40,570 nt of DNA from Terriglobia bacterium. GTDB taxonomy: Bacteria; Acidobacteriota; Terriglobia; Bryobacterales; Bryobacteraceae. Below the pieces are notes generated by a model. It was not told the DNA's origin. It searched no databases and was given only the letters and a program-made list of their open reading frames with translations. The stretch spans positions 1 through 40,570 of the forward strand of contig JANYJA010000009.1 of the NCBI GenBank assembly GCA_025358575.1. The letters are read 5' to 3'. Of the stretch, positions 1 to 40,570 are shown in pieces; within the stretch, counting starts at the first letter, position 1; every line of letters starts with the position of its first letter. The position numbers and the translations under genes were made by a program.

Positions 1-192
1 AGGCAGCAGCTCGTCGACGAATTTGTAGTCGCCTCTCGTGAATTGATTGAGCTGCAGTCACAGCAGACCCAAGGTGTGATCGATGGAGACCCGGACTTCG
101 CCCGCTTCGACGATCTCATCCATATGGCCCGTGATAAAAAAGACAGCGCCAAATATGCGCTAATCTCACACGTCGAGGAACATCACTGCTAG
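1..192 (+). CDS. C-terminal part of an unknown protein
   Basis: An open frame enters the window at base 1 and runs 63 codons to TAG at 190-192. The visible part is acidic and Gln/Asp-rich, with no membrane segment and no motif I recognise; it ends EEHHC. The stop codon overlaps the Shine-Dalgarno AGGAGG of the next gene, so the two are very likely co-transcribed and translationally linked. The N-terminus lies outside the window, so no function can be assigned. Confidence 0.6.
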   Translation, partial: RQQLVDEFVVASRELIELQSQQTQGVIDGDPDFARFDDLIHMARDKKDSAKYALISHVEEHHC

Positions 193-205
193 GAGGACTT
201 TGATT

Positions 206-433
206 ATGGATTTAGAATTAACCCAAGAAGATCGGGCCCGTCTCATTGACTCGACGCACAAGATTCAGTCCGTGAGCGACAGCCTAAACCACGTCGATCC
301 GCGAAAAATTCCCGACCTCGATGGAATCCAGCGTTGCCTCGAAGATGCCGATAAAACTCTTCGGGTGGTGCTGCGGTCGCCCCAATCCCCCACGGGCCAC
401 GATACAAAAGGCAAATCCGACAAGCTTATGTAG
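206..433 (+). CDS. Small hypothetical protein (75 aa)
   Basis: This small, charged, soluble protein has no signal peptide and resembles no family I know. I chose ATG 206 because AGGAGG at 191-196 sits 9 bases upstream; a TTG at 200 in the same frame is too close to that site. Its helix-forming N-terminal two thirds (about residues 1-55) are followed by a Ser/Pro/Lys-rich tail. It directly follows the truncated gene at the window start, with the ribosome binding site overlapping that gene's stop, which suggests a shared transcript and possibly a shared role. Function is unknown. Confidence 0.6.
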   Translation: MDLELTQEDRARLIDSTHKIQSVSDSLNHVDPRKIPDLDGIQRCLEDADKTLRVVLRSPQSPTGHDTKGKSDKLM

Positions 434-447
434 TCCGCCCACTGCCG

Positions 448-478
448 TTGTCGTCGCCTCTTTCCCCTCTGCTACAAT
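448..478 (+). promoter_or_regulatory. Candidate sigma70-type promoter for the AAA+/VWA pair
   Basis: TTGTCG (448-453) and TACAAT (473-478, 5 of 6 consensus) lie in the 94-base gap before the ATPase gene. The spacing of 19 is longer than ideal. The -10 match is good and would give a leader of about 40 bases. This is a pattern match only. Confidence 0.4.
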
Positions 479-527
479 CGCTGCAAAGCACTAATTTTTC
501 CCCATCCACCATCAGGGATGCACAACT

Positions 528-2057
528 ATGACGCAATCCGTTTCGCAGTTGCCCCGTACCCTTGGAGAGCTGCGCGCTAGCAGCTTTTCCGGGCAATCGA
601 TCTCTTCCCGCAGCGTGAAAGACGAGCTGCGCGCCAATCTTCTTTGCAAACTCCAACGCGGCGAAACCCTGTTTCCAGGCATCGTCGGCTACGAAGATAC
701 CGTTGTCCCGCAAGTGGTGAACGCTATATTATCGCGCCACAATTTCATCCTGCTCGGGCTCCGAGGCCAGGCCAAAACACGCCTCGTCCGCATGTTGACG
801 ACTTTGCTCGATCCGCTTGCCCCCTACGTCGCCGGCTGCGAAATTCACGATAATCCCTTCTCCCCCATTTGCCGCCAGTGCAAGAATCTCATCGCCGAAG
901 AAGGCGACGCCACGTCCATCGCGTACGTCACGCCTGAGCAGCGCTACGTCGAGAAACTGGCTACCCCCGATGTCACCATTGCCGACATGATCGGCGACAT
1001 CGATCCCATTAAAGCCGCCCGCCGCGGGCAGGATATTTCCAGCGAATTGACCGTGCACTATGGCCTGTTGCCGCGCGCCAACCGGGGTATCTTCGCCATC
1101 AATGAGCTTCCCGATCTCGCCGGGAAAATTCAGGTCGGCTTGTTCAATATCATGCAGGAAGGCGACGTTCAGATTAAGGGCTACCCCATCCGCCTGCCGC
1201 TCGATCTGCTACTTGTGTTCACGGCGAACCCCGAAGATTACACCGCGCGCGGCAAGATCATCACTCCGCTCAAAGATCGCATCGGCAGCGAAATCCGGAC
1301 GCATTATCCGGCCACTCTGGAACAGGGTCTGGCCATCACCAATCAGGAGGCTTGGGTCACGCGAGCCTCGCCTCTCGAAGTGCGCGTCCCCGTCTACATC
1401 ACAGAGGTGGTCGAACAGCTCGCTTTTACCGCCCGCGAAGATAAGCGCATCGACAAGCGTTCCGGCGTCTCGCAGCGGCTTCCTATTTCGGTTCTCGAAA
1501 ACGTGGTTTCGAATTCCGAACGCCGCGCTCTCAAGACTGCCGATAGCGTCGCCGTGCCTCGCGTCATGGACATCTACGCCGCGCTTCCCTCCATCACCGG
1601 CAAGCTCGAGCTCGAATACGAAGGTGAATTGAAAGGCGGCGATGCCGTGGCTCGCGAAATCATTCGCGGCGCCGTCGGCAAGGTTTATGATCGCTATTTC
1701 GAAGGCGTGAATACCGCCTCCATCATCCAGTGGTTCGACATCGGAGGCAATCTGAAGCTCGACGAATCCGTCGACTCCGCCACCATGGTTAAGCAACTCG
1801 ATGGCATTCAAGGCCTCATGAGCAAAGTCCGCGCGCTCGGGCTTGGCCCCAATGAACCTGACGCCGTGCGAGCTTCCGCGGCCGAATTCATTCTCGAAGG
1901 CCTGTACGCGCATCGCCGCATCGGGCGCACCGAAGAGCGCGGCTTCTCGTCGGAAGAACGCAAAGGCGGACCCGGCCGCGAACCGCGTGAGCGCGAGGAG
2001 CGAGAGGGCAGGGAAGACCCGCGCGAACGCGATCGCCAGCGCCGCAAGTACAACTAG
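528..2057 (+). CDS. MoxR/magnesium-chelatase-like AAA+ ATPase
   Basis: A cytoplasmic AAA+ ATPase of the ChlI/MoxR kind (509 aa). Walker A is GLRGQAKT at residues 77-84. The Walker B region reads IFAINELPDL, with Asn where Asp is usual before the catalytic Glu. Residues 104-118 carry a C-x2-H-x7-C-x2-C pattern (C104, H107, C115, C118), which looks like a small zinc knuckle placed after the Walker A helix. The last 45 residues or so are a highly charged Arg/Glu/Gly-rich tail, probably disordered. A VWA protein follows 9 bases after the stop, the usual chaperone-like ATPase/VWA pairing in which the two act together on a client protein or metal-loading step. The client is unknown. Dedicated Mg- or Co-chelation is not supported, since no tetrapyrrole genes are nearby. 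ATG 528 has a weak AGGGA upstream. Confidence 0.85.
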   Translation: MTQSVSQLPRTLGELRASSFSGQSISSRSVKDELRANLLCKLQRGETLFPGIVGYEDTVVPQVVNAILSRHNFILLGLRGQAKTRLVRMLTTLLDPLAPYVAGCEIHDNPFSPICRQCKNLIAEEGDATSIAYVTPEQRYVEKLATPDVTIADMIGDIDPIKAARRGQDISSELTVHYGLLPRANRGIFAINELPDLAGKIQVGLFNIMQEGDVQIKGYPIRLPLDLLLVFTANPEDYTARGKIITPLKDRIGSEIRTHYPATLEQGLAITNQEAWVTRASPLEVRVPVYITEVVEQLAFTAREDKRIDKRSGVSQRLPISVLENVVSNSERRALKTADSVAVPRVMDIYAALPSITGKLELEYEGELKGGDAVAREIIRGAVGKVYDRYFEGVNTASIIQWFDIGGNLKLDESVDSATMVKQLDGIQGLMSKVRALGLGPNEPDAVRASAAEFILEGLYAHRRIGRTEERGFSSEERKGGPGREPREREEREGREDPRERDRQRRKYN

Positions 2058-2066
2058 GCCGCCGCC

Positions 2067-3290
2067 ATGAAGTGGATCAAGTACTCCAAGTACACCGGTG
2101 ACGATCTCGGCATCGACGCCGACGATCTGCTGAAAGCACTTTCCGATTTTCTTCTCGGCTCCGGCTTCGATGCGCAATTCTCCGAGTGGAATTCTCAGGA
2201 CCTGGAACAGCTCAAACAGGCTATTCAGCGCGCCCTCGAAAGCGGAGAATTGTTCCCCGATGAGCGCATGCAGCAAGCCATGGAACAGCTTCAGAACATG
2301 TCGCCCGAGCAGATGAATCAACTTCTCGACACGTTGGTTCAGAAGCTGGTGGACGAAGGGCACCTCACTCTCGACGAGCATCCAGCCAACCCGCAAGCCG
2401 GCAAGGGCAACGGAAACCAAGGCAAGGTGAAGTTCGAAGTCACCGACAAATCGCTTGATTTCCTCGGCTTTAAAACTCTCAAAGATCTGCTCGGCTCCCT
2501 GGGAAAATCCAGTTTCGGACGCCACGATACGCGCGATCTCGCCACCGGCATTGAATCCTCCGGCACCTCGAAGATCTACGAATTTGGTGACACTCTAAAT
2601 CTCGATATCAGCGCGACGCTTTTCTCCGCCGTTCGCCGCGAAGGCGCCACCGTCCCGCTCAATCTCGAATACTCCGACCTCCACGTGCACCAGTGCGAGT
2701 ATCAAAGCTCCTGCGCCACCGTGCTCATGCTCGATTGCAGCCACAGCATGATTCTTTATGGCGAGGACCGCTTTACGCCCGCGAAAAAAGTCGCCATGGC
2801 GCTGGCGCACCTCATCAAAACTCAGTATCCCGGCGACAGCCTTCGCTGCGTTCTATTCCATGACTCCGCCGAAGAGCTTGCCATCAGCCAGCTCGCCCGC
2901 GTGCAGGTCGGCCCGTATTACACCAACACGCGCGATGGCCTCATCCTCGCCCAGAAGCTGCTCGCCCAAGAGCGCAAAGATATGCGCCAGATCATTATGA
3001 TCACGGATGGCAAGCCTTCAGCGCTCACACTGGACGACGGCCGCATCTACCGCAACGCCTTCGGTCTCGACCCGTTGGTCATCAGCCGCACCCTGGAAGA
3101 GGTAAACCGCTGCAAGAAGCAGGGGATTTTGATCAACACCTTCATGCTCGCCAGCGACTACGGCTTGGTCAACTTCGTCCAGAAGGTGACCGAAATCTGC
3201 CGCGGCAAAGCCTACTTCACCACGCCCTATAACCTCGGCCAATACCTCCTGATGGACTACATGAATCGCAAAACGCGCACAATTCACTGA
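2067..3290 (+). CDS. VWA-domain (MIDAS) protein, partner of the AAA+ ATPase
   Basis: 407 aa, cytoplasmic, no signal peptide. The N-terminal 110 residues are helical and rich in Gln, Glu and Met. A linker leads to a C-terminal von Willebrand A domain (about residues 215-395). The metal-ion-dependent adhesion site DCSHS (223-227) matches DxSxS, and MITDGKPSA matches the later MIDAS loop. In ChlI/ChlD-like and MoxR/VWA pairs the VWA subunit recruits the substrate and the hexameric ATPase supplies force. Nine bases separate this start from the ATPase stop, so co-expression is nearly certain. Length and architecture fit the stand-alone VWA partners rather than the larger BchD/CobT chelatase subunits. 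Confidence 0.85.
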   Translation: MKWIKYSKYTGDDLGIDADDLLKALSDFLLGSGFDAQFSEWNSQDLEQLKQAIQRALESGELFPDERMQQAMEQLQNMSPEQMNQLLDTLVQKLVDEGHLTLDEHPANPQAGKGNGNQGKVKFEVTDKSLDFLGFKTLKDLLGSLGKSSFGRHDTRDLATGIESSGTSKIYEFGDTLNLDISATLFSAVRREGATVPLNLEYSDLHVHQCEYQSSCATVLMLDCSHSMILYGEDRFTPAKKVAMALAHLIKTQYPGDSLRCVLFHDSAEELAISQLARVQVGPYYTNTRDGLILAQKLLAQERKDMRQIIMITDGKPSALTLDDGRIYRNAFGLDPLVISRTLEEVNRCKKQGILINTFMLASDYGLVNFVQKVTEICRGKAYFTTPYNLGQYLLMDYMNRKTRTIH

Positions 3291-3366
3291 CCAGCGGCGG
3301 CTTTTACGCAACCGAAGTCCACTGTCCCGCGTTCCACCACATAAGGTTGGAATCTGTGTCTCGAAA

Positions 3367-4018
3367 ATGGCGTTAGTTTTTCTCCCCGTCGCCTTAGCTT
3401 TATTCGCAGCGGATGACCAACCCTGGAAAGACAAGAAAATCGCCGAGGTGGGGGTTACGCTCTGCACCCACTGTGAATCGGACAGCACAATTTTGGCGTC
3501 GTCCTCAAACGAGGGGAATGGGTTATCCCGGCGCGGGCGGTACTGGAATGGGCGGCGGGCGTGGCTACCCAGGCGGCGGTCGTCAGTCCGATGATGGCGA
3601 ACAGTCTTCCACCATGCAGCCTCCCTCATTGAGGTTGCGTTGGGAAAGCGCTCTACCTGTGCGTGAAGCGGAACTTAAGGCCCACGAAACCTCCGCTCCA
3701 TCGGTCGATTCCGATCATTACGCGATAGCCGTCTACGGCGTTCCGAATCGTCTTTTAGACACCGACTCGGACAGCGCGTCGGATCGCCTGAAAAAACAGG
3801 CCACCATGAAACTCACTGGCAAGAAAAACTGGATGCCTTCAAGCGTCCAAATTATTCAACGCGACGAAGGAACTGTCGTTATTTACCTCTTTGCTCGAAC
3901 CAACGAAGTCATTCGTTCCGACAGCCGCCTTGAATTCAACGCCAAGATCGTGCGCATGCAGATCGTGCGCAATTTCTATCCGGAAGAAATGACGATTCAG
4001 GGAAAACTTGAGTTGTAA
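3367..4018 (+). pseudogene. Secreted hypothetical protein gene broken by a short inversion/frameshift
   Basis: ATG 3367 opens a frame with a signal peptide (ALVFLPVALALFAA) and PWKDKKIAE. The readable C-terminal part (Gly-rich GMGYPGAGG, then a folded-looking domain ending MTIQGKLEL, stop 4016-4018) lies in the next frame. The plus-strand bases between about 3445 and 3506 make no sensible peptide in either frame. Their reverse complement encodes EDDAKIVLSDSQWVQSVTPT, which is what I would expect after the signal peptide from memory of similar Acidobacteriota proteins. I therefore read this as one secreted-protein gene damaged by a roughly 60-base inversion plus a one-base frame change. An alternative is that a shorter protein is made from ATG 3413 (201 aa) without a signal peptide. 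Function is unknown. Confidence 0.6.
3445..3506. other. Apparent micro-inversion inside a coding sequence
   Basis: The segment is bounded by GAGG (3445-3448) and CCTC (3503-3506), a 4-base inverted repeat. Flipping it joins IAE to DDAKIVLSDSQWVQSVTPT in the signal-peptide frame; one extra base is still needed to enter the downstream Gly-rich frame. This points to a template-switch type mutation rather than a clean recombinase switch. Confidence 0.5.
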
Positions 4019-4094
4019 AGTTTTGTAAGTCCGAAACAAGATGTCCTTAGCCCGTGTTATTTTGTCCCAGCAGCGTTAATATAAGGGGACACAA

Positions 4095-5018
4095 ATGACC
4101 GTCGCTACGCAATTGGAATGGCCGAAGAAAACTAGAGAGTTTAATAGTAATTTTCTAGATTCCACCGTTTGGAACGAATTCGAATTTCGCGACGACGATA
4201 TTGTCATCTCCACGTATGCCAAGTCCGGCACCACCTGGATGCAGCAAATCATCGCCCAGATGCTGTTCTCGGGCAACACGGAGCTAGAGGTCGCGGAGAT
4301 GTCTCCCTGGCTTGATTTCCGCCTGCCGCCGCGAGACGCGCAGCTCAAAATGGTTAAGGAACAGACCCACCGGCGTTTCGTGAAAACACATCTACCCGTC
4401 GATGCCTTGGTCTTCTCCCCGAAGGCCCGATATATTTATATTGGACGGGACGGTCGCGATGTGGCGTGGAGCCTGTTTAACCACCATCGCACGCTGACGC
4501 CTGGCTTTTACGAAGCCATGAAAAACAACCCCAACGGCATGGGTCCGGCGGTCGAGCGAGGTACCTCCGACGTTCACGAGTTTTTCCGTGTTTGGCTTGA
4601 AAGGGATGGGTTCCCTTACTGGCCTTTTTGGGAAAATGTCCGCACTTGGTGGGAGATCCGTAATCTGCCCAATATCCTCATGGTGCACTTTGAAACCTTG
4701 AAAACGAACATGCCAGCGGAGATGCGGCGCATTGCCAAATTTCTGGACATCACAATTGATGAATCCCACTGGGATGAAATCGTGGAGCACTGCACTTTCG
4801 ATTGGATGAGGGCTAACGGCGAGAAGAGCGTGCCGCTGCACGGCAAAATGTGGGAGAACGGCGTGAAGTCTTTCATTCACAAAGGCACGAACGGGCGGTG
4901 GATCGATACCCTCACACCGCAAGACTGCGCCGCCTACGAAGCCAGGGCGCTGGCGGAAGTTGGCCCCGAAGCCGCGGAATGGCTGAAAACCGGTAAACTC
5001 AGCGCGGGGTTAAAATAA
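4095..5018 (+). CDS. PAPS-dependent sulfotransferase
   Basis: 307 aa, cytosolic sulfotransferase family (PF00685 type), moving sulfate from PAPS to an alcohol, phenol or amine. The 5'-phosphosulfate loop is YAKSGTTW (41-48). The catalytic-base candidate is His99 in KTHLP. The 3'-phosphate binding element is YIGRDGRDVAWS, with Arg118 and Ser126. A C-terminal HKGTNGRW corresponds to the RKGxxGxW motif. Length matches cytosolic aryl/alcohol sulfotransferases. The start has AGGGG about 8 bases upstream. The acceptor cannot be read from sequence and no biosynthetic cluster adjoins. The first 60 bases of the gene are AT-rich with codons rare in neighbours (AAT, AGT, TTT, CTA), a mild hint of transfer. 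Confidence 0.88.
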   Translation: MTVATQLEWPKKTREFNSNFLDSTVWNEFEFRDDDIVISTYAKSGTTWMQQIIAQMLFSGNTELEVAEMSPWLDFRLPPRDAQLKMVKEQTHRRFVKTHLPVDALVFSPKARYIYIGRDGRDVAWSLFNHHRTLTPGFYEAMKNNPNGMGPAVERGTSDVHEFFRVWLERDGFPYWPFWENVRTWWEIRNLPNILMVHFETLKTNMPAEMRRIAKFLDITIDESHWDEIVEHCTFDWMRANGEKSVPLHGKMWENGVKSFIHKGTNGRWIDTLTPQDCAAYEARALAEVGPEAAEWLKTGKLSAGLK

Positions 5019-5135
5019 GGAACTCAGTCACGACCGACAAACTGCTGCCAAAGCCCTGTATCTATACGGTTTCGACTACCGAGAAAGACTTGTTCTTAAG
5101 GTGACGGGGTTATCGTGGGTCAGGAGAATTGCCAC

Positions 5136-5333
5136 ATGGCAGCAATCGTTACAGGTTCGAAAACAGTAAGTACTTCAGTGTCGCCAGCCCTTACGGGAGC
5201 GGCGCTTACCGCGCTGATGGCGATAGCCGTCGAAAACATGACGGTGGGACAGCTAAGACAATTGCAGGACGCGGTCAAACGTGTCCCTGGAGGTGCCGCG
5301 ATTGGGGCGACTATGGGATCCATCCTCACCTAG
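5136..5333 (+). CDS. Small Ala/Gly-rich hypothetical peptide (65 aa)
   Basis: ATG 5136 has AGGAGA (5122-5127) 8 bases upstream, better placed than an in-frame GTG at 5115. The peptide has a Thr/Ser-rich N-terminus, a hydrophobic stretch (ALTGAALTALMAIAV), an amphipathic segment (QLRQLQDAV) and a Gly/Ala-rich end after VPGG. The last part faintly resembles a double-glycine leader with a short core, but no maturation or export genes are adjacent. I do not recognise the family. The opposite strand is also open here, but it lacks a comparable ribosome site. Confidence 0.5.
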   Translation: MAAIVTGSKTVSTSVSPALTGAALTALMAIAVENMTVGQLRQLQDAVKRVPGGAAIGATMGSILT

Positions 5334-5341
5334 CCGGACGG

Positions 5342-5375
5342 TTGGGGGTGCGGCTGATCGGGTGCCCGCCCCCAA
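5342..5375 (+). terminator. GC-rich hairpin between convergent genes
   Basis: TTGGGGG (5342-5348) pairs perfectly with CCCCCAA (5369-5375), with a 20-base loop that can fold again. ATTTAGTTT follows on the plus strand. It sits between the small peptide gene and the convergent dehydrogenase gene and may stop transcription. The T tract is poor, so this is tentative. Confidence 0.35.
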
Positions 5376-5382
5376 ATTTAGT

Positions 5383-6126
5383 TTAGTAAGTGGCTCGCCC
5401 GCCGCTGGCGTCATAACACTGCCCGGTCACGAACGAACAGTCCGGGCTTGCCAAAAAGTGCACCACCGCCGCAATCTCTTCCGGAGTTCCGGTCCGCTTC
5501 ATCGGGATGCGGTCGGTCATGTAGCTCACCTGCGCCTCGGTCAACTGCTCCAGGATTTTCGTCCGGATCACGGCCGGTGCCACCGCATTCACGCAGATCC
5601 CTTCGGTAGCCACTTCCTTCGCAATCGACTTCGTGAACCCGATCACCGCCGCCTTCGTCGCCGAATAACCGCACATATTCGGATTGCCTTCCTTGCCCGC
5701 AATGGATGCAATGGTGACAATCCGCCCGTACTTGCGCGAACGCATCGCCGGCATTACGGCCCGGCAAAAATTAAATACGCCCGTCATGTTCACCGCGATG
5801 ACATGCTGCCAGTCCGCATCCGTCTGCTCCCACAGAGGAGCCGCGCGGCCCGCCACGCCGGCATTGTTCACCAGCACGTCGATTCGCCCCGTCTGCTTCA
5901 GCACGATCTCAGTGGCGGCCTGGACCGAGGCCGCATTGGTAATGTCGACCGACAGAGGAAATGCCCCGCCGCCAATCGAAGCCGCCACTGCCGCCGCGCC
6001 TTTTTGATCCATATCCGCGATCGCGATTATGGCACCGGCCGCGGCCAGGCGCCGCGCGATGGCCTCGCCGATGCCCGTCGCCGCGCCCGTCACAATCGCC
6101 GTCTGACCTTTTAGATCGAATGGCAC
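5383..6126 (-). CDS. Short-chain dehydrogenase/reductase (FabG/gluconate-5-dehydrogenase-like)
   Basis: 247 aa classical SDR. It has the nucleotide loop TGAATGIG (residues 13-20), NNAG (87-90), catalytic Ser141, and YSATK with Tyr154 and Lys158. An Asp at the end of strand beta-2 (IADMD, residues 38-40) suggests NAD(H) rather than NADP(H). It is cytoplasmic and probably oxidises a sugar acid or 3-hydroxyacyl substrate; the exact substrate is open. The start is GTG with GGGAGG 8 bases upstream inside the end of rplI. Only 3 bases separate the genes, so it is read as the last gene of the ribosomal run. The hairpin at 5342-5375 lies just beyond its stop. Confidence 0.85.
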   Translation of the reverse strand: MPFDLKGQTAIVTGAATGIGEAIARRLAAAGAIIAIADMDQKGAAAVAASIGGGAFPLSVDITNAASVQAATEIVLKQTGRIDVLVNNAGVAGRAAPLWEQTDADWQHVIAVNMTGVFNFCRAVMPAMRSRKYGRIVTIASIAGKEGNPNMCGYSATKAAVIGFTKSIAKEVATEGICVNAVAPAVIRTKILEQLTEAQVSYMTDRIPMKRTGTPEEIAAVVHFLASPDCSFVTGQCYDASGGRATY

Positions 6127-6129
6127 GCC

Positions 6130-6582
6130 TTACGCCTCCCGAACCACCTGCACCGTAATCTCGGTCGAGACATCCCGATGCAGACGAACCGCGACCTTGT
6201 GCTCGCCCAGCGTGCGAATCGGCTCGTCGAGCTGGATCTTGCGACGGTCGATGGTAAAGTTTTTCTTCTCGAGCGCCTCCGCAACGTCCTTCGATGTCAC
6301 CGAACCAAATAGCTGATCGTTCTCGCCCGCCTTCTGCGAAATAGTCACCACGGTTCCGTTCAGCAGCTTGGCCAAGTCCTGCGCCTCGCCCTGCTGTTTG
6401 GCCTCGCGCCGCACGTGCGACTGCCGCTCTTGCTCCACAATCTTGCGATTGCCGTCAGTTGCCGCCACCGCCATCTTCTTCGGCAGCAGAAAATTGCGCG
6501 CGTAACCCGGCGCGACCTTCACCAGGTCGCCGCGCGAACCTAGCTTTTCCACGTCTTCTCTGAGAATTACTTCCATTGCCAT
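6130..6582 (-). CDS. rplI: Ribosomal protein bL9
   Basis: 150 aa 50S ribosomal protein. The N-terminal domain MEVILREDVEKLGSRGDLV and GYARNFLLPKKMA are typical of bL9. A connecting helix (KIVEQERQSHVRREAKQQ) and the C-terminal rRNA-binding domain (GSVTSKDVAEAL, ending VQVVREA) follow. I chose ATG 6582 (protein MAMEVILRE) because GAGG lies 8 bases upstream; longer in-frame versions add an unrelated basic stretch, and ATG 6576 is the alternative. It sits in the classic rpsF-rpsR-rplI order, directly behind rpsR and ahead of an SDR gene. Confidence 0.95.
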   Translation of the reverse strand: MAMEVILREDVEKLGSRGDLVKVAPGYARNFLLPKKMAVAATDGNRKIVEQERQSHVRREAKQQGEAQDLAKLLNGTVVTISQKAGENDQLFGSVTSKDVAEALEKKNFTIDRRKIQLDEPIRTLGEHKVAVRLHRDVSTEITVQVVREA

Positions 6583-6598
6583 TGCGGTTTCCTCTTGC

Positions 6599-6898
6599 CT
6601 ACACCGTCGTTGCAAAAGGCAGCAGCGCAATGTTGCGTGCCTTTTTAATTGCGTCGCTCAACCGCCGCTGATGCGGTGCGCATACGCCCGAAATTCGCCG
6701 CGGCACAATCTTGCCCTTCTCCGCGATGAACGCATTCAGCAATCGCACATCTTTGTAATTGATGTCGTCGATTTTCTCCATGCAGAAACGGCAAACCTTC
6801 TTCCGCCGGAAATACTGCTTTTTATTGGTAGCGACAGCCTTGTCGCCGCCGGTGGGCCGCTGCCCCGCACTGCCTGGTCTTCCTCTGGATTCCGCCAT
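6599..6898 (-). CDS. rpsR: Ribosomal protein bS18
   Basis: 99 aa 30S protein that binds next to bS6 on the platform. The core [21 protein letters not shown] and the end [22 protein letters not shown] are diagnostic. Cys pairs in VCRFC and CAPH suggest the zinc-binding (C+) form of bS18. An N-terminal extension of about 25 residues is Gly/Arg/Lys-rich and likely disordered. AAGGAGAG precedes the ATG. A gap of 21 bases separates it from the upstream rpsF and 16 bases from rplI, so the three are co-transcribed. Confidence 0.96.
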
Positions 6899-6919
6899 CT
6901 GATCTCTCCTTAGTCTCGC

Positions 6920-7336
6920 TTACTGCGGCGTGCCCGCATCGCCCAACATCTGCTGAGCCACCGTCGGCTGCGGTGCGGCCGGAGCCGCCGTTGCCTTGCG
7001 ATGTGCCCGCTTCTCGCGGACTTTCTTCCGCTTATCGAGCCTCTTCAGCGTCTCGTCGATGCGCACGGTCAGAAACTTGATGATGAGATCGGAAACGCGC
7101 AACCGGCGCTCGAACTCTTTTACCGATTCCGGCCCCGCGGAAAACTGCATCAGGACATACGACCCTTCCTTATGCTTCTCCACGCGATAAGCCAGACGGC
7201 GTTTGCCCCACTTTTCCACTTTGTCGACCGTTCCGCCCGTGGTGGTAACCGTGGTCGTCAATTGCTCGACGAAACCATCGATCTCCTCTTCCGTGGCGTC
7301 CGGTCTGGCGATGAACAACTCTTCGTAGATTCTCAT
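6920..7336 (-). CDS. rpsF: Ribosomal protein bS6
   Basis: 138 aa. The bS6 fold is clear from [33 protein letters not shown] and [10 protein letters not shown]-terminal extension of about 35 residues is rich in Lys/Arg, then Ala/Pro, longer than E. coli bS6. Its ATG overlaps the pth stop codon in an ATGA junction (7333-7336), which couples translation of the two genes. No ssb lies between rpsF and rpsR, unlike in many bacteria. Confidence 0.96.
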
Positions 7337-7920
7337 GCTTCCTCTGTTGAGCCTTGGGCGCGACGATTGTATTTCGTCATGGACTTTCCGACGCCTTCGG
7401 CGATTATTGAACGCACCGCATCGGCCCCGCGGCCGAGCACTTCATCCAATTCCTTTGCCTGCGAGCGCTTAAACGGCGCCAGCAGATAATCCTTTCCGCT
7501 TTGTAACGAAATTCCCGGATGAACTCCCAGCCGAACCCGCGCAAAATCCTGGGTTCCCAGGCTGTCGATCACCGACTCTACCCCGTTATGCCCGGCCGAC
7601 GAACCGTTCGGCCGAACCCGCAAACTCCCCCACGGCAGGGCCAGTTCATCATAAATCAAAATCAGATCGCGGGCGGTCATCGCGTGCTTCTCCATCAGAG
7701 GCTTCAACGATGTCCCGCTCAGATTCATATAGGTTTGCGGTTGTGCCAGACAAACGGGCTGGCCGCCAATCTCGCCGACCCCGATCAGGGCCTTCGAATC
7801 CGGCCGCGACACCCGAATACCATGCTGCTCGGCCAGCAGATCAACCACCCGGAAACCCAGGTTATGCGGCGTATTGAAATACTCGCCACCCGGATTTCCC
7901 AGCCCAGCCACCAGCAGCAT
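7333..7920 (-). CDS. pth: Peptidyl-tRNA hydrolase
   Basis: 195 aa, cytoplasmic. It recycles peptidyl-tRNAs dropped from ribosomes by cutting the peptide-tRNA ester. GLGNPGGEY (6-14), the catalytic His19 in [26 protein letters not shown] and SAGHNGVES are all family signatures; the usual GGHNG is SAGHNG here. The C-terminal lid (KSMTKYNRR) is present. It starts 6 bases after the rplY stop and overlaps rpsF by 4 bases. The rplY-pth pairing matches the ctc-spoVC arrangement of Firmicutes. Confidence 0.96.
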
Positions 7921-7926
7921 GGCCAG

Positions 7927-8613
7927 CTATTTCTTCTTGGCCTTGGGGTCCGCCGGTGCGGGCTCTTCGTCCTTCTTGCCCTTCTTGACCACTTCCGGTT
8001 CGCCCGCCGCCGGAGCCGCGGCCGCCGCATCCGCAACCGGCTCTTCTACCGCTCGCAGCGAAACCACGTGCGCAATCACCGTATCGCCCGGGCTCAAAAG
8101 CTTCATCTCGCCCGTCATCGGGATGTCGCTGGCGCGCTGACTTTGCCCGATCATCAATTCGCTCACATCCACCACGAACTGGCCCGGAATCTCGTCCGGA
8201 AGGCATTCGATTTCCACCGACCTTGTCACAATCTCGAGCAAGCCGCCTTGCAGCTTGATTCCCTTGGCGTCGCCCTGCACTGAAACCGGGACGGTAACCC
8301 GCAGCCGCTTCTCTAAATCGATGCGCTTCATATCCACATGCAGCAGATGGCTCTTCACGGGATCGTACTGCTCATCGACCACCATCACGGGCGTGCTCTC
8401 ACCGCCCTGAATATCCAGATTGAAGATGGTGTTGTGTCCGCTCTTGCTGCGCAAAATGGACTGAATAGATTTGGGGCTCACCGACACCGCCACCGGATCT
8501 TTGAAAGCTCCGTACACCACGCCCGGAACCATACCCCGCTTGCGCGTGCGCCGGGCTTCATTCTTGCCGCGCGACTCTCTAACTTCCGCGGCCACTACCG
8601 TATCTGTTCTCAC
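7927..8613 (-). CDS. rplY: Ribosomal protein bL25, long CTC/TL5 form
   Basis: 228 aa protein that binds 5S rRNA. The N-terminal L25 domain (about residues 1-95) contains RKRGMVPGVVYG and DPVKSHLLHVDM. The C-terminal TL5 beta domain (about 96-190) contains VPVSVQGDAKGIKLQGG and IPGQFVVDVS. A tail of about 35 residues is Ala/Pro then Lys-rich. I chose GTG 8613 because AGGAGA lies 8 bases upstream; a longer open frame reaching 8766 would overlap prs and adds an unrelated Cys/Arg-rich peptide. It lies between prs (82-base gap with nothing recognisable) and pth, the same order as prs-ctc-spoVC. Confidence 0.93.
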   Translation of the reverse strand: MRTDTVVAAEVRESRGKNEARRTRKRGMVPGVVYGAFKDPVAVSVSPKSIQSILRSKSGHNTIFNLDIQGGESTPVMVVDEQYDPVKSHLLHVDMKRIDLEKRLRVTVPVSVQGDAKGIKLQGGLLEIVTRSVEIECLPDEIPGQFVVDVSELMIGQSQRASDIPMTGEMKLLSPGDTVIAHVVSLRAVEEPVADAAAAAPAAGEPEVVKKGKKDEEPAPADPKAKKK

Positions 8614-8695
8614 TTGCCTGTCTCCTGAGCCGGCCGCAAGTCCGTTTCCGCCGTTAGCGAAGCCGTGGGTTGCGCCCGGGCTGTTTCTATTGCAA

Positions 8696-9667
8696 CTACA
8701 AAAACAAAATACTAACCGACGTCTCTTCGTGAATCGACTGCACGGCCCGCGCCAGCAGCGGCGCAATCGATAGCGACCGAAACTTCTTCGACTTCCGCGC
8801 CGCCTCGCACAGCGGGATCGAATTCGACAAAATCACTTCCTTCAACTCCGAAGCCTCAATGCGCTCCACCGCCGGCCCCGACAACACCGCATGCGTGGCG
8901 CAAGCCGAAACGCTGATTGCCCCCAACTCGAGCAAAGCCTCGGTGCCTTTCACCAGAGTTCCCGCCGTATCGATCAGATCGTCGACAATCAGGCAATTCT
9001 GATCGCGAACGTTTCCAATCACGTTCATCACTTCCGCGACGTTCGATTCTTCGCGGCGCTTATCGATCACAGCCAGCGGCGCATTCAGCCGCTTCGCCAC
9101 CGACCGTGCCCGCTCCACACCGCCAGCATCCGGCGAAACCACCGTCAGATTCGGCGTGTCCAAGGGCTTGAAATAATCGATCATCACCGGCCGAAAAAAT
9201 AAGTGATCTACCGGAATATCGAAGAATCCCTGGATCTGCGCGGCATGTAAATCCAGCGCCATGATGCGGTCCGCGCCCGACCTTTCCAGCAGCCCCGCCA
9301 CCAGTTTGGCCGATATGGGCACGCGCGGTTTATCTTTTCGATCCTGCCGCCCGTACCCATAATAGGGTAACACTGCCGTGATACGCTCCGCGGACGACCG
9401 TTTTAGCGCGTCGATCATCAGCAGCAGCTCCATCAGGTGCTGCTCCACGGGAGTGCACGTGGGCTGCACCACAAAGACGTCCGCGCCGCGCACGTTTTCC
9501 TGAATTTGCAGGTTAATTTCGCCGTCCGAAAATCGCTTCAGCTTGACTTGTCCGGGCTCCAGGCCGAGGCATTGGCATACTTCCTGCGTCAACGCCGGGT
9601 TGGCGCTGCCGGAGAAAATTTTAATGCGCTCAGGATTCATCGCGCGGACTGGTTTCGGGGCGGCCAT
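8696..9667 (-). CDS. prs: Ribose-phosphate pyrophosphokinase (PRPP synthetase)
   Basis: 323 aa. It makes PRPP from ribose-5-phosphate and ATP for nucleotide, His and Trp synthesis. Family marks are KIFSGSANP, FSDGEINLQI, YYGYGRQDRKDKPR (ATP-binding flexible loop), LDLHAAQIQGFF, VVSPDAGGVERAR, DKRREE, and the PRPP loop VDDLIDTAGTL. AAGGTGATC just before ATG 9667 matches the 16S tail, so I prefer this start. ATG 9640 forms an ATGA junction with the ispE stop and is the alternative. The gene overlaps the end of ispE, and PRPP is also the substrate of the nearby apt product, so supply and use are linked in one transcript. Confidence 0.96.
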   Translation of the reverse strand: MAAPKPVRAMNPERIKIFSGSANPALTQEVCQCLGLEPGQVKLKRFSDGEINLQIQENVRGADVFVVQPTCTPVEQHLMELLLMIDALKRSSAERITAVLPYYGYGRQDRKDKPRVPISAKLVAGLLERSGADRIMALDLHAAQIQGFFDIPVDHLFFRPVMIDYFKPLDTPNLTVVSPDAGGVERARSVAKRLNAPLAVIDKRREESNVAEVMNVIGNVRDQNCLIVDDLIDTAGTLVKGTEALLELGAISVSACATHAVLSGPAVERIEASELKEVILSNSIPLCEAARKSKKFRSLSIAPLLARAVQSIHEETSVSILFL

Positions 9668-10584
9668 TGATCACCTTGGATATGTGGTCGTAGCCGCCGC
9701 GACCAGGTTGACTGATAGCGGGCGCGGCTAACCAGCGAAATAGGAAAAACTGTAATCTCTCTATCCGATTGTTTCACAGATTGTGACGATTTCACTAATT
9801 CCGAAGCCGCTTGGGCGGCTAATATTTTGCTCAGGAAAAAGCCGTAAATCGCGGAGCCGCTGCCGGTCATCATGGCCGGCTGCGCGCCCATCTCGATCAG
9901 CTTGGCTTTCAGTTTTTTCAATTGCGGATGACGCGCGAACACGGCTGGCTCAAAGTCGTTCTGTCCTGCCGGCCCCGAATTTTCCCAAACCCCAGCCTGG
10001 AACGAACGCAGAGCGCCGCTGTCTACCGCTTTCAATCGCTGGCTCACCATCTGGTAAGCCTCCGCGGTCGATACGTGGACCGCTGTTGTCGCCAGCAGCC
10101 CCGCCCCCAGTTTGGCGTCCGGCAAAGGATAAAATTCTTCGCCACGCCCGAGCCCCACCGCCGTCCCGCCGAACAAAAAGAACGGCACGTCGCTGCCTAG
10201 CCGAGTGCCAATTTCCAACAAATTCGCAACCGGAATCGCGCGCCCCGCCAGCACTGGAAGCGCCAGCAAAACCGCCGCCGCGTCGGATGATCCGCCCCCC
10301 AGCCCCGCGCCCATTGGAATCCGCTTATCGAGAGTCATCTCGACGCGACCGCAAATTCGCATCTCCGCCAGACAAAGCCGTGCCGCCCGCTCCATCAGAT
10401 TGTCGGGAATCGTCACGCTCCCCGCGATGGCAATTTCGGTCCGCCGCGCTGGCGTGAACTTCATTTCAATCTCGTCGCGCAGTGAAATGGTCTGGAATAC
10501 CGTCCGCAACTCGTGATATCCATCGTCCCGCTTCCGCAGCACCCGCAGATCCAGGTTGATCTTGGCGAACGCCGGAACCTTCAT
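9637..10584 (-). CDS. ispE: 4-diphosphocytidyl-2-C-methyl-D-erythritol kinase
   Basis: 315 aa GHMP-family kinase of the non-mevalonate (MEP) isoprenoid pathway. It has [22 protein letters not shown] at the N-terminus (Lys8 is the family's conserved residue), the ATP loop [14 protein letters not shown] and the C-terminal [12 protein letters not shown]. The last 30 residues or so are basic and extend past the usual end, overlapping the start of prs. The ATG lies in an ATGA overlap with apt (10581-10584). Expected length is near 290 aa, so the tail is slightly long. Confidence 0.95.
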
Positions 10585-11102
10585 TGGTCGTATTGCATGA
10601 GCGAAAAGACGTCGTGCCCGCCAAGCTTTGAGCGCCCGGCCAAAAACGTCAACTCCACCACGAAGCCCAGGCCCACCACGATCCCGCCTAGTTCTTCCAC
10701 CATACTTGCCACCGCGCGAGCGGTGCCTCCGGTTGCCAGCAGGTCATCCACAATCAGCGCGCGGCACCCGGCGAAAACCGCATCCCGGTGCACTTCCAGC
10801 GTGTCGGTGCCGTATTCCAGATCGTAGGTTTTGCTCAAACACGGTGCCGGCAGCTTCTTCGGCTTCCGCACCGGCACGAACCCCGCGCCCAGCGCATAGG
10901 CCAGCGCTGGGGCGAAAATAAACCCTCGCGCTTCAATGCCCAGCACCACGTCCACGCCCGCGCCGGCATAATGGCTTTTGAGTCCGTCGATAACGCCGCG
11001 CAGCCCCGCTGCGTCCTTCAGCAGGGTGGTGATGTCATAAAACAGAATCCCAGTCTTCGGAAAATCCGGAACTTCCCGGATCAGCTTCTTTAAGTCGTGC
11101 AT
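10581..11102 (-). CDS. apt: Adenine phosphoribosyltransferase
   Basis: 173 aa. It salvages adenine with PRPP to give [19 protein letters not shown] at the N-terminus, [17 protein letters not shown] and the PRPP loop [14 protein letters not shown] are all standard. It forms an ATGA overlap with the downstream ispE and lies 36 bases after the acylphosphatase gene. The product of the downstream prs gene is its co-substrate. Confidence 0.95.
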
Positions 11103-11138
11103 CAGTCTCGTTTCAGGAAGTCGGCGCGCCGCGCGCTT

Positions 11139-11423
11139 TCAATGCGCAATGCGAAAAGAACTGTATTGTTGCACGGCGGCGCTCTGCTCTTCAACATCGC
11201 GCACCGCCGCCCATCGCGGACCTTGATGCAGCCTGCCCGCCAACGCGTTCAACTGCGATTCCGTCCCGACGGCATAAACCAGCACCCTGCCGTCATCTTC
11301 GTTACGCACGTAGCCCATGACGCCCAGTTCCGTTGCCGCAAGCCGCGCAAAGTTACGGAAGCCCACGCCCTGCACCGTTCCACGCACGAGATAGCGGCGG
11401 GCCTGTAGTTCTTCCTTCGCCAC
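11139..11423 (-). CDS. acyP: Acylphosphatase
   Basis: 94 aa cytoplasmic enzyme that hydrolyses acyl phosphates such as acetyl phosphate and 1,3-bisphosphoglycerate. GTVQGVGFRNF carries the phosphate-binding loop and catalytic Arg, and GYVRNEDDGRV carries the catalytic Asn. Length is typical. The start is GTG with GAGG a few bases upstream, overlapping the stop of the response-regulator gene (6-base gap), so they share a transcript. Confidence 0.9.
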   Translation of the reverse strand: MAKEELQARRYLVRGTVQGVGFRNFARLAATELGVMGYVRNEDDGRVLVYAVGTESQLNALAGRLHQGPRWAAVRDVEEQSAAVQQYSSFRIAH

Positions 11424-11429
11424 CCGGCC

Positions 11430-11843
11430 TCAGACCCTCTTTGGCGTCGGCGGCTCTTCCAATACGGCGTTCACTTTGTCGCGAAGCTGATCCACGGTGA
11501 AGGGTTTCGGCAGGAGCGCGTAGCCTTCGTTCACTACATACCTTTGCACAATCGTACGCGCTTCATAGCCTGACATGAAGAGAACCCGCAACTTCGGAAA
11601 TCGCAGCGTGAGCTTATCCATCAGCATCGGCCCGCTTACTCCTGGCATCACGACGTCCGTGAGGAGGAGATCCGGGGCATCCTTTACGTTCTCGGCCACC
11701 TTTAGCGCTTCAGCCGACCCTTGCGCCGTAATTACGCGCATTCCCCCGCGCTCCAAGACGGCACTCACGAAGCGCAGCAGCTCCGGTTCGTCGTCAACAA
11801 CAAGGACAGTAGAGGGAGATTGAGATTCCACGAGTTGCGACAA
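11430..11843 (-). CDS. Stand-alone response regulator receiver protein
   Basis: 137 aa with a single CheY-like receiver and no output domain. VLVVDDEPE supplies the acidic pocket, LLLTDVVMPGVSG the phospho-acceptor Asp, and LPKPFTVDQL the conserved Lys. The kinase partner is not adjacent. The first gene of the long minus-strand run, it faces the hydrolase gene across a 113-base gap. The start is uncertain: TTG 11843 or GTG 11831. A TATGAT at 11850-11855 on this strand would put transcription start almost on the start codon, so a very short leader is possible. Confidence 0.88.
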   Translation of the reverse strand: MSQLVESQSPSTVLVVDDEPELLRFVSAVLERGGMRVITAQGSAEALKVAENVKDAPDLLLTDVVMPGVSGPMLMDKLTLRFPKLRVLFMSGYEARTIVQRYVVNEGYALLPKPFTVDQLRDKVNAVLEEPPTPKRV

Positions 11844-11956
11844 TAATAGATCATACGCGCGATCCCGGCAGCATTCATAAAGATGGATTGTTGCGTTACA
11901 GTACGAAGACGCCGGAGTCTTTGTGATAACCTTTACGCTCTCCGAAGATATTTACC

Positions 11957-12820
11957 GTGCGCCTTTTCCTCCTTCTAGTCTCGCTTTTGGCCGCTCAGCT
12001 AACTCGCAAAGATTTCCGCTACCAGTCTAGCGGGCTTACCGAAATCCACCAGAAATCCGCCGAAACCCGTGACGGCGTCTCCCTGCGCGATATTGACTTC
12101 GCCTCCGATTCCGGCGGCCGCACTGCCGCCTATCTCGTAACCCCGCCAGGCGCGGGGCCTTTTTCAGCCGCTCTGTTCGTTCACTGGTACGAACCCAAAT
12201 CCACGGATTCCAACCGCTCCCAGTTCCTCAGCCAAGCAATCGACCTCGCCCATTCCGGCAGCGTTTCGCTGCTCATCGAAACTATGTGGTCCGATCCCAA
12301 ATGGTTCGACACGCGCAATCCCGCCGAGGATTTCGACCGCTCGGTGCGGCAAGTCAAAGAACTGCGGCGCGCGCTGGACGTCCTTCTCGCGCAGCCGGGC
12401 ATAGACCGCCGCCGCGTGGCGTATGTTGGGCATGATTTTGGAATGATGTTCGGAGCGGTCCTCGCCGGAATCGATCCACGTCCCACCTGTTTCGCCTTGC
12501 AGGCAGGCACGGCATCGTTCTCCGATTGGTATCTGCTCGGTTCGAAACTGAAAGGCGCAGCGCGTCAAAACGCGATCGATAGACTGGCGCCGCTCGATCC
12601 CATCCGCTTTCTTGCCCGGAACCGTCGGCCGGTTCTTTTGCAGTTCGGTAAAGACGATCCCTATGTCACTCGCAAAACCGCCGAAGCTATCTTTCAAGCG
12701 GCGCGTGAACCGAAGAAGATTCTCTGGTACGACGCTGGCCACGGTCTCAATGCCGCCGCCATCCGGGACCGCGAAGCATGGCTGCGCTCCCGCTTGGCCT
12801 TCGCCGCTGCCAGCGATTGA
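11957..12820 (+). CDS. Secreted alpha/beta-hydrolase (dienelactone-hydrolase-like)
   Basis: 287 aa starting at GTG 11957, with a short hydrophobic signal-like N-terminus (LFLLLVSLLAAQ). The alpha/beta-hydrolase core follows. The nucleophile elbow reads YVGHDFGMMFG, so the usual Ser or Cys is Asp. FGKDDPYV supplies the acid and DAGHGLN the His. An Asp nucleophile recalls haloalkane dehalogenase and epoxide hydrolase chemistry, but overall the protein looks more like a dienelactone-hydrolase/prolyl-oligopeptidase type, so the substrate is unknown. A candidate promoter for the next gene overlaps its stop codon. Confidence 0.75.
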   Translation: MRLFLLLVSLLAAQLTRKDFRYQSSGLTEIHQKSAETRDGVSLRDIDFASDSGGRTAAYLVTPPGAGPFSAALFVHWYEPKSTDSNRSQFLSQAIDLAHSGSVSLLIETMWSDPKWFDTRNPAEDFDRSVRQVKELRRALDVLLAQPGIDRRRVAYVGHDFGMMFGAVLAGIDPRPTCFALQAGTASFSDWYLLGSKLKGAARQNAIDRLAPLDPIRFLARNRRPVLLQFGKDDPYVTRKTAEAIFQAAREPKKILWYDAGHGLNAAAIRDREAWLRSRLAFAAASD

Positions 12821-12849
12821 CAAAGATTTCTTTTCAGTTGTGATACGAT
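12817..12849 (+). promoter_or_regulatory. Candidate promoter before the EF-G-like gene
   Basis: A perfect TTGACA (12817-12822) overlaps the stop codon of the hydrolase gene. The matching -10 is imperfect (TGATAC 12841-12846 at 18-base spacing, or TACGAT 12844-12849 further away). AGGAGA at 12862-12867 then precedes the GTG start by 6 bases. Confidence 0.4.
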
Positions 12850-12873
12850 CCGGTCTTTGACAGGAGACACCCA

Positions 12874-14970
12874 GTGAGAGTCTACGAGTCGAAAGATGTT
12901 CGCAACGTGGCAATTGTCGGCCACGGCCACTCTGGAAAGACTTCCCTAAGCGCCGCCTTGCTCTTCACTTCAGGCGCTACCTCCCGCCTGACCCGCGTCG
13001 ACGAGGGAAACACCATCACCGATTTTGACGAGGAGGAGATCCAGCGCAAACTGAGTATCTCCACCGCCATCGCCGCCATTGAATGGAAGGGCGACAAGCT
13101 CAATCTGCTGGACACTCCCGGGTACAACATCTTTATTAACGACACTCACGCCTCGCTCGTCGCGGCCGATGCCAGCATGGTCCTGGTCGAAGCGGTCGCC
13201 GGCGTCGAAGTCCAAACCGAAAAGGTGTGGAGTTTTGCGGCGGAATACCATCACCCGCGCGCGATCCTGATCAACAAGCTAGATCGCGACCGAGCCAGTT
13301 TCGACCGCGCCCTGTCCAGCGTGCAATCCCGCTTCGGACGCACTGCTATTCCCATTCAGCTTCCCATTGGAAGCGAGAAAGATTTCAAAGGCGTCATCGA
13401 TCTTATTCGCATGAAGGCCTACACCTACGCAGCCGACGGCGATGGCAAGGGCAGGGAAGGCGACATTCCCGAATCTCATGCTGAAGCCGCCAAAGCCGCC
13501 CACGAAGCTCTGGTCGAAATGGTGGCTGAAGGTAACGACGCACTGCTCGAAGAATTCTTCGAACAAGGCACCCTTCCCGTGGAGCACATAGTCGAAGGTC
13601 TGAATTCCGCTATTCGAGAGATGCGCCTGTTTCCGGTAATGTGCGCCTCCGCTCTCCACAATATCGGCTCCGATCTCCTGCTCAACTTCATGGTGGAGAG
13701 CTTTCCCGCCCCCACCGAGCATGCCAGCAATCACGGGCAGATCAACGGGCGCGAAACCGACCGTCCCCTTGCCGATGCCGGCCCTGTGTCCGCCTTCGTT
13801 TTCAAAACCAGTGCCGATGCCTTCGCCGGCCGCATCTCTTACTTCAAGGTCTACTCCGGCGTTCTGCGCAATGATGCGCACCTTCAAAGTGTCCAGCATG
13901 GCGCCGAAGAGCGCCTCGCCCACATCGGCGCGCCCGTCGGCAAGACCATCGCGCCAGTCAGCGAGCTTCACGCCGGTGACATCGGCGCCGTCTCCAAGCT
14001 CAAGGAAACTCTTACAGGCGACACGCTGGCCGACAAATCTTCGCTCATCACCTATCCTCAGGTGAAACTTCCGGAGCCGTCCATTGCCTTCGCGATCGAG
14101 GCCAAATCCCGCCAGGATGAAGACCGCATGGGCCACGCCATCCACCGCCTTCTCGAAGAAGACCAATCCCTGCGTTTCTACCGTGACCCGCAAACCAAGG
14201 AATTTCTAGTGGCGGGATGTGGACAGCAGCATGTCGAAATCGTGGTCAGCCGCCTTAAGAAGCGCTACCATGTCGACGTCGCCTTAAAAGCTCCCAAAAT
14301 CCCTTACCGCGAAACCATCCGCGGCACTGCCGACGTGCAGGGGCGACATAAGAAACAGACCGGGGGGCATGGTCAGTTCGGCGACTGTTGGATTCGGATG
14401 GAGCCGCTGCCGCGCGGCGCGAAATTCGAATTCGTAAACGATATCTTCGGTGGATCGATTCCCAAAAACTATATCCCCGCGGTCGAAAAAGGCATTATCG
14501 AAACCGCCGAGAAAGGTTTTCTCGCCGGCTATCCCATGGTGGATTTCAGGGTGACCGTCTACGACGGCTCTTATCACGATGTGGATTCATCCGAGCTGTC
14601 GTTTAAGCTGGCCGCACGCAAAGCTTTTCGCAATGCCATGGGAACTGCCAAGCCTGCGCTGCTCGAACCCGTCATGAATGCCGAGATTCACGCGCCTGTG
14701 GAGTATGCCGGCGATCTCATGGGCGACTTGAACAGCCGCCGCGGACGAATCTCCGGTATGGAAACGCAAGGTCCCACGCAGTTCATTCGCGCTCAAGTCC
14801 CGATGTCGGAGATGTTGAACTACCAGAACGATCTGACTTCCATGACGCAAGGCCGTGCAGCGTTCACCATGGAGTTTGATCACTACGATTTCGTGCCTCA
14901 ACCGCAGGCCGAGAAAATCATTTCGGCGGCGCGCGCGGCCCGGACTGGAGAAGAGGAGGAAGCGGATTAG
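12874..14970 (+). CDS. Elongation-factor-G-like GTPase (EF-G2 type)
   Basis: 698 aa translational GTPase with all five EF-G domains. P loop GHGHSGKT (16-23), DTPG (80-83), NKLD (134-137) and GGHGQFGD in domain IV are visible. Switch I reads RKLSIST instead of the RGITI form of canonical EF-G. The residue after DTPG is Tyr84, where canonical EF-G and EF-Tu have the catalytic His. Both features match the EF-G2 paralogue of Thermus thermophilus as I recall it. The role is unsettled; such paralogues bind ribosomes and GTP but are not the main translocase. The true fusA should lie elsewhere. The start is GTG with AGGAGA 6 bases upstream. Confidence 0.92.
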   Translation: MRVYESKDVRNVAIVGHGHSGKTSLSAALLFTSGATSRLTRVDEGNTITDFDEEEIQRKLSISTAIAAIEWKGDKLNLLDTPGYNIFINDTHASLVAADASMVLVEAVAGVEVQTEKVWSFAAEYHHPRAILINKLDRDRASFDRALSSVQSRFGRTAIPIQLPIGSEKDFKGVIDLIRMKAYTYAADGDGKGREGDIPESHAEAAKAAHEALVEMVAEGNDALLEEFFEQGTLPVEHIVEGLNSAIREMRLFPVMCASALHNIGSDLLLNFMVESFPAPTEHASNHGQINGRETDRPLADAGPVSAFVFKTSADAFAGRISYFKVYSGVLRNDAHLQSVQHGAEERLAHIGAPVGKTIAPVSELHAGDIGAVSKLKETLTGDTLADKSSLITYPQVKLPEPSIAFAIEAKSRQDEDRMGHAIHRLLEEDQSLRFYRDPQTKEFLVAGCGQQHVEIVVSRLKKRYHVDVALKAPKIPYRETIRGTADVQGRHKKQTGGHGQFGDCWIRMEPLPRGAKFEFVNDIFGGSIPKNYIPAVEKGIIETAEKGFLAGYPMVDFRVTVYDGSYHDVDSSELSFKLAARKAFRNAMGTAKPALLEPVMNAEIHAPVEYAGDLMGDLNSRRGRISGMETQGPTQFIRAQVPMSEMLNYQNDLTSMTQGRAAFTMEFDHYDFVPQPQAEKIISAARAARTGEEEEAD

Positions 14971-15057
14971 TAAATTTCGACCGGAATCAGTGAGGAATAA
15001 TACGATTCCAAAAAACACAGAACCCAGGCAGAAATATACGGGTTTCGGCTGCGTGGG

Positions 15058-15085
15058 TTGACGCAGGATTACATTTTGATGTAAA
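15058..15085 (+). promoter_or_regulatory. Candidate promoter for the lytic transglycosylase
   Basis: TTGACG (15058-15063) and TGTAAA (15080-15085) are spaced by 16 bases in the 194-base gap after the EF-G-like gene. The rest of the gap holds no other recognisable element. Confidence 0.4.
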
Positions 15086-15164
15086 GTTAAGGCGTCGAAC
15101 AGGGCTACGGGTCCGGTAAGTTGTTGATTCCCCGGAAACAATCTCAAAAATGCGAGGATTTTAA

Positions 15165-16832
15165 ATGGCCGTATTTCGATCTTGCTTACCTTATTCGATT
15201 AGTTTTTTGCTTTTAATTCCAACGTCCTCGCTATTTCCTCAGCAACCCAATCTCCATATCTCCTTCTTCGCTCCGGCTGCTTCGCTCTCCACCCCGGAGA
15301 GCACCGAGAATTCTAACGAAACCTACCTAAATTCGGTGACGCGCCTAGACGGCAAACCCGCAGGCAGCTTCCGACCTACCGCTTCCGACCTGTTAGTGCA
15401 GCAGGCCGAGGAAAAGTTTCAGCAAGGTAAGAAATCCTATCAGGTAAAAGCTACCGAGCAGGCTAGGCAGGAATTCGATCAAGCCGTCGATCTAATGCTC
15501 CGGGCGTCGGATGGGCCCACCGACCGCCAGCTTTACGAAAGCAAGCTGGAGCAGATGGTCGATGCCATCCATCGCATGGATCTCGCGGGTCTCGGTGCCG
15601 CCACTTCAGACCTTCCCGAATTCGAAAAAACTCCCCTGGAAGATATCCTCACCTTAACGTTTCCCGTGGACCCGAAACTCAAGAGCAAGGTTCGTGATGA
15701 AGTGGTTGCCACGGCCTCACAACTTCCTCTCGCTTTCAATGACGCTGTCCTTGGGTACATCAATTATTTCTCCGGTCGTGGGCGCCGCACCATGGTCGCG
15801 GGACTTGAGCGCGCTGGGAAGTACCGGCCCATGATCGAGCGGATTTTCCATGAAGAAGGCGTGCCGCCGGAGCTGATCCATCTGGCTCAAGCCGAATCCG
15901 GTTTTCTACCGCGCGCCGTTTCCAATATGGCTGCGACAGGAATGTGGCAGTTCATGAAGTTCCGGGGGCAGGAATATGGCCTGAAGCAGACCAGCTTCAC
16001 CGATGACCGCCTGGATCCTGAAAAGGCGACGCGCGCGGCCGCCCGCCATCTGCACGATCTATATAACCAGTTTGGCGACTGGTATCTGGCCATCGCGGCT
16101 TACAATTGCGGCCCGGGAAACGTTCAGAAAGCGGTGGAGCGCACCGGTTACGCCGATTTCTTCGAACTCCGCAGCCGCCACGCCATTCCGGTTGAAACCA
16201 CCAACTACGTTCCCATTATTTTGGCCATGACCATCATGACCAAGAACGCCGCCGAATACGGTCTCACCGACGTGGTTCCCGAATCGCCTATCGAATACGA
16301 TACAGTCGACATCAGCTCGGCAACGCATCTGGCGCTCATTGGCGATCTCACCGACACCCCCGTTTCGCAGCTGACCCAATTGAACCCCTCGCTCCTGCGC
16401 AATATTGCGCCTTCCGGCTACTCTCTGCACGTTCCCAAAGGCACCGGCACCACCCTTATGACGGCCATGCAGAATATTCCCGAAGAGCGCCGCGCTTCTT
16501 GGCGAATGCATCGGGTGGAATCGGGCGACACCTTGGCCGGAATCGCCAAACGATACGGCGCAGTGCAAAGCAGCATCGCCGAAGTAAACAAATTAGCGAC
16601 GGATTCGCCTGCCGCCGGCGACTACCTCATCATCCCCGCTAACTTTAAGGAAGGGTCCGCCGCGCCGCTGCATGTTTCCGGCAGACATTCGTCAAAAAAT
16701 AAACACGCCGCCGCGCACCGGGCGCCCGTAAGCCGCGCGCACTTAACGCGCCGCAGTCAATCGCGCTCCAACACGCGCCGCGCGTTTGTGCACCACGCCA
16801 GTTCGGGCGTACTGGCTCTCAATCGCAATTAA
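15165..16832 (+). CDS. MltD-like membrane-bound lytic transglycosylase with LysM
   Basis: 555 aa envelope enzyme that cleaves peptidoglycan glycan strands to 1,6-anhydro ends. It has an N-terminal hydrophobic signal (about residues 8-25), then a helical region (70-150) with no match that I know. The SLT domain (about 215-345) has catalytic Glu244 in QAESGF, followed by GMWQFMK and AYNCGPGNV, the ES/GLMQ/AYN signature. One LysM domain near residues 448-492 (VESGDTLAGIAKRYG) binds peptidoglycan. The tail is basic, rich in His/Arg/Ser. The gene is longer than E. coli MltD at its N-terminus and has one clear LysM. The start has AGGA about 8 bases upstream. Confidence 0.9.
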   Translation: MAVFRSCLPYSISFLLLIPTSSLFPQQPNLHISFFAPAASLSTPESTENSNETYLNSVTRLDGKPAGSFRPTASDLLVQQAEEKFQQGKKSYQVKATEQARQEFDQAVDLMLRASDGPTDRQLYESKLEQMVDAIHRMDLAGLGAATSDLPEFEKTPLEDILTLTFPVDPKLKSKVRDEVVATASQLPLAFNDAVLGYINYFSGRGRRTMVAGLERAGKYRPMIERIFHEEGVPPELIHLAQAESGFLPRAVSNMAATGMWQFMKFRGQEYGLKQTSFTDDRLDPEKATRAAARHLHDLYNQFGDWYLAIAAYNCGPGNVQKAVERTGYADFFELRSRHAIPVETTNYVPIILAMTIMTKNAAEYGLTDVVPESPIEYDTVDISSATHLALIGDLTDTPVSQLTQLNPSLLRNIAPSGYSLHVPKGTGTTLMTAMQNIPEERRASWRMHRVESGDTLAGIAKRYGAVQSSIAEVNKLATDSPAAGDYLIIPANFKEGSAAPLHVSGRHSSKNKHAAAHRAPVSRAHLTRRSQSRSNTRRAFVHHASSGVLALNRN

Positions 16833-16893
16833 GAGTTGCCTTAGCCGGGTAACTCGGCTGTCGGCAAGAATTCATTTCAATTTCAGAAAGCCG

Positions 16894-16921
16894 TTGCTAA
16901 TTCATGAAAATGGACTATGCT
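16894..16921 (+). promoter_or_regulatory. Candidate promoter for the histone-H1-like gene
   Basis: TTGCTA (16894-16899) and TATGCT (16916-16921), with 16 bases between, lie in the 124-base gap before the gene. Each matches consensus at 4 of 6 positions. A strong AGGAGG (16942-16947) follows 9 bases before the ATG. Confidence 0.35.
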
Positions 16922-16956
16922 AATGTTTATCGTGCCGCTAGAGGAGGCTCACCTGA

Positions 16957-17589
16957 ATGATTGATGACCTGATGCTCGCTCCCAAAGACGAGGAGGAAAT
17001 GGAAGATTTTCAGGATTACGGCGAGGAAGGAGCCGAAGGGAAACTCGACGAGTATAACGACGGCGATGGCGATGATGACGACGAGGAGGACACCCCCGTG
17101 GATCCTCATCCCGCCAAGTCACGCAAAGAACCACAAGTAAATCCACCGCAGCCGGTGGAAGAACCGGTTCCGGCGACGCCCGCAAGCATCGAAGAGCCCC
17201 CGGCGAAAAAGCCGGCTAAAACCGAAAAATTGAAAAGTACGCCGCAGTCGAAGCCAAAGCCTGTAAAAAAGGCTGTCGCGAAAAAAGCTGCCGCGAAGAA
17301 AGCGCCCGTGACAAAATCTCCCGCTAAGAAGACAACGACTCCGAAGACATCAGCCAAAGCCGCTCCAAAAAAAGCGGCTCCCAAGAAGGCCGTGAAGAAG
17401 GCCGCTCCCAAGAAAGCTTCTGCCAAGAAAGCTGCGCCCAAAAAGGCCGCACCCAAAAAGGGGGCGCCGAAAAAGGCTTCTCCAAAGAAAGCCGCCCCTA
17501 AGAAAGCCGCTTCGAAAAAAGTTGCACCCAAGAAGGCCGCCGCGAAAAAGGTCGCCCCGAAAAAAGCGGCAGCTAAGAAAAAGCGCTAG
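16957..17589 (+). CDS. Histone-H1-like Lys/Ala/Pro-rich polyampholyte
   Basis: 210 aa with three parts. Residues 1-50 are very acidic (runs of Glu and Asp such as DGDDDDEED). Residues 51-103 are a Pro-rich linker. Residues 104-210 are Lys/Ala/Pro repeats of the type APKKA, like the C-terminal tail of histone H1 and bacterial AlgP/HctB-type proteins. No folded domain is visible. The basic tail should bind DNA or RNA without sequence preference, and the acidic head could shield the tail or recruit partners. AGGAGG precedes the start. The gene stands alone and ends at a strong hairpin terminator 17 bases after the stop, so it is probably well expressed. Confidence 0.85.
   Translation: MIDDLMLAPKDEEEMEDFQDYGEEGAEGKLDEYNDGDGDDDDEEDTPVDPHPAKSRKEPQVNPPQPVEEPVPATPASIEEPPAKKPAKTEKLKSTPQSKPKPVKKAVAKKAAAKKAPVTKSPAKKTTTPKTSAKAAPKKAAPKKAVKKAAPKKASAKKAAPKKAAPKKGAPKKASPKKAAPKKAASKKVAPKKAAAKKVAPKKAAAKKKR
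17266..17586 (+). repeat. Degenerate repeats encoding APKKA-type units
   Basis: Short degenerate units of about 12-15 bases, built on GCx-CCx-AAG-AAx-GCx, encode the Lys-rich tail. Third-base variation shows the repeat is kept at protein level rather than being a recent DNA slippage product. Confidence 0.7.
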
Positions 17590-17605
17590 CGCGCTTCGTT
17601 TGTAG

Positions 17606-17644
17606 AAACCGGCTTGATCGCCTCGCGATCCAGCCGGTTTTTTT
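17606..17644. terminator. Strong bidirectional intrinsic terminator
   Basis: AAACCGGCT pairs with AGCCGGTTT, and inside it GATCGC pairs with GCGATC around a CTC loop; only one T/C mismatch interrupts the 16-position stem. A run of seven T follows on the plus strand. The convergent gene's stop codon (17643-17645) lies in the T run, so the same hairpin likely serves the minus-strand gene too. Confidence 0.85.
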
Positions 17645-17870
17645 ATGCCTTCAGCGCCGAACGGCAGCGATCAAAGAGCTGAAGCAGTGCATCGGCGTGC
17701 TCCTCGGGAGTCCGCGCAGCCTTGCTTCCCGAAAACCCGGCAGATCCTGGCGTTCCCTTCCCGTAACTAGTGGTCACCGCAATAAACTTCATCATCTCGA
17801 GCGCGACTTCATCCTTACTTCGGCCTGTCGCTGGCGGTGTTTCGGCCAGCTTGGCGCCTTCCTCAGCCAT
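17643..17870 (-). CDS. Small hypothetical protein (75 aa)
   Basis: Soluble protein with no signal or membrane segment. A predicted helix (DEVALEMMKFIAVTTSYG) and a C-terminal helix (EEHADALLQLFDRCRSAL) flank a Gly/Ser-rich loop. I chose ATG 17870 because AAGGAG lies 8 bases upstream; a longer open frame to 17987 has no ribosome site and runs into the divergent gene. It ends inside the shared terminator. I have seen similar small proteins in Acidobacteriota but know no function. It faces the DUF892 gene across a 106-base divergent gap in which I found no convincing promoter. Confidence 0.65.
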   Translation of the reverse strand: MAEEGAKLAETPPATGRSKDEVALEMMKFIAVTTSYGKGTPGSAGFSGSKAARTPEEHADALLQLFDRCRSALKA

Positions 17871-17976
17871 ATCTTGCTCTCCTTGGAACATCGTAAAACT
17901 TAGCTTACTGTATTTGCCAAATCCTGGTGAATTGCACTTCTCACCGGTTGGCAGTCCGATTGCACCTTCAATCCAC

Positions 17977-18771
17977 ATGACCATCAATGCCCTAGAAGAC
18001 CTCTTTCTTCAAGAGCTCAACGAGCTTTATGATGCCGAGAAGCAAGTTTTAAAGGCGCTTCCCAAAATGGCGAAGGCCGCGTTTTCATCCCAGCTTCGTA
18101 CGGCCTTTGAAACCCATTACAAAGAAACCAAGGTTCAGGTTCTCCGCCTTGAGAAGGTCTACAAAATAATGGGCGAAGAGCCCACCCGCCCGGATTCCCA
18201 GCCGGTCAGCGGCGTAATCGCCCAGGGAAAACAGATGATCGGAGCCAAGCACTCCGACCCGGCCGTGCTGGATGCTGGTTTAATCACCATCGCTCAAAAA
18301 GTTGAGCACTACGAAATTGCCGGTTACGGATGCGTCCGAACCCACGCGGCTATCCTGGGCTATGGCGAAATCGCCGAACTTCTGGCGGACACGCTGCAGG
18401 AAGAAGAAAAGACCGACCGCCTGCTGACTGAAATCGCCACTAGCTTGGTAAACGTCGAAGCCGCGAAGGCCCCATACTCTCACGCCCGCACATCGCCCCG
18501 GGGCGCAATTAAGTCTCAGAAGTATGAGAAGGACGGTTCGTCTTTCGGCACCATTCTGACCGGACTTACCATCGGTGCCGTTGTAGCTATTCTTTTCGCC
18601 CCAAAATCCGGCAAGGACACACGCACTCAGTTGGCGTCCAAAACCAACGAGGGTAAAGACTACCTAAAGCAGCGCGGCACTGAAATTTCGCAGTCTACCC
18701 AGGAACTGATTGACCGGGGGCGACAAGCCATCGCTGGCACCCGCATCCGGGAAAATGAACGGGCGTATTAG
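17977..18771 (+). CDS. DUF892 (YciE-type ferritin-like) protein fused to a YtxH-like tail
   Basis: 264 aa. Residues 1-165 match the DUF892/YciE ferritin-like four-helix bundle: LEDLFLQELNELYDAEKQ, ETHYKETKVQVLRLEKVY, KVEHYEIAGYGC and LADTLQEEEKTDRLL supply Glu/His residues suited to a di-iron site. Residues 190-208 are a hydrophobic segment (FGTILTGLTIGAVVAILFAP) leading to SGKDTRTQLA and an amphipathic helix, the YtxH/stress-protein signature. DUF892 proteins are stress-induced in enteric bacteria. The fusion would tether the bundle to a membrane. ATG 17977 begins the DUF892 domain exactly but lacks a clear ribosome site; a longer frame reaches back to 17770 but antisense-overlaps the neighbouring small gene. 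Confidence 0.85.
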   Translation: MTINALEDLFLQELNELYDAEKQVLKALPKMAKAAFSSQLRTAFETHYKETKVQVLRLEKVYKIMGEEPTRPDSQPVSGVIAQGKQMIGAKHSDPAVLDAGLITIAQKVEHYEIAGYGCVRTHAAILGYGEIAELLADTLQEEEKTDRLLTEIATSLVNVEAAKAPYSHARTSPRGAIKSQKYEKDGSSFGTILTGLTIGAVVAILFAPKSGKDTRTQLASKTNEGKDYLKQRGTEISQSTQELIDRGRQAIAGTRIRENERAY

Positions 18772-18815
18772 CACTATCGACGGATTCACCGGCCCCGGTC
18801 AGAATAGTATGGACT

Positions 18816-19667
18816 GTGCGACAAGCAATCATACTTGGCTGCGGCTACACCGGCCAGCTAGTTGCGGCGTCGCTACTCGAACGCGGCCTTGAAGTAGTCG
18901 TTACCACGCGCCATCCGGACGGCCTCGCGAAACTTCGCCAGCACGGCGCCACCGTTCTCGGTCTCGACGCTCTCGACAAGCTGAGCCTTCAGCGTCTTCG
19001 CAACGCCCCCCAAGGCGCTCTGGTGTTGCACTCCATTCCCAGCTTGAAATCTCCCAAAGGCCTTATAGACCCCACTCCCGCACTTCTCCGCGCCATAATC
19101 CCGGCCCACCCCGCGCGCCTCGTCTATCTTTCCAGCACAGGTGTCTACGGCGATGCGCTTGAAGTCGATGAAAATTCTTCCGTCGCCCCGCGCACGGAGC
19201 GGGAGCGCCTCCGCGTTCACGCGGAACAAGCCGTTCAGCGATTCAATTGCAGTTCGCTGGTCTTGCGACCGGCCGCGATTTACGGCCCCAACCGTGGCGT
19301 TCAGGCATCCATGCTGACAGGTAAGTTTCAACTCCTCGACACTGGCGACAACTTCGTCAGCCGCATCCACGTGGAGGATCTTGCCGACCACGTTGTCGCT
19401 GCCATGTTGTCCGACATCGGCGGAGCCTACCCCGTCGCCGACGCCGAACCCTGCCGCTCCCGCGAAATCGCTGCCTTCTGCGCCGATCTGCTCAACCTGC
19501 CGCTGCCTCGCAGCGTTCCGCGCGACGTCCTCAGCGAAACCCGCCGGGCCGATCGCCGCGTAAACGGAGCCACAGTCCGCGCGCTTCTAGGCTTGACCCT
19601 GCGATATCCCAGCTACCGCGAAGGGATTCCCGCTTGTCTGCGCGACCAACCCCCCCGCTTATACTGA
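18816..19667 (+). CDS. NAD(P)-dependent epimerase/dehydratase-like extended SDR (YeeZ type)
   Basis: 283 aa beginning at GTG 18816 with AIILGCGYTGQLVA, the Rossmann loop GxGxxG form seen in YeeZ-like atypical SDRs. YLSSTGVYGD carries Ser/Thr and Tyr near the active site, but a clear YxxxK is not visible. VLRPAAIYGPNRG is typical of nucleotide-sugar epimerases. HVEDLADHVVAAM is the conserved C-terminal helix. It is cytoplasmic and the substrate is unknown. The downstream DinB gene overlaps its last 34 bases, so they are co-translated. Confidence 0.8.
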   Translation: MRQAIILGCGYTGQLVAASLLERGLEVVVTTRHPDGLAKLRQHGATVLGLDALDKLSLQRLRNAPQGALVLHSIPSLKSPKGLIDPTPALLRAIIPAHPARLVYLSSTGVYGDALEVDENSSVAPRTERERLRVHAEQAVQRFNCSSLVLRPAAIYGPNRGVQASMLTGKFQLLDTGDNFVSRIHVEDLADHVVAAMLSDIGGAYPVADAEPCRSREIAAFCADLLNLPLPRSVPRDVLSETRRADRRVNGATVRALLGLTLRYPSYREGIPACLRDQPPRLY

Positions 19668-20239
19668 ATTTAGTGCCATCCGATCCCGAGCTTCAGACCC
19701 TCATCGATCAGATTTCCGCTCTGGAGCGCGACGTCCAAACCCTCACCGGCCCGCTCACCGAATCTCAGTTTCGGTGGCGCCCTCATCCCGGCGGCTGGTC
19801 CGTCGCCGAATGCATCGAACATCTGGATCGCTCGATTGCCGTCTACCTTCCCGTGCTCGATCACGCCATCGATAAAGCGCGCGCTCAGGGAATAACCGGC
19901 ACGGGTCCTTTTCGCTACAGCGCCCTCGGACGCCTCATGCTTTGGGGAATCGAGCCGCCTTACCGGATGAAGGTTAAAACCTTCGCTCCCCTTTCGCCTA
20001 CCCTGAACACGTCGAAGACCGACACTGTGGCCGCTTACTTAGCGAGGCACCGCGACATCGAGAAACGCATGAAGGAAAGTTCCGGCCTCGACTGGAAGCG
20101 TATTCGCATAGAATCGCCGCTCATCAAAAGGATCAAGTTGGAACTTGGCGTTTTGTTCGCGTGCGTCACCGCTCACGAGCGGCGTCACGTCTGGCAGGCA
20201 CATCAAGTGCGGGACAACGCCGCTTTTCCGGGCGTCTAA
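19634..20239 (+). CDS. DinB/YfiT-like metal-dependent protein
   Basis: 201 aa four-helix DinB-superfamily protein. The metal-binding His triad is visible as His in ECIEHLD and two His in HERRHVWQAH. DinB-like proteins include thiol transferases (bacillithiol or mycothiol S-transferase relatives) and many of unknown role. The start is uncertain: TTG 19634 has AAGGGA 7 bases upstream but lies within the epimerase gene, whereas GTG 19673 starts just after the epimerase stop. A second, shorter DinB paralogue is at 27282-27725. Confidence 0.8.
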   Translation: MSARPTPPLILNLVPSDPELQTLIDQISALERDVQTLTGPLTESQFRWRPHPGGWSVAECIEHLDRSIAVYLPVLDHAIDKARAQGITGTGPFRYSALGRLMLWGIEPPYRMKVKTFAPLSPTLNTSKTDTVAAYLARHRDIEKRMKESSGLDWKRIRIESPLIKRIKLELGVLFACVTAHERRHVWQAHQVRDNAAFPGV

Positions 20240-20244
20240 AGCGG

Positions 20245-21360
20245 ATGTGGACCCGCTTCAAAGCGGCCCTGCGCCGCCGCATCAAATACCGCATCACCAC
20301 TGGCGGCGTTCTGTTTAGTATGGCGCTCGCGCTGGTGGGCATCGCGGCCGCAATTTCAGCCAACAACCTCCTGTTTCTCATTCTGGCCGCCATGCTCGCG
20401 ACCCTTATGGTTTCAGGGTTCATCAGCCGTCTTTGTCTAGCCGGACTAGAAATCGAACTCCTGCTTCCGGACCACATCTTCGCCAGACAGCCCACGCCAG
20501 CCATGATTAAGCTGCGTAATCTGAAAGATTGGGTGCCGTCGTTTTCGCTGCATGTGGAAGCCGCGCCCGCAGTCACCGGCGATGCCCCGATTCTTGACGA
20601 GCCGCTCTACTTTCCGGTCCTGCCCGGGGGCAACACACTAGAAGAGAATGTGTCCGTGCGCTTCGCTCATCGCGGCACGCACAAGGAAAACCTCTTTGTG
20701 GTCGCCACTAAATTTCCGTTCGGCTTTCTCGAAAAGACCGCCACCGTCACGCTCCGCCGCGAAACCCTGGTCTACCCCTCCACGGACACCCTCACCGGGT
20801 TTGCGGATTTGCTTGAAACGGTTGGTCACGAACTGGAATCGCAGTCTCGCGGCCAAGGGAGCGATTTTTATCGCGTCCGCCCCTACGAAGCGTTCGAAAG
20901 CGCGCGCCACGTCGATTGGCGCAGTACGGCTCACACCGGTGAACTGCAGTTGCGGGAGTTCGCGCGCGAGCAACATCGACGCGTCGAGATTTTCCTCGAC
21001 CGCAACGCCGTGGCATCCTCCAGCCTTTGGTTCGAAAACGCCGTGAGTTGCTGTGCCTTCCTAGTTTGGAATCTTCTCCAAGAGGAAACGGAAATTCACT
21101 TCCGCTCGCAGCAGTTCGAAACCATAATCCCGGAAGAGGGTGACGTCTATACTATCCTGAAATATCTCGCCATGGTGCAGCCTCAAAGCGGCCGGACACC
21201 CGAATTTGCAGCCGATGAATCTAATTTCCAAATCCTGTTTAGCGCCGATCCTAAACTCTTTCTCAAAATGGGGTGGCATGACGCGCACGTGGTCTCTGGC
21301 GATGCTTTTGCCGCTGCTGATGCCAGCTCAGACGCCGCAAGCCCCCAATCCGCCGGCTAG
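20245..21360 (+). CDS. DUF58-domain protein
   Basis: 371 aa. Two adjacent membrane segments near the N-terminus (about residues 20-37 and 40-60: ITTGGVLFSMALALVGIAAA, LLFLILAAMLATLMVSGFI) are followed by an Ig-like region. The DUF58 signature is DFYRVRPYEAFESARHVDWRSTAHTGELQLREF, close to the family's REY/GD-RRIDWKATARTGEL form. DUF58 proteins usually accompany a MoxR ATPase and transglutaminase genes. Here those are not adjacent; the nearest MoxR-like gene is about 18 kb away. ATG 20245 follows the DinB stop by 5 bases. The next gene's start lies 83 bases inside its 3' end. Confidence 0.85.
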   Translation: MWTRFKAALRRRIKYRITTGGVLFSMALALVGIAAAISANNLLFLILAAMLATLMVSGFISRLCLAGLEIELLLPDHIFARQPTPAMIKLRNLKDWVPSFSLHVEAAPAVTGDAPILDEPLYFPVLPGGNTLEENVSVRFAHRGTHKENLFVVATKFPFGFLEKTATVTLRRETLVYPSTDTLTGFADLLETVGHELESQSRGQGSDFYRVRPYEAFESARHVDWRSTAHTGELQLREFAREQHRRVEIFLDRNAVASSSLWFENAVSCCAFLVWNLLQEETEIHFRSQQFETIIPEEGDVYTILKYLAMVQPQSGRTPEFAADESNFQILFSADPKLFLKMGWHDAHVVSGDAFAAADASSDAASPQSAG

Positions 21361-23191
21361 TATCGAGCCCGTCCGCACATCCATCACGGTCGTCGAAAAC
21401 ATTGCACTCGAAACTCCCGCCAACGTGACACAAGTCACGAGCGAGAGCTTGGCTGAAACACCGGGCGTCAACATTGACGACCGCCTGCGCGAGATTCCGG
21501 GCTTCTCTCTGTTCCGGCGATCTTCCAGCCTTGTTGCGAACCCTACGACGCAAGGGGTTTCCCTTCGCGGCGTTGGCTCCTCCGGCGCAAGCCGCGCCCT
21601 GGTCCTCTGGGACGGCGTCCCCATGAACGACCCATTCGGAGGCTGGGTCTACTGGACACGATTCACTCCGGATAATCTGGAACGCGTCGAAGTCTCGCGC
21701 GGCGCTTCCACCAGTGTTTTCGGCGACCTCGCGATGGGCGGCGCCATCGCCCTGTTTTCGCGGCCGGCTCTCAAACATCACCTCAACGCCGGCTACCAAG
21801 GCGGCAATCGTAATACGCAGGACGTTTGGGCCGGATATTCCGAGCTCGGTTCTGAATGGGCGGCTTCCGTCAATTTGCGCGCCTTCACCACCGACGGTTA
21901 TTTCGTGGTTCCCGATTCCGTGCGCGGCCGCGCCGACCACCCCGCCAACGCCCGCTTCGTCAACAGTTCCGCGCGCGTGGACTACTTCGCCAACGGCAAC
22001 CAGATTTTCTTCGAAGGCGATGTTCTCGCCGAGGAGCGCAACAATGGCACCAAACTCACCCACAATTCCACCGGGCTAGGAACGGCATCACTGCACTACC
22101 TTCACCAATTCACTCACGATGGAATCTCCGTGATCGGCTTCCGCACGCAGGAGCAGTTTCACGGAACTTTCTCCAGCGTCACCGCCAATCGCAACTTCGA
22201 ACGCCTGACCTTCCGGCAGACTCTGCCCGCCGACGCCACGGGCGGCGCCGCCATCTGGAATCACGCGGGAAACTCCTTCAACGCAGCCGCAGGGGCGGAT
22301 GTCGACCGTGCGGGCGGCAGCAGCACCGACCGCCTTTTCCCGAGAGGCCGACGCTTCGGGGAGGGCGTGTTGCTGCAGCATGGCATCTTCGCGCAAACGG
22401 ATATAGCGGTCTCGCAGATACGCTTTTTCCTGGGCGCGCGCCACCAGTTCACCGGGCAGGGCCACCAGTTTTTCAGCCCCAGCGCCGGCTTCGTCTACGG
22501 CCGCAATCGGTGGCGCGGAAGGGGATCGGTCTACCGCGCCTATCGCGCTCCCACGCTTAATGAGTTGTATCGCGAAGGCCGCGTCGGCAACACGGACATC
22601 CTGCCCAATCCGGCACTGGTCCCTGAAACGCTCTTCGGCGCGGAAATCGGCGCGGATTACAGCGGCGAGCACTCCAGCCTGCGCATCACCGCGTTTCGCA
22701 ACTCGCTTTCCAACCTGATAACTAACGTGACCCGAAGCAGCACCCCGACTCTGGTGGTGCGCATCAAAGAAAATGCCGCGCAAGCTCTAGCGCGCGGTTT
22801 CGAGATCAACGGCACTCACCGCTGGCACAATTTCCACGGCGATATTGGATATCTCTTCGCCGATTCACGTCTTTCCAATGGAAGGCGAATCCTGCAAGTT
22901 CCAAAACACCAGGGATCGGCGCAACTCGGTTATGATTGCGCTGGGACCTTCGTCACAGTCGGCGTCCGCAGTTACGCGTCACAATTTGACGACGACCTCA
23001 ATCAATTCCTGCTCCCAGGCTTCGCGACGCTGCAGCTAACCGCGCGCCAACGGCTCACGACGAGCCTCTCCGCCGTCGCCGAATTGGAGAATCTGCTCGA
23101 CCGACAATACTTCACGGGCTTCAATCCCACTCCAACGATCGGCGGATCCCGCCTCTGGCGTGTTGGCCTGCGCTGGTCAGGAAGGCTTTAG
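21278..23191 (+). CDS. TonB-dependent outer-membrane receptor, BtuB-like
   Basis: 637 aa. Signal peptide TRTWSLAMLLPLLMPAQ at residues 2-18. The plug domain (about 30-155) has VNIDDRLREIPGFSLFRR, QGVSLRGVGSSGASRALVLWDGVPMNDPFGG and VEVSRGASTSVFGDLAMGG, the standard plug motifs. The beta barrel ends with WRVGLRWSGRL, a C-terminal aromatic-type strand. Shape and length fit the vitamin B12/siderophore receptor group, but the cargo cannot be deduced. I looked for a cobalamin riboswitch upstream and found none, since the start lies inside the DUF58 gene by 83 bases. ATG 21278 was chosen for the signal peptide. Confidence 0.88.
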   Translation: MTRTWSLAMLLPLLMPAQTPQAPNPPASIEPVRTSITVVENIALETPANVTQVTSESLAETPGVNIDDRLREIPGFSLFRRSSSLVANPTTQGVSLRGVGSSGASRALVLWDGVPMNDPFGGWVYWTRFTPDNLERVEVSRGASTSVFGDLAMGGAIALFSRPALKHHLNAGYQGGNRNTQDVWAGYSELGSEWAASVNLRAFTTDGYFVVPDSVRGRADHPANARFVNSSARVDYFANGNQIFFEGDVLAEERNNGTKLTHNSTGLGTASLHYLHQFTHDGISVIGFRTQEQFHGTFSSVTANRNFERLTFRQTLPADATGGAAIWNHAGNSFNAAAGADVDRAGGSSTDRLFPRGRRFGEGVLLQHGIFAQTDIAVSQIRFFLGARHQFTGQGHQFFSPSAGFVYGRNRWRGRGSVYRAYRAPTLNELYREGRVGNTDILPNPALVPETLFGAEIGADYSGEHSSLRITAFRNSLSNLITNVTRSSTPTLVVRIKENAAQALARGFEINGTHRWHNFHGDIGYLFADSRLSNGRRILQVPKHQGSAQLGYDCAGTFVTVGVRSYASQFDDDLNQFLLPGFATLQLTARQRLTTSLSAVAELENLLDRQYFTGFNPTPTIGGSRLWRVGLRWSGRL

Positions 23192-23212
23192 CCGTTTAGC
23201 TAGGAGATGCCC

Positions 23213-26200
23213 TTACCGGTCGTCCCCATCCCCTACCTTCTCCGATTCCGCCAGCTTCACCGCTTGCGAATACAACGCCGCCTGCTGTTTCCGATACCCC
23301 GCCGTCCCCAGTCTCCGCTGCCGCATCGCGTTCCTATGCAGAATATCCGCTTGCACCGACAGCCGCGTCAGGGCACCCAGCCGGTAACTGTCCCGATCTG
23401 GAGCCGACGTATCCAATTTTCTTACCAGCTTCCAAATCTGCTTCCCTTCATACGAAACAAAAACCTTGGCGCGCGTCACCGGCACGTCCGCCGCGGTAAT
23501 TCCGTTGTAAGTCGCTTGGAACATATCCCGCAGATCCGTAGCAAACAAATCACCCAGGTTATTCGGCGGCAGCCCCAACAAAAGTTCCTCCGTCTTCACA
23601 ATCGAAGCGGTCGAATAATGCTTCGCGGCAATGTAACCAGGCTTCGCGTACGGACTAATCGCAATCATCGGCGTGCGGTGCGGATGTATATGGTCCAGTG
23701 ACGATTGCGCGTCGTCCCAGGTCACGAAGATAGCCGTGCCGGTGTCGGAAGCCGCGTCGTAGTAAATTGGGCTGTTCATGATGTGGTTCACCACCATCCC
23801 CAGCGCCACGTCACCATCGGCAATTTGCTGCAGCGGCGAGCTCCCTACGGTCGATGCATTCGGTGCAGTCACTCCCCCCGTATGATCGTTCGGCAGATAG
23901 ACATAAAGGAACTGCGGCAGGGTGCCCAAATCCACCATAGCGTCGAAATCCGCATTGAATTCCTGCGCCCGCCGCTGGTCTGAGATGTTGAAGTTATACC
24001 CCGGATAGTATTGATCCAGGTGCGGCTCCCCGTCGGGATTGTTCTGCCCCAGTACAGCCAGAACCGGCAGCTTCATCCCGTAAGTCTGTCCCAGCCCTTG
24101 CGTCTCGCTGTCCACATCGCCGCCATTTTGCAGCGGATTCGTTACGCTGACCTTATCCGCCTGCAGCAGCGGATAACCCAACAGCCCGCTGGTGGGATCG
24201 TCAATCGTTGACGGCGTGCTGCCTCCCGTGTCCGTTCCACTAATGCGGATCAGCGCGCCGTAATCCTTAAAGCTCACTCGATTCCGCGCCGCGTTATTGA
24301 AGATGTAACCCCCCGCCGGATAGTCTTCCGGTTCGAAGTTTTTGGTCACCAGCAGCCCGCGTCCGCTCTTCACCAGCAGCGTCTTTTCGGTGTAATCCGA
24401 AGCGGTCCCGGATGCGGCGAACTGATGTCCCGCATCGCTCTCTTCGGAATCCGAATAGTAATTCACCGCCGCCGCAAACTTCCCCGCGAAGGCCTGCGTA
24501 TTCAGCGACACTCCCGTGAATTGCCCGTTCACGAACGCCGCACCCGTCTGGTCGTTGAAACTGGTGCCGGCAAACGGCCCGAAGTGGCTTCCCAAGTTCC
24601 CCAACATCGAATCGAACGTCTTATTCTCTTTGAGGATGAACACCACATGTTTGATCTTCGAAGAAGCCGCGCCCCCCACCGGCACCACCGTCGTGTCAGC
24701 CGGGGGATTGTACGCGAAGTTCTGTCCGAGTACCGTGGTGTTGTCGTAAGAAGCGCTGGTCAAGCCGATCTTCTGCAGCGACCCGAATATATAGTTGCTG
24801 TCAACGCGCGAATCGGAAGCCAGTCCTGTTGGCGGTGCCGTGCCGGTCGCCGTGTTGGTGTTCGGATTGATGTCTTCGCCGATGCCCTTGGCGTTCGCCA
24901 CGTACAACGTGTTTCCGTCCGAGCTCACCACAATCGCCGTGGGATACCATCCCGTGCCCAGCCTACCCAGCAGCTTGGGCTGCGCCGGATTTGAAACGTC
25001 GATCACCGCCACCGAATTCAGCCCCGCCTCGGCCACATACAACCGGTTGTTATCGGGTGAAACCGCGAGCGCATTGGGATACACACCATCGAGCCGCGAG
25101 TGCTGGCCTTGCGCGAAAGTCAGGGGCGTCAAATCGAAATCGGGCAGCTTGCGGTTGTTGTTTACCACCACCATCCCCAGCGCGTCCACGTTGGTCTTCG
25201 CCACATACAGCACTTCGAGCGAGCCGTGTCTGACAATCGCCGTCGCCGAAGGATGCGTATCGCCCACCTGATTCAGAGCATCGAGCGGCAGTCCTTCGTA
25301 CACCGCTTGCGAAGCCGTCAGAGCCGCGCCATTCCCCGCGGGTGCAATCAAAACCGAGATTGACGATGTCTTCGGATTGCTTCCCTGGGTGTCGGTAGTC
25401 GGCACATAGAACCCGTCCGGCAAATTGTTCGGCGCGGTTCCCACCGAGATCAGGTTCCCTGTCGCATCGTAGCCGGGCGCCAAAAACTTGTATTCCTCAA
25501 TGCCCCAGTTCGCGACCATCACCTTGTCGCCCGAAGGGCTGACCGAAACGCCGTAAGGAAAATATCCCACGGGCACTTGTTTCACGACTGTCATTGCAGT
25601 GGTGTCGATCACGGCCACGCTGTTGTCGCCGTTGCACGCCACATATAGCCATTTGCCGTCCGGACTCAATGCCGATCCAGCCGGAAACGTGGTTTTCGTC
25701 GGCGCTGTCCGGCTCCCGAAACCCGACGGAAGCGGCGGCTTGTTGCCGTTTGCATCCGGCGTATTGAGCGCCGCGCCTGGCGTGTAATTGGAAGCGTATC
25801 CCGCATTCGAAGGCGTAATTGGGGCGATGACAATATGCGCCGGCGTAGCCGCGGAGATCGTCCCCGTTGTCGAGACCGAAAAAATCTTTACATCTTGATC
25901 CGCGCCGCCCGATGCCCACACTGTGTACGGCCCGCTGCCAGTGGCTTGCAGTCCGACGAAGAACTTGCCCACGGCGCCCGTTTGCGACACCACGGTCATG
26001 GTCTTGGTGTCGATCACCGAAAGCGAATAACCGCCAATATTCATTGTGCTCTGATACGAAGCAAACTTTCCCTCGCGTTCGTCGTCGTTAGTCGTTATTA
26101 GATAATGCCCATCCGGCGTCAATGCCGCGCCCAGCGGATTCATCCCGATCTGAATACTAATCCCCGCGGGCTTCACCGTGCGCCCGTTTGGCAGGACGCC

Positions 26201-26395
26201 ACTATAGTACGAGCCAAATTTATTCGGCCCGGCGAACAATTCCGCGTTCGAATAAACGCCCTTTTCGGAGGTTCCAAAGACTGGGGCCGTAATCGCGCCC
26301 CAATTTGTCAGATCGATCTTGTTTGGTTGGGCATGCAGCGCCGCCATCATCAAAAAGGAAATCGCAATCATTCTAAACCCGACGGAATCGCTCAT
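23213..26395 (-). CDS. Secreted YncE-like beta-propeller/phosphoesterase fusion
   Basis: 1060 aa. A signal peptide (IAISFLMMAALHAQ, residues 10-23) precedes a long YVTN/YncE beta-propeller (about 60-530) with repeats such as SPDGKWLYVACNGDNSVAVIDT and SPDNNRLYVAEAGLNSVAVID. The C-terminal part (from about 580) is an alkaline-phosphatase-superfamily phosphoesterase of the phospholipase C/acid phosphatase type: HVVFILKENKTFDSMLG, LPNDHTGG, VTWDDAQSSLDHIHPHRTP. It is probably periplasmic or extracellular, hydrolysing phosphate esters with the propeller binding substrate or partner. The start ATG 26395 has GAGG 6 bases upstream. It converges on the receptor gene with 21 bases between stops. Confidence 0.88.
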   Translation of the reverse strand: MSDSVGFRMIAISFLMMAALHAQPNKIDLTNWGAITAPVFGTSEKGVYSNAELFAGPNKFGSYYSGVLPNGRTVKPAGISIQIGMNPLGAALTPDGHYLITTNDDEREGKFASYQSTMNIGGYSLSVIDTKTMTVVSQTGAVGKFFVGLQATGSGPYTVWASGGADQDVKIFSVSTTGTISAATPAHIVIAPITPSNAGYASNYTPGAALNTPDANGNKPPLPSGFGSRTAPTKTTFPAGSALSPDGKWLYVACNGDNSVAVIDTTAMTVVKQVPVGYFPYGVSVSPSGDKVMVANWGIEEYKFLAPGYDATGNLISVGTAPNNLPDGFYVPTTDTQGSNPKTSSISVLIAPAGNGAALTASQAVYEGLPLDALNQVGDTHPSATAIVRHGSLEVLYVAKTNVDALGMVVVNNNRKLPDFDLTPLTFAQGQHSRLDGVYPNALAVSPDNNRLYVAEAGLNSVAVIDVSNPAQPKLLGRLGTGWYPTAIVVSSDGNTLYVANAKGIGEDINPNTNTATGTAPPTGLASDSRVDSNYIFGSLQKIGLTSASYDNTTVLGQNFAYNPPADTTVVPVGGAASSKIKHVVFILKENKTFDSMLGNLGSHFGPFAGTSFNDQTGAAFVNGQFTGVSLNTQAFAGKFAAAVNYYSDSEESDAGHQFAASGTASDYTEKTLLVKSGRGLLVTKNFEPEDYPAGGYIFNNAARNRVSFKDYGALIRISGTDTGGSTPSTIDDPTSGLLGYPLLQADKVSVTNPLQNGGDVDSETQGLGQTYGMKLPVLAVLGQNNPDGEPHLDQYYPGYNFNISDQRRAQEFNADFDAMVDLGTLPQFLYVYLPNDHTGGVTAPNASTVGSSPLQQIADGDVALGMVVNHIMNSPIYYDAASDTGTAIFVTWDDAQSSLDHIHPHRTPMIAISPYAKPGYIAAKHYSTASIVKTEELLLGLPPNNLGDLFATDLRDMFQATYNGITAADVPVTRAKVFVSYEGKQIWKLVRKLDTSAPDRDSYRLGALTRLSVQADILHRNAMRQRRLGTAGYRKQQAALYSQAVKLAESEKVGDGDDR

Positions 26396-26434
26396 TATAA
26401 GCCTCAGGAAAACTGTATAAGAGCAATGTAAACG

Positions 26435-26450
26435 CGAGATTTCATTCTCG
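26435..26450. promoter_or_regulatory. Inverted repeat in a divergent intergenic region
   Basis: CGAGA (26435-26439) and TCTCG (26446-26450) form a short palindrome with a 6-base centre in the 104-base gap between the divergent phosphoesterase and lgt genes. It could be an operator for either gene. Chance occurrence cannot be excluded. A CATACT about 5 bases before lgt is a possible -10. Confidence 0.25.
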
Positions 26451-26499
26451 TAACAAATCCATCACAACCCGCCGGTAAGTCATACTGAAATCTTCATTC

Positions 26500-27285
26500 A
26501 TGCTGCCCAAGCTTTTCACCCTCGGCGGATTTTACCTGCCCACCTACGGCGTCCTGGTCGCCATCGCATTTCTGGTCGCGCTCTGGATGACCACGCGCCT
26601 CGCGAAATTCGCCGACATGAATCCGGAATCCGTGCTGAACCTCGGCGTCACCTGCGCGCTCGCTGGAATCGTCGGGGCGAAAGCGTTGATGATTGCTCTC
26701 GACCCCGTCTACCGCGCCAATCCCAGAGAGATCTTCACCCTCGCGACGCTTCAATCCGCGGGCATCTTCTACGGCGGGTTCATTGCCGCGCTCATCGCCG
26801 CGTATTTCTACATGCGCCGCCACGGTCTGCCGGTATTAAAAACCTCCGATATCTTCGCTCCCGGTCTTGCGCTGGGTCATGCCATCGGACGGCTTGGATG
26901 CTTCTCCGCCGGCTGCTGTTACGGCCTGCCGACGCATCTCCCTTGGGCCGTTACCTTCACGAATCCGGATGCGCGAAGCGTGGGCGTGCCGCTTGGCGTC
27001 CCCCGCCATCCGACCCAACTCTACGAATCCTTTTCGGAGATCATCGTCAGCGCGATTCTATATGCACTCTGCCGCAAGCGCCACCCCGACGGCCAGATCA
27101 TCGGCCTCTATTTCGTTTTATACGGCATGGTTCGCTTTAGCGTAGAATTCGTCCGCTATCACGACGATTCCAACCCGCTCGGCGGCCCCTTCTCCCTTGA
27201 GCAGTGGATTTCGCTCGCCCTGATCTTGGCCGGTGCCGCACTCTTAACCACCCTTAGTCGTAAGCCCGCGTTAGCGGCGACCTAA
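26500..27285 (+). CDS. lgt: Prolipoprotein diacylglyceryl transferase
   Basis: 261 aa inner-membrane enzyme that attaches diacylglycerol from phosphatidylglycerol to the lipobox Cys of prolipoproteins. Several membrane segments are visible. The Lgt signature appears as LGHAIGRLGCFSAGCCYG, followed by PRHPTQLYES and, near the end, VRFSVEFVRYHD. Length is typical. No Shine-Dalgarno is visible before ATG 26500, so a very short leader is possible. Its TAA overlaps the stop of the convergent DinB gene by 4 bases. Confidence 0.95.
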   Translation: MLPKLFTLGGFYLPTYGVLVAIAFLVALWMTTRLAKFADMNPESVLNLGVTCALAGIVGAKALMIALDPVYRANPREIFTLATLQSAGIFYGGFIAALIAAYFYMRRHGLPVLKTSDIFAPGLALGHAIGRLGCFSAGCCYGLPTHLPWAVTFTNPDARSVGVPLGVPRHPTQLYESFSEIIVSAILYALCRKRHPDGQIIGLYFVLYGMVRFSVEFVRYHDDSNPLGGPFSLEQWISLALILAGAALLTTLSRKPALAAT

Positions 27286-27725
27286 ACCACCATGTGATCC
27301 AAATGATGTTCCATGTGCAAAATGTAATCCTCGATCAGAAACCCCAGCGTCACCGGCTGCAAGTCCCCAACCCGGCACTCCGCCGCGAGCTTTTCGCGGG
27401 GAATACGCTCGAGCACATTGGCCAGCGCCCCGTTTAAGGTCTTCCATAGGACAATTAAATCGCTCCATTCCATCTCTTCGTAGCCGCCCAGTTTCACCCA
27501 CCCCACTCCGTCATAAACCGGCCCCACATACTTCCCCTCGAGCGCGGCCTTGATAAATCGCACCCGATTGTTGGTCGCCGAATCGATCAGATGCCCCAAG
27601 GTCTCCTTCCGCGACCACGCGTCTCCCTTTGGCGCAATAACACTCCCGGGACGATCCGCTATAGAACGTAACCGCGGCTCTCCCAATGCCACCACACTCT
27701 GTAGCCGTTCTGACAGATTGTTCAT
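27282..27725 (-). CDS. DinB-family protein (short paralogue)
   Basis: 147 aa four-helix DinB-like protein. His residues in ETLGHLIDSATNN and in the C-terminal YILHMEHHLDHM form the likely metal triad. AGGAGA lies 8 bases before ATG 27725. The gene is convergent with lgt, their stop codons overlapping by 4 bases, and divergent from the secreted-protein gene that follows. Role unknown, probably a thiol transferase or metalloenzyme of the same superfamily as 19634-20239. Confidence 0.82.
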   Translation of the reverse strand: MNNLSERLQSVVALGEPRLRSIADRPGSVIAPKGDAWSRKETLGHLIDSATNNRVRFIKAALEGKYVGPVYDGVGWVKLGGYEEMEWSDLIVLWKTLNGALANVLERIPREKLAAECRVGDLQPVTLGFLIEDYILHMEHHLDHMVV

Positions 27726-27765
27726 CGATAGATTCTCCTATTTTCCCCTCCTGGATTATGCACGA

Positions 27766-27771
27766 TATAGT
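27766..27771 (+). promoter_or_regulatory. Candidate -10 element (TATAGT)
   Basis: TATAGT at 27766-27771 lies in the 68-base gap before the secreted-protein gene at 27794, which would give a leader of about 15 bases. I see no good -35 at the usual distance. Confidence 0.3.
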
Positions 27772-27793
27772 AGTTACGTCACACTCACCTGCG

Positions 27794-29161
27794 ATGCGGA
27801 ACTTTCTCACGATCGCGATCCTCTGTCAATTCCTCGCCGTCGCCCAAACCTACCCCAACGACCCAAACTATCCACCCGGTCAGTATCCGCCAGGCCGATA
27901 TCCTCCAGGTCAATATCCGCCCGGTCAGTACCCCGGTACGCTCGGCGGCATCCCGTGGCCCCATATCAACTTCCCCAAGCGCAAGCCTAAAACAAAAACT
28001 GACGAAAAGAAGCCGGACACCAAAGAATCTGTTTCGGATTCCGACCTCAAGATCAATCTCGCCACCGTCGAAGGCACCCTTCGGAAGATGGGCGAAAAGG
28101 ACCTGCTGCTCGAAACGTCCCCGACCCGCATCCTGCGATTCCGGCTGCTTGCAAAGACGCAGTTCCGTGATAAGGATTCCGCCCCCATGCGCGATTCCCT
28201 GATCCATCCCGGCGACCGGCTTGCCATTCACGTCAACGCCGACGACGCCGAAACTGCTCTTCGCGTGGTACTGGTCAGCGCCGGAACGGCCGCCGAGCGC
28301 GAAGCCGCAGCCAGACCCGCCGAGCAAGCCAGCGCCGAAACTGCGGCCGTCACCCCCGGCCCTGAAGATCTCAGCCATCCCACCGCCGTCATCGCCAGCA
28401 CCACCGGTGAAGACCGCCCCTCTATAAAAGCGAGCGACGATCCGAACGAAACGCCGCGCCATCCATCCGGCAACTCCCCCGATCAGATCATTGACGATGC
28501 CCGCGAAGCCGCCGCCTCTTTTACCGCCGATCTTCCCAATTTTCTGGTGCAGCAGGTGACCACGCGCTATCAAAGCGTCGGCTTTCCCGTTTCCTGGCAG
28601 CGCGTTGACGTTGTCACATCCGACGTCACCTGTGTGGATGGTAAGGAAGATTACCGCAATATTCTTGTCAACGGACGCCAGACTTCAGGCCCCATTGAAA
28701 GCACCGGCTCATGGTCCACCGGCGAATTCTCCGTCACCCTCGAAGACATTATGTCCCCGCTAACTGCCGCTGTCTTTACCAAGCGCGGCGAAGAGAAAGT
28801 CGCTAACCGTGCCGCCATCGCTTTCGATCTGAGTGTGGAGCACGCCAACTCGCATTGGACCATCGTGGCCCAGGATGGACGCCGCTATAGCCCCGCTTAC
28901 AAGGGAACCGTCTGGATCGACAAGGACACGCGCCGCGTCCTTCGCATTGAGCAGCAGGCGTCCGGTATGCCCGGCAACTTTCCCTATGACAAAGCCGAAT
29001 CCACTCTCGAATACGGTTACGTGATGATCGATGGCAAGAATTATCTGCTGCCTATCAAGAGCGAGAATCTGGCCTGCATGCGCGGCCGCTCCTGCAGCCG
29101 CAATACCATCGACTTCAAGAACTACCGTAAGTTCAACGCCGATTCCAAGATCTCCTTTTGA
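27794..29161 (+). CDS. Secreted protein with Tyr-Pro-Pro-Gly repeats and an outer-surface-like domain
   Basis: 455 aa. A signal peptide (FLTIAILCQFLAVAQ, residues 4-18) is followed by repeats YPPGQ at 26-45, then a Lys-rich linker. A region near residues 78-150 (INLATVEGTLRKMGEKDLLLE, RDSLIHPGDRLAIHV) looks like a small beta barrel. The C-terminal half (about 240-455) has GTVWIDKDTRRVLRIE and ESTLEYGYVMIDGKNYLLP, resembling LolA/LppX-type or DUF lipid-binding folds. Function is unknown. ATG 27794 was chosen for the signal peptide; a longer frame to 27686 overlaps the divergent DinB gene. The stop overlaps the next gene's TTG. Confidence 0.78.
   Translation: MRNFLTIAILCQFLAVAQTYPNDPNYPPGQYPPGRYPPGQYPPGQYPGTLGGIPWPHINFPKRKPKTKTDEKKPDTKESVSDSDLKINLATVEGTLRKMGEKDLLLETSPTRILRFRLLAKTQFRDKDSAPMRDSLIHPGDRLAIHVNADDAETALRVVLVSAGTAAEREAAARPAEQASAETAAVTPGPEDLSHPTAVIASTTGEDRPSIKASDDPNETPRHPSGNSPDQIIDDAREAAASFTADLPNFLVQQVTTRYQSVGFPVSWQRVDVVTSDVTCVDGKEDYRNILVNGRQTSGPIESTGSWSTGEFSVTLEDIMSPLTAAVFTKRGEEKVANRAAIAFDLSVEHANSHWTIVAQDGRRYSPAYKGTVWIDKDTRRVLRIEQQASGMPGNFPYDKAESTLEYGYVMIDGKNYLLPIKSENLACMRGRSCSRNTIDFKNYRKFNADSKISF
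27869..27928 (+). repeat. Four 15-base tandem repeats encoding YPPG[Q/R]
   Basis: Four adjacent units encode YPPGQ, YPPGR, YPPGQ and YPPGQ; a fifth partial unit (YPG) follows to 27937. Units differ at third bases, so the repeat is old or kept by selection on the protein. Confidence 0.75.
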
Positions 29162-31035
29162 GCGGTTACGTGCCTACAACCAAACGGCTCCGTTTACTCG
29201 TATCGACATTCATCCTGCTTCTAACTTCGTCCGTCGCCTTCCCCGAAAATCCCGCCGATCTCGATTACCATGTCCGATTCACCAAAGACCCCGCCACTTA
29301 TCGCCCTGGCGAACTCATCCAGTTCGAACTGAGTTACTCGAGTAAGTCTGGGGAGCGGTATCAAGGCACCTGGTCAACTCCGAATCCTAACTTCGGCAAT
29401 GTGACGCTTCATCTGGAGCCGCAGGGCGGCACGCCAAAGGACGCATTCGTGGATCTCTCAAAACTATATAGCGCGGGAGGACAGGGAGGAAGCTTTTTAA
29501 GTGGTGTGGGTTTGGTTTCGGTTGCCCCGGTAGTCCAACGCGGCGAACTTACTGGGTGGTTTCGATTTGTGAAGCCCGGACGCTACTCGCTGCGCGTCAC
29601 CAGCATGGAAGTCTCGCGCGTTAAGAGAACCGATGAGGGCGGCGGTTTTGAGCCGCTGACTTTGGAATCTAACGCCATCGCGTTCACCATCGAAGCGCCC
29701 GACTCCGCTTGGGAAACCCAAGAACTTGCGAACATTCTGCAGGACCTGCGAAGCGATCCTCGCACCGCGTACCAAGCGTGCACGCGGCTGGCCGCACTCG
29801 ATACGCCCGCATCGGCGCGCGAGATCGCAAGTCTTTATCTCAGCGGCGCAGAACCGTTCCCATACGAGGAAGCCCTCCGTCATTCGCGCCAGCTCGCGAC
29901 CATCATTCCCGAACTCGAGAAGGCCCTCATTGACCCCGCGCGCACCGCTCCATCGGGCATGGTTCATCTGTTGGCAGAACTCAAAACACGCGAGCTTCTC
30001 GGCGACGGTCCGGAACCGCATCGCGCGGAAGTCCAAGAGCGAAATTTTGCCCACTATAATGCGCAGTTACTCGCGACACTGCCGCAACGCGGCGGACCGC
30101 AGCGCGCCGCAGCTCTCTACGATATCTGGCTCAGCACCGAATGGGCTCCAAACGCCACTGCGGATCAATCCGTATCGCTCGACCGGCTCCGCAATGAAGT
30201 GCTGGCCTCGGCCTCGGAACTCTCTTCAAATCGGCAGCTACAATTTCTGGCCAGTGCCTGGGGAAAAATGCCGTCCGATGCCATGTTGCCGCTAGTGCGC
30301 CTCATGGCTCCTAACAATCCCGAAGCTTTCAAAAAACTTTGCGAATCCGCGCCCGAGGAATGCGTTAGGCTAGCCGTCTCGCAGGTGCAAGATCCGAAGC
30401 AAAATGTTCCGCCCTTTGAAATCCTTTACCTCCCCGAGTCCCCGCAGCCTAACCTGGATGACTTCCTGCGGCATCGGCTGAAGTCCGGCGATGCGACCCC
30501 GCTGAGCGCCGCCTTGATCCTCCGGCTCGGCAGTACCGGTTTGCATGACACCGTAGTTGAGTTTCTCGACAAGCCCGAACCCAATCAAAACCTGGGCTGC
30601 GATTCGCGCAGCTATCTTCTCGGCTATCTCTATCGAGTCGCACCCAAGGACGCGAAAAAACGTTTTACCACCGCCTGCGCCGCCCAGGCGTTTCGGGTTT
30701 TTCATAATGAGGCGGCCACCGACCGCTTTTTGGACGCCGCCAGGGACAACCTCGGCAGCCCCGATTCCAGCGCCTCCGGCTATGCCGCGCTGTTCCTTTC
30801 GTTCCACGGTCCCGCGTCTTCGCTCGAACCCATTCAAGCTCGCTTAGATAAGCTGCACTACAGCACATCGCATACGCCACAAGCCTTCGAGGAACTGGAA
30901 ATGCTTTTAGCCGGGGCGTTGATGCAGTCCGGGAATTGGAAGCTTACAACCTCCGAGATTGCCACGCTGCGCGCGAGCTGCACAACGGATGGCTGCCGCG
31001 CCATCGCCGACGGCAAAATGTCGCTGGGTCTTTGA
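29158..31035 (+). CDS. Secreted hypothetical protein, coupled to the upstream gene
   Basis: 625 aa. An N-terminal hydrophobic segment (LRLLVSTFILLLTSSVAF, about residues 11-28) looks like a signal peptide. Residues 35-180 look like an Ig/beta-sandwich domain (PATYRPGELIQFELSYSS, KPGRYSLRVTSMEVSR). The remaining 440 residues are mostly helical, with a HEAT-like rhythm but no recognised motif. The start may be TTG 29158, which overlaps the previous stop (TTGA), or GTG 29170. The tight link to the preceding secreted protein suggests a joint envelope role. I do not recognise the family. Confidence 0.75.
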   Translation: MSGYVPTTKRLRLLVSTFILLLTSSVAFPENPADLDYHVRFTKDPATYRPGELIQFELSYSSKSGERYQGTWSTPNPNFGNVTLHLEPQGGTPKDAFVDLSKLYSAGGQGGSFLSGVGLVSVAPVVQRGELTGWFRFVKPGRYSLRVTSMEVSRVKRTDEGGGFEPLTLESNAIAFTIEAPDSAWETQELANILQDLRSDPRTAYQACTRLAALDTPASAREIASLYLSGAEPFPYEEALRHSRQLATIIPELEKALIDPARTAPSGMVHLLAELKTRELLGDGPEPHRAEVQERNFAHYNAQLLATLPQRGGPQRAAALYDIWLSTEWAPNATADQSVSLDRLRNEVLASASELSSNRQLQFLASAWGKMPSDAMLPLVRLMAPNNPEAFKKLCESAPEECVRLAVSQVQDPKQNVPPFEILYLPESPQPNLDDFLRHRLKSGDATPLSAALILRLGSTGLHDTVVEFLDKPEPNQNLGCDSRSYLLGYLYRVAPKDAKKRFTTACAAQAFRVFHNEAATDRFLDAARDNLGSPDSSASGYAALFLSFHGPASSLEPIQARLDKLHYSTSHTPQAFEELEMLLAGALMQSGNWKLTTSEIATLRASCTTDGCRAIADGKMSLGL

Positions 31036-31077
31036 CGATCTTCGTCCAAATGGTACTAGGGTTTCCTTTGGTATGAT
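31032..31077 (+). promoter_or_regulatory. Candidate promoter elements before the stressosome operon
   Basis: TTGACG (31032-31037) overlaps the stop of the preceding gene; a poor TACTAG follows at 16 bases. A better -10, TATGAT (31072-31077), lies only 9 bases before the ATG at 31087. If it is used, the message would be nearly leaderless, in line with the absence of a Shine-Dalgarno. No sigma-B-type sequence is evident. Confidence 0.3.
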
Positions 31078-31086
31078 CCTAGCAGC

Positions 31087-31971
31087 ATGGCCGACCAAGA
31101 ACGCATCTTACCTGAGCTGCTCTCGAAGCATCAGACACAGATTCTGGAGAGTTGGAGCGCCGAGCAATTGCGCAACCGTCGACCCGGCAAAGCCGGTATC
31201 AGCGAAGAAGATTTGCGTGGGCAATGCCGCGATTTCCTCAATGCTTTACAGGAAGCGTCCCAGGACGATCCCTCTGACGATCTCCAATCCCCCATTTGGG
31301 AGCGCGCCCGCGACATTCTTACCGACATCAGCCGCGAACAGTCCAAGCACGGCGCCAGCCCATCGGATATCGCGACGTTCGTTTTCTCGCTGAAGCAAAT
31401 TCTATTTCAGTTGCTCCAGACGGAAATCGGCAAGAGGCCCGAAGTGTTCGCGCGGGAGATCTGGACAACCACACTAATTCTTGACCGCCTCGGCCTCTTC
31501 ACCACGCAGGTAGCGCTTAAGATCCGCGAGGAGGTGATCGCCCGTCAGCAATCCGAAATGCTGGAGCTTTCCACGCCCGTGGTTAAGCTTTGGGACGGAG
31601 TCTTGGCGCTGCCCTTGATCGGCACTCTCGACAGCGAACGCACGCAGGTCGTAATGGAAAGCCTTCTAGAGGAAATCGTTCGCACCGGGGCTGGCATCGC
31701 CATTATCGACATCACCGGCGTTCCCACCGTCGATACCCTGGTGGCTCAACATCTTCTCAAGACCGTCGCCGCCGCGCGCCTCATGGGCGCGGAATGTATC
31801 ATTAGCGGTATTCGTCCCCAAATCGCCGCAACCATCGTTCATCTCGGGGTGGACCTGGGCGACGTTTCTACTAAGGCGACCCTCGCCGACGCTTTTGCCA
31901 TCGCTCTCCGCCGCAACAATCTTGTGGTAACCAGAACGACACCGGCAGCTCGACGGCAGTCGGCGGAATAG
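31087..31971 (+). CDS. rsbR: RsbR-type stressosome scaffold protein (RsbRD + STAS)
   Basis: 294 aa. Residues 1-150 match the RsbRD-type N-terminal sensor domain (LLSKHQTQILESWSAEQL at 11-28); this is not the globin-like fold of B. subtilis RsbRA. Residues 160-280 are a STAS domain: LSTPVVKLWDGVLALPLIG, IIDITGVPTVDTLVAQHLL and SGIRPQIAATIVHLGV. Thr217 (in VDT) and Thr249 (in AAT) are the likely counterparts of the RsbRA phospho-threonines Thr171 and Thr205. RsbR and RsbS form the 1.8 MDa stressosome core that holds RsbT until stress. First gene of the operon; rsbS follows 7 bases later. Confidence 0.92.
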   Translation: MADQERILPELLSKHQTQILESWSAEQLRNRRPGKAGISEEDLRGQCRDFLNALQEASQDDPSDDLQSPIWERARDILTDISREQSKHGASPSDIATFVFSLKQILFQLLQTEIGKRPEVFAREIWTTTLILDRLGLFTTQVALKIREEVIARQQSEMLELSTPVVKLWDGVLALPLIGTLDSERTQVVMESLLEEIVRTGAGIAIIDITGVPTVDTLVAQHLLKTVAAARLMGAECIISGIRPQIAATIVHLGVDLGDVSTKATLADAFAIALRRNNLVVTRTTPAARRQSAE

Positions 31972-31978
31972 GAGACAA

Positions 31979-32377
31979 GTGGACCGTATTCCAATTCTTA
32001 AACTGGGCGATTTTCTCTTGGTCACCGTACAGGTTGACATGCACGACCGCCTCGCCATGAATCTGCAGGAAGACTTAACCGACAAAATTGTCTCCGCTCA
32101 TGCACGCGGCGTCCTCATCGATATCTCAGCGCTCGATATGGTGGATTCTTTCATCGGAAGAATGCTCGGAAACATTGCCTCCATGTCGCGAATCCTTGAT
32201 GCTGAAACCGTGGTGGTCGGCATGCGTCCGGCCGTCGCCATCACTTTGGTTGAATTGGGGCTCTCTTTGCCTGGCGTCCGAACCGCTCTCAACGTCGAGA
32301 GGGGCATGGAGATGCTTCGAGCCACAATTTCCGTCTACGCAGCCGAGTACTCCGAGTACCATGGCGATCCGTTCTGA
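31979..32377 (+). CDS. rsbS: RsbS, single-STAS stressosome core protein
   Basis: 132 aa STAS protein. IPILKLGDFLLVTVQ, MNLQEDLTDKIV, DISALDMVDSFIGRMLGNI and GMRPAVAITLVELGL closely track B. subtilis RsbS. Ser57 in VDSF is the counterpart of Ser59, which RsbT phosphorylates to release itself. The protein has about 10 extra C-terminal residues. It starts at GTG 31979 with AGGAGA just upstream. The rsbT start lies 17 bases inside its 3' end. Confidence 0.94.
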   Translation: MDRIPILKLGDFLLVTVQVDMHDRLAMNLQEDLTDKIVSAHARGVLIDISALDMVDSFIGRMLGNIASMSRILDAETVVVGMRPAVAITLVELGLSLPGVRTALNVERGMEMLRATISVYAAEYSEYHGDPF

Positions 32378-32762
32378 ATCCTTGCCGATCCTGTCATCGG
32401 AGGATGTGGTGACCGTTCGCCGGCGCGTCCGCGCCATGGCTATTGAGCAAGGCTTGAAGCTGATCGATCAAACCAAAATCATTACCGCGACAAGCGAGTT
32501 GGCCCGCAACACATTTGTTTTTGGAGGGGGTGGGACCGTTCTGCTTGAAGCGCTGGAAAGCGGGGGACGCTACGGCGTCCGCCTCACGTTTGAAGATCGT
32601 GGACCTGGAATTGCAGACCTCACCCTTGCGATGAAGGATGGCTACACCACGGGTGGAGGCCTTGGACTGGGGCTGAGCGGCGCTAAACGGCTGTCCAACG
32701 AATTCGAGATCGACAGTCGATTGGGGGAAGGTACGCGCGTGACTATCACCCGCTGGCGTTGA
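32361..32762 (+). CDS. rsbT: RsbT, serine/threonine switch kinase
   Basis: 133 aa GHKL-fold kinase. The N box is SELARNTFVFGGGG, G1 is EDRGPGI and G2 is GGGLGLGLSGAKRL. It is expected to phosphorylate RsbS and RsbR, then leave the stressosome to bind an effector. In Bacillus that effector is the RsbU phosphatase; here the likely targets are the downstream fusion proteins. ATG 32361 overlaps rsbS by 17 bases, and its TGA overlaps the next start (TTGA), a compact translationally coupled array. Confidence 0.93.
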   Translation: MAIRSESLPILSSEDVVTVRRRVRAMAIEQGLKLIDQTKIITATSELARNTFVFGGGGTVLLEALESGGRYGVRLTFEDRGPGIADLTLAMKDGYTTGGGLGLGLSGAKRLSNEFEIDSRLGEGTRVTITRWR

Positions 32763-33778
32763 ATACTAGGGTGCGACCCGATATTTTAATTACCGTTCTG
32801 GAGCCGACGGATGTTGCCAGAGCGCGCCGGTTGGCATTGCAGGCGGCACAAAAAGCTGAGTTTGGCGAAAACGAGTCGGGTGCGCTGGCTCTAGTGGTAA
32901 CTGAGGCTGCGTCCAACCTGGTCAAGCATGGGGGAGGCGGCGATCTGATCGTTCGGGAAATCTCCAACTCACGTCCGTTGCTCGAAATCATCGCCATCGA
33001 CAGCGGAAAAGGTATGCCGGACGTGTCGCGCTGTTTCGCCGATGGATACTCAACTGCGGGAAGCGCGGGAATTGGGCTGGGGGCCATCGCACGGCTTTCG
33101 CAACTGCACGACATTTTTTCCTCCGCAGACAAGGGCACCGTCCTGATGGCTCAGGTAGGCCCCGGTACGACCGAAACGGATGACCGCCTTGACATCGGCG
33201 CAATCAGTATCCCTTATCCCGGGGAGGACGTTTGTGGTGACGCGTGGGGTCTCGACGTTTCTCCGGAACGTATCCGGCTCATCGTCGCCGATGGATTGGG
33301 TCATGGCGTGTCTGCCTCGAAAGCCTCGACGGCGGCTGTCCGCACTGTGAGCGATCGTCGGAATCTGCAGCCTACCCATGTTCTGGAAGCGGCGCACTTG
33401 TTGCTGAAAGCCACTCGCGGCGCGGCCGCTGGCGTCGTGGATGTGGATTCATCAGCGACCGAAGCAAATTTCGCCTCTGTAGGCAATGTGGCCGGAGCCA
33501 CCGTGTCTGAATCCGGAGTTCGACGTCAGATGATTTCACTCAACGGGACGCTCGGGCATCAAATGTCTGGAGCCCGCCAATATCCATATCCGCTGGAGCG
33601 GAATAGCCTGATCGTGGTTCATTCCGATGGCGTTGGCGCGCACTGGTCTCTCGAAAAATATCCGGGTTTGGCGCAACGCCACCCGAGTGTGATCGCTGGC
33701 GTCCTGTTCCGCGATTTCCGCCGCACTCGCGACGATGCAACGGTGGTTGTCATCCGTCCGCACAGCGTGAGATCATGA
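32759..33778 (+). CDS. GHKL-ATPase/PP2C phosphatase fusion (RsbX-like)
   Basis: 339 aa. Residues 1-135 are an RsbT/RsbW-like ATPase with TEAASNLVKHGGGG (N box, 48-61), IDSGKGMPD and GIGLGAIARL. Residues 145-335 are a SpoIIE/RsbX-type PP2C phosphatase: GDAWGL (160-165), VADGLGHG (176-183), HSDGVGAHW and a final DDATVVVI with the metal-binding Asp pair. It likely dephosphorylates RsbR and RsbS to reset the stressosome, as RsbX does. Bacillus RsbX lacks the kinase domain. Starts TTG 32759 (overlapping the rsbT stop) or GTG 32771. It shares an ATGA overlap with the next gene. Confidence 0.9.
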   Translation: MNTRVRPDILITVLEPTDVARARRLALQAAQKAEFGENESGALALVVTEAASNLVKHGGGGDLIVREISNSRPLLEIIAIDSGKGMPDVSRCFADGYSTAGSAGIGLGAIARLSQLHDIFSSADKGTVLMAQVGPGTTETDDRLDIGAISIPYPGEDVCGDAWGLDVSPERIRLIVADGLGHGVSASKASTAAVRTVSDRRNLQPTHVLEAAHLLLKATRGAAAGVVDVDSSATEANFASVGNVAGATVSESGVRRQMISLNGTLGHQMSGARQYPYPLERNSLIVVHSDGVGAHWSLEKYPGLAQRHPSVIAGVLFRDFRRTRDDATVVVIRPHSVRS

Positions 33779-35952
33779 GCCTCCCCATCATTTCCATCAG
33801 CATTCAGTTTGAACATGATGTGGTGGAATCCCGCCAGCGCGCGCGGCAGGTGGCCGAAGCGCTCGGATTTGAAGGCCCACAGCAAACTCGATTGGCAACC
33901 GCGGTTTCTGAAATCACGCGCAACGCGTTTACTTATGCGGGAGGCGGCCGGGCGGAATTCTTTCTCGACGGATCTTCCGTGCCCCAACTGCTTTTAATTC
34001 GCGTCACGGATCACGGCAAGGGAATTTCAAATCTCGCTGAGATACTTGAAGGCCGTTATCGCTCGGACACTGGAATGGGTCTCGGCATAACCGGCGCCCG
34101 GCGCCTGATGGATAAATTTACCATCACGACCGCTCCAGGCGAGGGAACGGAAGTGGTACTCGGAAAATTGCTGCCTCGCCGCGCTCCCCTCATCACGCCA
34201 GCGATGCTGTCGAAACTCGTTACGCGGATTGAGAAGCAAAAGCCGCGAACTTTACTCCATGAGTTCCGCGAACAGAACCGGGAGTTAATGCGCACTCTGG
34301 ACGAATTGCGCAAGCGTCAAGACGAGTTGCTCAGCCTGAATCGGGAGCTGGAAGATACCAATCGGGGTGTCGTCGCGCTCTATGCCGAACTGGACGAAAG
34401 GGCCGACCGCTTGCGCAGCGCCGATGATCTGAAGTCGCGCTTCCTTTGGAACATGAGCCATGAGTTCCGCACACCGCTGAACTCGATACTGGCGCTTTCG
34501 CATTTGCTCATTGACCGGGCCGATGGCGATTTGACCGCGGAGCAGGAGACGCAGGTAGCATTTATTCGGAAGTCCGCCGAAAGCCTGTACCAACTTGTGA
34601 ACGATCTGCTCGATTTTGCGAAGGTCGAGGCCGGAAAGACTGTAGTTCGGCCAATCGAGTTCAAAGTGAACGATCTTTTCGGCGCACTGCGCGGCATGCT
34701 GCGACCGCTGCTTGCCGGTTCGACAGTTAGCCTCAACTTCGAAGAAGCGGACCAAATTCCGGACGTCTATTCCGATGAAGGCAAAATCTCGCAAATCCTG
34801 CGAAACTTCATTTCAAACGCTTTGAAGTTTACGCAGACTGGCGAAGTTCGCGTGTCCGCCAGCCATGACGCCAACCGCAGCCTCGTTGAATTTCACGTCA
34901 AGGACACCGGTATTGGGATTGCTCCAGAGCACATCGAAAAAATTTTCGAGGAGTTTGGCCAGATAGATAATCCGATTCAACGAACTCTAAAAGGCACGGG
35001 CCTGGGGCTCACGCTATCGCGCAAACTGGCCGCGGTGCTGGGCGGTTCCGTCAGTGTGGCGAGCCAAGTCGGCACCGGATCGGTTTTCTCAGTCAGCTTG
35101 CCGCAATTTTATGCAGCCGCGAAAAGAACTTCCGCAACGGAGACTTTAACCCCCGAAGCCTCGCGACAGCGTTCGGTCCTGGTGGTCGAAGACCACTTTG
35201 AAACACGCCTGCTTTATACCAAAATGCTGCAGGATTCGCCCTGGCAGATACTTTCGGCGAAATCGATTCGCGAAGCCGAAAACATCCTCCGCAATGTAAC
35301 GCCGTCGGCCATTCTGCTGGACACCTTCCTGACGGGCGAAGACACGTTCCAATTTTTGGCTCAATTAAAGTCGGATGATTCCACGCATAAAATCGCCGTC
35401 CTGGTAGTAACCGCGGTCGACGATCGCTCAAAAGCCATGGCCCTAGGAGCTGATGCCTATGCGGTCAAGCCGATTACGAGGCAATTTCTCCTCGACACAC
35501 TCCGCCGTCTCGCCGATCCCCCTTTAAAAGCGACTGTGCTTCTTGTGGACGACGAAGATGTTTCAAGATATTTGTGGAAACAGCTGTTAAACAATCCCGA
35601 CATCCGTCTTCTCGAAGCCACTGACGGCGCGAATGGATTGGAAAGGGCCCGCATGGAAAAACCCGATCTTGTGATCATGGACTTGAGCATGCCTCGGATG
35701 AACGGTTTTGAGGCCATTGATAGTATGAAGAAAGACCCTGTCTTGCGAGACATTCCAGTGCTCGTCTCGACTTCGAAGATTCTCACGGAGGAAGATTTCC
35801 GATGCTTGGCTGGGCATGTGCTTGGAATAATGCCGAAAGCCAGCCTTTCGGAGAGTGGTATCGAGAGCCGCCTGCGTTCTATGCTGCAACCAGCCAGCCT
35901 TGAATATCTTGTTGCCTCGCCGGAAACCGCAACGAAAGGCGGAAATAGATAA
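33775..35952 (+). CDS. Hybrid histidine kinase with N-terminal RsbT-like ATPase domain
   Basis: 725 aa, no membrane segment. Residues 1-130 are a GHKL ATPase of RsbT/RsbW type (SEITRNAFTYAGGG, DHGKGI, GMGLGITGARR). Residues 150-215 are a predicted coiled coil. HisKA has His229 in MSHEFRTPLNS. The second HATPase is at about 335-445 (NFISNALKFTQTG, DTGIGI, GTGLGLTLSRKLA). Two receiver domains follow: Asp516 with Lys565, and Asp636 with Lys688. I infer that the N-terminal domain is the input, docking on the stressosome or reading RsbR/RsbS, and that the kinase passes phosphate to its own or separate receivers. The start forms an ATGA overlap with the phosphatase gene. Confidence 0.92.
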   Translation: MSLPIISISIQFEHDVVESRQRARQVAEALGFEGPQQTRLATAVSEITRNAFTYAGGGRAEFFLDGSSVPQLLLIRVTDHGKGISNLAEILEGRYRSDTGMGLGITGARRLMDKFTITTAPGEGTEVVLGKLLPRRAPLITPAMLSKLVTRIEKQKPRTLLHEFREQNRELMRTLDELRKRQDELLSLNRELEDTNRGVVALYAELDERADRLRSADDLKSRFLWNMSHEFRTPLNSILALSHLLIDRADGDLTAEQETQVAFIRKSAESLYQLVNDLLDFAKVEAGKTVVRPIEFKVNDLFGALRGMLRPLLAGSTVSLNFEEADQIPDVYSDEGKISQILRNFISNALKFTQTGEVRVSASHDANRSLVEFHVKDTGIGIAPEHIEKIFEEFGQIDNPIQRTLKGTGLGLTLSRKLAAVLGGSVSVASQVGTGSVFSVSLPQFYAAAKRTSATETLTPEASRQRSVLVVEDHFETRLLYTKMLQDSPWQILSAKSIREAENILRNVTPSAILLDTFLTGEDTFQFLAQLKSDDSTHKIAVLVVTAVDDRSKAMALGADAYAVKPITRQFLLDTLRRLADPPLKATVLLVDDEDVSRYLWKQLLNNPDIRLLEATDGANGLERARMEKPDLVIMDLSMPRMNGFEAIDSMKKDPVLRDIPVLVSTSKILTEEDFRCLAGHVLGIMPKASLSESGIESRLRSMLQPASLEYLVASPETATKGGNR

Positions 35953-37793
35953 TGAACCGAAAACCTTTGATTCTCAACATTGATGACAATGAGGCGGGCC
36001 GCTATGTAGTGTGCAAACAACTCCGGCAGGCGGACTTCGACGTTGCCGAAGCCGGCGCCGGTGAAGCGGGCCTGCAAATGGCCGCGACTCACGTGCCGGA
36101 CCTGATACTGCTTGACGTGCGCCTCCCCGACATCGATGGTTATGAGGTTTGCCGGCGAATCCGCGACAACCCCGCAATCGCGGGAATTCCCGTGATTCAG
36201 ATGTCGGCTTCATACGTTGACACCTCATCGCGCGTGAAGGGTCTCGAAAATGGCGCCAACGCGTACCTGACCCATCCGCTCGAAGGCGCCATGCTGCTGG
36301 CTACGATCAGATCGCTGCTGCGCATGAAGCACGCCGAGCAGACTGTCAGGCATGCCGCCTCGCGGTGGCAGACCACGTTCGAAGCCATACAGGATGGCGT
36401 GGCGCTGCTCGATGTCGATGGCCATTTGCTCCAGGCGAACGAGGCGTTTTCCGAACATCTCGGGAATGATGGCGCGTCGACCAATGAAGTCATTGGCGAT
36501 TTGTTTGGCCGTTGCCGCTCCACGTCGACTAGACAAACCGCTGAACATACGTCAGCCGGCAAAATCCTCAGCATCAGAATGGATCCTGTTCGCGAGAACG
36601 ATGAATTTTCCGGAGCCGTCTGCATCGTCGATGACATCAGCGAACAGAGGACTTTCGAGGAGCACTTGAGGCACACCGCGAAAATCGAGAGCATCGGCAT
36701 ATTGGCCGGTGGCATCGCGCATGATTTCAATAATCTGTTAACCGGCATTCTCGGCAATGCCAGCCTAATGGAAGAAACGCTTCCGGAAAGCAGCCCCGAT
36801 CGCGCGCTTCTCCAGGAAATCATTCGCGCGGGGCGAAGCGCAGCGGATCTAACTCGGCAAATTCTTACGTACTCCGGAAAAAGCCGCTTTTTGATGCAGC
36901 CCATCGACTTATCGGCAGCAGTTCTCGAGAGCCGCGCTTTCGTCAAACGATTCATGCCGGTCTTGGTAGAGATCATGTTCGATGCCGCGCCGGATCTCCC
37001 TTACATCGAGGCTGACGCCGGACAGATGCAGCAACTGATCATGAACCTGATCATCAACGCCGCCGAATCCTTCGGCGACTCTGTCAAAGGTTCTATTCGC
37101 GTCACAACAGGCGTGGAATGCATAAATAAGCAGAGTTATGTTTCGCTCACCGTTTCCGACAACGGCAGCGGCATGGACGAAGCAACGCAACAACGCATTT
37201 TCGATCCGTTTTTCACCACCAAATTTGCAGGACGCGGGCTCGGCCTGTCAGCCGTGCACGGCATTCTGGAAGGTCATAAAGGAATTCTCAACGTGCAAAG
37301 CAAACCCGGTGAAGGAACCACGTTTCATATTTCTTTTCCGGTTAGCGATCGTCGCCCGCGGCACAACCCGCTAGTAGAGAAGCCCTATCGAAAGGGCGCC
37401 GGCACCATTCTGGTGGTGGATGACGAACCTGTTGTTCGCAACTTTGCCCAAGCCGCGCTGGTGCACTTGGGCTATCGCGTGCTGCTTGCCGAAAACGGAG
37501 CTGAATGCGTTAAATTGTTTCGCAACTTGCACACCGAAATCAGCCTTGTTCTGCTCGACTTCACAATGCCCGTGATGAACGGCGAAGAAACCTTTGAAAA
37601 TCTCCGCGGCATCTCGCCCGAGATGCCGGTAATCCTATCAAGCGGCTTGAGCCACGCGATTACCGCCGAGCGTTTTCGCGGCAAAGCCGTGGCCGGATTT
37701 CTTAGCAAGCCCTACACCGGCACGCAATTGAGCGATGCTATCGCATCCGCCCTGCACGGCGAACCCGCCCTGCTGCCGACTGAAATAACTTAG
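35952..37793 (+). CDS. REC-PAS-histidine kinase-REC hybrid protein
   Basis: 613 aa, cytoplasmic. The first receiver (1-125) has Asp55 in LILLDVRLPD; the usual Lys-Pro is His108-Pro. A PAS domain follows (about 135-235: FEAIQDGVALLDVDGHLLQANEAF). The HisKA-like region has His257 in GGIAHDFNNLLTG, the HWE-free HDFNN class, and HATPase at 350-465 (MNLIINAAESFG, DNGSGMD, RGLGLSAVHGIL). The last receiver (483-600) has Asp536 and Lys586. The start overlaps the previous stop (TAATG), so the gene belongs to the operon. The first receiver probably accepts phosphate from the preceding kinase. No DNA-binding output is present. Confidence 0.92.
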   Translation: MNRKPLILNIDDNEAGRYVVCKQLRQADFDVAEAGAGEAGLQMAATHVPDLILLDVRLPDIDGYEVCRRIRDNPAIAGIPVIQMSASYVDTSSRVKGLENGANAYLTHPLEGAMLLATIRSLLRMKHAEQTVRHAASRWQTTFEAIQDGVALLDVDGHLLQANEAFSEHLGNDGASTNEVIGDLFGRCRSTSTRQTAEHTSAGKILSIRMDPVRENDEFSGAVCIVDDISEQRTFEEHLRHTAKIESIGILAGGIAHDFNNLLTGILGNASLMEETLPESSPDRALLQEIIRAGRSAADLTRQILTYSGKSRFLMQPIDLSAAVLESRAFVKRFMPVLVEIMFDAAPDLPYIEADAGQMQQLIMNLIINAAESFGDSVKGSIRVTTGVECINKQSYVSLTVSDNGSGMDEATQQRIFDPFFTTKFAGRGLGLSAVHGILEGHKGILNVQSKPGEGTTFHISFPVSDRRPRHNPLVEKPYRKGAGTILVVDDEPVVRNFAQAALVHLGYRVLLAENGAECVKLFRNLHTEISLVLLDFTMPVMNGEETFENLRGISPEMPVILSSGLSHAITAERFRGKAVAGFLSKPYTGTQLSDAIASALHGEPALLPTEIT

Positions 37794-37796
37794 GAC

Positions 37797-37820
37797 GGGG
37801 GCTTCGGCGTCGAAGTCCCC
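37797..37820. terminator. Hairpin between convergent genes at the operon end
   Basis: GGGGGCTTCG pairs with CGAAGTCCCC (one G-T wobble) around a four-base loop. It lies just after the kinase gene stop and touches the convergent yip1-like gene stop. It has a good stem but no long T run on either strand, so termination is likely but unproven. Confidence 0.45.
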
Positions 37821-38515
37821 TAAAACAAGCCCGATAACCCCGACTTCACAATCACATACACCGCCCAAGACACAATCACCAACATCAAAGATTTGGTATA
37901 GGACGTCAATGTCACCTTAGACAGTCCATAAGCCAAAAACGCAATCTGCCCGAAGCTGATCAAATCCATAGATGTCGCAAAACTCATCAAAAATTTGCTT
38001 GTGGTCGCCCGATTCAGATACGCGCCCACGTTCGTCGCCACAAGATTCTGCATATCCAGGTCGGCTTTGTCCGTAGCCACAATCATGATCAAAACAGACA
38101 TCAGCACCAACAGCACTTGGAACGGAAACATCGAATAGGCCGTGGCTCCCAGCATCTGCGGGAATTTCACAGCCGCTCCGGTCATTGCAAAGAGAGCCAG
38201 CATGGCCGCCGAGACCACCAGAATGACCATCCCTCCCGCGATTGCGGCAAACACGAAAGTCATCGCTTTTCGCGCCGGCGTGTTCGAACCGCGAATCGCT
38301 TCCTCATACTTTTCTTTGCCCATCATCTCTTCGGCACGCGGATTTCTTTCCATCTGTTTCCGCGTAATGGCTTCCATGCCGATGGTGTTGATCGCCACGA
38401 ACATAAGAAGCACCACCAGCACCATCGATGCTATGAACGGCGGCAGCCATTCCTTCTTCTCACGCACCCGCTCAAACACCTTCGCCGGCTCGTAAAATAT
38501 CTGTAACAGTCCCAA
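37820..38515 (-). CDS. Yip1-family membrane protein
   Basis: 231 aa integral membrane protein. A short cytoplasmic N-terminus (MGLLQIFYEPAKVFERVREKKEW) is typical of bacterial Yip1-domain proteins. At least five hydrophobic stretches follow (PFIASMVLVVLLMFVAINTI, VFAAIAGGMVILVVSAAMLAL, VLLVLMSVLIMIVA and others). Function in bacteria is unknown. I prefer TTG 38515 because GAGG lies 5 bases upstream and the protein then begins at the family start; a longer frame begins at TTG 38581 but overlaps the divergent promoter zone. It is divergent from the MlaD gene. Confidence 0.8.
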   Translation of the reverse strand: MGLLQIFYEPAKVFERVREKKEWLPPFIASMVLVVLLMFVAINTIGMEAITRKQMERNPRAEEMMGKEKYEEAIRGSNTPARKAMTFVFAAIAGGMVILVVSAAMLALFAMTGAAVKFPQMLGATAYSMFPFQVLLVLMSVLIMIVATDKADLDMQNLVATNVGAYLNRATTSKFLMSFATSMDLISFGQIAFLAYGLSKVTLTSYTKSLMLVIVSWAVYVIVKSGLSGLF

Positions 38516-38592
38516 TCTATCCTCAAGGCGGTCCGCCGAAAATCTTACCAGATTATCGCCCTTGGTAAACTGATGGGGCAAACCGAACGGTA

Positions 38593-39684
38593 ATGAGTAT
38601 AAAACTCACTGACGACGACGATCTCGCGGCACTCGCTAATACGCCGCCAAGTTCTGTTCTTGTGCGTGTGATAGCCGTGATTGTGGCCGCGCTGCTTTCA
38701 GGTTTGTTTCTGGTTTTTCTCTTGAGCAGCCGCGGGGGAGGGCTTTTCCATCGCAAAGCCTCCGTTCGCGTTTATTTAAACGATGCCACCGGACTCAACG
38801 CCGGCGCGCCCGTGCGCTTGAACGGCATAATCGTCGGTAAAGTTCGCGCCGTGAAACTCTCCGGTGAAATGAACCCGCGTCGGATCATTTTGGTCGAACT
38901 CGCGATTGAAAATTCGTACCTGCCTTCCATCGTGGAAGATTCCATGGCTGGTGTCACTGCCGACAACCTGCTTGGCGACAACTATATCAACATAACCAAA
39001 GGCCGAAGCGTCCGCGCCATCGCGCCCGGCGAAGAGCTGCCGAGCCTGGTCCAAACCAATTCTTTCAACCCAGCCGACCTCATGGCTTCCCTGCAAGCCA
39101 CGCTCAAACAAGTCGATATCTTGCTTATCCAGATTGAAAACGGCGACTCCCGGCTCGGCAAGTTCGTACAGGGCGAAGACTTTTATAACAAGCTGAGGAC
39201 CGATATCGCCGCAATACAAAATATGGTCGTCAGCTTCGGCAGCTCCAAGAGTCAGATTGGCAAAGCGCTATTTGGAAGGGATCTTTACGAACAACTGAAG
39301 GCTCCTGCCCGTGATTTCGATAAACTGCTTTCCCGGATCCAGCAAGGCCAAGCGGGTGGCGCGATTCTGGTCGACGATCGCGCCTATCAGAGCTATCTTG
39401 ACACCGTCCAAGGCATTCATAAATCGCTTGAAGAATTGAACGGCGGTAAGGGCGCTGCTGGCAAGCTGCTAAAGGACGACGATCTCTACAAACGGCTTCA
39501 GACGCTGGCCACCTCTCTTGACCAGTTAATCGGCGGAATCAATAATGGAGGAGGCGCCCTCGGCCAGTTACTTGCCAACTCGCAGCTCTATGACTCTCTC
39601 AACGGATCGGCGCGCGACATGCAGCAGATGATGAGCGAACTCCGCGCCAACCCGCAAAAGTTTTTGCGCTACAAGGTTTTTTAA
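38593..39684 (+). CDS. MlaD/MCE-family lipid transport protein
   Basis: 363 aa, anchored in the inner membrane by one segment near residues 23-45 (VLVRVIAVIVAALLSGLFLVFLL). The MCE domain (about 55-135) has VYLNDATGLNAGAPVRLNGIIVGKV and GVTADNLLGDNYINITKG, a standard signature. The C-terminal 220 residues are a long helical region with repeated SRLGKFVQGEDFYNKL- and GALGQLLANSQLYDSL-like units, as in larger periplasmic MCE proteins. It should carry phospholipid between membranes. MlaE/MlaF partners are not in the window. A cation transporter follows in the same direction after 20 bases. Confidence 0.9.
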   Translation: MSIKLTDDDDLAALANTPPSSVLVRVIAVIVAALLSGLFLVFLLSSRGGGLFHRKASVRVYLNDATGLNAGAPVRLNGIIVGKVRAVKLSGEMNPRRIILVELAIENSYLPSIVEDSMAGVTADNLLGDNYINITKGRSVRAIAPGEELPSLVQTNSFNPADLMASLQATLKQVDILLIQIENGDSRLGKFVQGEDFYNKLRTDIAAIQNMVVSFGSSKSQIGKALFGRDLYEQLKAPARDFDKLLSRIQQGQAGGAILVDDRAYQSYLDTVQGIHKSLEELNGGKGAAGKLLKDDDLYKRLQTLATSLDQLIGGINNGGGALGQLLANSQLYDSLNGSARDMQQMMSELRANPQKFLRYKVF

Positions 39685-39704
39685 GCCGCGATACACTTTA
39701 ACCC

Positions 39705-40570
39705 ATGCAGACGGGCCAGCGCGTCGCGGTTACCGGCATGGTTATTAGCGCTTTGCTGGCCCTGATCAAGATCACGACCGGCATGGCGGCCCACTCGAAT
39801 TCGCTCCTGGCCGACGGATTCGAGTCCGCCGGCGATGTGCTGGCGTCCGGTCTCGTCCTGCTCGGCCTTACGCTCGCCGCCCGACCGGCTGATTCAAATC
39901 ACCCTTATGGACATGGCCGCGCTGAGATTCTCATCGGCCTGTTGCTCGGGTTCATCCTGTTCTCCGCTGGCATAGCTATTGCCATCCACGCGCTCGTCGG
40001 CGTTGGCGACGTCCGCCAAGTGCCCGCCTCGTACGCCATTTGGCCATTAATCCTATCCATCGGCGTCAAAGGTTGGCTGCTTCAATTGAAATTCCGGGCT
40101 GGTCGCAAGATCGGAAGCGCGTCGCTGGTTGCCGATGCCTGGAATGACGGGATTGATATGGTCTCTGGGTTCGCGGCGCTCATCGCGCTCGGGCTCTCGC
40201 TCTTCGATCCTGTTCGCTTCCTTCTCGCCGATCATTACGGCGGTTTTGCCGTCGGCATCATCGTCATCCTCACTGGCGTCCGCATCGCGCGCGATACCGG
40301 CTTGCAATTGATGGACACCATGCCTGACGATTGGCGTCTCGCGCGCATTCGCGAAGTCGCCATGAGCATCGCGGGCGTGCAAGGCGTCGAAAAGTGTTTC
40401 GCGCGCAAAACCGGCTTCCAGTATCACGTCGATCTGCACATCGAGGTGAATCCCGGAGTTACTGTATTCGTCGGGCATGACATCGCCAGCCAAGTGCGCG
40501 ACGAGCTGCGCGAGAAGCTCGACTGGGTCGCCGACGTGCTCGTTCACGTGGAACCTACGCCCGGCGAAGC
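39705..40570 (+). CDS. Cation diffusion facilitator transporter (3' end cut by the window)
   Basis: The frame is open for 288 codons to the window edge, so only a short tail is missing compared with typical CDF proteins near 300 aa. Multiple membrane segments, HPYGHGRAE (64-72) and a C-terminal cytoplasmic metallochaperone-like domain (GVQGVEKCFARKTGFQYHVDLHIEV) mark the family. The transport site is atypical: TM2 has E40-x3-D44 where H/D-x3-D is usual, and TM5 has N145-x3-D149 instead of H-x3-D. Zn2+, Fe2+, Mn2+ or Co2+ export by proton antiport is the expected role; the ion cannot be read. It lies 20 bases after the MlaD gene. Confidence 0.9.
   Translation, partial: MQTGQRVAVTGMVISALLALIKITTGMAAHSNSLLADGFESAGDVLASGLVLLGLTLAARPADSNHPYGHGRAEILIGLLLGFILFSAGIAIAIHALVGVGDVRQVPASYAIWPLILSIGVKGWLLQLKFRAGRKIGSASLVADAWNDGIDMVSGFAALIALGLSLFDPVRFLLADHYGGFAVGIIVILTGVRIARDTGLQLMDTMPDDWRLARIREVAMSIAGVQGVEKCFARKTGFQYHVDLHIEVNPGVTVFVGHDIASQVRDELREKLDWVADVLVHVEPTPGE

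Follow-up and report, generated by a model that had tools for sequence, protein, structure and literature searches.

The window analysed here is a whole contig (C61) of 40,570 nucleotides from a draft Terriglobia genome of 4.77 Mb, which comprises 261 contigs and is 95.6% complete. The genome is probably a metagenome bin, as are its six named relatives, whose labels are Bryobacterales, Terriglobia or Acidobacteriales. The contig carries a gene of a secreted-protein family whose members consist of a signal peptide, a WKDK-like segment, a W..DDA..VL.DSPW motif, a Gly-rich linker and a conserved C-terminal domain. All of these pieces are found in the window gene, but they are rearranged and the stretch around the conserved W is partly absent. 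No Pfam or NCBIfam model matched the family of this gene. With the C-terminal part alone as query, 46 of the 237 genomes of the family gave a match at E <= 1e-20, and the re-joined protein found matches in 42 of 61 genomes at E <= 0.001, the source genome being counted both times. The locus contains the following features:

3356 to 3370, plus strand: likely original start, GTG TCT CGA AAA TGG (V/M-S-R-K-W), proposed because homologues begin with M-x-x-K-W
3367 to 3447, plus strand: signal peptide and WKDK segment, MALVFLPVALALFAADDQPWKDKKIAE, taken from the list of open reading frames and aligned to homologues
3371 to 3372, plus strand: likely second lesion, the loss of one base, after which the start and the signal peptide would no longer share a frame, from a comparison by eye of locus L034 with the window
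3445 to 3506, minus strand: inverted segment with a 4-bp terminal inverted repeat, GAGG/CCTC, whose minus strand (3506 to 3447) encodes EDDAKIVLSDSQWVQSVTPT
3509 to 4018, plus strand: the Gly-rich linker followed by the conserved C-terminal domain, which share the frame of ATG 3413, contain no internal stop and have matches in relatives

Elsewhere in the window, genes for RsbRD_N/STAS, HATPase and SpoIIE proteins and for two hybrid histidine kinases with receiver domains form a run at 31087-37793; this is an Rsb-type regulatory cluster, which we take to be stressosome-like. An open reading frame at 17770-18771 appears to be a fusion of DUF892 (residues 75-231) and YtxH (residues 260-319).

The first-pass annotation of this DNA had noted that the signal-peptide frame and the C-terminal frame do not join, and that the segment between them, bounded by GAGG and CCTC, encodes a coherent peptide when read as its reverse complement. 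Both observations are accurate. Past the WKDK segment (...QPWKDKKIAE), the codons in the frame of ATG 3367 become unrelated, and a stop ends this frame after 75 codons; the C-terminal domain lies in another frame, in which the reading frame from ATG 3413 (201 aa) is open through 4018. The edges of the segment are exact, with GAGG at 3445-3448 and CCTC at 3503-3506. A profile built from the N-terminal motifs of 21 homologues, run against all six frames of the window and of the homologous loci, matched the minus-strand reading frame with an E-value of 8.8e-6 (24.3 bits). The 20-residue peptide alone scored 30.8 bits, compared with a maximum of 10.4 bits among 5000 dinucleotide shuffles read in six frames, which rules out a chance peptide. 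The assembly contains this segment once, with no second copy in either orientation; an inverted duplication is thereby ruled out and the rearrangement is an inversion. A search of viral contigs with a 30-base piece gave no match. A 203-aa reading frame on the minus strand (3018-3629) extends across the inverted segment, so that its translation includes the original peptide, and is probably there by chance.

In homologues, the peptide is encoded in the sense direction and lies between the signal-peptide/WKDK segment and the Gly-rich linker, the latter being variable. The motif that the first-pass annotation had given for such proteins is indeed present in them, but it does not follow straight after PWKDK: homologues keep a conserved W and its neighbours in between, typically as A-[E/D/Q]-W-[T/S/N]-x-D-D-A. 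Two examples that hold the three pieces in order are L034 (...TWKDKRVAEWSEDDAKQVLTDSPWVKTVQPT...) and L063 (...PWKDKPIAQWTEDDAKIVLTDSPWARQ...). We compared the orientation of the motif at 53 homologous loci, defined by a C-terminal match at E <= 1e-8, with the copies from the window and weaker C-terminal matches left out. The motif was in sense orientation at 48 of these and in antisense orientation at none, and at the five loci without it the frame reaches the end of the contig ahead of the motif in every case. As ten of the 53 loci repeat a gene that is represented two or three times in the set, we also counted distinct reading frames, and 39 of 43 were sense, none antisense and four cut by the contig end. 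The 21 sequences used to train the profile are among the 53 loci and match it by construction; the strand, on the other hand, is that of their own genes. At the protein level, the window segment is therefore the reverse complement of its counterpart in the homologues. The ancestral state is deduced from relatives that are no more than about 60% identical, and those compared include no other genome of the genus g1. Thus, the proposal that a short inversion lies within a secreted-protein gene with relatives in the Acidobacteriota withstood both observations that would have spoken against it, as homologues do join the three pieces in order and none of them is oriented as in the window.

Flipping the segment back shows how much of the damage the inversion explains. 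We aligned the region to five homologues with a frameshift-tolerant method, once with 3445-3506 as it stands and once re-inverted. Re-inversion raised the score in all five alignments, by 38 to 48 (L034, 557 to 605; L057, 418 to 462; L063, 407 to 450; L042, 502 to 546; L045, 528 to 566). In all five, however, three residues of the W stretch were still missing and one frameshift remained, and the change is not a pure microinversion, clean and free of any other alteration. The first-pass annotation had suggested an inversion plus a one-base change; the inversion stands, but instead of a one-base change we find three codons absent on one side and the frame off on the other. The persistence of both defects after re-inversion favours a single inversion accompanied by losses at its junctions over an inversion followed by a separate base change, and such a single event would account for the gap and the frame break at least as well as two separate ones.

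The same comparison bears on the earlier suggestion of a phase switch, that is, a reversible intragenic inverton toggling secretion of the protein. Gut invertons are often found near cell-surface genes, according to the cited portion of PMC11892184, and the segment in the window does end in a short inverted repeat. After the clean flip, however, the frame is still broken and the codons are still missing, and no coherent alternative state results, which speaks against a switch, and only one orientation is found in the assembly. The terminal repeat is perfect but 4 bp long with no outward extension, so the remark in the first-pass annotation that the repeats are just four bases was correct. Recombinase switches generally need longer inverted-repeat arms than these. 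The absence of inverted copies among the 53 homologous loci also argues against switching, and a loop this short would be hard to form if what the part of PMC8755829 used here argues for shorter segments can be extended to it. We therefore regard a phase switch as extremely improbable. Ends of the kind seen here occur in 202 of 40,509 (0.5%) of the 62-bp segments of the window, a figure that understates the true chance because the ends were picked with the repeat already known. They amount to a short inverted repeat, or microhomology, at the edges, as read in the present-day letters.

Upstream of the inversion, a second lesion may have affected the start of the gene. The putative start GTG 3356 is preceded by AAGG at 3343-3346, and the sequence GTG TCT CGA AAA TGG shares its frame with the C-terminal domain. 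Homologues at L034, L057 and L046 begin with M-x-x-K-W. The frame from GTG 3356 translates as VSRKWR*, with CGT followed by TAG at 3374. A start in the C-terminal frame that runs into CGT and a stop suggests that one base was lost at 3371-3372, which we consider likely. Counter to this, the alignments to the five homologues carry the frame of ATG 3367 back to 3358-3364 with no frameshift. The N-terminus of the family gene is also broken in one relative (G062, L046 1266-1330), in which the signal peptide and the WKDK segment are gone and ATG TCA CCC AAG TGG leads out of frame directly into the LTDSPWAKTVKPSV part. The deletion in L046 begins right after M-x-x-K-W, near the likely one-base lesion of the window. 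One might speculate that the N-terminal part of the family's genes is especially prone to mutation and that secretion has been lost there again and again, as a recurrent and perhaps selected state, but we hold this to be very improbable.

The C-terminal domain is 50-62% identical to that of five relatives and open across 167 codons. As the frame is broken and the signal peptide severed from the domain, the gene is, judged from its sequence, most likely a recent pseudogene; the open C-terminal domain indicates that decay is recent or that this part is still in use. The second possibility would mean that the new arrangement has been put to use: a C-terminal product, remodelled or not secreted and starting for instance at ATG 3413, would be made and selected. 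The 201-aa frame open to 4018 is compatible with this, as is the small number of altered conserved C-terminal residues: two of 32 columns at 90% conservation and six of 53 at 80%. For the nearest relatives, L041 and L045, one of 31 columns is changed in each at 90%, and one and two of 51, respectively, at 80%; the other members of the family have 0-7 changes at 90% and 1-11 at 80%. Such a product would, however, be without a signal peptide, and the C-terminal branch of the window is long. In a first tree, from which ten loci were skipped (eight of them from places already represented) and weaker-match loci left out, this branch measured 0.56 and those of the two nearest relatives 0.13; in a second tree it measured 0.46, with the other 12 branches ranging from 0.12 to 0.46 and that of relative G035 as long as that of the window. 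Since the branches of the VWA protein (0.15) and the PRPP synthetase (0.21) of the same genome are also longish, the long C-terminal branch is no proof of relaxed selection. Overall, we find a used product improbable. A structure model of the domain (3614-4015) reached moderate confidence (mean pLDDT 65), and a structural search with it against the PDB gave nothing at E <= 0.001, the best match being a weak Ig-like one at 0.027.

A further explanation is that the gene is intact on the chromosome and that the inversion, perhaps together with the nearby one-base loss, was made during assembly or amplification. The genome is a draft in 261 contigs and probably a metagenome bin, and two lesions, one of them merely likely, fall within about 130 bases of a gene whose C-terminal frame is otherwise open. 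Against an artefact, the two other genes of the contig that we compared look complete: the VWA protein aligned over 1-407 of 407 residues with eight of 12 other genomes (two partly, two not at all), and 1-322 or more of the 323 residues of the PRPP synthetase aligned with ten of 12 (two in pieces). The assembly has no second copy of the segment in either orientation, and the missing codons would require more than a flipped segment. We infer that the assembly is correct here and consider an artefact unlikely. Gene order was not conserved, as the VWA gene and the family gene lie on different contigs in all ten relatives in which both could be placed, and nine stretches around the VWA gene of relatives were without any match to the family.

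Taking the evidence together, we think it quite probable that the locus is best explained by one irreversible, microhomology-guided inversion with losses at its junctions, which made the gene a recent pseudogene. Through one mutation in this lineage, a short coding stretch would have been swapped for its own reverse complement, with bases lost at the junctions. A DNA end or a nascent strand with GAG(G) as its last bases would most likely have annealed to the complementary CCTC about 60 bases away, copied the stretch backwards and resumed downstream, either by template switching at the fork, which is plausible, or by microhomology-guided break repair. On the left, this would have removed the three codons around the conserved W; in the middle and on the right, it would have reversed the EDDAK...VTPT stretch and rejoined it out of frame. 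A single secreted chain would then no longer be possible, and the resulting pseudogene would probably carry the second, one-base lesion at its start as well.

Similar mutations have been described in other organisms. In a human-chimpanzee set (Potapova et al., PMC8755829), the portion cited here reports 59 microinversions of 17-33 nt, usually born pure, all 59 with flanking inverted repeats that are perfect or nearly so and 50% with 4-8 nt per flank; two template switches within repeats of 3-4 nt are held hard to imagine there, and microhomology-mediated break-induced replication is preferred as the mechanism. The window resembles these cases in that a short segment is replaced by its reverse complement between inverted repeats of a few bases. 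Unlike them, it is bacterial, with codons missing and the frame broken, and its greater length (about 60 nt) and lesser purity weigh against our preferred explanation. In yeast genes, template switching can flip a spacer that is flanked by inverted repeats (PMC8604942, as excerpted), and template-switch mutations arise at inverted repeats in E. coli quasipalindromes (PMC7202029, as excerpted). Here, too, a spacer between inverted repeats could have been inverted by polymerase switching, but the window has just 4 bp of repeat and has lost bases in addition. Intragenic invertons (Chanin et al. 2024, as cited in the available part of PMC11868660) likewise lie within bacterial coding genes; in contrast to these, the window gene is not restored by flipping and its arms are 4 bp. 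The excerpted text of a bacterial paper (PMC2483231) touches on microinversions in passing, and those are of mammals.

The case is most probably a known kind of mutation, an ordinary copying or repair accident and not a switch. Inversions of tens of bases are easily missed because a gene caller displays just the broken frame. The window offers a bacterial example that can be read clearly, and it indicates that a gene called 'frameshifted' in a draft genome may conceal a short inversion. A dead-end inversion can be told from a phase switch by a simple test, namely whether re-inverting the segment brings the gene back.
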